In this document: one piece after another, positions 1 through 64,000 of the stretch
Position numbering within the stretch: the stretch's first letter is position 1
How the letters are laid out: the number at the start of each line of letters is the position of its first letter
DNA from: Amniculibacterium aquaticum
Lineage (GTDB): Bacteria; Bacteroidota; Bacteroidia; Flavobacteriales; Weeksellaceae
Assembly: GCF_003852705.1 (NCBI RefSeq)
Contig: NZ_REFA01000001.1
Coordinates: 186,001-250,000, forward strand
DNA: 64,000 nucleotides
Direction of reading: 5' to 3'
Translations under genes and position numbers: made by a program
Notes under the pieces: generated by a model
Told to the model about the DNA's origin: nothing
What the model saw: only the letters and a program-made list of their open reading frames with translations
The model's database searches: none

Positions 1-793
1 CGCCCAAAAGTTCCTGCATTTTTTGTCGGTACGGCTCATAATTGACCCCTCCGGTGATGATGAGTTGAAGGTTGGGGAAGAGTTCTTTTATTTTTTTACC
101 ATTCCTTTCGATGAGTTTTTCAAAATACATGATGAGCCAAGGCGGTATGCCCGAGATCAGGGTCATGTTTTCTTTTTCGGTTTCCTTTACGATCGTGTCC
201 ACTTTGGTCTCCCAATCATCAATGATGTTGGTTTCGTATTTTGGGAGTCTGTTTTTTTGTAAATACTGCGGGATGTGGTGGGCAACAATTCCGGAAAGTC
301 GTCCGGTTTTTATGTCGGCAATTTCCTCCAATTCTGGACTTCCCTGCAAGAAAATCATTTTCCCACACACAAAATCGGCGTTATTTTTTTGTGAAATATA
401 ATGGAAGATGGCACTTTGTGCGGCTTTTACCTGACAGTCGATGCCTTCTTTGGTTAGTGGGATGTACTTGGTGCCCGAAGTGGTGCCGGAAGTTTTTGCA
501 AAATATTCCGGTTTCTCGGGATACAAGATGTTTCGGTCTCCATGTTTTATTTTTTCAATGTACGGCTTCAGTCCTTCGTAGTCGGTGATGGGTACAGATT
601 TTTGAAAATCTTCTATGGTTTTTATTTGTCCAAATTGATGGGCAATGCCAAAGAGTGTTTTTTCGGATCTTTTCACCAAGTCCAACAAGAGTTGCTCTTG
701 CAATTGAACTCCGTTTTGTTTGAAGTTTTCACAATCGGAAAGGTGTTTTTTAGCCCAAACTTTGGCTGCTTTTTTCTTGAAGAATTTTAACAT
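1..793 (-). CDS. GH3 family protein, N-terminal part (runs off the window)
   Basis: Minus-strand reading frame, open from the ATG at 791-793 to the window edge (about 264 residues); the 3' half is missing. The translation begins MLKFFKKKAAKVWAKK and carries the ATP-binding signature AKTSGTTSGTKYIPLT at roughly residues 94-109, followed by LSGIVAHHIP and LISGIPPWLIMYFE, all typical of the GH3 auxin-responsive-promoter family. GH3 proteins belong to the acyl-adenylating superfamily; plant members conjugate acyl acids to amino acids. Bacterial members are common in Bacteroidota but their substrate is not established, so no reaction is assigned. A hairpin at 807-836 separates it from the small gene upstream. 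Confidence 0.85.
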   Translation of the reverse strand, partial: MLKFFKKKAAKVWAKKHLSDCENFKQNGVQLQEQLLLDLVKRSEKTLFGIAHQFGQIKTIEDFQKSVPITDYEGLKPYIEKIKHGDRNILYPEKPEYFAKTSGTTSGTKYIPLTKEGIDCQVKAAQSAIFHYISQKNNADFVCGKMIFLQGSPELEEIADIKTGRLSGIVAHHIPQYLQKNRLPKYETNIIDDWETKVDTIVKETEKENMTLISGIPPWLIMYFEKLIERNGKKIKELFPNLQLIITGGVNYEPYRQKMQELLG

Positions 794-806
794 GTAACAA
801 AATTAC

Positions 807-836
807 AAAAGCCTACAAAATAATCTGTAGGCTTTT
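807..836 (-). terminator. hairpin terminator after the small exported protein gene
   Basis: Near-perfect inverted repeat AAAAGCCTACA / TGTAGGCTTTT with an 8-nt loop and A/T-rich flanks. It lies just downstream (minus strand) of the gene at 863-1177 and 14 bp before the GH3 start, so it most likely ends the small gene's transcript. Confidence 0.65.
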
Positions 837-862
837 TGAGAAAAATGAAAAGTTATGATTTT

Positions 863-1177
863 TTATTTTTTGTGCTCTTTGTATCTTTTATCCGGAGTGC
901 CGTCTTTTTTCAAGTGCTTGTTTTCCTTGAATCGTTTGTCCACGGTGCCGTCTTTTTTAAGTTTGAGCCCTGTTTTGTTTGTCGACTCTTTAACTTTAGC
1001 AGCCTCTTTTTTAGCTGAAGTTTCTATTTTGGCTGCTTTTTTTTCAACTTTTTGTTTTTCAACTTTCAAAGCCTTTGTAGGAGGTGGGGTAGTAACGGTT
1101 GTTGCTGCCTGTGTGTGTTGTGCTTGTGCCAGTCCCAATCCTAAAATGATGGACATTGCAGTAAGAAATTTTTTCAT
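863..1177 (-). CDS. small exported basic protein with KKDGTxDKR repeats
   Basis: 104 residues from the ATG at 1175-1177. I prefer this start to one 21 codons further upstream because it begins with a clean signal peptide (MKKFLTAMSIILGLGLAQAQ). The mature part is Thr/Pro-rich and then very Lys-rich. It ends in two copies of a motif: LKKDGTVDKRFKENK and LKKDGTPDKRYKEHK. This resembles the PBCV-specific basic adaptor repeat (PF08789) as I remember it; that match is untested. Probably periplasmic or surface-associated. Function unknown. It is monocistronic, with a terminator hairpin downstream. Confidence 0.65.
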   Translation of the reverse strand: MKKFLTAMSIILGLGLAQAQHTQAATTVTTPPPTKALKVEKQKVEKKAAKIETSAKKEAAKVKESTNKTGLKLKKDGTVDKRFKENKHLKKDGTPDKRYKEHKK

Positions 1178-1386
1178 TATTTTATTATTTTGATGTTGTA
1201 AATGTAGGAAATATTTAAAATGGGCAAAATCTTTTTTCACAAATTAACCAATTTTTATAAATTCTTAAAATAAACTTAAGGTTGGCCCAAGAATCAGTCA
1301 CGATGAAGGAACATTAAGAGCTTAGAACATCTATAAAATTCCTTTCTAAATTCCGCTTACCCGTTTTTCATTCTTTGTATAATGTT

Positions 1387-1394
1387 TACCTTTG
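1387..1394 (+). promoter_or_regulatory. possible -7 box for mfd
   Basis: TAccTTTG fits the Bacteroidota -7 consensus TAnnTTTG and lies about 65 bp before the mfd start. No clear -33 element at standard spacing was found. Confidence 0.4.
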
Positions 1395-1459
1395 CTGAGC
1401 TCTAACGATTTCGGACTTTGTTCCCAAATCGTGTTTGGCGTTTATGCAAAATACAGTTT

Positions 1460-4400
1460 ATGTCTCTTAAAACCATCAACCAAACCCTAATCCCATCTTT
1501 GTTGAAACAAGGATTTGGACAGGAAATTTTTGATCTTTCCGAAAAAAATCAACATGTTTTTATTAAAGGAACGGCCGGATCCTTCTCCACAATTTTTGTT
1601 GCCGAACTTTTTCTTAGCTCAGGTTTGGATGTTCTTTTTGTTTTGGATGACAAAGAAACTGCGTTTTATGCCACAACAGAATTGGAAGAAATGTTGGGCG
1701 AGGATAAAGTCCTGTACTTCCCAGAAACTTTGGTACAGCCCTACCAAATCGAGAAAACCCAAAATGCCAATATCGTACTGAGAACAGAAGTCTTGAACCG
1801 ATTGAACACGGACAAAAACCCGAAAGTCATCGTAACTCATGCACTTGCACTTTCGGAAAAAGTGATTAAAAAAGAAGATTTTAAAGCCATCACGCATCAG
1901 ATAAAAGTGGGTGAGCGGTTGGATTTTGATTTCACGGAAGAATTGCTGCGCCAGTTTTCCTTCAATTTTGTAGATTTTGTCTCCCAACCTGGAGAGTTTT
2001 CCGTTCGTGGCGGTATTGTCGATGTCTTTTCCTATGCCAACGAAAAGCCGTACCGAATTTCTTTCTTTGGAAACGAGGTCGAAAGTATAAAAGAATTTGA
2101 CATAGAAACCCAACTGTCCATCCGTAAGGTTGATGGCTTTCAGCTGGTGTCCAATATGAATTATTCGGTGTCGGGATCCAAGATTTCGTTTCTGGACTTG
2201 ATGGACAAACGAAGCACCGTCGTTACCAAAAATGCCAAAGACAGCCTTAGGAAAATTAAAGACTATTTTGCCAAAGCCGAACAGAATTTTGCCGGACTTA
2301 GCGAGACCATCGCACACATCAGCCCCGAAGATTTGTTTGTTTCAGAATTTGTATTTTCCAACGGACTCAATTCGTTCAAGACCATCGATTTTGGGAACAG
2401 CCCGATTTTGGGTTTGCGACCTATAGAATTGGTGCTTCAGCAAAGTCCACAGCCGAGTTTTCATAAAAATTTCGAGTTTTTATTGGAGGATTTAACCCAG
2501 AAAAAACAACAAGGTTATCAAGTTTGGATTTCTTTTTCTTCCGAGAAACAAAAAGACCGATTGGAGTCCATTTTTAGAGAAATTGGAGGCGAAGATTTGG
2601 AAAGTTTTTGGGAGAACGATTTCGTTTCCGAACTGCATGAAGGTTTTGTTGATGCCAATCGTTTGATCTCCATTTACACCGATCATCAGATTTTTGACCG
2701 TTACCAACGCTTCAAGGCCAAAACGGCATTTGCCAAGTCCGAACACATCACTCTGAAAGATTTGGTCTCACTGAAAGTGGGCGATTACATTACCCATATC
2801 GACCATGGAATAGGCAAATTTATGGGTTTGGTAAAGGTGACCAACGATGGGAAAGTTCAGGAATGCTTCAAACTCAATTACAAAAATGGAGATCTACTCT
2901 ATGTCAGCATTCATGCTTTGCATAAAATTTCTAAATACAACGGCCCCGACGGAAAGGAAATTACCCTGTCAAAGCTGGGTTCGCCAGCGTGGAAGGCTCT
3001 GAAACAAAAAACCAAAGCCCGAGTAAAACAGTTGGCTTTCGACCTTATAAAACTATACGCCAAAAGAAAAACAGCCAAGGGCTTTCAGTACACTCCGGAT
3101 ACATATCTTCAAAATGAATTAGAAGCCAGTTTTATCTATGAAGATACTCCGGATCAGGAGAAGGCTACTTTTGATGTGAAAAAAGACATGGAGGCCGAAA
3201 CCGTAATGGATCGATTGATCTGTGGCGATGTGGGTTTTGGAAAGACAGAAGTTGCCATTCGTGCAGCTTTCAAAGCGGCAACCGACAGCAAGCAAGTGGC
3301 AATTTTGGTGCCGACCACCATTTTGGCATTTCAGCATTACCGAAGTTTTATGCAAAGACTCAAGGATTTTCCGGTGAACATATCTTACCTCAACCGTTTC
3401 CGTACAGCAAAACAGAAAAGTGAAACACTGAAGGGTTTGGCAGAGGGCAAAATTGATATCGTGATCGGAACCCATCAATTGGCTTCGGAGAAAGTGAAAT
3501 TCAAAGATTTGGGACTTTTGATTATTGATGAAGAACACAAATTCGGGGTTTCGGTAAAAGACAAACTGAAAACCATGAAATCCAATGTAGATACGCTGAC
3601 TTTGACCGCAACTCCCATTCCAAGGACATTGCAATTTTCATTGATGGGCGCTCGGGATTTGTCGGTTATTAAGACGCCACCACCCAACCGTCAGCCGGTG
3701 GATACGCAAGTGGTTGGTTTTGATGAAGAACTTCTGAGAGATGCCATTTCCTACGAACTGCAAAGGGATGGGCAAGTTTATTTCATCAACAATCGAATTG
3801 AAAACCTGAAGGATATTGCCGGGATCATCCAACGATTGGTTCCGGATGCCCGAGTGATCACTGGACATGGGCAATTGGAAGGAAAAGAGTTGGAAAAAAG
3901 AATTTTGGACTTTATGGATGGGAAGTACGATGTTTTGGTTTCTACAACGATTGTGGAAAGTGGGGTCGATGTCCCCAATGCCAATACCATTTTCATCAAC
4001 GATGCACAGAAATTTGGCATGGCCGACCTGCACCAAATGCGCGGTAGAGTAGGGCGAAGCAACAGAAAAGCATTTTGTTATCTGATCACTCCGCCTTACG
4101 ATATGGTTACTTCGGATGCTAGAAAAAGATTGGAGGCCATCGAGCAATTTTCGGATTTGGGATCGGGTTTTCAAATTGCAATGAAAGATTTAGAAATCCG
4201 TGGTGCCGGAGATCTTTTAGGGGCAGAGCAAAGTGGTTTCATCAACGAAATGGGCTTCGAGGCGTATCAGAAAATCATGCAAGAAGCCTTGGAGGAATTG
4301 CAAAACGATCAAGAATTTGAAGATTTGTTTGAAAATGAAGAGGAAAGGAAAAAATTATTCAAATCCACCAAGGAGGTCAACATCGATACCGATTTTGAAC

Positions 4401-4834
4401 TGATGTTACCCGATGCCTATGTGAGTTCCATAGAAGAGCGACTTTCCTTGTACCAAAAATTATCTGAACTGGGGAGTGCCCAAGAATTGAAAGATTTTGA
4501 AAATGAACTGATTGACAGATTTGGTGCATTGCCGGAGGAAGCCATTAATCTTTTGAAGTCGGTAGAGTTAAAATGGTGGGCTTCTGAGATAGGATTTGAT
4601 AAAATTGTGATGAAAAACGGCGTGTTTTTGGGGTACTTCCCGGATAATCCTCAGGATAAATTTTACCAAAGCGAAAAATTCCGTCACATTCTCAGTTATC
4701 TTACACAAAATCCTCAGGAGGCAGTACTCAAAGAAAAGAACAACCAACTGATGATGAGAAAAGAAAAAGTTGAAGATATTGAAGGGGTTAATATTTTATT
4801 GAGTAAAATTTTAATTTCAAAAAGCATTGGGTAG
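1460..4834 (+). CDS. mfd: transcription-repair coupling factor Mfd
   Basis: 1124 residues, normal length for Mfd. It is an ATP-dependent DNA translocase that displaces stalled RNA polymerase and recruits UvrA for strand-specific repair. Visible order: UvrB-like N-terminal region (GGIVDVFS); CarD-like RNA-polymerase interaction domain around residue 447 (DYITHIDHGIGKFMGL); helicase motor with Walker A GDVGFGKTEVA near 588, DEEH box (IIDEEHKFGV) near 688, TATPIPRTL and motif VI RGRVGRSNRKAFCYL; then a C-terminal TRCF domain. The ATG at 1460 (MSLKTINQ) is chosen over the longer frame from 1418, because the extra residues are not family-like. Single gene, with its own upstream region. Confidence 0.97.
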   Translation: MSLKTINQTLIPSLLKQGFGQEIFDLSEKNQHVFIKGTAGSFSTIFVAELFLSSGLDVLFVLDDKETAFYATTELEEMLGEDKVLYFPETLVQPYQIEKTQNANIVLRTEVLNRLNTDKNPKVIVTHALALSEKVIKKEDFKAITHQIKVGERLDFDFTEELLRQFSFNFVDFVSQPGEFSVRGGIVDVFSYANEKPYRISFFGNEVESIKEFDIETQLSIRKVDGFQLVSNMNYSVSGSKISFLDLMDKRSTVVTKNAKDSLRKIKDYFAKAEQNFAGLSETIAHISPEDLFVSEFVFSNGLNSFKTIDFGNSPILGLRPIELVLQQSPQPSFHKNFEFLLEDLTQKKQQGYQVWISFSSEKQKDRLESIFREIGGEDLESFWENDFVSELHEGFVDANRLISIYTDHQIFDRYQRFKAKTAFAKSEHITLKDLVSLKVGDYITHIDHGIGKFMGLVKVTNDGKVQECFKLNYKNGDLLYVSIHALHKISKYNGPDGKEITLSKLGSPAWKALKQKTKARVKQLAFDLIKLYAKRKTAKGFQYTPDTYLQNELEASFIYEDTPDQEKATFDVKKDMEAETVMDRLICGDVGFGKTEVAIRAAFKAATDSKQVAILVPTTILAFQHYRSFMQRLKDFPVNISYLNRFRTAKQKSETLKGLAEGKIDIVIGTHQLASEKVKFKDLGLLIIDEEHKFGVSVKDKLKTMKSNVDTLTLTATPIPRTLQFSLMGARDLSVIKTPPPNRQPVDTQVVGFDEELLRDAISYELQRDGQVYFINNRIENLKDIAGIIQRLVPDARVITGHGQLEGKELEKRILDFMDGKYDVLVSTTIVESGVDVPNANTIFINDAQKFGMADLHQMRGRVGRSNRKAFCYLITPPYDMVTSDARKRLEAIEQFSDLGSGFQIAMKDLEIRGAGDLLGAEQSGFINEMGFEAYQKIMQEALEELQNDQEFEDLFENEEERKKLFKSTKEVNIDTDFELMLPDAYVSSIEERLSLYQKLSELGSAQELKDFENELIDRFGALPEEAINLLKSVELKWWASEIGFDKIVMKNGVFLGYFPDNPQDKFYQSEKFRHILSYLTQNPQEAVLKEKNNQLMMRKEKVEDIEGVNILLSKILISKSIG

Positions 4835-4867
4835 TTGTGTGTTGTATGCAGTTTGTTATTTTTTAAT

Positions 4868-4875
4868 TAAATTTG
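4868..4875 (+). promoter_or_regulatory. -7 box upstream of the lipoprotein gene
   Basis: TAaaTTTG matches TAnnTTTG; a TTG lies about 23 bp upstream (4842-4844). It is 46 bp before the start codon of the gene at 4922. Confidence 0.45.
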
Positions 4876-4921
4876 TAAAGACTTTTTAGTTAAAAACACA
4901 AGAAACGAAACACATAAACCG

Positions 4922-5527
4922 ATGAAAAAGTATATTATTTTACTTGCAGCTGTTGCTTTGATAGGCTGTAAAAAAGAAGAAGCTAAAAAAGAAGGCGGTT
5001 TGGGACAGGCAATAGATCAAGTGTCATCTCTGAGTAAAATTGCAAGTTCAGCCGATGAACTGAGCAAACATATTGAAGAGTTAAGCAAATTGACGCCCAT
5101 TACCAACGACCAAATAAAGGCTATTTTCCCAGATGTTTTTATGGGAAATAAGCGAACAGAATACTCCTCCGGACAAGCGGCGATACTCCAAGTTTCTATG
5201 GGGGAAGCAAAGTATAAAAATTCCGACGGGCAAAAGTCAGTAGAAATTAAAATCACCGATGGAGCGGGTGTAGGGAGCAGTATTGTGACCGGTATCATGT
5301 TTACCCTGCAATCGGATATGGAAAAAGAAACCGAGACCGGTTTTGAAAAAGTAACTGAAATAAACGGGGTGAAAATGTTGGTGAAACAAGATACAAGCGG
5401 AGAAACCACCGATTCGAGCTTAAAGTTTTTGTATAAAAATCGTTATCTCATTGAAGTGGATGGCGATTATCCCGTTGATGAATTGTCACGATCCATTTCC
5501 GAAATCAAACTTTCTACCTTACCATAA
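4922..5527 (+). CDS. lipoprotein of unknown function
   Basis: 201 residues. The N-terminus MKKYIILLAAVALIGCKKEE is a lipoprotein signal with lipobox LIGC, so the mature protein should begin at Cys16 and be membrane anchored. A Lys/Glu-rich linker follows, then a mixed alpha/beta region with regularly spaced polar residues. No catalytic motif is recognised. It sits alone between mfd and the lipoprotein pair; the 150 bp after it contain no clear hairpin. I do not recognise the family. Confidence 0.75.
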   Translation: MKKYIILLAAVALIGCKKEEAKKEGGLGQAIDQVSSLSKIASSADELSKHIEELSKLTPITNDQIKAIFPDVFMGNKRTEYSSGQAAILQVSMGEAKYKNSDGQKSVEIKITDGAGVGSSIVTGIMFTLQSDMEKETETGFEKVTEINGVKMLVKQDTSGETTDSSLKFLYKNRYLIEVDGDYPVDELSRSISEIKLSTLP

Positions 5528-5649
5528 ATTGTTTATGTTGATGAATATATTTTGTTTTTCAATGATTTTTCGACTAATAAAATGATGTCTGTATTGTTAT
5601 TTGTTTTAATTATAGAGAGTAAAACACATTTTATTTTGGAAAATTAATT

Positions 5650-5657
5650 TATATTTG
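5650..5657 (+). promoter_or_regulatory. -7 box for the lipoprotein pair
   Basis: TAtaTTTG, 23 bp before the start codon at 5681; the transcript would have a short leader. A -33 element at 19-20 bp spacing is not obvious. Confidence 0.45.
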
Positions 5658-5680
5658 TCAAAATTTATAACAATTAGAAA

Positions 5681-6538
5681 ATGAAAAAAAATATATCTCT
5701 TTTTGCCGCTGCTGTTGTGATGTTCTCTGTGCAATCGTGCAGCAGATCTTCAGAAATAGATGGAAATCTTTTGAACGATATGGATGCCAATCAAGGTGGG
5801 CTAATCGGTAAAAGAGCGTTGTTTAGAGAGACGATGGTGGGAGATACCCTAACCTATTATTATACAGGATATAACCTAACCAGTGCAATCGGGACCAACG
5901 ATGCAACCCTTATTTCGTACAACGGAAATGCTATTGACAAAATTTCATTTAACGGTTTTGTAGGAAATAATATGGTGTCTTACACACAAAATTTCAACTA
6001 CGATAACAACGGTGTAATCAATACGGTGATCGAAAATAGAAATGTAACGCCGGCAGGTCAAGCAACTGCGATCAATATTAAATCTGAAATTACCGTTAAG
6101 TATAAAGCCGATAAATCCATTGACTCATTAATTGTGAAATCGGGTGAAGTGGTTGCAGGACAACCGTTTGAGTACAATGCGTATGCTCGTACTGCATTTA
6201 CTTATACCACAAATAAAAATGTAACCCAATTGGTGAAAAACCAAGGTGTGATTACGGCAGGACAATTTGTACCGTCCATCGTAAATACCACATATAAGTT
6301 TGAAAACTTCGACGATAAGAAAAGTCCTTATTCTTTAATTCCTTTTGCATACCTATTGTCACAAGCGATTGATGAAACGGGAAATGCATATAAGTTTTCT
6401 ACGAACAATCCTAAAAAGATGAGTTTCCAGACACACCTTATGCCTAATCCAACAGTGGTTACTACAGCCAATACTTATGATCCTCAGGATTATTTGGCAA
6501 CTTCATTTAATGTGTTTTTTCAGTACAAACCTTTTTAA
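5681..6538 (+). CDS. lipoprotein, beta-rich, first of a pair
   Basis: 285 residues. Signal MKKNISLFAAAVVMFSVQSC has lipobox VQSC. The mature chain is rich in Tyr, Asn and Thr, with repeating strand-like segments (ISFNGFVGNN, FNYDNNGVINTVIE, YYYTGYNLTSAI). These resemble the YD-repeat-like lipoproteins common in Chryseobacterium; that is a style match, not a family assignment. The next gene starts 9 bp downstream and encodes a similar protein, so the two are probably co-transcribed and paralogous. Function unknown; outer-membrane or surface location inferred. Confidence 0.7.
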   Translation: MKKNISLFAAAVVMFSVQSCSRSSEIDGNLLNDMDANQGGLIGKRALFRETMVGDTLTYYYTGYNLTSAIGTNDATLISYNGNAIDKISFNGFVGNNMVSYTQNFNYDNNGVINTVIENRNVTPAGQATAINIKSEITVKYKADKSIDSLIVKSGEVVAGQPFEYNAYARTAFTYTTNKNVTQLVKNQGVITAGQFVPSIVNTTYKFENFDDKKSPYSLIPFAYLLSQAIDETGNAYKFSTNNPKKMSFQTHLMPNPTVVTTANTYDPQDYLATSFNVFFQYKPF

Positions 6539-6547
6539 TAGTAAAAA

Positions 6548-7372
6548 ATGTTTAAAATAAATCTTCTATTGGGATTGGCCTCTTTGGGCTTAGTTTTATC
6601 GTGTAATTCATCAGGAGATGTTGTTGGGATGGACGAGATTGATCTTAACGGACCACACCAAATCATTCATAAGATATCAACAACCGGAAGCACCAATGTT
6701 TTAATCTATAACATGGGTGGGAATAAGTTTATTAAACTATCGGATACGGATAACAATATGCTTCAGCAGATTTCGTATAACAATAACAAAATATCCAACA
6801 TTACCGGCTTCTACAAAGATGCCAACAACGGTGGTGCTGTTACCAATTTTAATTTGAATTTTGTGTATTCCGGTACTGTATTAACCAGTTTGCAAGGAAC
6901 TGAAGAAACTGCAGGGACAACAAGCGATGTGGCAACAACCTTCACTTATACCAATGATAAATTAACCAAAACCTATACAACCCGAACCCAAACGGTCGCT
7001 GGAGTTGCAATTGTAAATTATGCTCAAAATGATTTGACCTATACGGGATACAACCTTTCTCAGTCGGTATTTACAACGGGAGTATTAAATGCCAATATTC
7101 CAATGCCGGGAGTTACGGTGACTACCACCTATTCGGGGTACGACTCTAAGGTGAGTTATCTTTACGGAATCCCAAAAGAATATGCGTATTACAGTACCTA
7201 TAATTCTTCGGGTGCCAACTATCTGTCTCCCAATAATGCAGGTTCTGTTGCAATTGAGGTGATGGGGCAGACTCAGACAAAAAATTATGCCTATACTTAT
7301 GGGACTGCATCCATGCCAACGGTAGCAACGGAAGGGACCGATATCATCAATTATACCTATCAACCTAACTAA
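6548..7372 (+). CDS. lipoprotein, beta-rich, second of a pair
   Basis: 274 residues with signal and lipobox (MFKINLLLGLASLGLVLSCN; VLSC). The body repeats short strand-turn elements such as QISYNNNKISNITGFY and FTYTNDKLTKTYTT, and a DLTYTGYNLSQSV segment like the TGYNL segment of its upstream neighbour. Nine bp separate the genes, so they form a two-gene operon ended by the hairpin at 7394-7425. No enzymatic motif seen; function unknown. Confidence 0.7.
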   Translation: MFKINLLLGLASLGLVLSCNSSGDVVGMDEIDLNGPHQIIHKISTTGSTNVLIYNMGGNKFIKLSDTDNNMLQQISYNNNKISNITGFYKDANNGGAVTNFNLNFVYSGTVLTSLQGTEETAGTTSDVATTFTYTNDKLTKTYTTRTQTVAGVAIVNYAQNDLTYTGYNLSQSVFTTGVLNANIPMPGVTVTTTYSGYDSKVSYLYGIPKEYAYYSTYNSSGANYLSPNNAGSVAIEVMGQTQTKNYAYTYGTASMPTVATEGTDIINYTYQPN

Positions 7373-7393
7373 AGTTGAATTTTAAAATTATAA

Positions 7394-7425
7394 AGAATCC
7401 CAAGCCGATAGGTTTGGGATTTTTT
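7394..7425 (+). terminator. intrinsic terminator of the lipoprotein pair
   Basis: Inverted repeat AATCCCAAgCC / GGtTTGGGATT with a 4-nt loop, followed by a T run. Its 3' arm contains the TTTG that can serve as the -33 element of pth. Confidence 0.8.
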
Positions 7426-7444
7426 GTGATTAAATCTATCTTTG
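7413..7444 (+). promoter_or_regulatory. promoter of pth
   Basis: -33 TTTG at 7413-7416, 20-bp spacer, -7 box TAtcTTTG at 7437-7444. The start codon follows 25 bp later. The -33 element lies within the stem of the preceding terminator. Confidence 0.6.
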
Positions 7445-7469
7445 CAATTATTTTTTATACAAGAAAATC

Positions 7470-8033
7470 GTGAAATATCTTATTGTAGGCCTAGGAAACA
7501 AAGGAGTCGAGTATGAAAATACCCGACACAACATCGGCTTCAAAGTGGCTGAAAAAATTGCTGAATCCCTAGAGGTTTCGTTCAGTTCCGCTAATTTTGG
7601 TTGGATGGCCGAAGGAAAATATAAAGGAAGAAAAGTTTTTGTCCTAAAACCGGACACCTACATGAATCTTAGTGGGAAAGCAGTGAAGTTTTGGATGCAA
7701 AAAGAAAACATTCCACTAGAAAATGTACTGATTGTCACCGATGATTTGGCACTTCCTTTTGGTACGCTTCGCCTTAAGATGAAAGGTTCTGATGCCGGTC
7801 ATAACGGGTTGAAAAACATTCAGGAGCAATTGCAAACACAAAATTATTCCAGGTTGAGGTTTGGGATTTCTGCAGATTTTTCCCAAGGAAAGCAAGTGGA
7901 TTATGTTTTGGGAGAATGGTCCGAAGAAGAAAATGAAAAACTGAAAGAACGAATAGAATTTTTTGCAAAAGCTTCTTTATCGTTCGTTTTTGCCGGTGTG
8001 CAGAACACGATGAATACTTTTAACGGTAAATGA
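7470..8033 (+). CDS. pth: peptidyl-tRNA hydrolase
   Basis: 187 residues, starting with GTG (7470) giving (M)KYLIVGLGNKGVEYENTRH. Pth cleaves the ester bond of peptidyl-tRNAs released from ribosomes and recycles the tRNA. Substrate-binding Asn10 and catalytic His20 are in the usual places. Further family motifs are YMNLSGKAV, VTDDLALPFG (Asp near 91) and GSDAGHNGL. It is monocistronic, with its own promoter, and ends at a strong hairpin shared with the convergent gene at 8093. Confidence 0.96.
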   Translation: MKYLIVGLGNKGVEYENTRHNIGFKVAEKIAESLEVSFSSANFGWMAEGKYKGRKVFVLKPDTYMNLSGKAVKFWMQKENIPLENVLIVTDDLALPFGTLRLKMKGSDAGHNGLKNIQEQLQTQNYSRLRFGISADFSQGKQVDYVLGEWSEEENEKLKERIEFFAKASLSFVFAGVQNTMNTFNGK

Positions 8034-8047
8034 CAAATGGGTAGTAT

Positions 8048-8089
8048 AAAAAAAATCGGAGGTAATGATGATTACTTCCGATTTTTTTT
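8048..8089. terminator. bidirectional terminator between pth and a convergent gene
   Basis: A-run, stem AATCGGAgGTAAT / ATTACtTCCGATT with a 4-nt loop, then a T-run. The symmetry lets it end transcripts from both sides. Confidence 0.8.
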
Positions 8090-8092
8090 AGA

Positions 8093-8335
8093 TTATTTAG
8101 CGTCCTTCCAATAATTGTTGGCCATGGCTATCGTTTGGAATTCTACCGCGATAACATGTGCCGATGCAATCAGCTGAGCCGTATCATTGGCATAGTCATT
8201 ACGCATTGCTTTTCTAGCTTCTGGATCTCTTTGTATGGCAGCAATGGATTTTCTAGACATTTTTATTGCCAATTCTCTGCCTTCTTGTGGGGTTTTGGTG
8301 ATGAGGCTTTTTAGCCAAATTTCTGTGTTTTCCAT
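8093..8335 (-). CDS. small uncharacterised protein
   Basis: 80 residues, MENTEIWLKSLITKTPQEGR... ending AMANNYWKDAK. It has no signal peptide or membrane segment and is probably mostly helical (many Ala, Lys, Glu and Ile; central KMSRKSIAAIQRDPEARK). Its stop lies 3 bp from the shared terminator, which supports a real gene. It reads as its own unit, with a palindromic element upstream (8401-8443). I do not recognise a family. Confidence 0.55.
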   Translation of the reverse strand: MENTEIWLKSLITKTPQEGRELAIKMSRKSIAAIQRDPEARKAMRNDYANDTAQLIASAHVIAVEFQTIAMANNYWKDAK

Positions 8336-8400
8336 ACTGTATTTTTATTTTGTTACTTATATTTTTATTCTGACTTTGCACCCCGACCTGAGTGGAGCTC

Positions 8401-8443
8401 TTTTATTTTTTTGTAAGGAAATTGTCTTGACAAAAAAATAAAA
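8401..8443. repeat. AT-rich inverted repeat with GC-rich shoulders
   Basis: Perfect 14-bp inverted repeat (TTTTATTTTTTTGT / ACAAAAAAATAAAA) with a 15-nt loop. It is flanked on the left by ACCTGAGTGGAGCTC and on the right by AGCGGGAACGGAGGGCG. From memory, similar shoulder sequences around A/T stems recur in intergenic regions of flavobacteria. It may be a dispersed palindromic element that also ends the carbonic anhydrase transcript or blocks readthrough. Confidence 0.5.
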
Positions 8444-8484
8444 AGCGGGAACGGAGGGCGGTAAAGGTGCCCAAATAAAAAAAA

Positions 8485-9153
8485 CTATTTTTTCTTGATG
8501 CTTTTCATCCAATTGGAATTGGTAAGGTCGTAGATTTTCTGGATGTTTTTTAGGATTTTCTTAAAGTCAATTTTCAAATCGACCAGTTTCCCTGTCTTCA
8601 TGTCGAAAACCCAACCGTGGACCATTGGATATTCATCAATTAAATAGCGTTCTTGTACGCAGGCCATTTTTATGATGTTGATGCATTGCTCTTGTACATT
8701 GAGTTCGACCAAGCGGTCGTATTTTTTATGAGGATCTTTTATGTTGTCCAATTCTTCTTGGTGCAATCGGTACACATCTCTTATGGTTCTTAGCCAAGGG
8801 TTCATCAATCCATAATCTTCCGGGGTCATCGCAGCTTTTATACCGCCACAACCGTAATGCCCGCAAACAATGATGTGTTTTACTTTTAAATTTTCTACAG
8901 CATATTGGATTACGGCAGTAGCATTCATGTCCAAAGTGTTAACGACATTGGAGATGTTTCTGTGCACAAATACTTCTCCTGGCTTTAGTCCCATCAGTTC
9001 TTCGGCAGAAACTCTGGAGTCCGAGCAACCGATGTACAGGTATTCTGGAGTTTGTCCTTCGGATAATTTATTGAAAAAATCGGCATCTTCGCCCAATTTT
9101 TCTTCTACCCATTTTTTATTGTTTTCAAAAATGGTTTCATAGTTTTTACTCAT
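8485..9153 (-). CDS. can: beta-class carbonic anhydrase
   Basis: 222 residues from the ATG at 9151-9153 (MSKNYETIF); the longer frame from 9192 adds unconserved residues that enter the neighbouring gene. It interconverts CO2 and bicarbonate, using zinc, in the cytoplasm. Zinc ligands and the Asp/Arg dyad are visible: Cys43-Ser-Asp45-Ser-Arg47, and His98-Tyr-Gly-Cys101. Length and motif spacing match E. coli Can. It follows the serine-acetyltransferase-like gene by 4 bp on the same strand, so the two may share a transcript. Confidence 0.93.
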   Translation of the reverse strand: MSKNYETIFENNKKWVEEKLGEDADFFNKLSEGQTPEYLYIGCSDSRVSAEELMGLKPGEVFVHRNISNVVNTLDMNATAVIQYAVENLKVKHIIVCGHYGCGGIKAAMTPEDYGLMNPWLRTIRDVYRLHQEELDNIKDPHKKYDRLVELNVQEQCINIIKMACVQERYLIDEYPMVHGWVFDMKTGKLVDLKIDFKKILKNIQKIYDLTNSNWMKSIKKK

Positions 9154-9157
9154 TAGT

Positions 9158-9715
9158 TTAGATTTTATTGTTGATGTATCCCTCGGTTGCATGATCGTTT
9201 GGGATAATGCTAGCAGGGTTGCCCAAAACTACGGAATGATTTGGGACGTCAAAGTTAATGTATGAATTTGGAGCGACCAAAACATTGTTACCAATTTTTA
9301 TTCCGCCGACAATTACGGCATTGGCTCCTATCCAGACTTCATCGCCAATGGTGGGCACTCCAGCGTTTTTTCCACGGTTTTGTTGGCCGAGGGTTACGCC
9401 TTGTGCAATATTACAATTTTTGCCTATTTTCACTTTGGGGTTGATGACCAAGGCTCCCCAATGTCCGAGGTAGAGACCTTCGCCAATTTGCGTTTCCGGA
9501 TAAATTTGGAAACCGTATTTGATCTGATAATGCCTTAGAATCAATCGGTTTAGTTTGCCTTTCCAACTGTTTTTAGGTTGGCTTTGAGCCTTTCTGAGCC
9601 AATAAATAAAGTGTAAATTCGGACTGAAACATGCTTTCCAGATTTGAATTTTGGAAAGCCATTTCCCGGTGGCACGGTAGAAATCTTTTTGAATGATGGA
9701 ATGGTTTGGAGACAT
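9158..9715 (-). CDS. serine O-acetyltransferase-like hexapeptide protein
   Basis: 185 residues. After a short N-terminal helical part, left-handed beta-helix hexapeptide repeats run from about residue 75 (IGEGLYLGHWGALVINPKVKIG, IGDEVWIGANAVIVGGIKIG). The layout resembles the C-terminal half of CysE, but the N-terminal part is shorter than in the biosynthetic enzyme. Proteins of this size in polysaccharide loci usually O- or N-acetylate sugars, so sugar acetylation is a fair alternative to cysteine synthesis. It lies at the downstream end of the large minus-strand polysaccharide block, 5 bp after the ATPase gene. Confidence 0.75.
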   Translation of the reverse strand: MSPNHSIIQKDFYRATGKWLSKIQIWKACFSPNLHFIYWLRKAQSQPKNSWKGKLNRLILRHYQIKYGFQIYPETQIGEGLYLGHWGALVINPKVKIGKNCNIAQGVTLGQQNRGKNAGVPTIGDEVWIGANAVIVGGIKIGNNVLVAPNSYINFDVPNHSVVLGNPASIIPNDHATEGYINNKI

Positions 9716-9720
9716 GGTTA

Positions 9721-10881
9721 TTATAAATTTGGAATGATATTTTCTCGCAGGAAAGTTCTTCTGAACCAGAGTTCAAAAACAGGATCTAAAAGCTCGAAAA
9801 GTTGATCGGTTTTATGAATGAGATCTTTTCCTAAAAGAACTTCCTTATTCTTGGTTACGTTGGCGGAGGTTCCCAGATTGTATTTGCTAAGATTCGCTTT
9901 AGACGATAATTGTTTTTCTTGATTAATAATAGCTTTAATGAGGTTGATTTGCCCAATACTTAGTTCTTCTATCAGTTGTTGAAAAAGCGGAACATTGCTT
10001 TGGATAAGCCTTTCTAAGGCATTATTGAAAATTTCTTCGGTGACTTCCTTCGTTGTTTCAGACCAAATATAATAAGAAAATTGTTGTACATACCAAGAAT
10101 GATTTTTCATCAGTTTCGGGATTTTCTCTGCCCATTCTGGATGGATTTCTTTTTCGGATTGATGAAATTTTTCTTGAATAAAGCTAATCCATTTTTCCTT
10201 TTTAATTTTTTCTAAAAAGAAAATATCCCCAAATCTATAGAATGGAGCCGAAGAATCGTTAAAAAGCTGAGTCATCAGATGTCTTTTGCTACCGTATAAA
10301 CAAAAAACACAATGCTTAAAAGTTTGCCAACTGGCTCTGAGTTTTTTCTCTAATTTTTTATAGTCTTGATATTGGGAAAGATTTTGAAACTCATCGATGC
10401 AAATTAAGAATTGTACATTCTTTTTCTGGGCTAAAACTTCAGGTAAAGCCAAAATTTCACTCATATTTTTTTCGGCTTCTTTCCATTCAAAAGACAAACT
10501 GAAATCACTTTCCGGTTGTATGCCAAAACTAATTTTCGGAATGATGTTTTTAAATACTTCTTTAGCGTCTGTTATCCATTCTTCCCATTTATCTGCAGAT
10601 GCTTTAAGAACTTCTTTGGCATAAGTTTCTAAAAACTCTTGAGTGTCACTACAAGAAAATAAATCAATTTTTACAATCTTAATATCTTGGCGTTCATGAC
10701 TTATTTCTGCACAAGTTTTTGCAACCAATGATGATTTTCCCCATCTTCTTGGTGAAATAAGGATGGTGTTTATCCCGGAATAGATGTTTTTTTTCAACTT
10801 TGCAACATCATCTTCTCTATTGGTAAAAGATTGTAAATTAACGATATGCCCAAATGCAAACGGTGAAATTTCTTTTTTCAT
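9721..10881 (-). CDS. AAA-type ATPase (archaeal ATPase-like fold)
   Basis: 386 residues. Near the N-terminus is NREDDVAKLKK, then a Walker A-like loop SPRRWGKSS (residues 43-51) and Walker B LICIDEFQNLS with Asp163-Glu164. The C-terminal half is helical, with winged-helix character (IKAIINQEKQLSSKANLSK). This is the architecture of the PF01637-type ATPases, related to STAND NTPases. Members are scattered through Bacteroidota genomes and their role is unknown. Its start codon directly abuts three 15-bp degenerate repeats. It is an odd inclusion in a polysaccharide cluster and may be a recent insertion. Confidence 0.8.
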   Translation of the reverse strand: MKKEISPFAFGHIVNLQSFTNREDDVAKLKKNIYSGINTILISPRRWGKSSLVAKTCAEISHERQDIKIVKIDLFSCSDTQEFLETYAKEVLKASADKWEEWITDAKEVFKNIIPKISFGIQPESDFSLSFEWKEAEKNMSEILALPEVLAQKKNVQFLICIDEFQNLSQYQDYKKLEKKLRASWQTFKHCVFCLYGSKRHLMTQLFNDSSAPFYRFGDIFFLEKIKKEKWISFIQEKFHQSEKEIHPEWAEKIPKLMKNHSWYVQQFSYYIWSETTKEVTEEIFNNALERLIQSNVPLFQQLIEELSIGQINLIKAIINQEKQLSSKANLSKYNLGTSANVTKNKEVLLGKDLIHKTDQLFELLDPVFELWFRRTFLRENIIPNL

Positions 10882-10882
10882 A

Positions 10883-10932
10883 GCAGCTTACTTAACAGTA
10901 ACTTACTTGTTGGTAACTTACCTATTGGTAAG
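10883..10932 (-). repeat. 15-bp degenerate tandem repeats at the ATPase start codon
   Basis: On the plus strand: GCAGCTTACTTAACA, GTAACTTACTTGTTG and GTAACTTACCTATTG, in register, then a partial unit GTAAG. The first unit ends 1 bp from the ATPase ATG, so the whole leader and ribosome-binding zone is repeat. Within units, GGTAA and TTACC are also mutually complementary. Confidence 0.7.
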
Positions 10933-10951
10933 CCAAAGGTACAAAATGTTT

Positions 10952-12109
10952 TTATAAATGATCCAATATCCCGATGATCTCCTTTACAGAATTTTTCAAA
11001 TCAAAAGGCATTGTATAGTTTTGAAATTCTTTTTGGTACTTTTCAAAAGATTCAGGCTTACTTAAAGCTTGTTTCATTCCTGTATAAATTCCGTGTTCAG
11101 AATTTTCTACCATCAATCCTAATTTTCCGTTTTCCAACATCTCTTGAACTCCCGAAACATCGGTCGCGATGATGTTTTTCTTTAGGACAATGGCTTCAAA
11201 CAAAACCGTTGGGAAACCTTCGTATCTGGAACTTAGTACAAAATAATCCGCATGTTTCAGATAAGGATAAGGATTGTCTGTAAAACCGAGTAGGGTTGAA
11301 GTTCTTTCAACTTTTAATTCGTGTTGAAGTTTTTTTATGTTTTCAAAATCATAACCGTCACCGATGATTAATACTTGATGTTGAAAGCCTTCATCTAATA
11401 ATTGTTTATGAACTTTCAGAAGTCGATCATAACCTTTTTGCGGAAAAACCGTACCAATGGAAACAAATAAGGGTTGTTGGTTGTCGGTTGTCGGTTGATG
11501 GTTCTTAACCTCAGCCTTAGCCTCGATCTCCGCTGTATCTAATGGATTGTAAATTCTAACAATTTTGGATTTTTCAGTTTCGTTTTTGGCGAGACTTTCA
11601 AAATCGTGTTGAATGTGTTCGGAGATCACCATGATTTTATCATAGCCAAAAAACTTTCGAATTTCAGCATCTGTATAATTATGGAAATGTGTTTTCCGCA
11701 AATCATTATGAATCCAAATAATTTTTTTTGAAGTTTTTATGGGCGACCCCAAGATCTCGTCTCGAAAACCATGGATGGCCGCAAACTCTATGTCGTATTT
11801 TTTATTTTTTAGAATGAATTTATACAATAAAGTTGGAAAAGATTTCAACAACTTTTGATAGATCACTCTGAAGGCTTTTTTCGGAATATCCTGAAGTCGG
11901 TTGGTGGTAATCATTTCGCCTTTATTCAGGTACTTAATATTTATCCAATCGGGGATTTCGGCAAGGTATTTTCCGGAATAGAGGTTGAGCAAAAGATCGA
12001 TTTCGTATTTGTCTTTGGGTAAATTTTTGAGGAAGGTAGCCAAGACTTTCTCTGCGCCGCCATGACGAAGAGAACCTATCCTAATGAGTATTTTTTTTTG
12101 GGGGAACAT
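10952..12109 (-). CDS. glycosyltransferase family 4
   Basis: 385 residues, GT-B fold. The N-terminal domain has the family start IRIGSLRHGGAEKV. The C-terminal domain has VSIGTVFPQKGYDRL and the nucleotide-sugar-binding EX7E-type motif YEGFPTVLFEAIVLKKNIIA. It is a retaining transferase adding a sugar to a lipid-linked chain on the cytoplasmic side; donor and acceptor are unknown. The inter-domain linker (AEIEAKAEVKNHQPTTDNQQP, about residues 193-213) is encoded by 6-bp and 7-bp tandem repeats, unlike its paralogue at 12677. Its ATG abuts the stop of the upstream acetyltransferase. Confidence 0.88.
   Translation of the reverse strand: MFPQKKILIRIGSLRHGGAEKVLATFLKNLPKDKYEIDLLLNLYSGKYLAEIPDWINIKYLNKGEMITTNRLQDIPKKAFRVIYQKLLKSFPTLLYKFILKNKKYDIEFAAIHGFRDEILGSPIKTSKKIIWIHNDLRKTHFHNYTDAEIRKFFGYDKIMVISEHIQHDFESLAKNETEKSKIVRIYNPLDTAEIEAKAEVKNHQPTTDNQQPLFVSIGTVFPQKGYDRLLKVHKQLLDEGFQHQVLIIGDGYDFENIKKLQHELKVERTSTLLGFTDNPYPYLKHADYFVLSSRYEGFPTVLFEAIVLKKNIIATDVSGVQEMLENGKLGLMVENSEHGIYTGMKQALSKPESFEKYQKEFQNYTMPFDLKNSVKEIIGILDHL
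11472..11533 (-). repeat. in-frame 7-bp and 6-bp repeat tract inside a GT4 gene
   Basis: Plus strand: five heptamers GGTTGTT, GGTTGTC, GGTTGTC, GGTTGAT, GGTTCTT (11472-11506), running into hexamers CTTAAC, CTCAGC, CTTAGC, CTCGAT, CTCCGC (11504-11533). The hexamers match the CTWARY pattern of the array upstream of the four-helix-bundle gene at 34 kb. The tract encodes the linker between the two Rossmann domains and keeps the frame. Confidence 0.75.
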
Positions 12110-12673
12110 TTACTTTTTTACCGGTTTATAGGTGTGTGGGAGGTTTTTTATTAAAAATTCATCAAGTTGTTTTCTATTTTGTTCGATTTCTCGAGGGTAA
12201 ATCACATTGTTTTTCATTAATTTTTCTCCATAATCGTCAATAGTACAAATGAATTTTGCCGGATTTCCTGCGTAAACAGAGTTATCTGGAATGGAACAGT
12301 TTACCACGGACATTGAACCAATGATAGAGTTGTTACCAATGGAAACAGCGGGTAGGATAATAGTTCCTTTGCCAATAAAAGTGTTGTTGCCTATTTTTAT
12401 TCTTCCAAAGTAGCGTTCGTCTTTGTATTTTTCTATTCTTTTGGTCACCCTGGCTTCGCCTCCATGATTGATAAAAGTTACATCTTGTGCTATTGTTACA
12501 TGGTCACCAATCTCAATTAGATAAGGCTCAGATCCAAAATTTGGAATGCCTTGTATATAAATGTTTTTTCCAACTTTAAGACCTCTTTTTAAAGCTAATT
12601 TCAGAGTGCTTTTTTTAATTAAATCTTCATATAAAGTGTGGAGCTTTAGCAAAATTCGATATAGGTAGGTCAT
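12110..12673 (-). CDS. hexapeptide-repeat sugar O-acetyltransferase
   Basis: 187 residues. A short helical N-terminus leads into left-handed beta-helix repeats (IGDHVTIAQDVTFINHGG, IGNNTFIGKGTIILPAVSIGNNSIIGSMSVV), with His (INHGG) as the likely catalytic residue. The C-terminal motif VYAGNPAKFICTIDDY is typical of maltose/galactoside/virginiamycin-type acetyltransferases. It probably transfers acetyl from acetyl-CoA to a sugar of the polysaccharide. It lies 3 bp after the GT4 at 12677 and directly abuts the GT4 at 10952, so translation is probably coupled. Confidence 0.82.
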   Translation of the reverse strand: MTYLYRILLKLHTLYEDLIKKSTLKLALKRGLKVGKNIYIQGIPNFGSEPYLIEIGDHVTIAQDVTFINHGGEARVTKRIEKYKDERYFGRIKIGNNTFIGKGTIILPAVSIGNNSIIGSMSVVNCSIPDNSVYAGNPAKFICTIDDYGEKLMKNNVIYPREIEQNRKQLDEFLIKNLPHTYKPVKK

Positions 12674-12676
12674 GTG

Positions 12677-13840
12677 TTAATCTTTTACTAAATTTAAAAA
12701 TAGTTTTTCCACTGCAGAGAAAATCTTTTTATGATCGAATTGCTTTTCGATGTCTTGTAGATTTTCCTTAATTTCTTCCACCATCCCTTTATTCGTTAGG
12801 AATTCTTTCATGGCAGCGTACATTTCTTCTGTTTTATAGTCGATAAGTACGCCGGTTTTTTTATCCGAAATCATCTCAGGGATATCTCCGGTTTTGGTGG
12901 CGATAATCGGTTTTTGCAAAATTAGGGCTTCGGCAATCACCAAAGGCCAAGCTTCGGATTCCGAAGGGAGAATGAAAAAATCCGCTTGTTTCACAAAAGG
13001 ATAAGGATTCATTTGGTTTCCTGCAAAAATAAAGGATTTTTCAACTCCTAATTTTTTTTGTTGAGCTAAAAGATTTTGCAATTCTTCGCCATCACCAAGG
13101 ATAATTACCGTATGTGGGTATCCTTCTTTGATGAGTTGCGCATGAGCTTCCATCAATTTATGATAGCCTTTTCGGCTGTGCAATCTTCCTATGGAAACAA
13201 AAACGGGTATTTCTTTTGGAAAATTTTCAATTTTCTCTTCTGCTTTTCTTTTAATTTCCTCAATAGGAATGGCATTGATGATGACCGATTCTGCTGGATA
13301 TTTCAAGTCCGGATAATGGTAGTGCATCAGCGTTTTTATTTTTTCCGAACAATAAACCATTTGGTCGAATTGAGGGAAGTGTACCAAAATCTTGGGTACC
13401 AAAGGTTGTAGCTTTGGCAATTGAATTTCGGAATGAAACCACCCGATTTTTTTTGAATTTTTATTGGTTGAATTTAAGACCATTTCGAAATCGTTGTAGG
13501 TCATGCCGATTTCGATGTCGTATTTTTCTTTTAAAATGGTGTCATCAACCCATTTTGGGTTGTTTCTAAATTTTTCAAGTTGATTTTTTCTTTTCCAAAG
13601 CTGGAATTTTTGCAAAAGAATATTTTCAGAAAAATCCTCTTTGCCATCGGCTAAATAAACCTTCCGGATGTGTTTTGGGAACTCGTCTCTCAGTTCGCCT
13701 TGGTTGATGTTGAGGCAGACCGTCATTTCAAACTTTTCTGGATTGAGGTTGTTGAGAAGGGAAAGCATCACTTTTTCCACCCCACCCATTTCCATGGAGC
13801 GGTGCCTGAAGAGGACTTTTATTTTGTTTTTTTCGGTCAT
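12677..13840 (-). CDS. glycosyltransferase family 4
   Basis: 387 residues, GT-B fold: N-terminal VLFRHRSMEMGGVEKVML, C-terminal VSIGRLHSRKGYHKLMEA and the donor-binding segment SESEAWPLVIAEALILQKPIIA. It is a paralogue of the GT4 at 10952. Its linker EEIKRKAEEKIENFPKEI is ordinary sequence, which shows what that position looks like without repeats. Start and upstream stop overlap by 4 bp (ATGA), indicating translational coupling with the GT2 gene. Substrate unknown. Confidence 0.88.
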   Translation of the reverse strand: MTEKNKIKVLFRHRSMEMGGVEKVMLSLLNNLNPEKFEMTVCLNINQGELRDEFPKHIRKVYLADGKEDFSENILLQKFQLWKRKNQLEKFRNNPKWVDDTILKEKYDIEIGMTYNDFEMVLNSTNKNSKKIGWFHSEIQLPKLQPLVPKILVHFPQFDQMVYCSEKIKTLMHYHYPDLKYPAESVIINAIPIEEIKRKAEEKIENFPKEIPVFVSIGRLHSRKGYHKLMEAHAQLIKEGYPHTVIILGDGEELQNLLAQQKKLGVEKSFIFAGNQMNPYPFVKQADFFILPSESEAWPLVIAEALILQKPIIATKTGDIPEMISDKKTGVLIDYKTEEMYAAMKEFLTNKGMVEEIKENLQDIEKQFDHKKIFSAVEKLFLNLVKD

Positions 13841-14673
13841 TGTAGTTTTTGAAGTAGTAATTTAATTTTTTTTAAAATGCGATATTTCCAACCATTTTGA
13901 TAATCTAAAAGTTGAAAGATTTCATTGGAATTGGTATAAGTTTCGGGAATTTTTTTCCCGTTGATGGTTGTCATGCCTCGTCTTTTCATGGCATTGAAAA
14001 TCACTTCGCCCCAGTATTCGTAGGACTTTTTTTTGTTCTCGTTTTGGGAGATTCCTCTGTTGTGGGTTCGGTACAGATAGTTGGTTTCATCAATGAATTT
14101 TACTTTTCCTTTTTCGTACATTTTGAGATAAAGATCTTGATCTTCGGAAATTTTTAAAGAGGAATTCATTTTCTCAGTTTTCAGATAGATGTCTTTTCTA
14201 AAACAAACAAAGTGTGCAATTTGAACGGGTATGTTAAAAAAAGAAGCATCTGAATTGAGGACTTGTCTCGCAGGTGAAAATTCAGAAATCGGTTTCAGGT
14301 TTTCATCGCAAGTCATGAATCTAGAGTAGGTGAGGACAACTTCTTTTTGCTCTTGAAAAACTTGAATGGATTTCTCAATTGCCGTTGGTAAAATTGCATC
14401 ATCAGGATCTACAAAGCCACAAATGTTTCCGGTTGCCAATTCTATCAGCTTAGCTTTGGTAATACCAACACCGGAGTTGTTTTCGTTTTCAAAGTATTTA
14501 AAACGAGAATCTCCAGAGATCAATTGTTTTAGAGCTAGCTTTTCTTCGGGTTTAGAAGCATCATCTAAGACGATGGCCTCCCAATTTTGGTATGTTTGTT
14601 TTTGTAAGGACTGGTAGCAATCCTTAAAATATTCGCTGTTGTTGTAGTGTGCTATGAGAACGGAAAACTTCAT
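13837..14673 (-). CDS. glycosyltransferase family 2
   Basis: 278 residues, GT-A fold. Starts MKFSVLIAHYNNSEYFKDC, with LDDASKPEEK and the metal-binding DPDDAI (DxD-type) motif near residue 90; an EDQD segment lies in the acceptor half. There are no membrane segments. It is an inverting transferase that probably elongates a lipid-linked oligosaccharide. It overlaps both neighbours by 4 bp (13837-13840 and 14670-14673), so the block is a tightly coupled operon. Confidence 0.86.
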   Translation of the reverse strand: MKFSVLIAHYNNSEYFKDCYQSLQKQTYQNWEAIVLDDASKPEEKLALKQLISGDSRFKYFENENNSGVGITKAKLIELATGNICGFVDPDDAILPTAIEKSIQVFQEQKEVVLTYSRFMTCDENLKPISEFSPARQVLNSDASFFNIPVQIAHFVCFRKDIYLKTEKMNSSLKISEDQDLYLKMYEKGKVKFIDETNYLYRTHNRGISQNENKKKSYEYWGEVIFNAMKRRGMTTINGKKIPETYTNSNEIFQLLDYQNGWKYRILKKIKLLLQKLQ

Positions 14674-15221
14674 CTTCGGGTTTTTATTTCAAGATTTTGG
14701 TGGTTAATGACGGTAGAGTTTTCCGGGACATCTTTAAAAATGATGCATCCCGCGCCAATAATGCAGTTGTCACCGATGGTTACCCCTTTTAGTACGGTAA
14801 CATTGGAGCCTAGCCAACAATTTTTTCCAATCGAAATGGGCTTTGTATTAAATTCCGAATGAGAAACCGAAAATTCAGGTTCGGTTTGGTAGCTGTGGTT
14901 GTGGTCGTACAATTTTACATTTTCACCAAACAAGGTGTTGTCGCCTATTTCAATTTTTTCTAGACAATTGATGGAGCAAAAGTTATTTAGGAAAACTCGG
15001 TTGCCAATGGTTAGTTCGGCGTTGTTTTGCACAATAATGTGGATGTAATTTCTGAAATTAATCCCGTTTCCGAAATCAATTTTTTTTACTTTATCATAAA
15101 TTGTAAAGTGATTGTTAAGGCCAATTTTAATATGTTGAATGGGAGCTGATGAAAATTTTTTTAGAATTTCCAATTGCTTTTTCCGTTGAAATTTTTCGTA
15201 GATGCGATTTAGCATGTTCAT
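14670..15221 (-). CDS. hexapeptide-repeat acetyltransferase (WcaF/NodL type)
   Basis: 183 residues, first gene of the minus-strand block that runs to about 9.2 kb. Hexapeptide repeats start around residue 50 (FRNYIHIIVQNNAELTIG). The region LYDHNHSY carries the likely catalytic His; IGKNCWLGSNVTVLKGVTIG and IIGAGCIIFKDVPEN complete the beta-helix. Similar proteins acetylate colanic-acid-type sugars. A -7 box at 15293-15300 on the minus strand gives it a promoter in the divergent gap. Confidence 0.82.
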   Translation of the reverse strand: MNMLNRIYEKFQRKKQLEILKKFSSAPIQHIKIGLNNHFTIYDKVKKIDFGNGINFRNYIHIIVQNNAELTIGNRVFLNNFCSINCLEKIEIGDNTLFGENVKLYDHNHSYQTEPEFSVSHSEFNTKPISIGKNCWLGSNVTVLKGVTIGDNCIIGAGCIIFKDVPENSTVINHQNLEIKTRR

Positions 15222-15292
15222 GTGTTTTTGGAAATTAAAGAATGATATCCAATTAAAGTTTTGATACGGATAAAATTATTAAAATCTTCCGA

Positions 15293-15300
15293 CAAATATA
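15293..15300 (-). promoter_or_regulatory. -7 box for the minus-strand polysaccharide block
   Basis: CAAATATA on the plus strand is TATATTTG on the minus strand, about 72 bp before the start at 15221. It would drive the acyltransferase-GT2-GT4 block. Confidence 0.45.
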
Positions 15301-15320
15301 GCATTATTCGATAAAAACTG

Positions 15321-15328
15321 TATTTTTG
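15321..15328 (+). promoter_or_regulatory. -7 box for the plus-strand polysaccharide block
   Basis: TAttTTTG lies 23 bp before the GTG start of the methyltransferase gene at 15352. With the minus-strand box 20 bp away it forms a compact divergent promoter. Confidence 0.5.
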
Positions 15329-15351
15329 CATGAAACCATAAATGAAACACA

Positions 15352-16125
15352 GTGAGCGAAGTACTAAGAGTTACCAAGACCTTTTTTGCCTATTTGAAAA
15401 GACCAGACTTGTATCCAGAGTTGGGCAGAAAAATAATTAAAAACATTTTTAATAGAAATGCGGCTTTCAAAGGGAAAGAGAAAACCAATTTTTGGGCTTC
15501 TTCTATCGCGGTTACTCAAGAAACAGCCATTAATAATTTATTTGGAAAAGACTGCATTCCATTTTCAGAGCAATTTGCAACAGAATTTCAAACGGCTTTG
15601 CAAAAGCAAAATACTTGTCCGATAAAAATGGGCGGAGCAGGAGCATTGGAACTGATCTACGCTGCTTGTGAATACACACAGTCCAAAAATGTTTTGGAAA
15701 CTGGGGTGGCTTACGGTTGGTCGTCTTTTGCTGCTTTGCAATCTTTAACTACAAGAAATGGACATTTGTACAGTTCGGATATGCCGTATTTGGGGCAAGA
15801 TGGAGATCAGTATGTGGGTTATGTTGTACCCGAAGATTTGAAAAAGAATTGGAGGTTATTCCGCCACGCGGATAGAGAATCTCTACCCAAGATTTTCCTG
15901 TATCAAAAAGAGTTTGATGTGATGCATTACGACTCCGACAAGGCGTATGAAGGTATGTTTTGGGCGTATGGAGAGTTGTATAAACACTTGAGAAAAGGAG
16001 GTGTTTTTATCTCTGATGACATCAATGACAATTCTGCTTTCCAAGATTTCTGTGAAAAAAACGCCATTGAACCTACCGTAATTTCTTTTGAAGGAAAATA
16101 CATCGGTGTTTTTGTGAAGGACTAA
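15352..16125 (+). CDS. class I SAM-dependent methyltransferase
   Basis: 257 residues, GTG start (the nearest upstream ATG is out of frame). Motif I VLETGVAYGWSS lies near residue 114; an acidic segment MHYDSDKAYEG and GGVFISDDINDN give the metal- or substrate-binding acidic residues seen in CmcI/macrocin-O-methyltransferase-like enzymes. It probably methylates a sugar hydroxyl of the polysaccharide, possibly capping the chain; this is inferred from context. It is the first gene of the six-gene plus-strand block and lies 3 bp before the GT2 gene. Confidence 0.78.
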   Translation: MSEVLRVTKTFFAYLKRPDLYPELGRKIIKNIFNRNAAFKGKEKTNFWASSIAVTQETAINNLFGKDCIPFSEQFATEFQTALQKQNTCPIKMGGAGALELIYAACEYTQSKNVLETGVAYGWSSFAALQSLTTRNGHLYSSDMPYLGQDGDQYVGYVVPEDLKKNWRLFRHADRESLPKIFLYQKEFDVMHYDSDKAYEGMFWAYGELYKHLRKGGVFISDDINDNSAFQDFCEKNAIEPTVISFEGKYIGVFVKD

Positions 16126-16128
16126 GTT

Positions 16129-17085
16129 ATGAGCAAGATTTATTTCATCATATCGGCTTATAATGAAGAGTCCAATGTAGAAATCCTGGTGAAGCAATTG
16201 GATACGGAACTCCAAAAAGTAAATTTGGAAAATTATGAACTGGTCTTTGTCAATGATGGTTCTACCGATGCTACTCTCCCAAATTTGGTTGCTTTGCAAA
16301 AAGAATTTAAAAACATTGTTATCATCAATCAATCCAAAAATTTTGGACATGAAATGGCGATGACAGCCGGATTGAATTTTGTTGCTTCAGAAAAACATGC
16401 CGGAAAATATGCCGTTCTTTTTATGGATGCCGATTTGCAACATCCTGTAGAATTGGCGATAGAGATGATTGGTCTTTGGCAAAATGGAAATCAATTGGTA
16501 CTCACCAAAAGAGTGAATAACGAAGATACGGGATTGCGATACAAAATCATGGGAAACACCTATTACTGGCTTCTCAACATGATTTCTGAAGTTAAAATAC
16601 CGAGAAATATGCCGGATTTCCGATTGCTTGATAAGAAATATGTGGAATGGCTGAACCAACTGAACGAAAACGACAGAATGTTTCGAGGGATGTTGTCTTT
16701 GGTAGGGCTGAGAGATGCAAAAGTCATCGATTTTGTGGCTCCGAAAAGATTGTCTGGGACTTCTAAGTACAATTTTTGGAAACTCTATAAATTGGCGATA
16801 GATAGCGTAATACAATTTTCGGTAAAGCCGTTGAGGGTGGCAACCGTAATTGGATTGTTGGGTTGTATTTTATCGGTATTATTTTTAGGATATTCTATTT
16901 ACAGCTCACTTACCAGCCACGAGCCAAAAACCGGATTTTTAACTTTACTTACCGTAATGACTTTTTTCTGTTCTCTTATTATTTTATTTTTAGGAATAAT
17001 AGGAGAATACATTGGCAGAATACACATAGAGGTAAAACAAAGACCGCTCTATTTTAATGAAATTATTAGGTATGAGGAGCAATAA
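16129..17085 (+). CDS. polyprenyl-phosphate glycosyltransferase (DPM1/ArnC-like GT2)
   Basis: 318 residues. GT2 catalytic domain with FVNDGSTDATL and the DxD motif MDADLQHP, then two C-terminal membrane helices (about residues 225-250 and 265-290; VIGLLGCILSVLFLGYSIYS, IILFLGIIGEYIGRI). This is the layout of GtrB/ArnC/DPM1-type enzymes, which load a sugar onto undecaprenyl phosphate for use by a GT-C-type membrane transferase. The next gene encodes a polytopic membrane protein overlapping its 3' end, so the two may form such a pair. Confidence 0.88.
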   Translation: MSKIYFIISAYNEESNVEILVKQLDTELQKVNLENYELVFVNDGSTDATLPNLVALQKEFKNIVIINQSKNFGHEMAMTAGLNFVASEKHAGKYAVLFMDADLQHPVELAIEMIGLWQNGNQLVLTKRVNNEDTGLRYKIMGNTYYWLLNMISEVKIPRNMPDFRLLDKKYVEWLNQLNENDRMFRGMLSLVGLRDAKVIDFVAPKRLSGTSKYNFWKLYKLAIDSVIQFSVKPLRVATVIGLLGCILSVLFLGYSIYSSLTSHEPKTGFLTLLTVMTFFCSLIILFLGIIGEYIGRIHIEVKQRPLYFNEIIRYEEQ

Positions 17086-18421
17086 ATTACCGTATATATT
17101 ATTGGTATTTATTAATATAGCTGTTGCTTTGAGTATTTACTTTTATCCTCCAATGCGGGATACTTTTTATTATTTGGATCAAAGCAATCCCAATTTATTA
17201 CAAGAATATTGGGAATCGTACCATTTTGGAAATCCGAGAATTGGGCAATTAATTACCAATGCCGTATCGAGAAATATAGTTATTACTCTTTTATTCGGAT
17301 TATTCCTTTTAAATTCCTTCTTTGTTTTTGTTTTTTTATTGGTTTTTAGAAGGTTGCCAAACTATCAATCGGAAAATGATAGTAAGATGTTTTGTGTTAT
17401 AATTGCTTTGTTTTCCTTTTTAATTTTTGTTTTTGGAGAAATGTTTTATTACACTCCTTTTAGTGGAAACTATACTTTTTTGATGCTATTTCATCTGTTT
17501 TTTATTTATGTAATGACTGAGTATTTTTTGTTTCAGAAGTTAATATTTAAAGAAAAAGTGAGCAACTTTCCTTTAATCGTATTTTTAGGGTTGTTTTGCG
17601 GAATGGGAAATGAACATGTACCTCCTATCCTGGTTTTGGTTTCAATTATTTGGGGTTTACAATATGTTTTCAAAAATAAAAAACTTCCTCCCATTTCTAT
17701 TATCTTGTATCAGATTTCCGTTGGTATTGGCTATTTGTTGCTGTTTTTTGCTCCAGCCAACTCTGTGAAATACGAAACTGTAGATAAGAAACAATTGGGT
17801 TTTAATCTTATGGATTATATTGGTGGAATTGGTAATATAGCTAAAATTTACCGATATTATAACCCGGAAATGGTTGCGGTTGTTTTGTTTTCATTGTTCT
17901 TTGGAGTCTATTACTATAGAAAAAACCTCCTTGAAAAGGCAGAATATTACAGGTTGCTATCTCTGTTTGTAATGGGACTTTTAGCATTATTTGTAGCAGC
18001 TTATGCACCACTTTCCGGCACACGATTGTTGTTTTTCAGTAACACCTTGTTTTTGATAATTTTCTTTATCTTGTTTTTTAAAATTCCTCTTATACAAAGG
18101 CATATTAGTCTTGTTTTTAATGGAACTGCTTTTTATTTGCTTATATTTTTCTCTTTAAGTATTTACATAACACAGTATGGGAATTCTAAATTCAATCAAA
18201 CACTATCAGAAATTGAATTAAAAAGTAAGACTCAAAAAACAATATATTTAACTCAGCCTTTTGATTTTTTTCAACCGGAACTGGGCAGTTTCAATCGTAG
18301 ATTTTTATTAGATCAAGGCACAGATTATATAGATAATAATCCACACAAAAGCGAATCTCAAGAATTGATTCTCAGAAGTATTTATCAAATCGATGATATT
18401 TTAATAAAAAAGAAAAATTAG
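17072..18421 (+). CDS. polytopic membrane protein, possible GT-C-type transferase (DUF6056-like)
   Basis: 449 residues from the ATG at 17072 (MRSNKLPYILL); an ATG at 17057 in the same frame is possible. About 10-11 membrane helices. The first loop contains PPMRDTFYYLDQSNP, with an acidic residue after the first helix as in GT-C and GtrII-like transferases. It overlaps the upstream polyprenyl-phosphate glycosyltransferase by 14 bp. Together they suggest side-branch glycosylation of the polymer on the periplasmic side. The family call is from memory, and no catalytic residue can be confirmed. Confidence 0.65.
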   Translation: MRSNKLPYILLVFINIAVALSIYFYPPMRDTFYYLDQSNPNLLQEYWESYHFGNPRIGQLITNAVSRNIVITLLFGLFLLNSFFVFVFLLVFRRLPNYQSENDSKMFCVIIALFSFLIFVFGEMFYYTPFSGNYTFLMLFHLFFIYVMTEYFLFQKLIFKEKVSNFPLIVFLGLFCGMGNEHVPPILVLVSIIWGLQYVFKNKKLPPISIILYQISVGIGYLLLFFAPANSVKYETVDKKQLGFNLMDYIGGIGNIAKIYRYYNPEMVAVVLFSLFFGVYYYRKNLLEKAEYYRLLSLFVMGLLALFVAAYAPLSGTRLLFFSNTLFLIIFFILFFKIPLIQRHISLVFNGTAFYLLIFFSLSIYITQYGNSKFNQTLSEIELKSKTQKTIYLTQPFDFFQPELGSFNRRFLLDQGTDYIDNNPHKSESQELILRSIYQIDDILIKKKN

Positions 18422-19234
18422 ATGGATAAAAAGAAAATAATTATCAATGCCGACGATTTGGGATTTACAAAAAGTATTAACCTCGCAATAAAAGAAGCAC
18501 ATCTTTCGGGCTATCTTACCCATGCCAGTTTGATGGCGAATACGGCTTTCTTTAATCATGCTGTAGATGAGGTTTTACCTCATTGTCCTCAATTAAATAT
18601 CGGGGTTCATGTAAATTTAACCTGCGCAAAAACATTAACTGGCAATTCCGAAATTGCAAAAGAAGGAACTCTGAAATGGTCTTTTGTGAAATTATTACTT
18701 TTAAGAAAAAGCCCTGAAATTTTAAACAAAATTGAGGAAGAAATAGAAGCTCAAATACAAATGGTAAAATCAGTTCATCATAACATTTCCCATATTGATG
18801 GGCACGAGCACATCCACATCATCCCGTCCATTAATAAAATTGTCAGAAAACTTGCAAAGAAATACGATATACCAAGAGTGCGAGAGATAAATGAAAATTT
18901 CTTTGAAAGTTGGAAATACAATTCCAGCACAACCCCTTTTGTAAATATTATAAAATTAGAGCTACTGAAATTTCTCTCTTTTTTTAATGAAAATTCCGGA
19001 AAAGTAGCTTTCTATTCTATTTTAAATACCTGTATGGTGAATGAAAATAACCTATTCAATTATCTTGAAAATACAAAGTCTGATGAGATTGAAGTGATGC
19101 TTCACCCTTCTTTGGGATTTAACGACAATGACAAAGAGGATTTAGATGAAAGGTTTATCGAGTTTTTTAAGTCTCCGTTTCGTAAACAAGAATATGAGCT
19201 TTGTTTTAATAAAAAATTTGAAAACTATGTTTAG
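18422..19234 (+). CDS. YdjC/ChbG-family carbohydrate deacetylase
   Basis: 270 residues, starting 1 bp after the upstream stop. Metal and catalytic residues of the YdjC fold are in place: Asp11-Asp12 (NADDLG), His63 (GVHVNLT), and His124/His128 with His130/132 (HIDGHEHIH). Family members remove N-acetyl groups from chito-oligosaccharides; in polysaccharide clusters they are thought to deacetylate an intermediate. The next gene, a FemAB-like transferase, overlaps it by 8 bp, which raises the possibility that the two exchange acyl groups on the same amino sugar (inference). Confidence 0.85.
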   Translation: MDKKKIIINADDLGFTKSINLAIKEAHLSGYLTHASLMANTAFFNHAVDEVLPHCPQLNIGVHVNLTCAKTLTGNSEIAKEGTLKWSFVKLLLLRKSPEILNKIEEEIEAQIQMVKSVHHNISHIDGHEHIHIIPSINKIVRKLAKKYDIPRVREINENFFESWKYNSSTTPFVNIIKLELLKFLSFFNENSGKVAFYSILNTCMVNENNLFNYLENTKSDEIEVMLHPSLGFNDNDKEDLDERFIEFFKSPFRKQEYELCFNKKFENYV

Positions 19235-20162
19235 ACCGTTTTCATTTGCAGAAACAGAAGGTTGGAAAAAAGCAGTAACAAAAACATATCCCCTTACAAC
19301 ATCAGAGCTTAATCTGCAGAATACAAAAATTCAACTTTATGGAAATGGAAAAGAGTTTTCTAACTCACCATATATTACCGATGGGGGTTTCTTTACATTT
19401 AACAAGCCTATAGTTCTGGATGATATTCTGCCAATACAAAAACCAATTTTGTTGAAAAGCAGAAATGCCATTGACATGGATGTTTCCATCCCTCATGTTT
19501 TATGTAAAGATTATTTCACCTATTTATTGGATTTAAGAGAAGGGGAAAAAGCGGTTTGGAAAAATAAAGTAAAATCAAAAACTAGAAATCAAGTTAGAAA
19601 AGCGGAAAAATTAACTTATGAAGTAAAATTTGGCAAGCTGGATCTTTTAGATGATTTTTATTCCGTTATTTCTGAAGCGTGGAGGGATCTTGGTACCCCA
19701 ACGCATTCCAAGAGTTTTTACAAAAATATTATTGAAAACCTGAACTCCAATGGCTATGGCAGTTGTTTCATGATTCTTTATGTTCAGTCTAAGCCTGCTT
19801 CAGTAGCTTGTTTAATTTTTGATGAATATTCCATACATCACCCGTATGCAGCGACATTAAAAGAGTATAATAAATACTCACTAAATAACGCATTGTATTG
19901 GCAAATTATTAAATTTGCAATAAGTAAAGAGGTGCATTTTTTTGATATGGGTCGCAGTAAAAAAGGACAAGGGACAGAATTGTTCAAATTATCTTGGGGG
20001 GCAGAGCCGATACAACTGTATTATTACTACCTCAATAAAAAATCTCACACGAATGATGAAGATGGAAAATTTGTTCAATTTGCAATTAGAATGTGGAAAA
20101 AACTACCTCTAACCATCTCCAATTTTTTAGGCCCGAAATTAATCAATAAAGTTTTGAAATGA
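19227..20162 (+). CDS. FemAB-like / GNAT-fold acyltransferase
   Basis: 311 residues from the ATG at 19227 (MFRPFSFAETEGWKKAV), overlapping the deacetylase stop (ATGTTTAG arrangement). A longer frame from 19146 reads through the deacetylase in another phase and is not used. Family-like features: a basic segment SKTRNQVRKAEKL, VACLIFDEYSIHHPYAAT, and FFDMGRSKKGQGTELFKLSWG near the C-terminus, as in FemAB/PEP-CTERM-associated proteins. It probably transfers an acyl or aminoacyl group to an amino sugar. Confidence 0.72.
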   Translation: MFRPFSFAETEGWKKAVTKTYPLTTSELNLQNTKIQLYGNGKEFSNSPYITDGGFFTFNKPIVLDDILPIQKPILLKSRNAIDMDVSIPHVLCKDYFTYLLDLREGEKAVWKNKVKSKTRNQVRKAEKLTYEVKFGKLDLLDDFYSVISEAWRDLGTPTHSKSFYKNIIENLNSNGYGSCFMILYVQSKPASVACLIFDEYSIHHPYAATLKEYNKYSLNNALYWQIIKFAISKEVHFFDMGRSKKGQGTELFKLSWGAEPIQLYYYYLNKKSHTNDEDGKFVQFAIRMWKKLPLTISNFLGPKLINKVLK

Positions 20163-20728
20163 TTAAAGAAATAGCTGAAAATGATATTCACCAGTTGGCT
20201 CTTTTACATAAAAGGATATTGCCAAGTTTTCTTTCTACTTTTTCTATTTCTTTTATAACAAAATTTTATAAATGTCAATTAGAAAGAGACAATCAATTGC
20301 TTATCGGATACTTTGAGCAAGATAAATTGATTGGATTTGTTTTTGGGACAGATGATGTTAATCTCCTATATTCGGAATTTATTAACCAAAATAAATTTTA
20401 TTTTTATACTCAAACTCTAATTTCGTTTTTAAAGAATCCAAAATATTTACTGCTGTTTTTAGCTAAATTTACCTCTGAATCTTTTACTTCTACTTGCCAA
20501 AGGCAATTGGTCTATATTGGAGTTGATAACAAAACGAAACAAAAAGGAATTGGATCTCAATTGTTAAAATATTTTGAAAATCAATGGAAAGAGTTTGGCT
20601 ATTATGAATTAGAAGTAGAAAGTGAAAATCCCGCTCTACAATTCTACAAAAGAAATAATTTTAAAATTGTCCATACTTATAATAACTGGGTCGAAAAAAA
20701 ATTATTGATGGGGAAGACTTTACCCTAA
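20159..20728 (+). CDS. GNAT-family N-acetyltransferase
   Basis: 189 residues, overlapping the previous gene by 4 bp (ATGA). Acetyl-CoA-binding motif A is visible as IGVDNKTKQKGIGSQLLKYF, followed by LEVESENPALQFYKRNNFK, typical of RimI/WecD-like enzymes. It is the last gene of the plus-strand block and may acetylate an amino sugar. Its last 9 bp overlap the 3' end of the convergent GT2 gene, so there is no room for a terminator between them. Confidence 0.83.
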   Translation: MIKEIAENDIHQLALLHKRILPSFLSTFSISFITKFYKCQLERDNQLLIGYFEQDKLIGFVFGTDDVNLLYSEFINQNKFYFYTQTLISFLKNPKYLLLFLAKFTSESFTSTCQRQLVYIGVDNKTKQKGIGSQLLKYFENQWKEFGYYELEVESENPALQFYKRNNFKIVHTYNNWVEKKLLMGKTLP

Positions 20729-21658
20729 TGTCTTTCTAAAATTAATATTATACAATCCTGATTTTATACTTGGAAAATCCAAGAATAAATATTTTATAAT
20801 CATTCCCCATTTTTTTAAGAAAGAGGCATCGGCTATGCGCCAGCTTCTCGCCATTCTACAGATATGAAGTTGAATGTCTTTTGGCATTTCAGTCTGTGTT
20901 TTTGACCATCTTTCAACCTCGTTCCACAGCAAAACTCTGGAGATCGCAGGATTCACTTTACCGGAATCCACTTGGGTAATTCGGTTGCTTTCGTGCACGC
21001 CTCTCATGGCAACAGCTTGGTCAATACTTCCGGGATACAGTTGGGCAATGTATGACAATCTGAATAGAAATTCTGTATCTTGGTGCAGTCTAAGTTGGGT
21101 TTGCATAACGGGTTGCAATTTGTCGATGGCTGATTTTCTTACGGTTAGTCCATCAATAGAAAACAGTCCGAAACTTCCTCTCATTCCCAATTGTCCAGGG
21201 AAAACCTCTTCAGGTTGGTGTTTTTTATAAACGGTTGTTAATTTGTTTCCAAAGATTGGGAAATATTGTTCTTTGGCTTTTTCAGAATAATAATGTACGC
21301 CAATTGCTCCGTAAACTCCTTCTACTTCTGGATTTTCAAATAGCTTTTTTTCGGCATCAAATCGGTTAGGAAGGTAAAAATCATCGGCATCTAGAAATGC
21401 GATATAATCACCTGAAGCTTTGGAAATTGCCAAATTTCTACTCGCACCTGCACCGTGGTTTCCTTGGTCGGGGTGTTGATAGAGCTTCACCCTATCGTAT
21501 TTTTCGGCTAAATTTTTGCAAACGCCCCAAGCGTTATCGGGCGATTGGTCTTCCACCAAAATAACTTCAAAAACTTCTTCAAATTGCAGTGCAGATTCCA
21601 CCGCTTGGGTTATGTATTTTTCGGCATTGTAAACCGGTGTGATCACGGAGATTTTCAT
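20720..21658 (-). CDS. glycosyltransferase family 2
   Basis: 312 residues from the ATG at 21658 (MKISVITPVYNAEKY); six extra codons would be possible. GT-A features: VEDQSPDN, then FLDADDFYLPNRFDAE (DxD). It is clearly similar along its length to the GT2 at 22659 (shared GNHGAGASRNL/GNHGAGATRNL, YIAFLDADD, and MRGVHESNRIT/IRGVHDDNRIT). The two are paralogues separated by the acyltransferase-3 gene. It overlaps the convergent GNAT gene by 9 bp. Acceptor and donor unknown. Confidence 0.87.
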   Translation of the reverse strand: MKISVITPVYNAEKYITQAVESALQFEEVFEVILVEDQSPDNAWGVCKNLAEKYDRVKLYQHPDQGNHGAGASRNLAISKASGDYIAFLDADDFYLPNRFDAEKKLFENPEVEGVYGAIGVHYYSEKAKEQYFPIFGNKLTTVYKKHQPEEVFPGQLGMRGSFGLFSIDGLTVRKSAIDKLQPVMQTQLRLHQDTEFLFRLSYIAQLYPGSIDQAVAMRGVHESNRITQVDSGKVNPAISRVLLWNEVERWSKTQTEMPKDIQLHICRMARSWRIADASFLKKWGMIIKYLFLDFPSIKSGLYNINFRKTLG

Positions 21659-21669
21659 AGGTGCAATTT

Positions 21670-22662
21670 TTAGCAAATTTTTTCTTTTAGAAAATTAGTC
21701 ATTTTCTTTTCAATAATTAAATATAAGAGAGATGAAGTAAGAATTACGACTCCAATTTGTAGGACAAATTCCAAAATATTTCCATTTTCACCAAGGTTAA
21801 TGTGTCTAAATAGGATTTCTACGAAAGGATGAGAGAGATAAATGGAATATGAAATATCACCTAAATAAACTAAAAACGGATGAGGTGATGATTTGAAATT
21901 TTGATCTAATATTAGAAAAGATAGTACAAAAGAGGTAACTATCGGATAGTGCATCCAAGTTAGATTTTCCGGAATGAAATTTAACAAGAGCAATACAAAT
22001 GATATTGTGCTAAGGGTTAAAAATGCAAGTGAGGTTTTTTTTGAAAATTCAATATATTTTAATAGCAATCCAAGCACGATTCCATTTACAAAATACAAAT
22101 TAATGGGGTCTGAGATCATTTTAAAAAATGCAGTGCTGGGTTTGAATATCTGACCTAAAACAATTGCAGCCGTAAAAAACAGGATAATAAAATAATACCT
22201 CTTAGTCGTGAAAAAAAATGATAATGCAAAAATAAAATAGAAAAACATTTCGTAATTTAATGACCACCCCAAATACAAAATTGGAAATTCTTTTTGAGGT
22301 AAAAACAATAGAGAACGCCACAATCTATTTACTAAATCCCCTTGGAAATAGGCCAATAAAGATCCTCCAAAAAATATCCAAGCAAAAGTTAATAAGTAGT
22401 AAAGCGGCACGATTCTAATTACTCGTTTTATTAGAAAGTCAACAATCAAATGTATTTTAGAATGATTTAGATTTATATTTTTACTTGTGTAAACCATGAT
22501 GAAGCCACTAATAACAAAGAAAATAGGAACACCTATGCTTCCTTTGTTAAATAAAAGATCTCCCCAATTAAAATCATTGGAATTTAAGTTGTTTTTAAAA
22601 TGAAAACAACAGACTAAAAGAGCTGATATTCCTCGTAAAAATTGAATGTTTTTTAATTTCAT
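21670..22662 (-). CDS. acyltransferase-3 family membrane O-acetyltransferase
   Basis: 330 residues with about ten membrane helices. Start MKLKNIQFLRGISALLVCCFHF contains the family's R-x10-H pattern (catalytic His21 region). Further family motifs are GVPIFFVISGFIM and LGDISYSIYLSHPF. OafA/YrhL-type proteins move acetyl groups across the inner membrane onto polysaccharide sugars. It overlaps the upstream GT2 by 4 bp and lies 11 bp before the downstream GT2, within one operon. Confidence 0.88.
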   Translation of the reverse strand: MKLKNIQFLRGISALLVCCFHFKNNLNSNDFNWGDLLFNKGSIGVPIFFVISGFIMVYTSKNINLNHSKIHLIVDFLIKRVIRIVPLYYLLTFAWIFFGGSLLAYFQGDLVNRLWRSLLFLPQKEFPILYLGWSLNYEMFFYFIFALSFFFTTKRYYFIILFFTAAIVLGQIFKPSTAFFKMISDPINLYFVNGIVLGLLLKYIEFSKKTSLAFLTLSTISFVLLLLNFIPENLTWMHYPIVTSFVLSFLILDQNFKSSPHPFLVYLGDISYSIYLSHPFVEILFRHINLGENGNILEFVLQIGVVILTSSLLYLIIEKKMTNFLKEKIC

Positions 22663-23579
22663 AAATAAAGAAAACGGTATCTTGTTTTTAAAATTTCAGG
22701 GTTTTTCAAAAGATATTGAAAAAGCAATAAAAACTTATTAAGACCTTTTTTTTGTGTTAGCTCATAGGTTGCAGCGTGCAGTTGAATAGTTTTATGACAT
22801 ACTTTTTGAATTTTGTTTTTATCTGCCCACAGTTTTAAAGAAGACCAAAGCAGAAATTGTCTTTCCTTATATTGATCAGAATACAATTTTATCTTTGTAA
22901 TTCTATTGTCATCGTGCACCCCTCGAATGGATACAGGCTCATTAATATTTCCTGTTTTTAGATGGGATTGATAAGCTAATTTTATAATAAAATCCGAATC
23001 TTGATGAACTCTTAAATCTTTATTAAAAGTCAATCCTCGTAGTGATGTTTTTTTTAAAGTTAGAGCAATTAAAGAAAAGAAAGATCCAAATGTGTTTTTT
23101 GAAACTCCTAAAAGTCCTTTGAAAACCTCTATTCCTTCTGCAGGATAGTTAACGGTGGTTATTTCGGAGTTAAACTTATTTTTATATTCTTCTTTACCTT
23201 TTTCGCTTAAAAAAGCTGTTCCTATTGCCCCGAATACGCCCTCTATTTTTGGGTCTTTGAAGAGTTCTCTTTCGGCATCAAAACGATTGGGTAGATAATA
23301 ATCGTCGGCGTCTAAAAAAGCGATGTACTCTTGTGAGGCCATTTCTAATCCAAGGTTTCTGGTCGCCCCAGCTCCGTGATTTCCTTTGTCGGCATGTTGT
23401 ATTAGTTTTATTCTAGAATCCATATCGACAAGCTTCTGGCAAACCTCTAAAGATTGGTCTGGTGAACCGTCTTCAATTAACAAAATTTCTTTTACTTCAT
23501 CAAATTGTAAAGCAGATTCTACCGCTTTTTTCAGAAAGCGTTCGGCGTTATATACTGGGATAATGACAGAGATGTTCAT
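22659..23579 (-). CDS. glycosyltransferase family 2, paralogue of the 20720 gene
   Basis: 306 residues, MNISVIIPVYNAERFLKKA, IEDGSPDQ, FLDADDYYLPNRFDAE. The same diagnostic blocks as in the GT2 at 20720 recur in order, so an old tandem duplication is likely. It overlaps the acyltransferase-3 gene by 4 bp. A REP-like palindrome lies 14 bp upstream of its start, between it and the RAYT gene. Confidence 0.87.
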   Translation of the reverse strand: MNISVIIPVYNAERFLKKAVESALQFDEVKEILLIEDGSPDQSLEVCQKLVDMDSRIKLIQHADKGNHGAGATRNLGLEMASQEYIAFLDADDYYLPNRFDAERELFKDPKIEGVFGAIGTAFLSEKGKEEYKNKFNSEITTVNYPAEGIEVFKGLLGVSKNTFGSFFSLIALTLKKTSLRGLTFNKDLRVHQDSDFIIKLAYQSHLKTGNINEPVSIRGVHDDNRITKIKLYSDQYKERQFLLWSSLKLWADKNKIQKVCHKTIQLHAATYELTQKKGLNKFLLLFQYLLKNPEILKTRYRFLYL

Positions 23580-23592
23580 GGTATTATTTTCG

Positions 23593-23623
23593 ATCCTTCA
23601 AGGATTTTAAATCCTTGAAGGAT
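23593..23623. repeat. REP-like palindrome, copy 1
   Basis: 31 bp: arms ATCCTTCAAGGATT and AATCCTTGAAGGAT around a 3-nt centre. Each arm is itself a near-palindrome (CCTT-C-AAGG). It lies just downstream of the RAYT gene. Confidence 0.85.
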
Positions 23624-23637
23624 TATTAAGATGGTAT

Positions 23638-24249
23638 TTAATATTCAATTGTGAAGTCCTGAATTTCTTTGTAGTCCAAACTTTCTTTATGATAGAGGTG
23701 AAAGTCTTCTTCATTTGGAAAGATTTCATGAACAAAACTTCGTTTTAATTTCGATGGTTTATGAGAAAAAATACTTCCATAAGAACTCCAAGGATAATCG
23801 GATGCTGAATCTGAAAAGTTGTGTTTTACAGGGTTGTTATGTATGTAATGAATCATTTGTCTAAAATAAGCAATGTTGTCGATTTCTTTTCTTTCAAAAT
23901 TCTTTTCAAACAAGCTACCCGTTCTCTTATATCGTTTGTTGATCGCCTTTGCATACGAGTTGAATAAATGTCCGAATTGAAGATGTACATCTATTCTTTT
24001 TGGTATTTCTACCGTGTTATAACTTAGTTTGTTCATATCAATATCATTTCGATTTTTGACGAATATTAAAAAATGAAAATGATTTCTAAGTAATACCCAA
24101 GCAATGGTGTCACAAACGGGTGAGATGTATTGGTCATAACGATTCAAGAAAAATAGAAAGTTGTCTTCTTCAAAGAAAATATCCTGACCGTTATTTCCAC
24201 GGTTGTAGATATGATAGTATTTTCCGTAGTCAAGAAGTGTTTTTTCCAT
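23638..24249 (-). CDS. RAYT-type transposase (Y1/HUH, IS200-like)
   Basis: 203 residues from the ATG at 24249 (MEKTLLDYGKYYHIYNRG). A frame opening 11 codons earlier would start inside the flanking palindrome and is not preferred. The HUH motif is His57-Phe-His59 in LLRNHFHFLI; the catalytic Tyr is probably Tyr135 in HYIHNNPVKH. RAYTs are single-copy, REP-associated tyrosine transposases thought to spread REP palindromes. Three REP-like palindromes surround this one (31, 33 and 33 bp). It interrupts the polysaccharide operon between the GT2 and asnB genes. Confidence 0.88.
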   Translation of the reverse strand: MEKTLLDYGKYYHIYNRGNNGQDIFFEEDNFLFFLNRYDQYISPVCDTIAWVLLRNHFHFLIFVKNRNDIDMNKLSYNTVEIPKRIDVHLQFGHLFNSYAKAINKRYKRTGSLFEKNFERKEIDNIAYFRQMIHYIHNNPVKHNFSDSASDYPWSSYGSIFSHKPSKLKRSFVHEIFPNEEDFHLYHKESLDYKEIQDFTIEY

Positions 24250-24271
24250 TTTTGTTGTTTTTGTTTTAAAG

Positions 24272-24304
24272 CAATCCTTCAAGGATTTAGAATCCTTGAA
24301 GGAT
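24272..24304. repeat. REP-like palindrome, copy 2
   Basis: 33 bp: perfect 15-bp arms AATCCTTCAAGGATT / AATCCTTGAAGGATT around TAG. It lies 22 bp upstream of the RAYT start codon. Confidence 0.85.
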
Positions 24305-24393
24305 TATTCATCAACGCTAAGTTATAAATTAACTTTGGAGTTTTAACAAGTCCAATTGCAATACTATTAATAACCTTTAGGATGTCTATTTCC

Positions 24394-24426
24394 AAACCTT
24401 CAAGGATTTCAAATCCTTGAAGGTTT
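24394..24426. repeat. REP-like palindrome, copy 3, with compensated arms
   Basis: 33 bp: perfect 16-bp arms AAACCTTCAAGGATTT / AAATCCTTGAAGGTTT around a single C. Relative to copies 1 and 2 the outer T-to-A change is matched on the opposite arm, so pairing is kept. It lies 15 bp downstream of asnB (minus strand). Confidence 0.85.
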
Positions 24427-24441
24427 ATCTTAAAATTTAAT

Positions 24442-26229
24442 TTACAAATTATTCTCCGCCCAAAGTGCCAGTTGCAAAAGATTCCAATGTTTTTTGTCTT
24501 TCTTCAGTAAAGATTGAGCATATTGAAAGTCTATGGTTGAAAAGACTTTGGCATTTTTATTTTTCAGCAACTCATCCGACAATTTGTTAAGACTTTCTGT
24601 TTTAAACCAGTTTTCAACCTCAGATCCAAAGCCTTGTTTGCCTCTATTTCTGATGGATTCAGTCCAATAACTTTGCATGGCTTCTCTCAAAATTATTTTA
24701 TCATGTTCCGTATTTATTTTCAGATTATCGGGTAAGGCGATACAAAATTCGGCAAAGTCCACATCTAAGAAAGGAGTTCTCACTTCTAGCGAGTTGGCCA
24801 TCGCCATTCTGTCGGATTTCACCAGCATATTTCCCGGAACATATTTTTCCAAATCGACCCTCATAATATCGTTGAGCGAGTTGGGATTGGGTGTGAAGCT
24901 GTAGGGTTGATGGTAGTTTTCTCCAATGCCAAGATTTATTCTTTCATCCGCATCAAAATAATTTCGCACATGGTTTTGGTGGAAATCTAAGATGTTTTTG
25001 TATTTCAGATTTTGTTGGGTAACAAAAGAAGTAGGTCGAATTTTTTGATAGAGCGAAAGTCCGAATTTTGTAATGATATTACCATAAGAAAAATGATTTT
25101 TCAGCTCATTTTCAACTCTGTAGAAGTTGTATCCGCCAAAAAGTTCGTCGCCAACATCGCCGGCTAGGACTACGGTAAGATGTTTTCTGGCTGCTTCGCA
25201 AATTTTATATTGCGGCGTATAGCTCATATCGGCAAAAGGTTCATCAAAAAAATTAGAAATTTTTAATAAATCATGGGCTATTTCACCACGGTTTTCTTTT
25301 ATTTCTATATGTCGGGTGTTGAATTTTTCGGCAATTTCCTCGGCAAATTTTAGCTCAGAGTGTTCCCCAAAATATCCGTAAGAAATGGTCGTTTGTTTTG
25401 GCGTGAACTCATTTACCATCGCAACAATTGAGGACGAATCCAAACCTCCACTTAGGAAACTTCCTACTTCTACATCGGCAACCAATTGTTTTTTAATTGC
25501 GGTTTTTAGAAGAGCAACAAATTCCTCTTTTGCTTCAGAAAGTGAGATTACACTATCATTTTTTGGGATAGAATAATATCTTTTCACTTCAATTTTGCCA
25601 TCTTTATACAAAAGTTGGTGTGCCGGAGGAAGCGGAATAATATTTTTATAAATACTTTGGTAGGTACTTACATAACCGTATTGCAGGTAATGAGAAAGCG
25701 CTTCTTTATTAATTTCGGGAACGATTAGTCCAGAAGCAAGAAGGGCTTTAATTTCGGAGCCAAAAATAAATTCTCCATTTTTTCCGATGGCGTAATAAAA
25801 AGGTTTTTCACCAAAACGATCTCTGGCACAGAAAAGTTCTTTTTTTTCTTCGTCCCAAAGGGCAAAAGCAAACATGCCGGGAAGTTCGTGGATCAGGTTT
25901 TTACCCAAAACTTTGTACATCGCCAAGACAACTTCGGTATCCGAACTGCCTATGTAAGTGTACGAATTGTATTTTTTTTTGAGATCTTGGTAGCCGTATA
26001 TTTCACCGTTTAGGACAATGCATTCTTTTTTGTCTGAAGAAAACAGAGGTTGCTTTCCGTTTTCAGAAAGATCGATGATGGACAATCTACGATGGCCAAG
26101 TGCGGCACCATCATAAAACTCATGACAGGCAGCATCGGGACCTCTATGAGCGATGGCATCGGTCATTTTTTGGAGTTCTTCCGAATAATTTCGGGCATTT
26201 GGGGTGATAATTCCGGCTATTCCGCACAT
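24442..26229 (-). CDS. asnB: asparagine synthetase, glutamine-hydrolysing (AsnB type)
   Basis: 595 residues. The N-terminal MCGIAGI gives Cys2, the nucleophile of the glutaminase domain; RHRGPDA and LNGEIYGY-type segments follow. The synthetase half has the PP-loop FLSGGLDSSS near residue 259 and VVLAGDVGDELFGGYNFY. The protein is full length. In polysaccharide loci, AsnB-like enzymes often amidate a uronic acid (as with WbpS) rather than make asparagine, and that is the likelier role here. It is the last gene before the REP/RAYT island, 4 bp after the GT2 gene. Confidence 0.9.
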   Translation of the reverse strand: MCGIAGIITPNARNYSEELQKMTDAIAHRGPDAACHEFYDGAALGHRRLSIIDLSENGKQPLFSSDKKECIVLNGEIYGYQDLKKKYNSYTYIGSSDTEVVLAMYKVLGKNLIHELPGMFAFALWDEEKKELFCARDRFGEKPFYYAIGKNGEFIFGSEIKALLASGLIVPEINKEALSHYLQYGYVSTYQSIYKNIIPLPPAHQLLYKDGKIEVKRYYSIPKNDSVISLSEAKEEFVALLKTAIKKQLVADVEVGSFLSGGLDSSSIVAMVNEFTPKQTTISYGYFGEHSELKFAEEIAEKFNTRHIEIKENRGEIAHDLLKISNFFDEPFADMSYTPQYKICEAARKHLTVVLAGDVGDELFGGYNFYRVENELKNHFSYGNIITKFGLSLYQKIRPTSFVTQQNLKYKNILDFHQNHVRNYFDADERINLGIGENYHQPYSFTPNPNSLNDIMRVDLEKYVPGNMLVKSDRMAMANSLEVRTPFLDVDFAEFCIALPDNLKINTEHDKIILREAMQSYWTESIRNRGKQGFGSEVENWFKTESLNKLSDELLKNKNAKVFSTIDFQYAQSLLKKDKKHWNLLQLALWAENNL

Positions 26230-26233
26230 AGAT

Positions 26234-27160
26234 CTATGGTTTTAAAAAGGTTAAACCTTTCTGTTGAATTTGTTTTTTTAGTTGGAAGAGTTGCTCTTTC
26301 TCCTGTGAAATTTTTTGAAATTTTGCAAAAGAAGATTTGAAATTCGTCCACTGTCCCAGGCTTATATTTTTAATCATACTTTGTATTAAAGCCGATTTTT
26401 CTTGTTTAAAACTATTTTCTAAAGCTGGGCTCATTATTTTAGTCTCAATGCTGAGGTCTTTGAAGAGTTGGTAATTAACCTTGTTGAGCATTTGCTTGCC
26501 GTCATGTACCACTTTGCTTTTTGTACAAAGTAGTATTTTCTTTTTATGAAAATGAACTCGGTTCACATATTCGTTATCTTCTCCGTAATGAAAAAAATAA
26601 GGGTTAAAGCCTCCAACCGTTTCAATGGTGGATTTTGGAAGCAACCAATGGGCGGCATTTACAAAAGATATTTCGTAAGACTCCTTGATGTTTTGACAGA
26701 ATAAATCTGAAATTAATCTGGTTTTTTCAAAGTTTGTAGCGATGTATTTGTCCAAAAAAATGTCCAGATTGTTCTCGGTTCCGTCCAAATGCATGGGGCT
26801 TAGGATTCCGATTTCGTCTTTGTTGGGATATTCTTTATAAACATCAAGCATTTTTTGAATGGAATCTTCAAAAATCCAAGCATCTTGGTTCATCAGATAA
26901 AAGAAATCAGCACCGTTTTTATACGCTTTTTCAATGCCCAGGTTGTTGGCTTTTCCGAATCCTAAATTTTCAGAGGATTGGGTAAAATCAACTTCCGGGA
27001 AATGTGTTTGTATGTATTCTTGCGTCCCATCGGTAGAACCGTTGTCCACCACAATGACCTCCACAGGGACAGATGATTTTCTAAGACTGGAAAAACACCT
27101 TTCTGCCCATTTCATGGCATTGTAAGTAACGATAATGACGGAGATTTTAGAAAATTTCAT
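26234..27160 (-). CDS. glycosyltransferase family 2 (WbbL/rhamnosyltransferase-like)
   Basis: 308 residues. VIIVTYNAMKWAERC, VDNGSTDGTQEYI, SENLGFGKANNLGIEKA and MNQDAWIFEDS (DxD position) match the WbbL-like subgroup of GT2, which often transfers rhamnose or another deoxysugar. The C-terminal 60 residues are Lys/Gln-rich and helical. Its start overlaps the upstream GT2 by 14 bp. The specific sugar is a guess from family resemblance. Confidence 0.86.
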   Translation of the reverse strand: MKFSKISVIIVTYNAMKWAERCFSSLRKSSVPVEVIVVDNGSTDGTQEYIQTHFPEVDFTQSSENLGFGKANNLGIEKAYKNGADFFYLMNQDAWIFEDSIQKMLDVYKEYPNKDEIGILSPMHLDGTENNLDIFLDKYIATNFEKTRLISDLFCQNIKESYEISFVNAAHWLLPKSTIETVGGFNPYFFHYGEDNEYVNRVHFHKKKILLCTKSKVVHDGKQMLNKVNYQLFKDLSIETKIMSPALENSFKQEKSALIQSMIKNISLGQWTNFKSSFAKFQKISQEKEQLFQLKKQIQQKGLTFLKP

Positions 27161-28052
27161 CGAGTATTTTATAATAATATTTCATTTTTATTTTGGTGAT
27201 CCACCGCTTGGCAAGAGGTAAATTTAAGATAAATTTTCGATAATCTTCTCTGCATTTTTCTGTATATAAATCTACTAAATTAGGGTCGAGTCTAAATGCT
27301 GTAACGCAGTCTTTGATAAGCGGGATTCTTTTTATTTTACTGTAGAACGAGGCTAAAGTTTCTGTCGTGTTTGTATTAATATCGGTATCGAAACCTATGT
27401 TTTGGTGGTCGTGTTTTCTGTATAAAGTGAGGGATTCATCAATCATCAAAAAAGCATGGTCTCTAATTGATTTCAGTAGAATTTCATAATCGTGAATGAT
27501 GTTTTTATGAGGAGTTTGCAGGGGCAGGTATTTTTCTTTCGCCGTTTTTGTAATTGCCAAAGACATCCCCGGGAAAACATTCCTTTGGAAAAGTAGGTAT
27601 TTCAAAAGTTCAGCATTGTCCCAATTTTTATTAAAACCCTCGATGTCCCAAAATGAGATGTTTTGCACTTCGTTGTTTGGGGTTAAAATCTCTATTCTGT
27701 GGGCAAAAACATTTTTATCCGGACGGCATTCGGCGATTTTCTTGATGCGTTCTATCTTGTTGTTTTTCCAAACATCATCTTGATCGCAGAGGAAAATTAA
27801 ATCTCCCGAGCATAGAGAAATTGCTTTTTCAAAATTTTTGGTGTAGCCTAAATTTTTTTCATTTTTAAAAATTTTAAAAACAAGAGGGAATTTATTTTCA
27901 AACTCATCCAAAATCCGAATAGTACCATCGGTAGAGCCGTCATCGCACACCACAATTTCGTCCACAACAATACTTTGTGAAAGAATACTGTCCAATTGTT
28001 CGGCAAGATATTTTTCGCCATTATAAGTGCAAAGTGCGACGGAGGTGGTCAT
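27147..28052 (-). CDS. glycosyltransferase family 2
   Basis: 301 residues. SVALCTYNGEKYLAEQLDSIL, VCDDGSTDGTIRIL, NLGYTKNFEKAISLC and FLCDQDDVWKNNKI (DQDD) mark the RfbG/WcaA-like GT2 subgroup, commonly rhamnosyl- or galactosyltransferases of O-antigen loci. It lies 4 bp after the methyltransferase gene and overlaps the next GT2 by 14 bp. Confidence 0.87.
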   Translation of the reverse strand: MTTSVALCTYNGEKYLAEQLDSILSQSIVVDEIVVCDDGSTDGTIRILDEFENKFPLVFKIFKNEKNLGYTKNFEKAISLCSGDLIFLCDQDDVWKNNKIERIKKIAECRPDKNVFAHRIEILTPNNEVQNISFWDIEGFNKNWDNAELLKYLLFQRNVFPGMSLAITKTAKEKYLPLQTPHKNIIHDYEILLKSIRDHAFLMIDESLTLYRKHDHQNIGFDTDINTNTTETLASFYSKIKRIPLIKDCVTAFRLDPNLVDLYTEKCREDYRKFILNLPLAKRWITKIKMKYYYKILDEIF

Positions 28053-28056
28053 AAAT

Positions 28057-28836
28057 TTAGAAAGGGAAAATATTTTTTATTTTTTGTACGACTCTTTTAT
28101 GCAATGGCTTTTCAGAAATATCCACCAGATGTACCGATTTTTTGTGTTTGTAATTTTCAAAGTTTCGATAATAGGGTTTGAATTTTTCTGATTTTTTGGT
28201 GAAGATTACACAGTTTTGCCCTAAAGACATCATCTCGATCTGTTGCAAACATTGGGTTTCTAAATCGGATAAATTGTATTTGGTTTGTAAATTTTCTTCA
28301 ATAAATTCGGAATTGATAAATTCATTGACGATATCTAATTTTTGATATATGGAAAAAATTCTTGAATCGAAACCGTATCCATATTGCCAAGCTCTTCCCC
28401 AGAAATTGGTTTCGGTATCTTCGATAATGTACACACCGCCTTCTTCCAAAATAGAGAAAAAGCGTATAAAGGTATTCCACTGATGTTGTGGGATATGCGA
28501 AGCATCGTCGATGATGAAATGATAGTGTTGAGAGTTTTGTTTTACAAATGCATCTAATTCTTCGGTTTTATCTTGGTTTACATTGTAAAATTTGTTCAAT
28601 CTTTCATCTTTCGGATTGTCGATAATATCAATAGAATCAATTTTAGGATTTTTAAAATACGCTTCCCAAATTCCAATAGAGTATCCATTGTCATACCCAA
28701 GCTCGAGCATTTTTAGATTTTCAATATCTCGAAGAGGCTCTAAAAAATAAGGGTAAAATCTTTGATATCCGTGGTGAAGGGTCTTGTCTGATTTTTCATT
28801 GCAAGCTACAAAGTCATTGATGGCTTTAATTTTCAT
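28057..28836 (-). CDS. SAM-dependent sugar methyltransferase-like protein
   Basis: 259 residues. LKMLELGYDNGYSIGIWEAYF (motif I), SIDIIDNP and HFIIDDASHIPQHQWNTF with GGVYIIEDTET place it among class I methyltransferases related to MycE/macrocin O-methyltransferases, which use acidic residues for metal. It probably O-methylates a sugar. The second methyltransferase of the region (15352) is only distantly similar. It overlaps the upstream GT2 by 4 bp. Confidence 0.78.
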   Translation of the reverse strand: MKIKAINDFVACNEKSDKTLHHGYQRFYPYFLEPLRDIENLKMLELGYDNGYSIGIWEAYFKNPKIDSIDIIDNPKDERLNKFYNVNQDKTEELDAFVKQNSQHYHFIIDDASHIPQHQWNTFIRFFSILEEGGVYIIEDTETNFWGRAWQYGYGFDSRIFSIYQKLDIVNEFINSEFIEENLQTKYNLSDLETQCLQQIEMMSLGQNCVIFTKKSEKFKPYYRNFENYKHKKSVHLVDISEKPLHKRVVQKIKNIFPF

Positions 28837-29693
28837 ATTTTAGTTCTTAGGTTATAGTACAATTTTTTTAAATTCAGATATTTTGATAAAAAAATATCGT
28901 TCTTCAATTTCTTGAGTTCTATTTTTAAATCTAAATTCTCAAAAGATTTGGTTTTTATTTCGTGATAAGCTAATCGGTCATGGGTTTCATCACCATACAA
29001 AATCTTTATTTTTGGGAAGATAGCAATCTTTTGCAATACCAATTTTTTCAAATCTCCAGACATCGAATTATCATCTTCTTTCCTGTAGTTGGCCAATGCA
29101 TTGTCAATGGTTTTGTAATTGGGTTTTTTATTAAAGATGTGCAACCACATCAGCCAATCTTCCATACTTTTAACATTCGTGTCAAATTTGAAATCCTGAA
29201 GGCAATTGCTCTTAAACAACCCACAATGTATGGGGATGCTTATTTCTTTGCCCCAAAAAAGAAGGATACTTTCAAAATTGAGAAATTCATTTTTTATGAT
29301 GGAATATCCTGGGAACTTTGCTTTACCTTTTTGTATGTTGAATTGAGAAATGATTAGATCATGGTTTTCAAAATATTTTGTACTTTCTTGGAACTTTTCT
29401 TTTTCTAAAGTATCGTCACAATCCAAAAATTGTATCCAATCGCCTTTTGCATTTTCTAACCCGGCATTTCGTGCTGAAGAAAGCCCACCATTTTCTTTGT
29501 TTAAATATAGAAAACGATCGTCTTTATCCGTCCATTGCAAAGCAATATCCTCGGTATTGTCAGGGCTGCCATCATTCACAATGATGCATTCCCAATTGGG
29601 ATAGGTTTGGTCCAGAACTGATTGCAGACATTCGTCCAAGTACTGGGCTTGGTTGTAGCAAGGAACGATGACGGATATTAATGGTGTAGTCAA
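28833..29693 (-). CDS. glycosyltransferase family 2
   Basis: 286 residues. VIVPCYNQAQYLDECLQSVL, VNDGSPDNTEDIA, NGGLSSARNAGLENAKG and FLDCDDTLEKEKF (DxD) are standard GT2 elements. It is cytoplasmic, with no membrane span. It lies 20 bp after the GT2 at 29714 and overlaps the methyltransferase gene by 4 bp, so it is part of the same operon. Substrate unknown. Confidence 0.87.
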   Translation of the reverse strand: MTTPLISVIVPCYNQAQYLDECLQSVLDQTYPNWECIIVNDGSPDNTEDIALQWTDKDDRFLYLNKENGGLSSARNAGLENAKGDWIQFLDCDDTLEKEKFQESTKYFENHDLIISQFNIQKGKAKFPGYSIIKNEFLNFESILLFWGKEISIPIHCGLFKSNCLQDFKFDTNVKSMEDWLMWLHIFNKKPNYKTIDNALANYRKEDDNSMSGDLKKLVLQKIAIFPKIKILYGDETHDRLAYHEIKTKSFENLDLKIELKKLKNDIFLSKYLNLKKLYYNLRTKI

Positions 29694-29713
29694 GATTTTT
29701 AAATTTAATATCG

Positions 29714-30607
29714 TTATAAAATTAATTTATAAATAAAAGATGGTATTCTGTATTTCAATGCTAAATATAATCTTTTACTTTTATACGGATAGTTAAGAAA
29801 AGCATTTCTAATTTCGGAACTTAATTTATTTTCAATATATTCTTTATAAATTTTTGTATTAATATATTTTTGATAGACTCCCTCTTTATCAAACATCATT
29901 CGTAGGAGAAAATCTTCTGTTGCAATTCTTTCTGCTTTTGTTTTGCTGATGTTGGTATCGTGTTGTCTGTAGAAGGCTAATTTTTCTGGGATATAAGCAA
30001 TGTAATATTTTTCACTTATTTTCAACCAACGATAATAGTCTTCAACTATAAATTTAGAGTCGTATTTTCCGGTTTCTTTTACCACATCGGTTCGCATTAA
30101 AACGGTTAATGCTGCGATTTTATTCCCATCTATTAATTTAGCTCTAAATTCTAATGGAGAAATACTACCTAAACTGTTATAATCTGCAATTTCTGCAATG
30201 ATATTTGAATGGTCATTAATGGCAAAAGTATCGGTGAAAACCATCCCATAATTTTCTCCCAAACTTTCTAATTTTTCCACGCATTTTTCTATCGCTTCCG
30301 GGTGTAAAAAGTCATCTGCAGCAATGAGTTTTATGTATTTTCCGTTGGCCTTTTCTATACACTCATTCAGCATGGTTGCCAAACCGGTGTTTTTTGTATG
30401 ATAATTTTTATAGGTCGTAGGGTAATTGTTTTCCTTTAACCAATTTTCAAATACCTCCACAGAGTTGTCTGGTGAGGCGTCATCACCTACGATTAATTCT
30501 ATATTGGGATAGGTCTGGTTTTTTATACTATCTAGATTTTCACGGATGTATTTTCCTTGGTTGTAGGAGATAACGACGATGGTGACGAGAGGTTTATTTT
30601 GTATCAT
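29714..30607 (-). CDS. glycosyltransferase family 2
   Basis: 297 residues. VTIVVISYNQGKYIRENLDSI, VGDDASPDNSVEVF, NTGLATMLNECIEKANG and LIAADDFLHPEAIEKC. A sulfate/sugar acceptor domain is not recognisable. It lies 13 bp after the N-acetyltransferase gene. Being next to FdtA/acetyltransferase genes, it is a candidate for transferring the N-acetylated amino sugar (inference). Confidence 0.87.
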   Translation of the reverse strand: MIQNKPLVTIVVISYNQGKYIRENLDSIKNQTYPNIELIVGDDASPDNSVEVFENWLKENNYPTTYKNYHTKNTGLATMLNECIEKANGKYIKLIAADDFLHPEAIEKCVEKLESLGENYGMVFTDTFAINDHSNIIAEIADYNSLGSISPLEFRAKLIDGNKIAALTVLMRTDVVKETGKYDSKFIVEDYYRWLKISEKYYIAYIPEKLAFYRQHDTNISKTKAERIATEDFLLRMMFDKEGVYQKYINTKIYKEYIENKLSSEIRNAFLNYPYKSKRLYLALKYRIPSFIYKLIL

Positions 30608-30620
30608 TACTCTTAGGTAA

Positions 30621-31079
30621 TTACTTTTTCTTCAAATATTTTGCAGGATTCCCAACCCAAATTTCATTAGCAGGAACATCTTTGGTGACCACAGTTCCGG
30701 CGCCAATTAAAGCATTTTCACCAATGGTAATCCCTGCCAAAATGGTTGCATTGGCTCCTATGGAAGCTCCTTTTTTGATGAGCGTCTCCTTTAATTCAAA
30801 ATCAACATTTTTCGATTTTGGGAATAGATCGTTGGTAAAGGTAACATTAGGCCCCACAAAAACATTGTCCTCCAGAGTAATTCCGTCCCAAATTTGCACA
30901 CCGGGTTTTACGGTTACATTGTCGCCAATTATTGCTTTGTTTTCTATTAAAACTTGGCAATTAATATTGCAATTTTTTCCGATTTTAGCATTTTTTAAAA
31001 CCACGCAAAATTGCCAAATCATAGTGCCATCACCAATATTTTCGGACTGTACATCAGCCAAAGGATGAATTTTAACCAT
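30621..31079 (-). CDS. dTDP-amino-sugar N-acetyltransferase (FdtC/WlaRB-like)
   Basis: 152 residues from the ATG at 31079 ([18 protein letters not shown]). The longer frame from 31331 is rejected because its first 84 residues are an alternate-frame reading of the ketoisomerase gene. Almost the whole chain is left-handed beta-helix: [70 protein letters not shown]. This matches FdtC/QdtC-type enzymes that N-acetylate dTDP-3-amino-3,6-dideoxyhexoses. It overlaps the ketoisomerase gene by 8 bp. The aminotransferase that would make its substrate is absent here. Confidence 0.82.
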
Positions 31080-31482
31080 TAGTATATTCTTTAAATTCTG
31101 TGAAATTTCTAAAATAATCGTCTTCCGTATAATGTTCGGATGCCAAACACAACAATACCGCCGAGTGGGTAAAGTGGATGTCTCTCCAGATGAGTTTTGG
31201 GATGTACAATCCCTTGGAAGGATGGTCCAAAACAAAGGCTTCTCGGTTGCCGTCTTTGTCTTCGGTATTGAAGGTAATCGTTCCTGAAACCGCAAAAATA
31301 ACTTGTTCCAAATTTTTATGAGCATGCCCACCTCTCACCACATCTTGTGGCGTATAATAAGTCCAATAGACTCTTTTGATCTCAAACGGAATGTTTTGCT
31401 GTGCTTCCGCAATGGTTATGTAGCCAAGGTCGGAAGAACCTATCTTGTCTAATGTTATAAGGTGGGGGTTAGTATTTTTCAT
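31072..31482 (-). CDS. fdtA: dTDP-4-keto-6-deoxyhexose 3,4-ketoisomerase (FdtA/QdtA family)
   Basis: 136 residues, single-cupin fold. Family motif [11 protein letters not shown] (catalytic His pair), followed by VSGTITF and [34 protein letters not shown]. It shifts the keto group of dTDP-4-keto-6-deoxyglucose (the RmlB product) from C4 to C3. FdtA and QdtA give different C4 epimers and I cannot separate them by eye. It overlaps the GT61 gene by 14 bp and the acetyltransferase by 8 bp. Confidence 0.88.
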
Positions 31483-32659
31483 AGTTTGTGTGTAGTTTAG
31501 AGAATATTTTTTTAAAATGCATAAAGTCTATTTCAAAATTACTTTGGGTGTGTTTTTCATCATTATCATATAATTGAGAGATTAACTCTACATCAAATAT
31601 TTGCGCTAAATTAGAAAAAGCAGCAAATTCTTTTGCGTTTTTGGGTAGAAAACAAATGGCTTTGGGCTGGTTTCTACAAAAAATTAGATTAGCCCATGCA
31701 GCTCCCGAAATACCAATAATACTTTTTGCGTGGTAAAAATAACTTATTTGTTTTTCTAAGTCCAATTCCTCCAGGCAGATTGCCTTGTAATTATACTGAG
31801 AAAGAAAATCTACGATTAGGTCTTGGTTTTTTGCAATACGATGAGTGTTTTTTCGATATAAAAAAATATTTTCTGCCGTTTTGGGTTCTAATTTAATAGA
31901 TTGCAATATTTTATCTGAAAATTTTTGAGTTAACTCTGCATTAAAGTAGGTGCCGTCGGATTTTATTTCATCATCAAAACGATTGAATTGTACATGGTTG
32001 AAGTCATTGATATACCACAGTTTATTCACTTCATAAAGTTGATTTTTGTTAAGGTAAATTAAGTTTGCATTATCATTTATTAAATTTAAAATTTTCTGCA
32101 TACTCGGATATTTTATAACCGTTTCGCTTACCAAAATAGTGGTTTCTAATTGGGTATCAAATAATAAAAGTTTTGGAGCAATTTCCACTAAAAAATGATA
32201 CCAATTCCAACTTCCATTACCTCCTAAAAAAAAACCGGAATTTATTTTTTCAGTCGGGCTGATTTTTATTTTAGCATTTGTCGTATCGTGCCATTGTACA
32301 AAACCTTCATTATATCTCTCGTCATTATATCGGCATACTCGTAATTTTTTTAGATACATAATTGCTGTGCTGTCTGCATCTACAATTGCATTTTTGAATT
32401 GAAACAATGCTGTTTCTGGACTTTTTACGACTATTGATTTAGGTGGGTTGTTTGTATCGAATCTTGGTAGCCAACTGGTAAATCGAGATGCAGAGAAATA
32501 GGTTTTTATCCTCTCTTTTTCGCAATTTTTGAGATCCTCTATTTTTACAATTTGATGGGTAGCATGATATTTTTTGTTAAAAATGAATTTAACAAAAGGA
32601 TTAGAAATGTTTTCGTTGTTTTTTATATAGTGTACAATTTTTCTTATAATTGCTTCCAT
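31469..32659 (-). CDS. glycosyltransferase family 61-like protein
   Basis: 396 residues. It has the GT61 (DUF563) layout: FLGGNGSWNWYHFLVEIAPKL in the middle (WYHFLVE is the family hallmark), then ENIFLYRKN and a C-terminal IIGISGAAWANLIFCRNQPKAIC donor-site region. The donor sugar is unknown; bacterial GT61 members are common in polysaccharide loci. Its first 16 bp overlap the wzt-like gene, indicating coupling to export functions. It is cytoplasmic, with no membrane helices. Confidence 0.8.
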   Translation of the reverse strand: MEAIIRKIVHYIKNNENISNPFVKFIFNKKYHATHQIVKIEDLKNCEKERIKTYFSASRFTSWLPRFDTNNPPKSIVVKSPETALFQFKNAIVDADSTAIMYLKKLRVCRYNDERYNEGFVQWHDTTNAKIKISPTEKINSGFFLGGNGSWNWYHFLVEIAPKLLLFDTQLETTILVSETVIKYPSMQKILNLINDNANLIYLNKNQLYEVNKLWYINDFNHVQFNRFDDEIKSDGTYFNAELTQKFSDKILQSIKLEPKTAENIFLYRKNTHRIAKNQDLIVDFLSQYNYKAICLEELDLEKQISYFYHAKSIIGISGAAWANLIFCRNQPKAICFLPKNAKEFAAFSNLAQIFDVELISQLYDNDEKHTQSNFEIDFMHFKKIFSKLHTNYEKY

Positions 32660-33906
32660 TCAAAATTTGTTTTTACAAACCCGGGTTCTATCCCCATCCA
32701 TTCTCCAAAGTCTTTACTTCTTTCTTTAATTCTAAAGGTAAGTAGGTCTTCTTCATACAATACTGCTTCATGAGTATTTTTTATAATGTAGAGTGAAATA
32801 ACATATTCTCCCACATTAAAAAAATCTTTTGGAATATCGCAAATTATTTGGTTGTTTCCTCCTTTTAATTGGGTATTGTATGCATTATTCATGGTAAACA
32901 ACACATCATTATTAAAGTTTTTTACGACATACGAAAGATGATATTTGTTTTCAGAATCATAAATGTTTATATCGGTAAGTAGGTTGAATTTTTCGTTTTC
33001 TTCAAAATCTTTTTCTTGGGCTTTAAATTTTTCATCAACCAACTCTACTTTATTAAGCTGGAATAATTTATTATTAAAATCCCTATTTTCACCGAGGATT
33101 ACAGTATTTCCAAAGGATTGTTTGTCTCCATTGTACTCGCTTAGAGCTCTTTCTATTGCCCCGGTATATAATATTTTACCATTAGACATGACGATTCCTG
33201 TTTTGCAAAGTGATTTCACCGCCGTCATATTATGGCTCACAAACAAAACCGTTCTCCCTTCGCCTTTGGATACATCACCCATTTTACCCAAACATTTTTT
33301 CTGGAACTCGGCATCGCCAACGGCTAAAACTTCATCTACAATCAGGATTTCGGATTCCAAATGGGCGGCAACGGCAAACGCCAATCGCACATACATTCCG
33401 CTGGAATATCTTTTTACCGGCGTATCGATGTATCGTTCTACTCCAGAGAAATCGACAATCTCATCAAATTTTCTTGCAATTTCTTTTCGGGTCATCCCAA
33501 GGATAGCACCGTTAAGGAAAACATTTTCCCTGCCCGTCATTTCGGGGTGGAAACCTGTACCTACTTCCAATAAAGAGGCAATTCTACCTTGGGTATAGAT
33601 TTTTCCGGTGGTGGGTTTGGTTACTTTACTTAGTAATTTCAAGAGAGTCGATTTTCCAGCACCGTTTCTCCCGATAATGCCCACGGCATCGCCTTGTTCT
33701 ATTTCGAAATTGATGTCTCGAAGAGACCATACATATTCAGAATTTCCTTTGGATGTTCTGTCGTTGGCTTCGCCAATTTTCAGATACGGATCTTCTTTAC
33801 CGCGGATTTGAGCCCAAAAACGGTTCAGATCATGGGAAATGGTCCCGGTTCCGACTTGTCCCAGTCGGTATTGTTTGGATATATTTTCAGCTTTTAGTGC
33901 GAGCAT
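32644..33906 (-). CDS. wzt: polysaccharide ABC transporter ATPase with Wzt-type C-terminal domain
   Basis: 420 residues. ABC domain: Walker A GRNGAGKST, signature YSSGMYVRL, Walker B ILIVDEVLAVGD and VLFVSHNM. From about residue 270 a separate beta-rich domain (LLTDINIYDSENKYHLSYVV) resembles the carbohydrate-binding domain of Wzt, which recognises the finished, often terminally modified, O-polysaccharide. It is partnered with the permease at 34416. The two genes, normally adjacent, are split here by the four-helix-bundle cassette, whose hexamer array ends 8 bp before this ATG. Confidence 0.92.
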   Translation of the reverse strand: MLALKAENISKQYRLGQVGTGTISHDLNRFWAQIRGKEDPYLKIGEANDRTSKGNSEYVWSLRDINFEIEQGDAVGIIGRNGAGKSTLLKLLSKVTKPTTGKIYTQGRIASLLEVGTGFHPEMTGRENVFLNGAILGMTRKEIARKFDEIVDFSGVERYIDTPVKRYSSGMYVRLAFAVAAHLESEILIVDEVLAVGDAEFQKKCLGKMGDVSKGEGRTVLFVSHNMTAVKSLCKTGIVMSNGKILYTGAIERALSEYNGDKQSFGNTVILGENRDFNNKLFQLNKVELVDEKFKAQEKDFEENEKFNLLTDINIYDSENKYHLSYVVKNFNNDVLFTMNNAYNTQLKGGNNQIICDIPKDFFNVGEYVISLYIIKNTHEAVLYEEDLLTFRIKERSKDFGEWMGIEPGFVKTNFEWKQL

Positions 33907-33914
33907 TTGTGTGA

Positions 33915-33998
33915 GGTTTAGGTTTAGACTAAGGCTAAGGCTAAGATTAAGGCTAAGGCTTAGGCTAAGGTTAAGGCTTAGGCTAAGATTAAGGCTTA
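33915..33998. repeat. array of 14 degenerate hexamers, 3' of the four-helix gene
   Basis: Fourteen 6-bp units in perfect register on the plus strand, all fitting GRYTWA (GGTTTA, GACTAA, GGCTAA, GATTAA, GGCTTA, GGTTAA). It runs from near the wzt start codon into the last codons (SKP-stop) of the four-helix gene, whose TAA is inside the array. Confidence 0.95.
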
Positions 33999-34354
33999 GA
34001 GTCTAAAGTTTTTATTATTTTATTGATATGATGGATGCAATCGTCTATTTTAGTACAAATATTTTGGATATCGGTTGAGTTAAAGTATTTAGTCTGTTGT
34101 CCATAGATAAGATGACTTTTTGTTTCGTAAGCAGAACCTTTTGCAAAGTAATAAAAGTTGATTTTGTCTTTGGTGTGAAATCTGCCAAACGCTTCAGCAA
34201 TATTTGCAGAAACACTCTCAGCCGATCTGCGGATTTGAGATTTCAAGGCATAATCTTCGGATTTAGGAAGAGGGCAGCTAAGATGAAAGACTTCAACCGC
34301 AATTTCCATTGCTGTAATCCAAACCGGCATCTCTGTAAAATCTTTATACATCAT
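33989..34354 (-). CDS. four-helix-bundle protein (S23 / bAvd-like)
   Basis: 121 residues: MMYKDFTEMPVWITAMEIA... with the family signature SQIRRSAESVSANIAEAFGR (residues 39-58), then YFAKGSAYETKSHLIYG. This is the TIGR02436/PF05635 family, first seen in intervening sequences of 23S rRNA and structurally related to Avd of diversity-generating retroelements. Biochemical role unknown. It separates wzt from wzm. Inverted hexamer arrays touch both ends: 11 units end at the start codon, and 14 units contain the stop. Its codons are otherwise ordinary, and the protein looks intact. Confidence 0.92.
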   Translation of the reverse strand: MMYKDFTEMPVWITAMEIAVEVFHLSCPLPKSEDYALKSQIRRSAESVSANIAEAFGRFHTKDKINFYYFAKGSAYETKSHLIYGQQTKYFNSTDIQNICTKIDDCIHHINKIIKTLDSKP

Positions 34355-34420
34355 CTAAATCTTTTGCTTAATCTAAATCTAAACCTTAGCCTAAACCTTA
34401 ATCTTAACCTCAACCTTAAA
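34355..34420. repeat. array of 11 degenerate hexamers, 5' of the four-helix gene
   Basis: Eleven 6-bp units (CTAAAT, CTTTTG, CTTAAT, CTAAAC, CTTAGC, CTTAAC, CTCAAC and others). Most fit CTWARY, which is the reverse complement of the GRYTWA units on the other side, so the arrays are inverted. It spans from the four-helix start codon to the stop codon (34416-34418) of the permease gene. Confidence 0.95.
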
Positions 34421-35264
34421 CCGTGTCCATAAAAGATTTTTCTACTTTGTTAAAGATAAGAGTTCCTATGGCAAGTAGGATTAAAATGATCCCTGTACTT
34501 ACGGCCAAAATCATGGGCGAGAAGTCGCCAGAACCCAGCCAACCGTATTTGAAACATTCAAAAATTCCGGTAAGTGGATTGTAAATAGCAATTTTTTTGA
34601 AAATCCCACTCAATGCAGAAAGGGGATAGATTACCGGCGTGGCGTACATCAACAAACTTACCCCAAAGCTGAGAAGCATTTGCAAATCTCTGTATTTGGT
34701 GGTCAGTGCCGAGAAAATCATTCCCATACCCAGGGCAAAAATGGCCATTAGGAAAATGAGAAATGGGGTAGCCAAAATCCAAATGTTGGGCTGTATTTCG
34801 CCTTCAGAAAAATAATAGATCCAAGCGATCAGAAAGAGCGCAAACTGCACCCCGAATTTCATCAAATTGGAGATGACAATGGTAATGGGCATCACCAATC
34901 TGGGGAAATAGACTTTCCCGAAAATATTGGCATTGGCGGTGAATACATTGGAAGTGCCCAACAAGCAGCTGGAGAAATAATTCCAAAGTGTTACACCTAC
35001 CAAGTAAAATAAAATTTTAGGCACACCGTCTGTTGATAGTCCGGCAATTTTACCGAAAACAACCAAATAAACGATGGTGGTAAGGATGGGATTGATGAAG
35101 AACCAGAGCGGCCCCAAGATGGTTTGTTTGAAACCCGAGACAAAATCCCTTTTAACAAACATATAGACCAAGTCTTTGTAACGCCAGACTTCTTTTAGTT
35201 TTAGGTCAAATAAAGAATGCTGACTTGCGATCACTTCAGTCCATTCTTGTTTCTTTTCTGTCAT
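34416..35264 (-). CDS. wzm: polysaccharide ABC transporter permease (Wzm type)
   Basis: 282 residues, six membrane helices, ABC-2 family. The cytoplasmic N-terminus is amphipathic (LFDLKLKEVWRYKDLVYMFVKRDF), followed by GPLWFFINPILTTIVYLVVFG, RLVMPITIVISNLMKFG, KYRDLQMLLSFGVSLLMYATPVIYP and VYPLS-type periplasmic ends. It forms the channel for O-polysaccharide export with the Wzt-like ATPase. Its last codons run into the hexamer array. A -7 box lies 15 bp upstream, so it may begin a sub-transcript. Confidence 0.92.
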   Translation of the reverse strand: MTEKKQEWTEVIASQHSLFDLKLKEVWRYKDLVYMFVKRDFVSGFKQTILGPLWFFINPILTTIVYLVVFGKIAGLSTDGVPKILFYLVGVTLWNYFSSCLLGTSNVFTANANIFGKVYFPRLVMPITIVISNLMKFGVQFALFLIAWIYYFSEGEIQPNIWILATPFLIFLMAIFALGMGMIFSALTTKYRDLQMLLSFGVSLLMYATPVIYPLSALSGIFKKIAIYNPLTGIFECFKYGWLGSGDFSPMILAVSTGIILILLAIGTLIFNKVEKSFMDTV

Positions 35265-35278
35265 TCAAATGTTTTTTA

Positions 35279-35286
35279 CAAATATA
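35279..35286 (-). promoter_or_regulatory. possible internal -7 box before wzm
   Basis: Minus-strand TATATTTG, 15 bp before the permease start, partly in the gap after the upstream gene. It would give a very short leader. Confidence 0.35.
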
Positions 35287-35288
35287 TA

Positions 35289-36263
35289 TTAAATCTTTAT
35301 TTTTTCAAGGTCAATCTTCGATAATACCAAAGTGGATAAGAATATTGGGACATACAATCGTACTTCATACAATATTCCGGTTAATAGGCACATCGCCAAA
35401 TAAGGGATGGCGAAAAATAGAAAACTCCAAATGAGTTTTTTCTGAATTTTGCTTTCGCAAATGATCAGGGTAAAATGGAGTAAAAGCCCCATAAATATTA
35501 AACCAAGTAGGTTTTTGGCTTGGGTGAAATTCTCATAAATTAACAATCCATCGTTGGTGTCAAAACTTCCTCTGGAAAGTCGTAATCCTAAATAAATGGC
35601 TATGAATACCAAGACGAAAATACCCGTTGGAACTATGGATTTTTTAGAAATTCCAAATTGATGGTACAGCAAAACTGCTCCAAAAGAAATCGATAATGCC
35701 GACGACTCTCTGTTGATGGTTGAAAGCGCCAAAGTTAGACCAAGTAAAAGGAGGGTCGAAGTTTTATTTTCTTTCAGATATTTCAAAAACAGATATATGA
35801 ATAAGGCAAGAAAGAAATAACTGCTGCAATCGTAGGGGACAATGACGAATTGTGTGACTGCCATTATCAAAATAGCAACAGTAGGTAGGTATATCTTCTC
35901 GGATTTTGAAGCGTTAAAAAGTTTACTTTTTGTTATTCTGTAAATGAATAAGGAACAGAGCGCAAGAAATATCGTGTTCAGCAGATACAATGCCAAGTAC
36001 ATCCTTGGCTCGGAATTTTCTTCAATAAACTTGAATTTGAATATCGAGTAATCCAAGTTGAATTCTCCCAAAAATTGATAAATTCCCATCAATAAATAGC
36101 CACTTAATATGCGGTACTGATAAATTCCCGAATGAAATTGTTCGATAAATTGATGATGGTTCAAGATCGTGGTCGAATAAGTGTTGGCAAACCCAAAATA
36201 CACAAAACTATTGACGGTAATCGCCAATAGCATAAAGTAAATGATATGTGAAATGCCTTTCAT
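35289..36263 (-). CDS. polytopic membrane protein of unknown function
   Basis: 324 residues with about nine predicted membrane helices. Early on it has NHHQFIEQFHSGIYQYRILSGY, and later VPYDCSSYFFLALFIYLFLKY and STINRESSALSISFG. Acidic or aromatic loops after helix 1 and conserved-looking NRES suggest a GT-C or EpsG-like fold, but no family can be fixed by eye. It lies between wzm and rmlA in the polysaccharide operon, 12 bp after rmlA. It could be a periplasmic glycosyltransferase or polymerase-like protein. Confidence 0.6.
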   Translation of the reverse strand: MKGISHIIYFMLLAITVNSFVYFGFANTYSTTILNHHQFIEQFHSGIYQYRILSGYLLMGIYQFLGEFNLDYSIFKFKFIEENSEPRMYLALYLLNTIFLALCSLFIYRITKSKLFNASKSEKIYLPTVAILIMAVTQFVIVPYDCSSYFFLALFIYLFLKYLKENKTSTLLLLGLTLALSTINRESSALSISFGAVLLYHQFGISKKSIVPTGIFVLVFIAIYLGLRLSRGSFDTNDGLLIYENFTQAKNLLGLIFMGLLLHFTLIICESKIQKKLIWSFLFFAIPYLAMCLLTGILYEVRLYVPIFLSTLVLSKIDLEKIKI

Positions 36264-36275
36264 GTTTGGAATTTC

Positions 36276-37136
36276 CTAGCCAATCAATTTTTTCAAATAA
36301 TCGCCATAGCCGCTTTTTCCGTATTTTTCGGCTGCAGCTAGCAGTTGTTCTTTATTGATGAAACCTTTGGAGTAGGCAATCTCCTCGATGCAGGATATCT
36401 TGAATCCTTGTCTTTTCTCTAAAACTTTTACAAATTCTGATGCTTCGTGCAAAGAGTCGAAAGTCCCGGTGTCCAACCAAGCGGTACCTCGGCTCATCAC
36501 ACCCACTTCCAATGTTCCTTTTTCCAAATATATTTTGTTGATGTCGGTAATTTCCAGCTCACCTCTTGCCGATGGTTTTAGGTTTTTGGCATATTCAACC
36601 ACAGAATTGTCATAAAAATACAATCCCGGAACGGCATAGTTGGACTTGGGTTCTGTAGGTTTTTCTTCTATTGAAATGGCTTTGTTGTCCTTGTCAAATT
36701 CGACCACGCCGTATCGCTCCGGATCAGAAACCGAGTAGGCAAATACGCAACCTCCTTTTACATTGGTCTTGCTCTCTAAAAGTTCTGGCAAACCTGTTCC
36801 GTAGAAAATATTGTCGCCCAAAACCAAGGCTACAGAATCGTCGCCGATAAATTCTTCACCCAGAACAAAAGCTTGAGCCAAACCGTCTGGAGAAGGTTGT
36901 ATTTTATATTCAAAACGGCAACCGATTTGCGATCCATCGCCCAACAATTTTTGAAAAGCCTCCTGATCATGAGGTGTGGTGATGATTAAGATCTCTCTAA
37001 TCCCCGCCAATAATAAGATGGAAAGTGGGTAGTAGATCATCGGTTTGTCGTACACCGGCATCAGTTGTTTGCTCACGGCAATCGTTAGTGGATAAAGTCG
37101 GGTTCCGGATCCTCCGGCAAGTATAATTCCTTTCAT
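36276..37136 (-). CDS. rmlA: glucose-1-phosphate thymidylyltransferase RmlA
   Basis: 286 residues. [18 protein letters not shown] is the nucleotide-binding start ([11 protein letters not shown], residues 8-18). Further motifs: [27 protein letters not shown] and [20 protein letters not shown]. It makes dTDP-glucose from dTTP and glucose-1-phosphate, the first step toward deoxysugars. Between it and rmlB, its usual partner, lies the second (frameshifted) four-helix cassette. RmlC and RmlD are not in the window, so dTDP-rhamnose synthesis is not shown here. Confidence 0.96.
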
Positions 37137-37160
37137 TTTAAGTAATTGGTTTTTTGAGGG

Positions 37161-37216
37161 GTTGAGTTGTAAAGTCGTGAAGTTGTGAAGGTGTAAAGTT
37201 GTTAAGTAGTTAAATT
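37161..37216. repeat. array A: seven degenerate octamers
   Basis: Seven 8-bp units in perfect register: GTTGAGTT, GTAAAGTC, GTGAAGTT, GTGAAGGT, GTAAAGTT, GTTAAGTA, GTTAAATT. It contains the stop (37202-37204) and last codons of the frameshifted four-helix gene. Confidence 0.93.
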
Positions 37217-37578
37217 ATCGTTGTTTTTTAGTTTATTATAAAAGGAATTAAGTTTGTTTGTGATGCTTTCAATTTTTTTCCTTAGCTCTATGTATTTTTC
37301 AGTTTCAATCCAAGTCAATTCATGTGAAATAATTAAAAAATTTAATACCTCTATACTTGAAGAGTACGCTTGGTTGATAAATCTTGCTTTATCAGCATTG
37401 GTTTTTCTTGAAATCCCTTCTGCAATATTTGCGGAGATACTGAATGTTACTCTTCTGATTTGATTCGTAATTCCGTATTGTTCAATTTTAGGAAATCGTC
37501 CGATACTTTGAAAATTATTATTCCTAAATCTTTTGCTTCTTTCCAAACTTCCAATCTTTCAAAATAATAAATTTTCAT
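37202..37578 (-). pseudogene. frameshifted four-helix-bundle (S23 / bAvd-like) gene
   Basis: From the ATG at 37578 the frame reads MKIYYFERLEVWKEAKDLG...KVSDDF and is then lost. From about 37492 the -1 frame continues as PKIEQYGITNQIRR...SISANIAEGISRK to the stop at 37202. Joined, they give a normal 125-residue TIGR02436-type protein, so one base (a C in a TTTCC run) appears to be missing near 37490-37495. It could be a decayed gene or an assembly error. It is flanked by octamer arrays A, B and C in the same way that the intact copy at 33989 is flanked by hexamers. Confidence 0.85.
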
Positions 37579-37592
37579 TTTTATTTATTTTT

Positions 37593-37648
37593 GTTGATTC
37601 GTTAATTCGTTGATTTGTAAATTTGTAAAGTTTTGAAGCTGTTAGTAG
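37593..37648. repeat. array B: seven degenerate octamers
   Basis: GTTGATTC, GTTAATTC, GTTGATTT, GTAAATTT, GTAAAGTT, TTGAAGCT, GTTAGTAG; same orientation and unit length as array A. It lies 15 bp upstream of the four-helix start codon. Confidence 0.85.
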
Positions 37649-37685
37649 GTTTCGAAAAGCCTTTTCCAATTTTCTAATTAACCTT

Positions 37686-37741
37686 TTTTAAACACCTTTA
37701 CCAATTAACATCTTCACATCTTCACAACTTTACATCTTCAC
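37686..37741. repeat. array C: seven inverted octamers
   Basis: TTTTAAAC, ACCTTTAC, CAATTAAC, ATCTTCAC, ATCTTCAC, AACTTTAC, ATCTTCAC: the reverse complement of the array A pattern. The rmlB stop codon (TCA at 37738-37740 on the plus strand) lies in the last unit. Confidence 0.92.
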
Positions 37742-38820
37742 ACTTTATACTGCGAATTATAATACGACATATAATCTCCACTTGTTACGCTTTCCAGCCA
37801 TTCTTTGTTTTCAAGGAACCAATCTATGGTTTTGGATAGACCTTCCTCAAAAGTGACTGAGGGTTTCCAACCCAAATCGTTATGGAGTTTTGTGGCATCT
37901 ATGGCATATCTCTTGTCGTGTCCAGGTCTGTCTTTTACAAAGGTGATCAGTTTTTCAGAATAACCTGCGGGTTTGCCTGTTTTCTCGTCCACTTGTCTGA
38001 TGAGCTCTTTTACCAGATCGATGTTTTGCCATTCATTCCAACCACCGATGTTGTAAGTCTCACCCGTTTTTGCTTCGTGGAAAATCTGGAAAATAGCCTT
38101 AGCGTGATCAATCACAAAAAGCCAATCTCTGGTGTATTTTCCATCGCCATAGATAGGAAGTGGTTTTTCATTCAAAATATTGTGTACACAAAGCGGAATT
38201 AATTTTTCCGGGAAATGATTGGGTCCGTAATTGTTCGAGCAATTCGATACGATGAAGGGCATTCCGTAAGTGTTGCCGTACGCTCTCACCAAATGATCGG
38301 ATGCGGCTTTGCTGGCAGAATACGGAGATTTCGGGTCGTAAGAAGTTTCTTCTGTGAAAAATCCCGTTTCGCCCAAAGCGCCATAAACTTCATCCGTAGA
38401 AACATGGTAGAAAAGATTCTTTCTGGTTTCATCCGGGAAATTCCCGTGTTGATGATCCGGATTCAGAGTCCAAAATTCTTTACAAAGATTCAGCAAGTTG
38501 GCGGTTCCGTTCACATTGGTGTTGATGAAGGCATTCGGGTCGGTGATGCTTCTGTCCACATGAGATTCGGCAGCCAAATGAACAACGGCATCCGGTTGGT
38601 GTTTTTCAAAAACCTTTCTCAGTTCCTCAGGTTGGGTGATGTCGGCTTTTTCGAAAATATAATTCGGTGAGTTTTCAATATCCTTCAGGTTCTCCAGGTT
38701 TCCGGCATAGGTGAGAGCATCCAGGTTGATGATGTTGGTATTTGGAAGGTTTTTCACAAATTCTCTAACCACATGCGACCCAATAAAACCGGCACCTCCG
38801 GTGATGATGATGTTTTTCAT
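37738..38820 (-). CDS. rmlB: dTDP-glucose 4,6-dehydratase RmlB
   Basis: 360 residues, extended SDR fold. NAD-binding GGAGFIGSHVV at residues 8-18, AAESHVDRSI, STDEVYGALG (catalytic Asp-Glu), SPYSASKAASD (YxxxK) and SNCSNNYGPNHFPEKLIP. It converts dTDP-glucose to dTDP-4-keto-6-deoxyglucose, the substrate of the FdtA-type ketoisomerase. It is the first gene of the long minus-strand operon; a -7 box lies about 30 bp upstream. Its last codon and stop run into octamer array C. Confidence 0.97.
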   Translation of the reverse strand: MKNIIITGGAGFIGSHVVREFVKNLPNTNIINLDALTYAGNLENLKDIENSPNYIFEKADITQPEELRKVFEKHQPDAVVHLAAESHVDRSITDPNAFINTNVNGTANLLNLCKEFWTLNPDHQHGNFPDETRKNLFYHVSTDEVYGALGETGFFTEETSYDPKSPYSASKAASDHLVRAYGNTYGMPFIVSNCSNNYGPNHFPEKLIPLCVHNILNEKPLPIYGDGKYTRDWLFVIDHAKAIFQIFHEAKTGETYNIGGWNEWQNIDLVKELIRQVDEKTGKPAGYSEKLITFVKDRPGHDKRYAIDATKLHNDLGWKPSVTFEEGLSKTIDWFLENKEWLESVTSGDYMSYYNSQYKV

Positions 38821-38850
38821 TCTTTTAACGATAGTGTTTTTAACAATCTA

Positions 38851-38858
38851 CAAAAATA
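38851..38858 (-). promoter_or_regulatory. -7 box for the rmlB-led operon
   Basis: CAAAAATA on the plus strand is TATTTTTG on the minus strand, 30 bp before the rmlB start. No clear -33 element at standard spacing. Confidence 0.5.
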
Positions 38859-39070
38859 GCATTCCAAAAGTAAATATAAATGATTTATCTTCTTTTTCTT
38901 GTGAAAGGCAGAAATTTTTTATTTAAAACCTCGTGAAAGTTTGTTTTTTGGGTCAATTTTTTGTCTTAAAGTCTGAATAATATTTCAAATTGGTGCTTAA
39001 ATATTTTTTAGAAATTCGGTGTTTTTTAAATAATTACAAATTGTACTGTAGGATTTTGTATAATTTTTCA

Positions 39071-39078
39071 TATCTTTG
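39071..39078 (+). promoter_or_regulatory. -7 box for rimP-nusA-infB
   Basis: TATCTTTG. It places the transcript start near 39085, which excludes the in-frame ATG at 39076 as a rimP start and gives a leader of about 87 nt. Confidence 0.6.
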
Positions 39079-39101
39079 CAAAAGATTTACGGAAAAAATG
39101 G

Positions 39102-39149
39102 AAAGGCCTTCGAAAGAAAGCCTTTTTTCGTAGGCATAAAAAAGCCTAC
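39102..39149 (+). promoter_or_regulatory. tandem hairpins in the rimP leader
   Basis: Hairpin 1: AAAGGC (39102-39107) with GCCTTT (39120-39125), followed by Ts. Hairpin 2: GTAGGC (39130-39135) with GCCTAC (39144-39149), followed by CCCG and a T-rich stretch. The first resembles a weak intrinsic terminator, so attenuation of the operon is possible. Confidence 0.5.
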
Positions 39150-39171
39150 CCCGTTTAGTTTTTTTAGAATT

Positions 39172-39639
39172 ATGGAATTTAAAAATAAAATAGAAGAATT
39201 GCTAAATCAATTTCTTGAAGAAAGAAAGGATTTGTTTTTACTCGATTTGAAAATATCAGCAGGTGATGATATTACCGTGATTTTGGACGGCGACCAAGGG
39301 GTGACCTTACAGGATTGTTTGGATGCCAGTCGTGCGATAGAATTTAATATGGACAGAGAAGAGCATGATTTTTCACTTCAAGTAATGTCTGGTGGCTTGA
39401 GTGAGCCGTTGACCATGCCAAGACAATATCAGAAAAACATGGGTAGAGATTTGGACATCATCTTAAGCGATGAATCTAAAATTTCTGGTGAATTGGTAAA
39501 AGTAGATGATCAACAGATTTCTTTGTTGCTCAGATACCGAAAACCAAAAGAAGTAGGCAAAGGAAAAGTAGATGTGGAAGAAGAAAAGGTAATTCCTTAT
39601 ACCGAAATAAAAAAAGCACTGGTTGCAATAAAATTTTAA
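39172..39639 (+). CDS. rimP: ribosome maturation factor RimP
   Basis: 155 residues, MEFKNKIEELLNQFLEE. N-terminal alpha/beta domain with LDLKISAGDDITVILDGD and VTLQDCLDASRAIEF, then a C-terminal SH3-like domain (GRDLDIILSDESKISGELVKVD). It assists late 30S subunit maturation. The start at 39172 is used because the longer frame begins upstream of the likely transcript start. It is first in the conserved rimP-nusA-infB operon, with nusA 28 bp downstream. Confidence 0.94.
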   Translation: MEFKNKIEELLNQFLEERKDLFLLDLKISAGDDITVILDGDQGVTLQDCLDASRAIEFNMDREEHDFSLQVMSGGLSEPLTMPRQYQKNMGRDLDIILSDESKISGELVKVDDQQISLLLRYRKPKEVGKGKVDVEEEKVIPYTEIKKALVAIKF

Positions 39640-39667
39640 TAATACCTTAAACTTAATATATAAAAGG

Positions 39668-40903
39668 ATGAACAGTTTAGCGTTGATAGAAGCCTTTGGC
39701 GATTTTAAAGACGAAAAAAGCATTAACAAACACGAGTTGATGGCCATAATCGAAGATTCTCTAAAAACTTTGTTGAGAAAAAGATTCGATTCTGACGATC
39801 ATTTTGATGTGATCGTTAACCCGGACAAAGGAGATTTTCAAATTTTCCTTAACAAAACCATCGTAGAAGACGAAATGTCCGAAGATGATGATTTGGAAAT
39901 CGAAATCTCTGAAGCGAAGAAAATTGACCCTACTTTTGAAGTGGGTGAAGAATATACCGTGGAGATACCTATTGCCCAATTGGGAAGAAGAAGTATCCTT
40001 ACCCTGAAACAAATTCTAGCAACCAAATTACAAGAAAGAAACAACTCTAAATTGTACGATAAATTCCGAGACAGAATCGGAGAAATCGTGGTTGGAGAGG
40101 TGCACCATGTTCGATTCAAACATGTAATTTTGGTAGATGATGAAGACAATGAATTCATCTTGTTGAAAGAAAATCAAATCCCGTCCGATTTCTTTAAAAA
40201 AGGAGATAGCGTAAGAGCAATTGTAGAATCCGTAGATTTTAAAGGCTCTAAACCGCAAATTTTTGTTTCCAGAACAGCTCCTAAATTCTTGGAGAAATTA
40301 TTAGAATTAGAAATCCCAGAAATCCAAGACGGTACCATCATGCTGAAAAAAGTGGTGCGTATCCCAGGAGAAAAAGCAAAAATCGCTGTAGATGCTTACG
40401 ACGATAGAATTGATCCTGTTGGAGCTTGCGTTGGTGTAAAAGGTTCTAGGATCCACGGTGTGGTAAGAGAACTTCGCAATGAAAATATCGATGTGATCCA
40501 ATGGTCCAAAAACCCGGAAATCTTAGTGAAAAGAGCTTTGGGGAATGTGATCATCAATAAAATCGACATCAATACCGAAGAAAATTACGCATTGGTACAT
40601 ACGCCGGTAGAAGAAATTTCTAAAGTCATCGGTAAGCAAGGACAAAATATTCGTTTGGCATCTTGGTTAACAGACTACGAGATAGATGTGTACAGAGAAA
40701 CTGCCGAAGACGATGATGTGGATTTGAACGAGTTCAACGATGAAATTGAAGGATGGATTATTGAAGAGTTCAAAAAAGTAGGATTGACTACCGCTAAAAG
40801 TGTCTTGGACAAAGAAACCGAATCTTTGCTTAACATGACCGATCTGGAAGAAGAAACCATTGAGGAAGTGAAGCAAATATTAAAAGCAGAATTTGAAGAT
40901 TAA
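39668..40903 (+). CDS. nusA: transcription termination/antitermination factor NusA
   Basis: 411 residues. N-terminal RNA-polymerase-binding domain, then an S1 domain (GEIVVGEVHHVRFKHVILVD), then two KH domains (DPVGACVGVKGSRIHGVVREL, and EEISKVIGKQGQNIRLASWLT). A short acidic tail with LLNMTDLEEETIEEVKQIL resembles part of one helix-hairpin-helix repeat; the two acidic repeats of E. coli NusA are not complete here, as is usual outside proteobacteria. It modulates pausing and termination. It lies 86 bp before infB. Confidence 0.95.
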   Translation: MNSLALIEAFGDFKDEKSINKHELMAIIEDSLKTLLRKRFDSDDHFDVIVNPDKGDFQIFLNKTIVEDEMSEDDDLEIEISEAKKIDPTFEVGEEYTVEIPIAQLGRRSILTLKQILATKLQERNNSKLYDKFRDRIGEIVVGEVHHVRFKHVILVDDEDNEFILLKENQIPSDFFKKGDSVRAIVESVDFKGSKPQIFVSRTAPKFLEKLLELEIPEIQDGTIMLKKVVRIPGEKAKIAVDAYDDRIDPVGACVGVKGSRIHGVVRELRNENIDVIQWSKNPEILVKRALGNVIINKIDINTEENYALVHTPVEEISKVIGKQGQNIRLASWLTDYEIDVYRETAEDDDVDLNEFNDEIEGWIIEEFKKVGLTTAKSVLDKETESLLNMTDLEEETIEEVKQILKAEFED

Positions 40904-40989
40904 TTTTTGGTTAAACTTCAAATTCATACCCCATAAAGTTGTTAGAAACTTTTATTTACATAATTTTATAAAAATAATTCAATTAATAC

Positions 40990-43896
40990 ATGCCAAAAGT
41001 TAGATTAAACAAAGCGCTTAAGGAATTTAATATTTCGATGAACCGATTGGTTGAGTTTCTTCAGTCGAAAGGATTCGAAGTAGAAGCCAATCCTAATACG
41101 CAATTGGAAGAATCGGCATATTCTGCATTGGAAGCGGAGTTCGCTAAGGACGGTGAACAGAGAAAAGCTTCTCATGAGGTTGTAATTGCTAAAGTCCCAG
41201 AAGAAAAACTGGAACTTGAAGTGAAAAAAGAACCTGAGGTGATAAGAGCCAAAGCATCTGTGAAAACAGAAACCAAAATTTTAGGCAAAATAGATTTGGA
41301 AGCAAACAAACCTGTTGTGGAAAGCCCTAAAGTTGAAGTACAAGAAACAAAAGTTGAAGAACCTGCGAAAATAGAACCTGAAAAAGTGGTTGCTCCAGTT
41401 TCCGAAAAACAAGAATTTAAAGTTTTGGACAAGATTGATCTGTCCCAAATCGATAGCTCATCGAAACCTAAATCCAGTAAAAAAGCTCCTGCAAAAGCAG
41501 AAAGTCCAAAAGAGCAAAAGCCTAAAACAGCTGCTCCAAAAACGGAAGCTAAAGAAACGGTGAAGCCTGTCGAAAAAACAGCTCCAAAGCAAGAAGTACA
41601 GGCTGAGAAAAAAGCCGAAAAACCTGCGGAAATCAAAGAGGTTTCTTTTGAAGAACCTCAAAAGATAGAAACGGTTTATCAGAAATTGGAAGGTCCTAAA
41701 ATTTTAAAACAAACCGTGGATCTTTCTCAATTTGCAGACAAATCCAAAGGTGCTTCTGCAAAAAAGAAAAGAAAAAGAATAGACAAAAAAGATGCTCCTA
41801 ATCAGGGTACAGCTAACAATACCAATACTCAAGGTGGCGGCAATAGACCTCCACATCAGGGTGGTGGCAATAGACCTCCGCACCAAGGCGGGCCAAATCG
41901 TCCAGGACAGCAAGGTGGACAAAACCGCCCAGGACAACAAGGAGGTGCAAACAATAAAAGAGGTAAAAGACCAGAAAGGGTTATGCCTGTGGAATTGACC
42001 GATGAACAGGTGAAAAACCAAATCAAGGAAACTCTTGAAAAGCTAACCAACAGAGGTAAGTCTAAAGCGTCTAAGCACAGAAAAGAAAAAAGATCTTTCA
42101 GAAGAGAGCAGGACGAAATGCAACAAGAATTGGATGCGCAAGACAGAACTTTGAAAGTGACCGAATTCATTACCGTAGGCGAATTGGCCAGCTTGATGAA
42201 TGTAAGTCCTACAGAAGTTATCTCTGCTTGTTTCTCCCTAGGTGTCATGGTAACGATGAACCAAAGATTGGAAGCCGATACCCTAACTTTAGTAACCGAT
42301 GAGTTTGGATATAAAGTAGAATTCCAAGATGCAGACCTTGAGGAAGCCATTGAAGAAATTGAAGATACCGAAGAAGAATTGGTTGCTAGAGCACCCATTG
42401 TAACCGTAATGGGGCATGTGGACCACGGTAAAACTTCATTACTCGATTATGTTCGTAAAACCAATGTTATCGCTGGAGAATCCGGAGGTATCACGCAGCA
42501 CATCGGTGCTTACAATGTTAAATTGGAAAACGGACAAAAAATAACTTTCCTAGATACACCCGGTCACGAAGCCTTTACCGCGATGAGAGCGAGAGGAGCA
42601 CAAGTTACCGACATCGCAATTATCGTAATTGCTGCGGACGACGATGTAATGCCTCAGACCAAAGAAGCCATCTCCCACGCACAAGCAGCTGGTGTACCAA
42701 TGATTATTGCCATCAATAAAGTGGATAAGCCAACAGCGAATCCGGACAATATTCGTCAACAACTTTCCGGACTCAATGTCTTGGTTGAAGAATGGGGTGG
42801 TAATGTACAGTGTCAAGAAATTTCAGCAAAATTCGGTAACAATGTCGATTTGTTGTTGGAAAAAGTTTTGATCCAAGCAGAAATGCTAGAGCTGAAAGCC
42901 AATCCGGATAGAGTAGCACAAGGCGTTGTGATTGAAGCCTCTTTGGATAAAGGTAGAGGATATGTAGCAACCGTTTTGGTACAAACCGGTACTCTGAAAA
43001 TTGGTGATTATCTCTTAGCCGGTAAAAACCACGGTAAGGTAAAAGCCATGTTGGACGAAAGAGGTAGAAATATGAAGACGGCCGGTCCGTCCATGCCGGC
43101 AACCATTTTGGGTCTGGACGGTGCACCAACAGCCGGGGATAAAATTCGTGTATTCGAAGATGAGTCTGAAGCTAAATCCATTGCCAACAAGAGAGGTCAG
43201 TTGCAAAGAGAACTTTCCATTCGTACCAAGAAACATACAACTTTGGAAGAGTTGGGAAGAAGAATTGCTCTTGGAGATTTCAAAGAACTGAACATCATCT
43301 TGAAAGGGGATGTAGACGGTTCCGTAGAAGCTCTTTCCGATCAGTTACAAAGACTCTCAACAGAGGAGATTTCAGTAAACATCTTGCACTCCGGGGTGGG
43401 ACAAATTACAGAATCGGATGTTAACTTGGCCAATGCATCGGATGCGATCATCATCGGGTTCAATGTAAGAGCTGGAGCGTCTGCAAAAGAATTGGCGGAC
43501 AGAGAAGAAATCGAAATCAGAACTTATTCCATCATCTACAAAGCCATCGATGAGGTGAAAGAAGCGATGGAAGGTATGCTTTCTCCAGAAATTAAAGAAC
43601 AGGTAATCGGAAATGTAGAAATCCGTCAGGTGTTCAAAATTTCTAAAGTGGGAAGTATCGCAGGGTGTATGGTACTTACTGGTAAGGTAACCAGAAACTC
43701 CAAGATTCGTTTGCTTCGTGATGGAATTGTGAAGTTTGATGGCGAACTGGAAAGTTTGAAACGATTCAAAGACGATGTGAAAGAAGTAAGCAAAGGATAC
43801 GACTGTGGTCTGAACCTGAAAGGGTACAACGACATCGAAGAAGGTGATATCCTAGAAGTTTACGAGGAAGTCGAAGTGAAGAAAAAATTGAAATAA
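40990..43896 (+). CDS. infB: translation initiation factor IF-2
   Basis: 968 residues. N-terminal IF2_N-like segment ([20 protein letters not shown]), a long Lys/Glu/Pro-rich low-complexity linker (about residues 60-330) with [10 protein letters not shown] and NRPGQQGG repeats, a second IF2_N ([17 protein letters not shown]), then the GTPase domain with GHVDHGKTS near 475, DTPGHE near 522 and NKVD near 577. Domains II-IV follow, including the fMet-tRNA-binding C-terminus. It positions initiator tRNA on the ribosome. Last gene of its operon; a strong terminator follows. Confidence 0.97.
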
Positions 43897-43924
43897 GATT
43901 TCGTTTTTTCTCATAGGATATACA

Positions 43925-43959
43925 AAACCGGAATTGCAACTTGCAGTTCCGGTTTTTTT
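43925..43959 (+). terminator. intrinsic terminator of rimP-nusA-infB
   Basis: Stem AAACCGGAA / TTCCGGTTT with a loop of about 13 nt, then a run of Ts. Confidence 0.85.
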
Positions 43960-44213
43960 TGGAGTCTATAAAAATTCCAAAGAAAATACATTATGACCCT
44001 CGTTTTAGTACCACAGTTTTTAGATGAAATTGTTTAGTTGTAAGAATAAGTTTTGAAAAAGAATTAAAAAATTCGCTATTAAACAGCTGTTTGCGTGTGA
44101 TTTATTCCCTTTGTTCGTGGTATAAATGCTTTATTTATTTAAATAAAAATGGATTGGTAAAAAATATGTATATTTACCAACTTTAATTTATTAACAATCA
44201 AGTAATAGTAATA
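43960..44213. other. intergenic region upstream of the subtilase gene
   Basis: About 250 bp after the infB terminator. It has no ORF of note. A self-complementary AAACAGCTGTTT occurs near 44083-44094, and a TTG (44154-44156) with TATATTTA (44169-44176) may be part of a promoter, though the spacing is short. Otherwise AT-rich and featureless. Confidence 0.5.
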
Positions 44214-46124
44214 ATGAAAAAACTTTTAGTTATCGTTGCGATTTTGCCTATTTTCTTAAATGCGCAAACCGCAGAAGAAAAAAGAAAAATAGCTTCTTTT
44301 TCCAACCAAGAAGCTAATGCTGTACTTATGCAGCAATTAAAAGTTGAAGAGCAACAAAGATTAGCAAGACTAGAGCAATACTTACAAGCGCACCCAGAGG
44401 TTGAAAAATATCAAGTGTCTAAAGACGGACAAATTACCGAATTGATGGATGTCTTGCCAAATGGTGAAAAGATTATTGCAAAAACGGATAATGCCGGTGC
44501 AGCCATAACAGCGAGAGCCAATAAATTATACAACGGAGGTTCTTTAGGAATCAACATCCAAGGTCAAGGGATGACTGCAGGTGTTTGGGATGGAGGATCT
44601 ATTCGTGATACGCATAGAGAATTTGTGGTAAATGGTACCTCAAAAGTAGAATTGTACGATTCTGCTTCTCCATTTGCTGCCCATGCAACGCATGTAGGTG
44701 GTACTATTGCAGCACAAGGTATTACGGCAAATGCAAAAGGAGTCGCTTTTAACTCAAATTTAAAATCTTATGATTGGACTAATGACCTTGTAGAAATGCA
44801 AGCTGAAGCTGAAGCAGGACTTCTGTTGTCAAATCATTCATATATGATAGGCCAATTAGGATCATTATGGTTTTATGGAGCGTACGACTCAAGAGCAAAG
44901 CAGTTTGATCAATTGTGCTTTAATAATCCATATTATTTGCCTGTTGTTGCTGCAGGGAATGATAGAAATAGTACGGTTGCTCCTGCGTCTACGCAAATTG
45001 CAAATAAAGGAGGGAATGATTTGATTTTTGGACATGGAAATTCTAAAAACGCAATTACAGTTGCCGCTGTTGAACAGGTGAATAATTATCAAAATGAAGG
45101 TGATGTAGTAATGTCTTCATTTAGCAGCTGGGGACCTTCTGATGATGGAAGAATTAAACCGGAAATTTCTATGAAAGGAGTTGCTGTATATTCTTCTGTT
45201 AGTAGTAGTGATGCAGCATACGGAACCATGAACGGGACTTCGATGGCTACGCCAGGTGTGACCGGTGTGTTAACTCTATTGCAACAATATCACAAACAAC
45301 TTTATACCAATTATTTGAAAGCGGCAACATTGAAAGGTTTGGTTTTGCATACTGCGGATGAAGCGGGTTATGCTCCAGGACCTGATTACTCTTTCGGATG
45401 GGGGTTGATTAATGCAGAAAATTCGGCTAAGGCAATTCGAGATAAAAATCTTACGAATAGCAGAAGTATCATTGAAGAACGATCGTTGTCCAATGCAGCA
45501 GTATTTACCAAAACCATAACAGCCAATGGGACAGGTCCTTTGAAAGTGTCCATATCTTGGACCGATCCTGCGTATCCAACTCCTAATACAGGTACCGTTG
45601 ATCCATCAACAAAATATTTGGTAAACGATTTGGATGTTAAAGTAACTTCTTCATCAGGAACGGTTTACTATCCATGGAGGCTGTTTGGTATGAGTGATTA
45701 TACCAATCCTGCTGCAAATGACGCTCAAAACAATGTTGACAATTATGAAAGAGTTGATATTCCAAATCCTTCGGGGACTTATACCATAACAGTGACTCAT
45801 AAAGGAGCATTGCTAGGGGGCAGTCAAAACTATTCATTGATTGTAACATCCACAAATTTATCGAGCTTAGGAACTAATGAAGCTGCATTGAAAGGAGATG
45901 AGATATTGTTGTATCCAAATCCCACACAAGACTTTTTGTATTTTAAAAACAACAATTTGATCGAAGCTAATGTTACGGTATTGGATCTTTCAGGGAGAAT
46001 TGTTTTGCAAAAAGTAATTAAAGACGGTAGATTGAATGTTCAAAATTTGAATAAGTCTGAGTATCTTCTGATTTATAAAGATAAAAAAGGAAAAGAGTTC
46101 TCCGAAAAATTTATTAAAAAGTAA
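44214..46124 (+). CDS. secreted S8 subtilisin-like protease with T9SS sorting domain
   Basis: 636 residues. Signal peptide MKKLLVIVAILPIFLNAQT. The catalytic triad reads Asp126 (GVWDGGSI), His157 (AAHATHVGGT) and Ser343 (NGTSMATPG). After a beta-sandwich (about 430-550) comes a C-terminal type IX secretion sorting domain (ILLYPNPTQDFLYF at about 562, ending SEKFIKK; TIGR04183-like). The protein should be exported by the flavobacterial Por/T9SS system and released or surface-attached. A propeptide-like helical region lies between residues 20 and 90. Monocistronic, with a terminator downstream. Confidence 0.93.
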   Translation: MKKLLVIVAILPIFLNAQTAEEKRKIASFSNQEANAVLMQQLKVEEQQRLARLEQYLQAHPEVEKYQVSKDGQITELMDVLPNGEKIIAKTDNAGAAITARANKLYNGGSLGINIQGQGMTAGVWDGGSIRDTHREFVVNGTSKVELYDSASPFAAHATHVGGTIAAQGITANAKGVAFNSNLKSYDWTNDLVEMQAEAEAGLLLSNHSYMIGQLGSLWFYGAYDSRAKQFDQLCFNNPYYLPVVAAGNDRNSTVAPASTQIANKGGNDLIFGHGNSKNAITVAAVEQVNNYQNEGDVVMSSFSSWGPSDDGRIKPEISMKGVAVYSSVSSSDAAYGTMNGTSMATPGVTGVLTLLQQYHKQLYTNYLKAATLKGLVLHTADEAGYAPGPDYSFGWGLINAENSAKAIRDKNLTNSRSIIEERSLSNAAVFTKTITANGTGPLKVSISWTDPAYPTPNTGTVDPSTKYLVNDLDVKVTSSSGTVYYPWRLFGMSDYTNPAANDAQNNVDNYERVDIPNPSGTYTITVTHKGALLGGSQNYSLIVTSTNLSSLGTNEAALKGDEILLYPNPTQDFLYFKNNNLIEANVTVLDLSGRIVLQKVIKDGRLNVQNLNKSEYLLIYKDKKGKEFSEKFIKK

Positions 46125-46160
46125 AATATTTAACTTTTTATTTTGAAGTTAATGAAAATC

Positions 46161-46194
46161 AAAAAAAGTTGAGCCTTGGTGCTCAACTTTTTTT
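46161..46194 (+). terminator. intrinsic terminator of the subtilase gene
   Basis: AAAAAAAGTTGAGC / GCTCAACTTTTTTT around a 6-nt loop; near-symmetrical and very strong. Confidence 0.88.
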
Positions 46195-46365
46195 GATTTA
46201 TAAGCCATTTAAGCAAATATTTTAATTTTATTTTGATTTCTATAATCGTTATTTTAGTGTCAAAATTAGAAATATGATAAAATAAAGAATTATTATTAAT
46301 GCAAAACATCGATATTAGAAAAAATTGGCATGGAATGTTAAGTTTTTTCTTTTTTTTAATATTTC

Positions 46366-46397
46366 TTTGTGTATGTTAATTATATTTAACATATTTG
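46366..46397 (+). promoter_or_regulatory. putative promoter of susC-susD
   Basis: -33 TTTG (46366-46369), 20-bp spacer, -7 box CATATTTG (46390-46397; one mismatch to TAnnTTTG), 28 bp before the start codon. Confidence 0.45.
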
Positions 46398-46425
46398 TAC
46401 GATAAAAATATTAAAATTTGTTAAT

Positions 46426-49299
46426 ATGAATGTAAAATTGCGAGTGCTAAGCATGGGGGTTTTGTTCTTTATTGGACAAGGCGTTGATGCTCAGGCGAAA
46501 AAAGACACAGTAACTAAGGAGAAAAAAATTGACGAAGTTGTTGTGCAAGGGTACAGAACCGTAAGTAAAAAAACAGCGGTTATCTCTGTTGCTCAAGTGA
46601 AAAGTGAAACAATTGAGGATAGACCAAATGCAAATGCCATGAATATTGTTCAAGGACAGCTTGCAGGGGTGAACATTTCCACAGGAACAGGTCAGCCAGG
46701 TGCAAAGTCTTCAGTAATCATTAGAGGGGTAGGTACCTATAACGGTAGTACAGATCCTCTATATGTTATTGATGGATTTCCATCCAACTCTGATAACTTT
46801 AGATCAATCAACTCCCAAGATATCGAAAGTATCGAGGTATTGAAAGATGCAACTGCAATTGCACAGTATGGTAACAGAGGTTCAAACGGTGTGGTTGTTA
46901 TCAAAACCAAGAGAGGTTCTTATGGATCTCGTTTTGATGTTCGTTATCAATCTTTCTTTGGGGTGTCAATGCTTCAGACTAACAAGTATAACAAAGCGAA
47001 CTCCAGACAAATGTTGACTTTAGAAAATCAATTTGGTGTTGGTCTAGGAGCAACCATGACACAAAGCGATATTGATAATTATCAAATTGATACAGACTGG
47101 ACTAAATATTTCTTTAGACCTGCAGTTTCTAGTAGCCATACTTTGTCATTGACTACAGGAGGTAAAAATGTGAATTCTTATACTTCTGTTGGGTACTATG
47201 AGCAAGATGGTATCCTAAGAGGTACTTCACTTAAAAGATTCAATGTTCGTAACAATATCGAAGGGAAAAGTAACAACGATCGATTGAAGTATAGCTTGAA
47301 TACGGCTGTTGGTTTCTCTAAGAACAACGAAGCACAGGCTTTGGGAACTGGAGGTGTTAATAACAACTTTATTATTGGTGCTTTTAAAGGTGCTCCTTAT
47401 GTTTCTCCAAGTTTATATACAGGATCTCTTGATGTTTTTGATCTTTATGCAACGGACGGTACTTTATTGTATACACCATTGTTTTTGATTGATAAATTAT
47501 ACACTTCACCTAACCTAACCGACGAGTTAAGATTGGATGCGGGTGCTGAGATGTCTTATAAAATCTTAGAAGGGCTTACAGGTAGAGTTAGAACTTCAGG
47601 GCAATTCTTGACAACGAGATCAGTTTCTTCAACTGGACCAAACTCTTTTAACGGTTTGTTGTTCTCTTCTACTCAAGGTACCCCTTCATATATGGGAGGT
47701 AACTTTAACGGTAACGAAGGGATTGCTCAAAGAAGAGAGTTCTTATTCAATAACCTTTGGCAATTGGATTATTCCAAAACGATTGGAGAGCACAGCTTCA
47801 ATGTTCAAGGGAATGCGGAGTATAACCATTCAACAACAGAGAATAATAACTTTACTCAGAGAGGTTTAAATCATAAAACATTCATTCCTAATACAGGTGC
47901 TGGATATGTTACAGATGTGTCCTCACACGATTTCTATGTACCTTCAGTTTCGGCATCAAGATTGCATTTGAACATGATTTCTTATTTCGGAAGTTTCGAG
48001 TATGATTTCAGTAAAAAATACGGTTTTGTAGCTACTGCGAGAAGAGATGGAACCAGCAGATTTGACAAAGACAGACAATGGGGTACATTCTGGTCTTTAG
48101 GTGCTCGTTGGAATGTTGATGAAGAAAAATTCATGGACAATGTATCCTTTGTTGATTCTTGGAAAATTAGAGGATCTATCGGTACTGTAGGTAACCAAAG
48201 ATATGTTTCAGGTTCAATTTATTCAGGATTGGTGCCTCCAGGTTTCTTAGATATCTATAGTCCATCTAATAATGCCTATAACGGTGGTTTAGGATATAGT
48301 ATTTCTTTCGGTTATCCAGAATTGAGATGGGAAACAACTAAAACATATAACATTGGTACAGACTTCGAATTGTTCTCAAGAAGATTAAGAGGTAGCTTCG
48401 ATTATTATACCAAGAAAACTTATGACTTGTTCATGTCCGATCCAACAGTTCCTGCTTTAGGTACTACGGCAATCGATAAAAATACAGACAATGCAATCTA
48501 TAACAAAGGTTATGAATTGGGATTGGCGTACGACATCTTGAGAAGCAAGCACGGAGAAGGTTGGAACTTGACTCTTAGAGCGAATGGATCTATTAACAAC
48601 CAAACTATTGAAGGAATTCAAATGAATGGTGGTAAAATTTCTGTAGGAACTAATCCAACTCAAGTATCTCAAAACGGATATCAAACATTCTTGCCTTTTG
48701 TTTATCACTACATCGGTGTTAACCCAGCAAATGGTAACTTATTGTTTGAGGATGCAAATGGAAATCCAACAGAAACTCCAACCATGGACGATAGAAAACT
48801 TGCTAAGTACGGATCTACTCCTAAGTATCAAGGTGGTTTCGGTTTCGATTTAGGATATAAAGGATTCTATGCAAGCACGACATTTACTTTTGTAAGTGGT
48901 GTATCTAGATTTGATTGGGATTTAGAAGGAATGTTAGATCCAGGAGAACTAGGAACATTTAATGTTTCAACTGATTTATTGAATGCATGGACTCCAACAA
49001 ATACGAATACTGATGTTCCTGCTCTTAATGCTTCTAACTATGCATATCAAGCCAACTCAGATAGATTTTTAGTTGACGCTTCTTATGTTCGTATGAGAAA
49101 TGCACAAATTGGTTACAAAGTGCCTAGAGCAGTGTTAGAAGGAACCTTTGTGAAAGATTTGTCTATCTTTGTACAAGGTGAGAACTTGTATAACTGGACT
49201 AAATGGAGAGGATACGATCCTGAAAGTAATAGAGGATCCGATCAATATCAATATCCATCTCCAAGAACATTTACTTTAGGAGTTGATGTTAAGTTTTAA
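46426..49299 (+). CDS. SusC/RagA-family TonB-dependent outer membrane receptor
   Basis: 957 residues. Signal peptide to about VDAQ, then directly the TonB-box-like IDEVVVQGYR, a plug domain (IVQGQLAGVNIS, SVIIRGVGTYNGSTDPLYVIDG, IESIEVLKDATAIAQYGNRGSNGVVVIKT) and a C-terminal 22-strand beta barrel ending TFTLGVDVKF. The carboxypeptidase-regulatory-like domain that most SusC proteins carry before the plug is absent. It works with the SusD-like lipoprotein encoded 31 bp downstream to import an oligosaccharide, peptide or other ligand. No glycoside hydrolase is nearby, so the substrate is unknown. Confidence 0.95.
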   Translation: MNVKLRVLSMGVLFFIGQGVDAQAKKDTVTKEKKIDEVVVQGYRTVSKKTAVISVAQVKSETIEDRPNANAMNIVQGQLAGVNISTGTGQPGAKSSVIIRGVGTYNGSTDPLYVIDGFPSNSDNFRSINSQDIESIEVLKDATAIAQYGNRGSNGVVVIKTKRGSYGSRFDVRYQSFFGVSMLQTNKYNKANSRQMLTLENQFGVGLGATMTQSDIDNYQIDTDWTKYFFRPAVSSSHTLSLTTGGKNVNSYTSVGYYEQDGILRGTSLKRFNVRNNIEGKSNNDRLKYSLNTAVGFSKNNEAQALGTGGVNNNFIIGAFKGAPYVSPSLYTGSLDVFDLYATDGTLLYTPLFLIDKLYTSPNLTDELRLDAGAEMSYKILEGLTGRVRTSGQFLTTRSVSSTGPNSFNGLLFSSTQGTPSYMGGNFNGNEGIAQRREFLFNNLWQLDYSKTIGEHSFNVQGNAEYNHSTTENNNFTQRGLNHKTFIPNTGAGYVTDVSSHDFYVPSVSASRLHLNMISYFGSFEYDFSKKYGFVATARRDGTSRFDKDRQWGTFWSLGARWNVDEEKFMDNVSFVDSWKIRGSIGTVGNQRYVSGSIYSGLVPPGFLDIYSPSNNAYNGGLGYSISFGYPELRWETTKTYNIGTDFELFSRRLRGSFDYYTKKTYDLFMSDPTVPALGTTAIDKNTDNAIYNKGYELGLAYDILRSKHGEGWNLTLRANGSINNQTIEGIQMNGGKISVGTNPTQVSQNGYQTFLPFVYHYIGVNPANGNLLFEDANGNPTETPTMDDRKLAKYGSTPKYQGGFGFDLGYKGFYASTTFTFVSGVSRFDWDLEGMLDPGELGTFNVSTDLLNAWTPTNTNTDVPALNASNYAYQANSDRFLVDASYVRMRNAQIGYKVPRAVLEGTFVKDLSIFVQGENLYNWTKWRGYDPESNRGSDQYQYPSPRTFTLGVDVKF

Positions 49300-49330
49300 T
49301 AAATATTATTAATATTTAAATTTAAAAAAA

Positions 49331-50896
49331 ATGAAAAAAATATTCAATATGTGTATCGTCGTGGCAGGTTTATCATTAGTATCTTGTGATAGAGACTTAA
49401 TGACACCTTTCACTCCAGGTGCACTAACAGAAGATGTTGCTATTCAGACCAGTTCAGAATTACAACAATTGTTAAATTCTACATACGCTAACTTAAACAG
49501 CAGATCAGAAGCAGAATTTGTATCGGTATTTACTGATGAAGTAGGTATTGGTTTTGCAAACGGTGGTCAAGGTTTAGATGATGATTTCGTATTCTATATG
49601 ACTCCATCTGCAGGTGCACCTGGTGCTCTTTGGAATGGTGCATATTTCACATTGGCTAGAGCTAATAGAGTGATTACGATTGCAGATAAAATTACTCCAG
49701 TCGATGCGGCAGACGCTTCTAAAATTGCAAATATAAAAGCTCAAGCTTTGGTTGTTCGTGCATTTTGTCATTTGAGAATCTTGTCATATTTCACACCTGA
49801 CATGAAAGATAATAACGCCTTGGCTGGTGTATTAGCAGATCATGTTTTTAAACCGGAAGAAAAGACAAATCCAAGAGCTACTAACGGTGCTTTTTATTCT
49901 TTAATTCATTCAGATTTGGATAATGCAATTGCTTTGTATAATGCCAATCCAATGGCTCAATCTCAAGTGGCAGCGAACTTGTTTTTTGCAATGGGATTGA
50001 AAGCAAGAGCTTATGCGTATAAAGGAGATTATGCAAATGCAGAAACTTGGGCAGACAATGTAATTACTTCTGGAGTATTGACTTTGGCTACTCCAACTCA
50101 GTATAAGCAGATGTTTTTCTCAGATACCAACTCTTCTGAAGTAATGTTCAAATTGAAAAGAACTCCTAACCAAAACTCACAAGGTTTCAACTTGCACAAT
50201 GCATGGTGTTCAATTCGTCCGAACTTGACAGGTTCTCCATTCTATGAAGTTGGTAGATCTTTGCACAATGTTTTAAATCCAACAAACTTACCTGCTAATA
50301 CTTTAGGTACTTTGTCCGATGTTAGAGCAAATGTTATTATCGCTCCTTCTTCAGTTGTAGATGTTAATTATGCTACTTCTTCTGATTATAGAAATACGGA
50401 TAAATTAATTATTAATAAACACGGAGGTGTTGCAACTGGTTCTGCAACTTGGGCAACAGCAGCTACGAATGCAAATAACAACGATATCAAAGTAATGAGA
50501 TTGTCTGAGATGTATTTGATCAAAGCTGAAGCTAGAGCTGCTGCTGGTGACCTTGCCGGCGCTGCTACTGCGGTACAGGCAATTAGAACAGCAAGAAATA
50601 CTGTAGCTCCTGCAATGCCAGTTTATGGTAATGCAACAGCTGCTTGGGCTGGAATCTTAAATGAAAGAAGAATTGAATTCGCTTTCGAAGGATACCGTTT
50701 CTTAGATCTTAAGAGATTGGGTAATTTAGCAGGTTTAGGTATTGATAGAGATGCTGCGGATTATACATCTAGTTCAGCGAACTATCCTGGTGCAAACCCA
50801 TCCAACTTGCCAATGTCAAGTCACAAGTGGGCTTTGCCAATTCCACAAGATGAAGTTAATGTGAATTCAGCTATTCAACAAAATATTGGATACTAA
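49331..50896 (+). CDS. SusD/RagB-family nutrient-binding lipoprotein
   Basis: 521 residues. Lipoprotein signal MKKIFNMCIVVAGLSLVSCD (lipobox LVSC). TPR-like helical start (ELQQLLNSTYANLNSRSEAEF), then ALVVRAFCHLRILSYF, the SusD-family C-terminal block RLSEMYLIKAEARAAAGD, and ILNERRIEFAFEGYRFLDLKRLG. It caps the SusC barrel on the cell surface and binds ligand. It forms a two-gene operon with susC, closed by a strong hairpin. Confidence 0.95.
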   Translation: MKKIFNMCIVVAGLSLVSCDRDLMTPFTPGALTEDVAIQTSSELQQLLNSTYANLNSRSEAEFVSVFTDEVGIGFANGGQGLDDDFVFYMTPSAGAPGALWNGAYFTLARANRVITIADKITPVDAADASKIANIKAQALVVRAFCHLRILSYFTPDMKDNNALAGVLADHVFKPEEKTNPRATNGAFYSLIHSDLDNAIALYNANPMAQSQVAANLFFAMGLKARAYAYKGDYANAETWADNVITSGVLTLATPTQYKQMFFSDTNSSEVMFKLKRTPNQNSQGFNLHNAWCSIRPNLTGSPFYEVGRSLHNVLNPTNLPANTLGTLSDVRANVIIAPSSVVDVNYATSSDYRNTDKLIINKHGGVATGSATWATAATNANNNDIKVMRLSEMYLIKAEARAAAGDLAGAATAVQAIRTARNTVAPAMPVYGNATAAWAGILNERRIEFAFEGYRFLDLKRLGNLAGLGIDRDAADYTSSSANYPGANPSNLPMSSHKWALPIPQDEVNVNSAIQQNIGY

Positions 50897-50915
50897 TTAA
50901 TATTAATTACATACC

Positions 50916-50942
50916 AACCCCGCTTCTAAAGCGGGGTTTTTT
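50916..50942 (+). terminator. intrinsic terminator of susC-susD
   Basis: AACCCCGCTT / AAGCGGGGTT with a 3-nt loop, then Ts. Confidence 0.9.
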
Positions 50943-50957
50943 ATTGCTATATTTTCG

Positions 50958-50965
50958 TATTTTTG
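50958..50965 (+). promoter_or_regulatory. -7 box for the porin gene
   Basis: TATTTTTG, 17 bp before the ATG at 50983; very short leader. No good -33 element at standard spacing. Confidence 0.45.
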
Positions 50966-50982
50966 CAAGATATCTTTAATCT

Positions 50983-52911
50983 ATGCGAAGTTTATTTTTA
51001 ATATTCTTATTGGTTTCCAATCTTATTTTTTCACAAATCGTAAAGCCTAATAATAAAGTTACAGAAGTAGATCAAGATACTTTGGTTGTTAATTCAGGTA
51101 AAAACGATTCTCTCAAAATTTTTAATCCGACCATTTCGGATTACCGTTTTCAGACTCAGTTTTCAGAAAAAAAAGTTTTTGATACTTTGCTGACTCATGA
51201 CAAGTCGTACTCCTTTTCACAATACACCAATCACGATAATTTTGGTGCAATACAATATGCCAACATCGGTTCTGGATACAATTCTTTAACCTACAATTGG
51301 AATGGGCAGTACGACCTTTCTCTTATGCCAACCAATAAATCGTACGGAATTGTAGCGGCGGATCAAGTAAAATATTACGATGTGAAAACACCAACTACGG
51401 CTTTTGTATTCCATAACGGTATTAGCAACGGTGCTTCTTTGTATTCTACTTATACCCAAAATATAGGTAAACGATTCAATTTTGCAATTGATTATTTTGG
51501 ACTACGATCACAAGGGGCTTATCAAAAATCTTTGGCCGTAAATAACAATACAACAATTTCCACCCATTATATTTCCAAAAATAACCGTTACGAATTGTTT
51601 GGACATTTCATTCATCAAAACATAACCAATCAAGAAAACGGAGGGATAACTAACGAATATGATTTGCTCTACCAAGCGGGAAATTCTGAGATCAGCAACA
51701 GACAGACCATACCGGTTAATTTTTCGGACTCGTATTCCCGATTTGCGTACAGAAGATATTATCTCAGTCATCAATTGGCATTGTTTGATATTGCACGATT
51801 TCCTTTCAAGATCAACCATACTTTTTCCAATCAAAGCAACAAGTATTACTACGAAATGTCATCGGCCGATTTAAGTCTTTTTTCTGATGCCATAGACCAT
51901 AAAAACAATTCGTCCAAGAAGTTTTCTGATAATTTAAGCAACAGCATTTCTTTGTTGTACGATGCCGAAAAGTTTAAATTGGATGCGGGGATACGACATC
52001 AGCTCATTCGTTTAGGAACCAATAACGAAGCTTTGTTGGGAAATCCCATGTTGCCGGAATATCGCGAGAACCGCTTGGGGCTTGTCGGAAATTTAAAGTA
52101 TAAATTTTCTGATGTATTTTCTCTTGCTTCAAAATTAGAATTGTCCAAAGGATCTGTTTTTGGAAATTATATTTTATCGCAAAACTCTTTGTTTATTCAA
52201 CCCATCAAAGACTATACACTTCATGCTTTTGCCAATTTCAAATCCTCGGCTCCGGGCTTTAATTATTTAGTAAATTCATCTCCCGTATTGTCGTACAATT
52301 TCCAAATGCCCTTTTTTCAGAATGAAAATGCACTGTCTTTTGGTGGTGAATTGGGTATGAAATTCTGGCAAACAAAGTTTTTTGCTAAATACCACAGAAT
52401 AGAAAATTATACTTATCTAAACCGTTTTTATCAACCCGAACAAAGTTCAGAAGCCGTAGGCATTGCCCAACTCGGAGGTGAGACTACCATGAACTACGGT
52501 CGCTTTTTCCTGAATACCCGTTTGCAATTTCAACAAAACAGCTCTGGAAAAGACATGCTGCCACTTCCTAATTTTTTAGGAAGAGCCAATTTTTTCTATC
52601 AATCCAGAGCATTCAAGGATAAAGCTGAAATACAAACAGGAATAAAAGTGTACTATTTCAGTAAATTCAATTCCAGAGAATTTTCGCCCATTTTAAATGA
52701 ATATGCTTTGCCGGGACTTACTTCTTTTGCAATTGGAGGACAACCCATTGTCGATGCATATTTTAATTTTAAAGTAAAAAAAATGTTCTTCTTTATCGAA
52801 GGTCAGCATCTTACCACCTTGATCAGTCCTAACAAAGTTTATGCAGCGCCACATTATCCGTTTTACGATTTTCGTTTGAATTTAGGTATTGTGTGGTATT
52901 TATTTTCCTAA
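50983..52911 (+). CDS. putative outer membrane porin (DUF4289-like)
   Basis: 642 residues. Signal peptide MRSLFLIFLLVSNLIFSQ, then a short linker and a long beta-barrel region rich in alternating aromatic/polar strands (YSFSQYTNHDNFGAIQYANI, AFVFHNGISNGASLYSTYTQN), ending FYDFRLNLGIVWYLFS with a C-terminal aromatic. It matches the putative porin family PF14121 as I remember it, which usually lies near bshC in flavobacteria. bshC starts 9 bp downstream, so the genes are co-transcribed. Substrate unknown. Confidence 0.82.
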   Translation: MRSLFLIFLLVSNLIFSQIVKPNNKVTEVDQDTLVVNSGKNDSLKIFNPTISDYRFQTQFSEKKVFDTLLTHDKSYSFSQYTNHDNFGAIQYANIGSGYNSLTYNWNGQYDLSLMPTNKSYGIVAADQVKYYDVKTPTTAFVFHNGISNGASLYSTYTQNIGKRFNFAIDYFGLRSQGAYQKSLAVNNNTTISTHYISKNNRYELFGHFIHQNITNQENGGITNEYDLLYQAGNSEISNRQTIPVNFSDSYSRFAYRRYYLSHQLALFDIARFPFKINHTFSNQSNKYYYEMSSADLSLFSDAIDHKNNSSKKFSDNLSNSISLLYDAEKFKLDAGIRHQLIRLGTNNEALLGNPMLPEYRENRLGLVGNLKYKFSDVFSLASKLELSKGSVFGNYILSQNSLFIQPIKDYTLHAFANFKSSAPGFNYLVNSSPVLSYNFQMPFFQNENALSFGGELGMKFWQTKFFAKYHRIENYTYLNRFYQPEQSSEAVGIAQLGGETTMNYGRFFLNTRLQFQQNSSGKDMLPLPNFLGRANFFYQSRAFKDKAEIQTGIKVYYFSKFNSREFSPILNEYALPGLTSFAIGGQPIVDAYFNFKVKKMFFFIEGQHLTTLISPNKVYAAPHYPFYDFRLNLGIVWYLFS

Positions 52912-52920
52912 TTTAGTCTC

Positions 52921-54513
52921 GTGAAAGCCTTAGCCCAAATACCATTTCAGAATTTAGAAAGCATCCCAACTCTTGTGAAAGATTTTCTAAACGCAAAGAT
53001 TGAAGAAACTCAATCTTTGGTGTGGAATCATGAAAATATTAAGAATAAAATAGAATCTAAAACTTTAGGTTTTTCACCTTATAATAGAGAAATTCTTTCT
53101 GAAGTTTTGTGCGATCAGCATCAAGATTTATCGTTGAGTGCTTTGCAAAAAGAAAATCTAGATAGGTTATCCAACAAAAATACACTTACCATAACGACGG
53201 GGCATCAGCTTAATTTATTCTCGGGGCCTGTATTTTTTATTTATAAAATTGCGCAGGTTATCAAAAGCACTAACGAGTTGAACAAAATCCATCCCAATCA
53301 TCATTTTGTTCCACTATTTTGGATGGCGACCGAGGATCATGATTTTGAAGAAATCAATCATTTTAAAGCCGAAGGAGAAGTGTTTTCGATTCGAGAAGAA
53401 TCGGGTGGAGCAGTGGGACGAATTCAAGTTTCAGACTTAGATTTTATCCAAAATTTTGAAAATTCTTTTAAAGATAGAAAGTTTGGTGGCGATTTGATAG
53501 ACCTCATGAAGAGTTCCTACAAAGAAGGGGAAACTCTGACCCAAGCAACTCGAAAGTTGGTGCATCAACTTTTTTCCGAATACGGCTTGTTGATGATCGA
53601 TGGCGATGACAAACGATTGAAAGCTCTTATGAAAGAAACTTTTCAAAAGGAGCTAACGGAAAATTTGTTGTATAAAAGTACTCAGAAGACCATCCTTGAT
53701 TTGAAGCAGCACTATGGAAAAGTTCAGGTAAATCCTCGAGAAATCAATTTGTTTTATCTTGAGAAAACCAGAAACCGTATTGAATTTGATGGCGAAAAAT
53801 TTGTGGTGGTAGATACTTCATTACAATTTTCAAAAGAAGAAATTCTTAATGAGCTTAAAAATAATCCTGAAAAATTCAGCCCCAATGCGGTTTTGAGACC
53901 TGTATTTCAGGAAATAATATTACCCAATTTAGCCTACATTGGCGGGAATGCGGAAATTGCCTATTGGTTGGAACTGATCGAATGTTTTAAGTCAATAAAT
54001 TTGGATTTTCCCATTCTGGTCCCTAGAAATTCACTTCTGTTTTTGTCTGAAAAAACTTTAGGGAAAATGCAAAAATTAGGATTAAGTATTGAAGAGGTTT
54101 TGGGAAATAAACAGACGGCAATCAAAACGAAATTATTGTCCAATCATCCGTTGGAATCCTTAATTTCTGAAAAGGAAAATGAACTGAAAACCATTTTTCA
54201 GGAACTTAAATTCCAATCCATTCATACCGATTTTAGCTTTGGACAATTGATTAATGCTGAGGAAATGCGACAAATGAAGTCGTACGATCGTATGAAAAAA
54301 AGACTTTTGAAAGCGGAGAAAATTAAACAACAAGAAAAGGTATCTCGAATAGAAAATGTATTTTCAGAAGTCCATCCTGCCGGTATTTGGCAAGAAAGAG
54401 TTTGGAATTTTTCTGAATTTTATGCCGATTATGGCTCAGAATGGCTTCAGGATTGCTATAACAATATTTCAATTGAAAAATCCGAACTCAATGTTGTTGT
54501 CTATTCATTTTGA
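52921..54513 (+). CDS. bshC: bacillithiol biosynthesis cysteine-adding enzyme BshC
   Basis: 530 residues, GTG start at 52921. Conserved blocks: TTGHQLNLFSGPVFFIYKIAQVI, PLFWMATEDHDFEEINHF, and IGGNAEIAYWLELIECFK, with a C-terminal coiled coil (YDRMKKRLLKAEKIKQQEKV). It adds cysteine to GlcN-malate in the last step of bacillithiol synthesis. BshA and BshB are not in the window. Overlaps nothing; the next gene's promoter lies over its 3' end. Confidence 0.95.
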   Translation: MKALAQIPFQNLESIPTLVKDFLNAKIEETQSLVWNHENIKNKIESKTLGFSPYNREILSEVLCDQHQDLSLSALQKENLDRLSNKNTLTITTGHQLNLFSGPVFFIYKIAQVIKSTNELNKIHPNHHFVPLFWMATEDHDFEEINHFKAEGEVFSIREESGGAVGRIQVSDLDFIQNFENSFKDRKFGGDLIDLMKSSYKEGETLTQATRKLVHQLFSEYGLLMIDGDDKRLKALMKETFQKELTENLLYKSTQKTILDLKQHYGKVQVNPREINLFYLEKTRNRIEFDGEKFVVVDTSLQFSKEEILNELKNNPEKFSPNAVLRPVFQEIILPNLAYIGGNAEIAYWLELIECFKSINLDFPILVPRNSLLFLSEKTLGKMQKLGLSIEEVLGNKQTAIKTKLLSNHPLESLISEKENELKTIFQELKFQSIHTDFSFGQLINAEEMRQMKSYDRMKKRLLKAEKIKQQEKVSRIENVFSEVHPAGIWQERVWNFSEFYADYGSEWLQDCYNNISIEKSELNVVVYSF

Positions 54514-54527
54514 AAGCCTTAATTTTG
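54497..54527 (+). promoter_or_regulatory. promoter of the LysM/binding-protein gene
   Basis: -33 TTG (54497-54499), 20-bp spacer, -7 TAATTTTG (54520-54527), 15 bp before the ATG. It straddles the end of bshC. Confidence 0.6.
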
Positions 54528-54541
54528 TGCTTTATAAAAAC

Positions 54542-56188
54542 ATGAGAAAAAAAATATTCACCGTAGCATTATCAACCCTATTTGTTGGACTTTTTGCCCA
54601 ACAGACACATGCGGTATCCCAAGGGGATACGGCATACAGTATTGCAAAAAAATACGGAATTACGCTGGACGACCTTTTAAAACTGAACCCTTCTATAAAA
54701 GATGGAAAAGTGAATTTGGGCGATGTTCTTACGGTGAATTCTAAATCAAAACCTTCGGGGAATATAAAATCCGATTCGGATTTGGGAATCATCATCATTC
54801 AGCCCAAACAAACGCTATACGGAATTTCAAAGAAATTTAAAGTTTCTGAAAGCGATATTAAAAAATACAACCCACAACTAGAAACAGAAGGTTTAAAAAT
54901 AGGAGCTCAATTGAAGCTTCCTATGAACAAAATCAAAAAATACGGCGATCCGCAAGAAGTATTTGTTCCTGTTGCAGCAACACCGGTTTCTGTAAACACT
55001 TCAGTTTCACCAAAAGATGAGTTTGCGACTTATACCGTAGAATCTGGTGATACCATTTTTTCTTTGGTAAATAAATTCGGTTCCAGCATCGATGAACTTT
55101 TAGCATGGAATCCATCGTTGTCTCAAGGCTTAAAAGCTGGGATGAATCTGAAAGTTAGAAAACTGGATGTGGCGTATAAAAAGAAAAGTGGTGATGCACT
55201 TGGTGTAGTTTTGATGTTGCCGTTTGGATACAACTCCAACGACTCTAAATACAGAGCGATGTCTCTAGAGTTTTTAAAAGGGGCAAAATTAGCAATAGAA
55301 AGAAATGCAAAATCCGGTCAAAAATTAGATGTTATAGTGGTTGATGCCGGAAATGAACAGAGTTTTAAAAATTCACTTTCTCAGATCAATGTCAACAACA
55401 CCGATTTGATGATCGGTCCTTTTTTCAAGTCCAGTATTTTAGAAGCTTTGGAATTTGTAGGGGATAAAAAAATTCCGATCGTGTCTCCATTTGCCAACTC
55501 AGAAGATTTATACGATTATAACAATCTGATTATTGTTGAAACCAACGATAAAGTCTATGCCGACAAGATCAACGAAGAGGTGGAAAAAGTATATTCCAAC
55601 CAAAAAATTTATATTTTAGCAGGTAACGATCCCGGAAACGCACAGTACATTCGTGCTCAGTTGGAGAAAAAATTAAAAAATGCGGTCGTAAGTATTGTTA
55701 AATCAGCGGACGACATCAAGATCGATAAGAATATGATGACCGGACAACCGGCTCCCATCATTGCTATTTTATCAGATCCTCAACAAATTTCTGGCGAAGC
55801 CTTTACCAATCGCATGATACAGTTGTCCAAAGAATCTACGGGGAATAAAGCATTCAGCATGTATTATTCTTCTAGTTTTGAGAAGAAAATTGACGATTTG
55901 TCTCAGGTGAATCTCGTGTATCTTATTGATAGAAAAATTAATACGGATGGGACTTTTGAAAAAGAAATCCTAGCCGATTACAAAGCTAAATACTGTACAA
56001 CACCATCCAAATACGCCATCATAGGTTTTGATGTGGTGAACGATATGTTAAGCCGTGAGAACAAATCCGGTGAACTATTTAAGCAAATAACGAAGGTACA
56101 AACTCAATTGGCAACCAAGTTTGAATTTGTAAAAGCTAAAAACAATGGCGCTTTTATCAATACGGGGTTCAGAGTGGTAAGGTATTGA
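54542..56188 (+). CDS. LysM-repeat protein with periplasmic-binding-protein-like domain
   Basis: 548 residues from the ATG at 54542 (MRKKIFTVALSTLFVGLFAQ, signal peptide). The longer frame from 54356 reads bshC in another phase. Three LysM domains: about 24-65 (VSQGDTAYSIAKKYG), 84-127 (PKQTLYGISKKFK) and 163-205 (VESGDTIFSLVNKFG). From about 219 a type 1 periplasmic-binding fold follows (LMLPFGYNSNDSKYRAMSLEF, VDAGNEQSFK, IGPFFKSSILEAL). LysM implies peptidoglycan binding. Such fusions are frequent in Bacteroidota and their ligand is unknown; LpoA-like roles in cell-wall synthesis are one idea. Confidence 0.88.
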   Translation: MRKKIFTVALSTLFVGLFAQQTHAVSQGDTAYSIAKKYGITLDDLLKLNPSIKDGKVNLGDVLTVNSKSKPSGNIKSDSDLGIIIIQPKQTLYGISKKFKVSESDIKKYNPQLETEGLKIGAQLKLPMNKIKKYGDPQEVFVPVAATPVSVNTSVSPKDEFATYTVESGDTIFSLVNKFGSSIDELLAWNPSLSQGLKAGMNLKVRKLDVAYKKKSGDALGVVLMLPFGYNSNDSKYRAMSLEFLKGAKLAIERNAKSGQKLDVIVVDAGNEQSFKNSLSQINVNNTDLMIGPFFKSSILEALEFVGDKKIPIVSPFANSEDLYDYNNLIIVETNDKVYADKINEEVEKVYSNQKIYILAGNDPGNAQYIRAQLEKKLKNAVVSIVKSADDIKIDKNMMTGQPAPIIAILSDPQQISGEAFTNRMIQLSKESTGNKAFSMYYSSSFEKKIDDLSQVNLVYLIDRKINTDGTFEKEILADYKAKYCTTPSKYAIIGFDVVNDMLSRENKSGELFKQITKVQTQLATKFEFVKAKNNGAFINTGFRVVRY

Positions 56189-56237
56189 TACCTTTAAAAT
56201 AAACAACTAAAAACCTATAAAACATTCAATTATATTT

Positions 56238-57113
56238 ATGAAAGCACTAATATTTCCTGGTCAAGGTTCTCAGTTCGTAGGAATGGGAAAGGAATTGTAC
56301 GATTCCAGAAAAGATGTAAAGGATTTGATGCAAGCAGCAAATGAGATCTTAGGCTTCGATATACTTTCCATCATGTTCTCCGGATCAGACGAAGATCTTA
56401 AAAGAACCGAGGTAACGCAACCGGCTATATTTTTACACTCTGTAGCTGCTCTAAAAGCAGTGAATGGACTGGGTGCCGAAATGGTTGCAGGGCATTCTTT
56501 GGGAGAGTTTTCTGCTTTGGTTGCAAACGGAGTTCTTTCTTACGAAGACGGATTGAAGCTGGTGGCAGCAAGAGCTAAAGCCATGCAGGAAGCTTGCGAT
56601 GCCAATCCGAGTTCTATGGCTGCAATCCTAGGATTGGCCGATGAAAAAGTGGAAGAAATTTGTGCTTCTGTTGATGGTATTGTGGTTCCGGCAAATTACA
56701 ACTGCCCAGGTCAGTTGGTAATTTCAGGTGAAACAAAAGCTGTGGAATTGGCTTGTGAAAAAATGAAAGAAGCCGGTGCAAAAAGAGCTTTGTTGCTTCC
56801 TGTGAATGGGGCTTTTCATTCTCCTTTGATGATGCCCGCACAAGAAAAATTGGCCATTGCCATAGAAAATACAAAGTTTAGAAATGCAACCATCCCGGTG
56901 TATCAAAACATAACTACAACAGCCGTTTCTGATCCTGAACAGATAAAACAAAACCTGATTAAACAATTGACAGGGCCTGTGAAATGGACTCAAACTGTTC
57001 AAAATATGATTGCCGATGGTGCAATTAATTTTGTAGAAGTAGGACCTGGAAAAACACTGCAAGGTCTTGTGAAAAAGATCAACTCAGAAGCAGTATTGTC
57101 TTCAGCAATTTAA
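56238..57113 (+). CDS. fabD: malonyl-CoA:ACP transacylase FabD
   Basis: 291 residues. MKALIFPGQGSQFVGMG (GQGSQ oxyanion-hole loop), AGHSLGEFSALV with catalytic Ser87, and VNGAFHSPLMMPA with the partner His near residue 195. It loads malonyl groups onto acyl carrier protein for fatty-acid elongation. Normal length. It lies 49 bp after the LysM gene and ends at a strong hairpin. Confidence 0.96.
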   Translation: MKALIFPGQGSQFVGMGKELYDSRKDVKDLMQAANEILGFDILSIMFSGSDEDLKRTEVTQPAIFLHSVAALKAVNGLGAEMVAGHSLGEFSALVANGVLSYEDGLKLVAARAKAMQEACDANPSSMAAILGLADEKVEEICASVDGIVVPANYNCPGQLVISGETKAVELACEKMKEAGAKRALLLPVNGAFHSPLMMPAQEKLAIAIENTKFRNATIPVYQNITTTAVSDPEQIKQNLIKQLTGPVKWTQTVQNMIADGAINFVEVGPGKTLQGLVKKINSEAVLSSAI

Positions 57114-57123
57114 AATAAGAACA

Positions 57124-57150
57124 GAAAACCACAGGAAAATTGTGGTTTTT
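57124..57150 (+). terminator. intrinsic terminator after fabD
   Basis: AAAACCACA / TGTGGTTTTT with a loop of about 7 nt and a T-rich tail. Confidence 0.85.
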
Positions 57151-57164
57151 CTCTTTATATACTC

Positions 57165-58073
57165 ATGATTCAGTCTCCTATTTTTTCTCCCGGCAAACTT
57201 TTATTAACATCAGAGTACTTCGTTTTGGATGGAGCACTTGCTTTGGCTGTTCCTACAAAAGCCGGACAGGAAATGGTGGTTCGAGTTATGGAAGACCAAG
57301 CTTCTTTTATTTTTTGGGAAGCCCATCATCAAAATAGACCATGGCTAAAAGCCGTTATTGACTTCACGACTTGGGAAATAATTGAAACGAACGATGTGGT
57401 TTCGGCTGAATTTGTGAAAAAAACCTTGCAAAATGTTGAATTTTTGAGAGGAGGTATTTTCGAAAAAGGTAATTCGTACCACTTTAAAACCAACCTTCAG
57501 TTTCCATCCAATTATGGTTTGGGTAGTAGTTCGACTTTGATGACCAATTTGGCAAGTTGGGCCGGAGTTTGTCCTTTTAAACTCAACGAAATATCACTTG
57601 GTGGTAGCGGTTATGATATCGCTGTTGCCGAAAGAAAAACAGCAATTTTATATTCGTGTACACCCAAAAGAGAAATAAAATCTATGGTTTATAAACCGGA
57701 TTTTTATTCTGAACTTATTTTTATTCATCTCAATCAAAAAAAAGACTCTCGTGAGGGCATACGATTGTATCGATCAAAAGAGAAAAGCACCTCTATGATT
57801 GACGAAATGTCTTCTTTAACCAATGAAATTTTGAATGCTAAAAACATGAGTGCATTTTCAAATTTAATGGACATTCATGAAGGGAAAGTCTCTGAGTTTT
57901 TAGGACTAGAAACGGTGAAAAGCAGTCGCTTTTCCGACTGTCCTGTTTTTGTGAAAAGTCTTGGGGCTTGGGGTGGAGATTTTGTCCTTACCCAAAAATT
58001 TGAAGGATACCGGGCATACTTTTCGGACAAAGGATTTGCCGATATCTGGGATTGGGAACAACTAATTTTGTGA
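57165..58073 (+). CDS. GYDIA-family GHMP kinase
   Basis: 302 residues. It begins with IFSPGKLLLTSEYFVLDGALALAVP, as in mevalonate-type kinases. GHMP phosphate loop YGLGSSSTLM lies near residue 118, and the hallmark SGYDIAVAERK near 147 replaces the usual GHMP motif 3 context. The C-terminal ALGAWGGDFVL-type motif (SLGAWGGDFVL) fits GHMP motif 3. Flavobacteria use the mevalonate route, so a role there (mevalonate or phosphomevalonate phosphorylation) is plausible but not shown. It starts 15 bp after the fabD terminator. Confidence 0.9.
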   Translation: MIQSPIFSPGKLLLTSEYFVLDGALALAVPTKAGQEMVVRVMEDQASFIFWEAHHQNRPWLKAVIDFTTWEIIETNDVVSAEFVKKTLQNVEFLRGGIFEKGNSYHFKTNLQFPSNYGLGSSSTLMTNLASWAGVCPFKLNEISLGGSGYDIAVAERKTAILYSCTPKREIKSMVYKPDFYSELIFIHLNQKKDSREGIRLYRSKEKSTSMIDEMSSLTNEILNAKNMSAFSNLMDIHEGKVSEFLGLETVKSSRFSDCPVFVKSLGAWGGDFVLTQKFEGYRAYFSDKGFADIWDWEQLIL

Positions 58074-58102
58074 TTGATAATGTTTTATATCAGTTACAAT
58101 TA

Positions 58103-58134
58103 TTTGCCAATTTAGTGCTTTATTAATATCTTTA
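58103..58134 (+). promoter_or_regulatory. putative promoter of pckA
   Basis: -33 TTTG (58103-58106), 20-bp spacer, -7 TATCTTTA (58127-58134; last base differs from consensus). It gives a leader of about 54 nt. Confidence 0.5.
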
Positions 58135-58194
58135 GAACCTTATTTTTTTAACTATAAATTAATCTAATAATCTGTAAAATACAGAGAAGTAATT

Positions 58195-59796
58195 ATGAAA
58201 AACGACAAAATTATTGATCAGTTGCATCAAATGGGAATTAAAGGATTCCAAGAAGTAGTTTATAATCCTTCATACGAAGAACTTTATCAAGACGAAATCT
58301 CAACAGAAAACCAAGGATACGAAGTAGGTGAATTGACTGAATCTGGAGCGATTTCTGTAAAAACAGGTGTGTTCACAGGGCGTTCTCCTAAAGATAGATT
58401 TATCGTTAAAGATGATGTATCCAAAGATAACATCAATTGGGACGGTAAAGTGAATTTGCCAACTACTCCAGAAGTTTTTGCAGCTTGTAAATCTTTGGTT
58501 ATCGACCAATTGTCAAGTTCAAAAAAATTATATGTTGTAGATACCTATTGCGGTACCAACCCGGATACCCGTCTGAAAGTGAGATTCATTATGGAGGTAG
58601 CTTGGCAAGCACATTTTGTAACCAATATGTTCATTCGTCCTTCCAATTATGAGTTGGAAAACTTTGGAGAACCGGATTTCATCGTTATGAACGGCTCTAA
58701 AACAACGAACCCGAACTGGAAAGAACAAGGATTAAACTCTGAAAATTTCGTAATGTTTAACCTTACCGAAAAAATGCAAATCATCGGCGGTACTTGGTAC
58801 GGTGGTGAAATGAAAAAAGGGATGTTTGCCATGATGAACTATTATCTACCTTTAAAAGGAATGGCTTCTATGCATTGTTCTGCGAATGTAGGTGAAGACG
58901 GCGATGTTGCCCTTTTCTTCGGTCTATCCGGAACAGGTAAGACTACTTTGTCTGCAGATCCTAAAAGATATTTGATCGGTGATGACGAACACGGTTGGGA
59001 TAACAATGGAGTTTTCAACTATGAAGGTGGTTGTTATGCAAAAGTGATCGATCTTTCTGAAGAAAAAGAACCGGATATTTTCCGTGCGATTAAGAGAGAT
59101 GCTTTGCTGGAAAATGTAGTTGTTAATAACGGTGTTGCCGATTACAAAGACGGCTCAATTACAGAAAATACCAGAGTTTCTTACCCAATCTATCACATCA
59201 ACAAGATTGTATTGCCATCCAAAGCGGGACATGCAAAAAAAGTAGTTTACTTATCTGCAGATGCTTTTGGAGTATTGCCTCCGGTTTCTATTTTAAATGA
59301 CGATCAAGCTCAATATCACTTCCTTTGTGGATATACTTCAAAATTAGCGGGTACTGAAAGAGGAATTACAGAACCTCAACCTTCTTTCTCTCCAGCGTTT
59401 GGTGAGGCTTTCTTAACCCTTCACCCAACCATGTACTCTAAAACTTTAATCGGTAAAATGAAAGAGCACGGTGCTAAAGCTTATTTGGTAAACACTGGTT
59501 GGAACGGTACTGGTAAAAGAATTTCTCTAAAAGACACCAGAGCGATTATTGATGCAATCATCGACGGTTCTATCGAGAAAGCAGAAAAAACCATCGTGCC
59601 AATTATGAATTTAGAAATTCCTACAGCGTTGCCAAATGTTTCTGAAGGTATTTTGGATCCAAGAGCAACCTATGCCGATGCTTCTGAGTGGGAAGTGAAA
59701 GCTAAGGATCTTGCAGGAAGATACATTAAAAACTTCGAGCAATATTGCGATAACGAAGAAGGTAAAAGATTGGTTGCAGCAGGTCCTCAACTATAA
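58195..59796 (+). CDS. pckA: phosphoenolpyruvate carboxykinase (ATP)
   Basis: 533 residues, normal length. Motifs: [25 protein letters not shown], phosphate loop [16 protein letters not shown] near residue 243, and the metal-binding [21 protein letters not shown]. It converts oxaloacetate and ATP to phosphoenolpyruvate and CO2, the entry to gluconeogenesis. Monocistronic, with its own promoter and terminator. Codon use is highly regular, in line with strong expression. Confidence 0.97.
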
Positions 59797-59817
59797 AATT
59801 ATCTTATCAATTATAAT

Positions 59818-59847
59818 AAAACCGTTCTCAAAAGAGAGCGGTTTTTT
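59818..59847 (+). terminator. intrinsic terminator of pckA
   Basis: ACCGTTCTC / GAGAGCGGT (one G-U pair), 4-nt loop, T run. Confidence 0.85.
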
Positions 59848-59889
59848 ATTTTGTGGGACAATTTGAGTTGGCATTCTGATTTTCCTTTG

Positions 59890-60303
59890 TTACGAGTGTA
59901 CTAAATTTAAAACAGCCAATCGGTAGCCGTTAAGACCAAAACCGGTAATTACACCGTCCGATTGTGCAGCAGTAACCGATTTTTGCCTGAATTCTTCCCT
60001 TTTGTAGATGTTAGAAATGTGGACTTCAATTTTAGGTTTTTTAATGTTTTTAAGGCCATCTGCTATGGCGTAGGAATAATGTGAATAAGCACCAGGATTG
60101 ATGATTAAGGCGTCGTAATCATCAACATGCAAACGGTTGATAATTTCCCCTTCTATATTTGATTGGAAATAATGAATATTCAAGCTACTAAATTCCTTTT
60201 TTAAAGTTTCTAAAAAACTTTCCATACTTGTGGAGCCGTAGATTTCAGGCTCGCGACTACCTAAGAGATTAAGATTGGGACCGTTGACAATGAGAATATT
60301 CAT
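59890..60303 (-). CDS. aroQ: type II 3-dehydroquinate dehydratase
   Basis: 137 residues. MNILIVNGPNLNLLGSREPE, catalytic Tyr22 (IYGST), YDALIINPGAYSHYSYAI, KIEVHISNIYKREEFR with the catalytic His, and a C-terminal GFGLNGYRLAV. It dehydrates 3-dehydroquinate to 3-dehydroshikimate in the shikimate pathway. Convergent with pckA. A -7 box (TATATTTG) lies on the minus strand at 60321-60328, so it is transcribed separately from the tRNA/rpsT unit upstream. Confidence 0.96.
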   Translation of the reverse strand: MNILIVNGPNLNLLGSREPEIYGSTSMESFLETLKKEFSSLNIHYFQSNIEGEIINRLHVDDYDALIINPGAYSHYSYAIADGLKNIKKPKIEVHISNIYKREEFRQKSVTAAQSDGVITGFGLNGYRLAVLNLVHS

Positions 60304-60320
60304 TTTATTTTTTTTTTATT

Positions 60321-60328
60321 CAAATATA
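60321..60328 (-). promoter_or_regulatory. -7 box for aroQ
   Basis: CAAATATA on the plus strand is TATATTTG on the minus strand, 17 bp before the aroQ start and inside the T-rich tail of the upstream terminator. Confidence 0.45.
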
Positions 60329-60334
60329 ATAAAA

Positions 60335-60360
60335 AAACCTTCAGATTGCTCTGAAGGTTT
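60335..60360 (-). terminator. intrinsic terminator after tRNA-Glu (copy 1)
   Basis: AAACCTTCAGA / TCTGAAGGTTT with a 4-nt loop. On the minus strand it is followed by a T run, directly after the tRNA 3' end. Confidence 0.85.
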
Positions 60361-60361
60361 G

Positions 60362-60433
60362 TAGCCCGTAGGGGAATCGAACCCCTCTTACCAGAATGAA
60401 AATCTGAGGTCCTAACCGATAGACGAACGGGCC
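60362..60433 (-). tRNA. tRNA-Glu (anticodon TTC), copy 1
   Basis: 72 nt without CCA. The minus strand begins GGCCCGTTCGTCTATCGG. Anticodon stem TCAGA/TCTGG around loop TTTTCAT gives anticodon TTC; the T arm is AGGGG-TTCGATT-CCCCT. Acceptor GGCCCGT pairs with ACGGGCT (G1-U72 wobble), discriminator A. Its 5' end lies 13 bp after the rpsT stop with no promoter between, so it is probably cut from the rpsT transcript. Confidence 0.95.
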
Positions 60434-60446
60434 GTAGATTTTATAA

Positions 60447-60701
60447 TTACGCTAATTTGTTAACGTGCTTAGTCAATTTACTTTTTAAGTTAGCAGCCTT
60501 ATTCTTGTGAATAATGTTTTTCTTAGCCAACTTATCCAACAAAGAAATTACTTTAGGCAATTGCTCAGTAGCAACTTTTTTGTCCTCTTCATTTCTTAAT
60601 ACTTTCATAGCTGTTCTAGCAGTCTTATGATAATATCTGTTACGCAATCTTTTTACTGCGTTTTGTCTGATTCTCTTTAATGCTGATTTATGATTTGCCA
60701 T
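60447..60701 (-). CDS. rpsT: 30S ribosomal protein S20
   Basis: 84 residues: [20 protein letters not shown], then [12 protein letters not shown] and a Lys-rich helix ending LTKHVNKLA. It binds 16S rRNA and stabilises the 30S subunit. Normal length. It has a near-consensus promoter (60729-60759) and is followed by tRNA-Glu copy 1 in the same direction. Confidence 0.97.
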
Positions 60702-60728
60702 AATTACTTACTGTCTCAATTGTGGTTG

Positions 60729-60759
60729 CAAAGATATAACTTATTTTTTATTCTGCAAA
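60729..60759 (-). promoter_or_regulatory. promoter of rpsT and tRNA-Glu (copy 1)
   Basis: Minus strand: -33 TTTG (60756-60759), 19-bp spacer, -7 TATCTTTG (60729-60736). It is one of the clearest Bacteroidota-type promoters in the window and gives a leader of about 20 nt. Confidence 0.75.
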
Positions 60760-60797
60760 TATTTTTTCAATTTTTTTTTCGATTGAGAAAATATTTG
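60756..60797. repeat. inverted repeat between tRNA-Glu (copy 2) and the rpsT promoter
   Basis: CAAATATTTTTTCAAT / ATTGAGAAAATATTTG (one mismatch) around a short T-rich loop. It may end the tRNA-Glu copy 2 transcript. Its left arm includes the -33 element of rpsT. Confidence 0.6.
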
Positions 60798-60808
60798 AAA
60801 AAACTTAG

Positions 60809-60880
60809 TAGCCTATAGGGGAATCGAACCCCTGTTGCAAGAATGAAAATCTTGAGTCCTAACCACTAGACGAATAGGCC
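60809..60880 (-). tRNA. tRNA-Glu (anticodon TTC), copy 2
   Basis: 72 nt. The minus strand begins GGCCTATTCGTCTAGTGG. Anticodon stem CAAGA/TCTTG around loop TTTTCAT gives anticodon TTC; the T arm is identical to copy 1. The acceptor stem differs from copy 1 at paired positions (CCTAT/ATAGG against CCCGT/ACGGG), so pairing is preserved. It has its own promoter at 60894-60923. Confidence 0.95.
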
Positions 60881-60893
60881 GTTTTTCCGGTTG

Positions 60894-60923
60894 CAAAAGT
60901 AGGAATATTTTTTATATCTGCAA
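60894..60923 (-). promoter_or_regulatory. promoter of tRNA-Glu (copy 2)
   Basis: Minus strand: -33 TTG (60921-60923), 19-bp spacer, -7 TACTTTTG (60894-60901), 13 bp before the tRNA 5' end. Confidence 0.65.
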
Positions 60924-60936
60924 GTGTATTTTTAAT

Positions 60937-62235
60937 TTATTTTATTTTTTTTTCGATTACTGAGTTTTTTATCCCTTTGGCCTCTATTTCTTTTTGCAGT
61001 TTTATAGCGTCTTCCAGGTTGTTTACCTTACCGTAAGTATAATAGAATATACCGTCCTTCTTGTTTCTTTCCAATGGACTAAGCGTTTGTTGTACATACG
61101 ATTTCGAGTTTAACTTCTCTTTACTTACAGCAACTTCTAAGGTGTAATATCCAAAATTGATGCTTTGGTTTGGGACGAAGCCAACGGAATAAGAATTTCT
61201 AAATCCTGCATCTCTTGCAGTCTTTTGGTTGTTGTCTCTTATAGAAGCCATATTGGTAGCACCATAATAATATTTGTACATGTCGTTTTCCTTTAAGATC
61301 AAAATGTTGTTGAGACCTTTTAGTTCGGGGTCGTTTTCATTGTATTTGTTGGCGCTGCTGAATAAAAAGATTCTGAAATCATTTTTCAAAGGAATTTCAG
61401 CGGGTTTGTCTTCTTTTTTAGGTCCGGATTTTATTCCACTTTTTTGATCAATGGTTTTCTTGTATTTGATGATCGCATCAAAGATGCTGGCTGCAACTTC
61501 GTCTTGGCCGTTGTCGGAAGCCAGATATCGAGCATCTTCCGGATTGTTGATGAAGCCGGTTTCTATCAAAACAGAAGGCATGGCATTCATCCTAAGGACA
61601 TGGAGATCCTTTTGCATTACTCCTCTGGAGTATCTTTTGTCTTTGTTTACAAAATTTTCTTCCACCAATGCTCCAAAGGTAAGACTGGCCATAAGGTATT
61701 TGCTTTGGTTAACCTTTAATGCAATTAGGGATTCCGGAGAACTGGGATCGTAAGACGCGAATCGTTCTCTATCCTTGTCGTCTAAAAAGACCACATCGTT
61801 CTCTCTTTTAGCAACTTCTAAGTTGGTTTTGTTTTGGTTAGGACCTTGTACAAAAGTCTCTGTACCTGTAGCAGTCGCTATTTTGCTGGCGGTAGAATTT
61901 ACATGTACGGATATAAATAAGTCGGCTTTGCTGTTGTTGGCCAAGTCGGTTCTATCTCCTAAGGACGGGTAGAAATCTTCCTTTCTGGTGTAGATCACTT
62001 TGTATTCTTTGTTTTTTTCCAACATCCTACCCAGTTTTAGTACGATTGCCAAGGTGATGTCTTTTTCACGAACGGTACCCAAATCGTCGTATTTTCTAGT
62101 TGCACCCGGATCTTTTTCGCCACCGTGACCTGCATCTAGGACGATGGTGAATTTTTTTTGAGCCATCGTTAATCCAAATAAAAAAACGAAAATGAATGTG
62201 AAATATCTTTTAAAATAAAATCTTATTAGGTTCAT
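60937..62235 (-). CDS. N-acetylmuramoyl-L-alanine amidase (Amidase_3) with SPOR-like tail
   Basis: 432 residues. Signal peptide to about residue 26 (FVFLFGLTMAQ). Amidase_3 zinc site: His37 (LDAGHGG), Glu57 (TVREKDI), His111 (ISVHVN), with catalytic Glu225 (VLIETGFINN). An insertion between the second His and Glu (about 125-200) is of the kind that can gate the active site. After a Lys/Pro linker (about 275-290) the C-terminal 140 residues look like a SPOR-type domain (YTYGKVNNLEDAIKLQKEIEAKG). It cleaves peptide stems from glycan strands, probably at division. Confidence 0.92.
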   Translation of the reverse strand: MNLIRFYFKRYFTFIFVFLFGLTMAQKKFTIVLDAGHGGEKDPGATRKYDDLGTVREKDITLAIVLKLGRMLEKNKEYKVIYTRKEDFYPSLGDRTDLANNSKADLFISVHVNSTASKIATATGTETFVQGPNQNKTNLEVAKRENDVVFLDDKDRERFASYDPSSPESLIALKVNQSKYLMASLTFGALVEENFVNKDKRYSRGVMQKDLHVLRMNAMPSVLIETGFINNPEDARYLASDNGQDEVAASIFDAIIKYKKTIDQKSGIKSGPKKEDKPAEIPLKNDFRIFLFSSANKYNENDPELKGLNNILILKENDMYKYYYGATNMASIRDNNQKTARDAGFRNSYSVGFVPNQSINFGYYTLEVAVSKEKLNSKSYVQQTLSPLERNKKDGIFYYTYGKVNNLEDAIKLQKEIEAKGIKNSVIEKKIK

Positions 62236-62258
62236 CTCTAAATTTTAAAAATTATATT

Positions 62259-62266
62259 TAATTTTG
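62259..62266 (+). promoter_or_regulatory. -7 box for the LptD-like gene
   Basis: TAATTTTG, 25 bp before the proposed TTG start at 62292. No clear -33 element. Confidence 0.45.
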
Positions 62267-62291
62267 AAGCCGAATTTTTATACTTATAAAA

Positions 62292-64000
62292 TTGTTCAGT
62301 AACTGCTCCAAAAATATATTACATATTTTAATTATCCTAATTTTTAACAATTTTTTAGCACAACAAAAAAGTGATAAATTATTGGCTGTTAAAAAGAATC
62401 AGGATACCGTTTCCCCCACAACGACTACCCAAAAAGAAGCGTTGGACGATGTTGTTCGGTATAAAGCCGAAAGCATAAGAAATGATTTGCCTAAAAAGAT
62501 GACTTATCTCAAGCATAAAGCTCAGGTGAAATATCAAGATATGCAAGTAGATGCCGATTATATTAGTATAGATTGGGATAAAGGAGTGATTTTCGCCCAA
62601 GGTAAGTTGGATTCTCTAGAAAAGGTTTTAGAACCGGTTGTCACCCTGCAAGGAGGTAAAAAATACGAAACGGATCACTTTAATTTTAACTATAAAACCA
62701 AAAGAGCCATTGCATTTAATGCCCGAACCGAAGAAAGTGAAGGGGTTATTGTAGCCAAAAAAACAAAAAAATACAACGATACGGTATTTTTTATGAAAAA
62801 TGGCGTTTTTACGACCGACGAATATTTTATTAAGAAAAAAGACAGTCTTCCGGATTACCACATGCTGGCGTCCAGTATAAAATTGGTGAAAGGGAAAAAT
62901 AAGTCTCAAATAATCACCGGGCCTATTCAATTGTTTGTAGAAGGGGTTCCAACTCGGTTGATACTGCCTTTTGCAGTGTTGCCGTTTTCAGATAACCGAA
63001 GTGCCGGAATCCTGATCCCAAGTTTTGGTGAAAGACAGGATGTCGGGTTTTTCTTGAACGGTTTGGGATATTACCAACCTCTGGGTGAGCACTTTGACCT
63101 TAAAATTCTTTCGGACATCTATACCAAAGGGAGCTGGAACATCCGACCTGAGGTCAATTATGTGAAAAAATATAAATACAGCGGTAGTTTTCAGTCCGAT
63201 TTCGGAACGACCATTCGTGGGATCAACGGATTGGATAATTATTCTAAAAACAGAACTTTTAGAGTTTCTTGGAGGCACAGCCAGGATCCTAAAGCCAATC
63301 CTTTCCTGAATTTTTCGGCCTCTGTGGATATTGTAAGCTCTAAGTTTTACAACAACACCATCAACAACAATTACATTTTCAACCAAAATGTGTTGAATGC
63401 ACAACAAAATTCGACCATTAGTTTAACCAAAAGATTTTTGACCTTGCCGCTAACCATCACCGGGACTGCAGGTTATTCTCAAAACTTTTCTACCGGATTT
63501 TCGGATATTCGTTTGCCTCAGATGAATGTGGCCATCAATCAGTTTTATCTCTTCAATCCCAAATCCGGGATAAGACAAGGCTTGTTGGAAAATATTACCG
63601 TGAATACGGGATTTGATTTCAACAATTATGTGTCGGTTACCGAGGATCAACTGTTCAAAAAAGAAATGTGGGACAATATGCAAACGGGACTGAAGAACAG
63701 CATTGCCTTGGGAACCAATACCACCATTGCAAAATATTTTACCTTTAGCTTGGGAGCCAATATCAATAACGGTCTGACTACGAAATCCCTGAACCGTTCT
63801 TACAATCCAATAGAAAATAAAGTGGTTGATGAAATGAACAAAGGGATTGCAGGATTTTCGTATTTTTCGGCATCTACCAGTGTGCAAACTACTTTGTACA
63901 AAACGGTCATGTTCAAGAAAGGATCTGCAATACAAGGGATACGACACATGATGACTCCACAGATTAGTTTTAATTATTCACCGGATTTTGGAAAACCCGA
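62292..64000 (+). CDS. lptD: LptD-like outer membrane LPS-assembly protein, N-terminal part
   Basis: 569 residues to the window edge; the C-terminus is missing. No ATG opens the frame before the signal-like segment. TTG at 62292 gives (M)FSNCSKNILHILIILIFNNFLAQQ, and the -7 box 25 bp upstream supports it. Next come an OstA-like beta-jellyroll (VKYQDMQVDADYISIDWDKG) and the LptD-type block VPTRLILPFAVLPFSDNRSAGILIPSFG, then barrel strands (GLGYYQPLGEHFDLKILSDIY). It inserts LPS or lipooligosaccharide into the outer membrane, consistent with the polysaccharide cluster elsewhere in the window. Confidence 0.88.
   Translation, partial: MFSNCSKNILHILIILIFNNFLAQQKSDKLLAVKKNQDTVSPTTTTQKEALDDVVRYKAESIRNDLPKKMTYLKHKAQVKYQDMQVDADYISIDWDKGVIFAQGKLDSLEKVLEPVVTLQGGKKYETDHFNFNYKTKRAIAFNARTEESEGVIVAKKTKKYNDTVFFMKNGVFTTDEYFIKKKDSLPDYHMLASSIKLVKGKNKSQIITGPIQLFVEGVPTRLILPFAVLPFSDNRSAGILIPSFGERQDVGFFLNGLGYYQPLGEHFDLKILSDIYTKGSWNIRPEVNYVKKYKYSGSFQSDFGTTIRGINGLDNYSKNRTFRVSWRHSQDPKANPFLNFSASVDIVSSKFYNNTINNNYIFNQNVLNAQQNSTISLTKRFLTLPLTITGTAGYSQNFSTGFSDIRLPQMNVAINQFYLFNPKSGIRQGLLENITVNTGFDFNNYVSVTEDQLFKKEMWDNMQTGLKNSIALGTNTTIAKYFTFSLGANINNGLTTKSLNRSYNPIENKVVDEMNKGIAGFSYFSASTSVQTTLYKTVMFKKGSAIQGIRHMMTPQISFNYSPDFGKP
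62309..62316 (-). promoter_or_regulatory. -7 box for the amidase gene
   Basis: CAAAAATA on the plus strand is TATTTTTG on the minus strand, 74 bp before the amidase start and inside the first codons of the divergent LptD-like gene. Confidence 0.35.

Follow-up and report, generated by a model that had tools for sequence, protein, structure and literature searches.

The short gene that separates a wzm-like from a wzt-like gene in Amniculibacterium aquaticum, together with the two inverted repeat arrays that frame it, is, with a probability of roughly 0.6, a mobile element of the intervening-sequence (IVS) type that has settled in an operon of protein genes rather than in a 23S rRNA gene. Array-flanked cassettes of this kind are real and widespread. 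Their general design is a PF05635 gene set between two inverted arrays of short units, each unit consisting of a conserved core and variable positions, with the whole filling the gap from the stop codon of one cistron to the start codon of the next, in the sense direction of the host operon. Annotations of PF05635 proteins are common and assign them no function. The PF05635 protein is called IVP below; Lnnn and Gnnn denote loci and genomes, and G000 is the genome of the window, that is, of the whole 64,000-nucleotide stretch of DNA that was analysed. At the wzm-wzt junction the window contains the following features.

34416..35264, minus strand: upstream neighbour, a gene for a wzm-like ABC-2 permease
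34355..34420, minus strand: upstream arm, 66 nt, 11 hexamer units, G-rich on the gene strand, overlapping the wzm stop
33989..34354, minus strand: PF05635/TIGR02436 gene (S23p, "four helix bundle"), 121 aa, frame intact; PF05635 105.2 bits, TIGR02436 106.4 bits
33915..33998, minus strand: downstream arm, 84 nt, 14 inverted hexamer units, C-rich, with the stop of the gene inside
32644..33906, minus strand: downstream neighbour, a gene for a wzt-like ABC ATPase
33908..34432, minus strand: entire cassette; predicted sense-RNA fold with a long array-array stem and the gene as loop

The first-pass annotation had counted 14 hexamers of the pattern GRYTWA on one side of the gene, and all 14 consecutive units at 33915-33998 match that pattern; the 11 CTWARY units that it placed on the other side, all in register, do form an array at 34355-34420, but only 8 of the 11 fit exactly, the deviants being the units at 34361, 34409 and 34415. 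Its description of arrays that meet the start of the gene and hold both its stop and that of the permease is correct: the start codon (34352-34354) directly adjoins the first unit of the upstream arm, the stop codon (33989-33991) falls within the downstream array, and the last unit of the upstream arm contains the wzm stop (34416-34418), while wzt begins at 33906, directly past the downstream array. No other run of at least four such hexamers was found on either strand elsewhere within the 64 kb window, and Tandem Repeats Finder (TRF) scores for the arrays reached 109 and 61. The only Pfam or NCBIfam matches of both cassette genes in the window are to PF05635 and related four-helix models, with no transposase of the REPIN/RAYT or IS/MITE kind by the same searches; Rfam gave only a sub-threshold match near the locus, and PADLOC gave none. 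The hexamer motif of the window cassette has 16 matches in G000 (control 0), of which 9 fall in the cassette itself and 7 at four other places, all of them arrays that lack an IVP gene. At L304 (about 940-1000) an array with this hexamer motif is translated as the C-terminal tail of an open reading frame (KAKVEVKVKAKAKAEAKTK).

Array flanks are a trait of the gene family rather than of this one locus. All seven PF05635 genes of G000 carry short-period arrays on both sides, as judged by eye, with units that are specific to the locus except in the paralogues L006 and L007; these two similar cassettes, both near contig ends, have a GTGAT motif in common and differ in their series of units and in their 5' leaders. 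PF05635 is present in at least 40 of 59 relatives. For scoring, 96 loci were assembled, 36 from search output and 60 taken in list order among the matches listed, the latter choice biasing the sample toward high scorers; their 99 gene matches yielded, after four with short flanks had been dropped, 95 genes from 33 genomes (that of the window and 32 relatives), all with flanks of 100 nt or more on both sides. When the upstream flank was locally aligned with the reverse complement of the downstream flank, the inverted arm score reached 14 or more in 67 of 95 PF05635 genes as against 3 of the 48 other window ORFs that served as controls. Same-orientation scores reached this value in 14 of 95, and the inverted alignment was the better of the two in 79 genes and the worse in 13. 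The first-pass annotation had proposed comparing periodic inverted flanks around PF05635 genes with those of other genes, and this comparison was strongly positive: against dinucleotide shuffles, p was at most 0.01 in 69 of 95 PF05635 genes and in 2 of 180 controls (the first 180 ORFs from the window and ten stretches), and at most 0.05 in 78 and 15, respectively, leaving 17 of the 95 loci with no significant arm match (p>0.05).

The two arms of a cassette also belong to each other. Among all 95 downstream flanks, the gene's own was the best partner of the upstream flank in 48 cases and among the top five in 79, and within single genomes the own downstream array was best for 47 of 51 upstream arrays (10 expected). 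Periods are mostly 6-8 bp, with units that vary by locus, and were equal on both sides in 46 of 49 clear cases (32 sevens, 10 eights and 4 sixes). Simple sequence repeats arise by slippage and need no partner array, whereas these arrays are inverted and partner-specific. A gene-blind scan of 464 kb, comprising the window and 400 kb of relatives in which no PF05635 place occurs among the matches listed, returned strong inverted periodic pairs at only four places: the two IVP genes of the window (three pairs) and two gene-less places in one stretch of G028.

Cassettes of the same build recur well beyond the Bacteroidota. In a GTDB set of 78 usable loci out of 80, themselves the best 80 of 584, the arm score was at least 14 in 44, the own partner was best in 32 and among the top five in 50, and same-orientation matches of at least 14 occurred in 11; by record title, the positives include, in addition to Bacteroidota, Cloacimonadota, Atribacterota, Ignavibacteria, Omnitrophica, Sedimentisphaerales and Gastranaerophilales. 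Among PLSDB plasmids, PF05635 was found in 29 records, mostly cyanobacterial; of the 11 examined, 8 scored at least 15, and L177, L184 and L185 were weak. At some loci (for example L181, L196, L213, L233 and L248) the clearest arrays have the same orientation on both sides. The four-helix genes of two cyanobacterial plasmids, L181 and L182, lie with long 7-bp arrays between cas6 and cas4.

The arms follow a common grammar. Of 71 upstream arms, 64 are G-rich on the gene strand, and 66 of 71 downstream arms are C-rich there. The units of an array vary mainly at particular phases (chi-square summed over 71 arrays 704, versus 387 ± 20 under random substitution, a figure that duplication of units after mutation may have inflated), and the resulting units consist of a core and variable positions, such as GTTGNNN in L001 and L030. 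Templated copying of one arm from the other was considered and is unsupported: a unit permutation found the order of units copied between arms at p<0.05 in 0 of 56 loci, with perfectly matching arms at a few (L052, L090 and L019). In a Mantel test, array motif tracked protein lineage only above 50% protein identity, pairs above that level carrying the signal, and some of the pairs counted there as different junctions (L074/L062, L029/L028) may share one that neighbour matching missed; given this restriction to close proteins, co-inheritance explains the agreement as well as recognition does.

Whether these arms act as RNA bears on the earlier suggestion that the two arrays of the window cassette pair in the transcript and leave the gene in a loop. 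Such a fold is indeed predicted, with a minimum free energy of -136.2 against -104.25 ± 6.51 (z -4.91) and 64 pairs between the arms, but two tests gave no sign of selection at the RNA level: arm mismatches showed no excess of G-U over A-C (67 vs 88), and duplex pairing energy did not differ between sense and antisense (Wilcoxon p 0.94), so that selection on a sense RNA stem is not seen.

The gene is mostly oriented so as to be read with its host operon. Both neighbours are co-directional with the IVP gene at 85 of 91 loci, as against 158 of 325 (49%) for ordinary genes, and at 65 of 73 GTDB loci; 3 of 9 loci on cyanobacterial plasmids have it antisense to both neighbours. Over 62 loci, the median distance from the upstream stop codon to the beginning of the upstream arm is 2 nt, and that from the end of the downstream arm to the next start is 14 nt. 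Identical junctions are occupied in different genera, and the proteins cluster by junction (13 changes, with a minimum of 11 and a shuffled mean of 36.4); vertical inheritance seems to account for most copies at a shared junction. The best tree places more than one IVP lineage at some junctions, with 3 changes needed for fadJ-fadA, 2 for fadA-acd and 3 for rfbB-rfbA (gene names after family matches); when strongly supported branches alone are considered, a second origin is forced only for fadJ-fadA. The dN/dS ratio was 0.05-0.11 in five ortholog pairs with dS of 0.33-0.59 and 0.34 in one very close pair, the remaining pairs being near or at saturation, and by these ratios the cassette gene is under purifying selection.

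A second cassette in the window occupies the junction between an rfbB-like and an rfbA-like gene, named after their families, and comprises the following parts.

37705..37742, minus strand: upstream 8-bp arm
37590..37638, minus strand: additional inner 8-bp array that separates the upstream arm from the gene and is oriented like a downstream arm (C-rich)
37202..37546, minus strand: second PF05635 gene, at the rfbB-rfbA junction
37154..37213, minus strand: downstream 8-bp arm

This gene, taken as 37202-37578, is probably frameshifted, with its N-terminal part (MKIYYFERLEVWKEAKDLG...) in another frame. A similar layout of three arrays is seen at the same junction in the relatives L062 and L072. 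Among 30 loci upstream of rfbA that were judged by eye, 14 pass directly from the rfbB-like end to rfbA, 8 hold an IVP gene, 3 a GxxExxY gene, 1 (L124) arms without a gene, and 4 something else. The three with a GxxExxY gene (L103, L110 and L114, two of them from the genus of the window) have it with 9-10 bp arrays where the window has its second IVP gene.

GxxExxY (TIGR04256) cassettes are thus built around a different protein family and share with the second window cassette a position upstream of rfbA. Their genes were found in 23 of 59 relatives and not in G000. Of about 70 listed places, 30 loci were taken and all were scored; inverted degenerate arrays scored at least 14 in 18 of 30, and neighbours were co-directional in 27 of 29. 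The period was 9-10 in 14 of 20 clear GxxExxY arrays as against 7-8 in 96 of 138 IVP arrays, the remaining IVP periods being mostly 14, or twice 7. The period thus depends on the protein family, which suggests that the protein is involved with the array.

Comparison of empty and filled sites lends good support to mobility of the cassettes. On Nostoc plasmids, the site behind a traM-like gene occurs in three states: it is empty (51-52 nt) in L268, L269 and L273, it carries an IVP cassette in L180 and L271, and it carries a pair of arrays with no gene in L270 and L274. The nrdB-nrdA junction of L272 is likewise empty, and that of L178 is filled directly after the nrdA stop. At these plasmid junctions arrays and gene come and go together. 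The gene-less L274 differs from L273 by a clean insertion with a possible 3-bp duplication, and in the best empty/filled IVP pairs of Nostoc the insertions are not clean, part of the target having been replaced. The cassettes of L180 and L271 differ at 1 of 363 positions in the gene and by two substitutions and one 7-nt unit in the arrays, amid neighbours that differ at 127 of 711, 23 of 417 and 12 of 296 positions (the last with 7 alignment end gaps excluded). Such near-identity amid diverged neighbours points to recent sharing of the cassette, through either insertion or recombination, the latter being possible because the low-divergence tract extends slightly into traM. In G028, one gene-less pair resembles the motif of that genome's IVP cassette at fadJ-fadA; an exact piece of the motif occurs 7 times at 4 places: in the cassette, in a pair of arms that encloses no gene and stands between two genes (L281), and in two solitary arrays, one of the upstream type (L278) and one of the downstream type (L275). 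The reversed pattern occurs nowhere in that genome. The first-pass annotation had held that arrays at the same junction without the gene would speak against its proposal. Such arrays exist (L124, and L270 and L274 in Nostoc), yet they stand beside truly empty sites that lack arrays, which suits a mobile family with gene-less derivatives and does not amount to a refutation. Dispersed gene-less relatives of the flanks of one gene family are also found in REPIN/RAYT systems, which consist of palindromes and a transposase-like RAYT, whereas the cassettes have arrays and a four-helix protein.

The closest known parallel lies in ribosomal RNA. The 23S rRNA IVSs of Coxiella and Leptospira, like the cassettes, place a PF05635-type ORF between arms that are inverted in the transcript (PMC4990558). 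The window cassette shares with the ORF-bearing class of these elements its S23p/PF05635 ORF and terminal inverted repeats that, in the predicted fold, can pair in the transcript; it differs in lying between wzm and wzt instead of within an rRNA gene. Both window cassettes further differ from rRNA IVSs in having multi-unit arms of a locus-specific unit and in that excision would be deduced by analogy. In Coxiella, the IVS is described as having two or three tandem GACAGAT heptamers, depending on the strain, just upstream of the S23p ORF, and a terminal stem of 28 bp, and as being excised by RNase III (PMC4990558). Its ORF is, according to the authors, decaying and not expressed, in contrast with the conserved cassette genes described here (PMC4990558). 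A direct link is provided by L186, from Azospirillum lipoferum plasmid AZO_p2, where a PF05635 gene between inverted heptad arrays lies in sense orientation inside a 23S rRNA gene, the Rfam LSU model spanning the 1915 bases; among the collected IVP loci it is the only one in an rRNA gene by a crude primer-site test, with Rfam confirming L186. Since this 23S IVS has the same arms, the operon cassettes are probably counterparts of rRNA IVSs with array-type ends. The earlier claim of an undescribed type of element therefore calls for moderation, as rRNA IVSs with such an ORF were already known. Both of its readings, as a small genetic element and as an RNA-structured island tied to these proteins, came close, the RNA half as a structure that modelling predicts. 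No report of array-flanked PF05635 genes outside rRNA was found by targeted searches of the open full-text PMC literature, nor any paper on bAvd in the open PMC literature.

Catalogued heptad repeats may belong to the same picture. The GGGAATC repeats of Xanthomonas, of which two genomes have 70 and 75 inverted pairs, stand with the G strand shortly after stops and with the C strand shortly before starts, and are presented, with the Nostoc heptads GGGGA(C/T)T, as quadruplex-forming (PMC4692102). The main text of that source does not contain the term "S23" (PMC4692102). In G427, GGGAATC arrays flank the only IVP gene detected. This genome was the only one with (GGGAATC)3 among 369 of one class; its single PF05635 match lies between mutually inverted GGGAATC arrays, right after one stop and right before the next ATG, at what reads as an accB-accC junction, and its reading frame appears broken. 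The prediction that an IVP cassette in a GGGAATC genome would carry GGGAATC thus held in one case of one, which is a good sign and no proof. Elsewhere in G427 (L310, L313, L316 and L317) there are three short-spacer inverted GGGAATC pairs and one solo C-type array abutting an ATG. The TAACTGA direct repeats of Beggiatoaceae, sporadic also in Cyanobacteria and Bacteroidetes, resemble the cassettes by description in being heptads close before starts, but they have one fixed unit, and the main text contains neither "S23" nor "four helix" (PMC4679880).

These observations allow a mechanism to be proposed. Upon transcription the arms would pair and leave the gene in the loop, and RNase III, whose gene is present in the host, might cut the hairpin out as it does from rRNA IVSs, leaving both adjoining cistrons intact. 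As the cassette is bounded by a stop codon on one side and lies ahead of a start codon on the other, its excision would spare the two host cistrons, and insertions should be tolerable at cistron borders for that reason. An account in terms of RNA alone is opposed by the lack of a G-U excess, by the equal energies of the two strands and by the 3 antisense loci among 9 on cyanobacterial plasmids. It is attractive to suppose that a pentameric ring protein recognises the arrays via their repeated cores, and such recognition may regulate or mobilise the element and its gene-less copies. A four-helix pentamer fold is that of Avd of diversity-generating retroelements and is common to Avd and IVP, and the solved relatives 2gsc and 2rld have five chains. 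The Xanthomonas protein is a homopentameric toroid, and proteins of the S23p type are described as having no known function (PMC4990558).

Among the alternatives, neutral slippage, by which a microsatellite-prone spacer would have expanded on both sides of an ordinary gene, could account for the single unit by which L180 and L271 differ, and short bacterial arrays have been ascribed to polymerase slippage in the literature (PMC4679880, PMC4692102). However, slippage does not yield inverted arrays of one unit on both sides, it leaves unexplained both the G-rich-before, C-rich-after polarity (64/71 and 66/71) and the tie of strong inverted pairs to IVP genes, and it is disfavoured by the within-genome pairing (47/51) and by the variation at fixed unit phases (704 versus 387 ± 20, again subject to inflation by unit duplication), all of which renders it highly improbable. 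An ordinary transposon with terminal repeats and a passenger gene, now decayed, would provide inverted ends and gene-less, MITE-like copies, yet the ends here are arrays of a locus-specific unit with no conserved end sequence, the sole family-matching ORF in both window cassettes is PF05635, target duplication is not established, and the ORF is the conserved part; little credence can be given to this scenario either.

Somewhat better placed, and still unlikely, is a domesticated, RNA-structured regulator, a vertically inherited operon gene whose ring binds the arrays in its own message, much as TRAP binds messages, and tunes its neighbours, mobility being ancient only. The clustering of proteins by junction (13 changes versus 36.4 when shuffled), the low dN/dS in five pairs (0.05-0.11), the core-plus-variable units and the solo arrays beside stops and starts elsewhere would all suit such a regulator. 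Recent sharing of a cassette between Nostoc plasmids points instead to continuing mobility, as do the junctions to which the best tree assigns several lineages and gene-less copies of the same motif, and a reader of single-stranded RNA has no need of an inverted partner. The strong sense bias and the location inside transcripts, rRNA included, could alternatively reflect a retro-element, in which excised IVS RNA is reinserted into transcripts and reverse-transcribed back with IVP acting like its homologue Avd, a kinship that would favour such a route. However, no PF00078 (RVT_1) reverse transcriptase, which a diversity-generating retroelement with Avd would have, was found in G000, 3 of 9 cyanobacterial plasmid loci are antisense, and the arms carry no sense-RNA signal, which makes this route decidedly improbable.

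Beyond the preferred reading of the cassette as an IVS-type mobile element in an operon, a broader one can be put forward tentatively, as possible though short of likely. It would unite mobile elements from across the bacteria in one class, their ends being set not by a fixed sequence but by a grammar (a period of 6-10 bp, a core with variable positions, G-richness ahead of the gene and C-richness behind it), and every lineage would possess a unit of its own that its own ring protein reads; rRNA IVSs, the Xanthomonas GGGAATC pairs and several cyanobacterial heptads would then be members or gene-less derivatives, with GxxExxY cassettes as a parallel branch. Linking PF05635 proteins, the ownerless heptads of Cyanobacteria and Xanthomonas and the rRNA IVSs in this way would explain the origin of the repeats and would give the PF05635 protein a testable ligand, namely the unit of its own array. 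It would also suggest that removable hairpins are a common interruption of operon messages.
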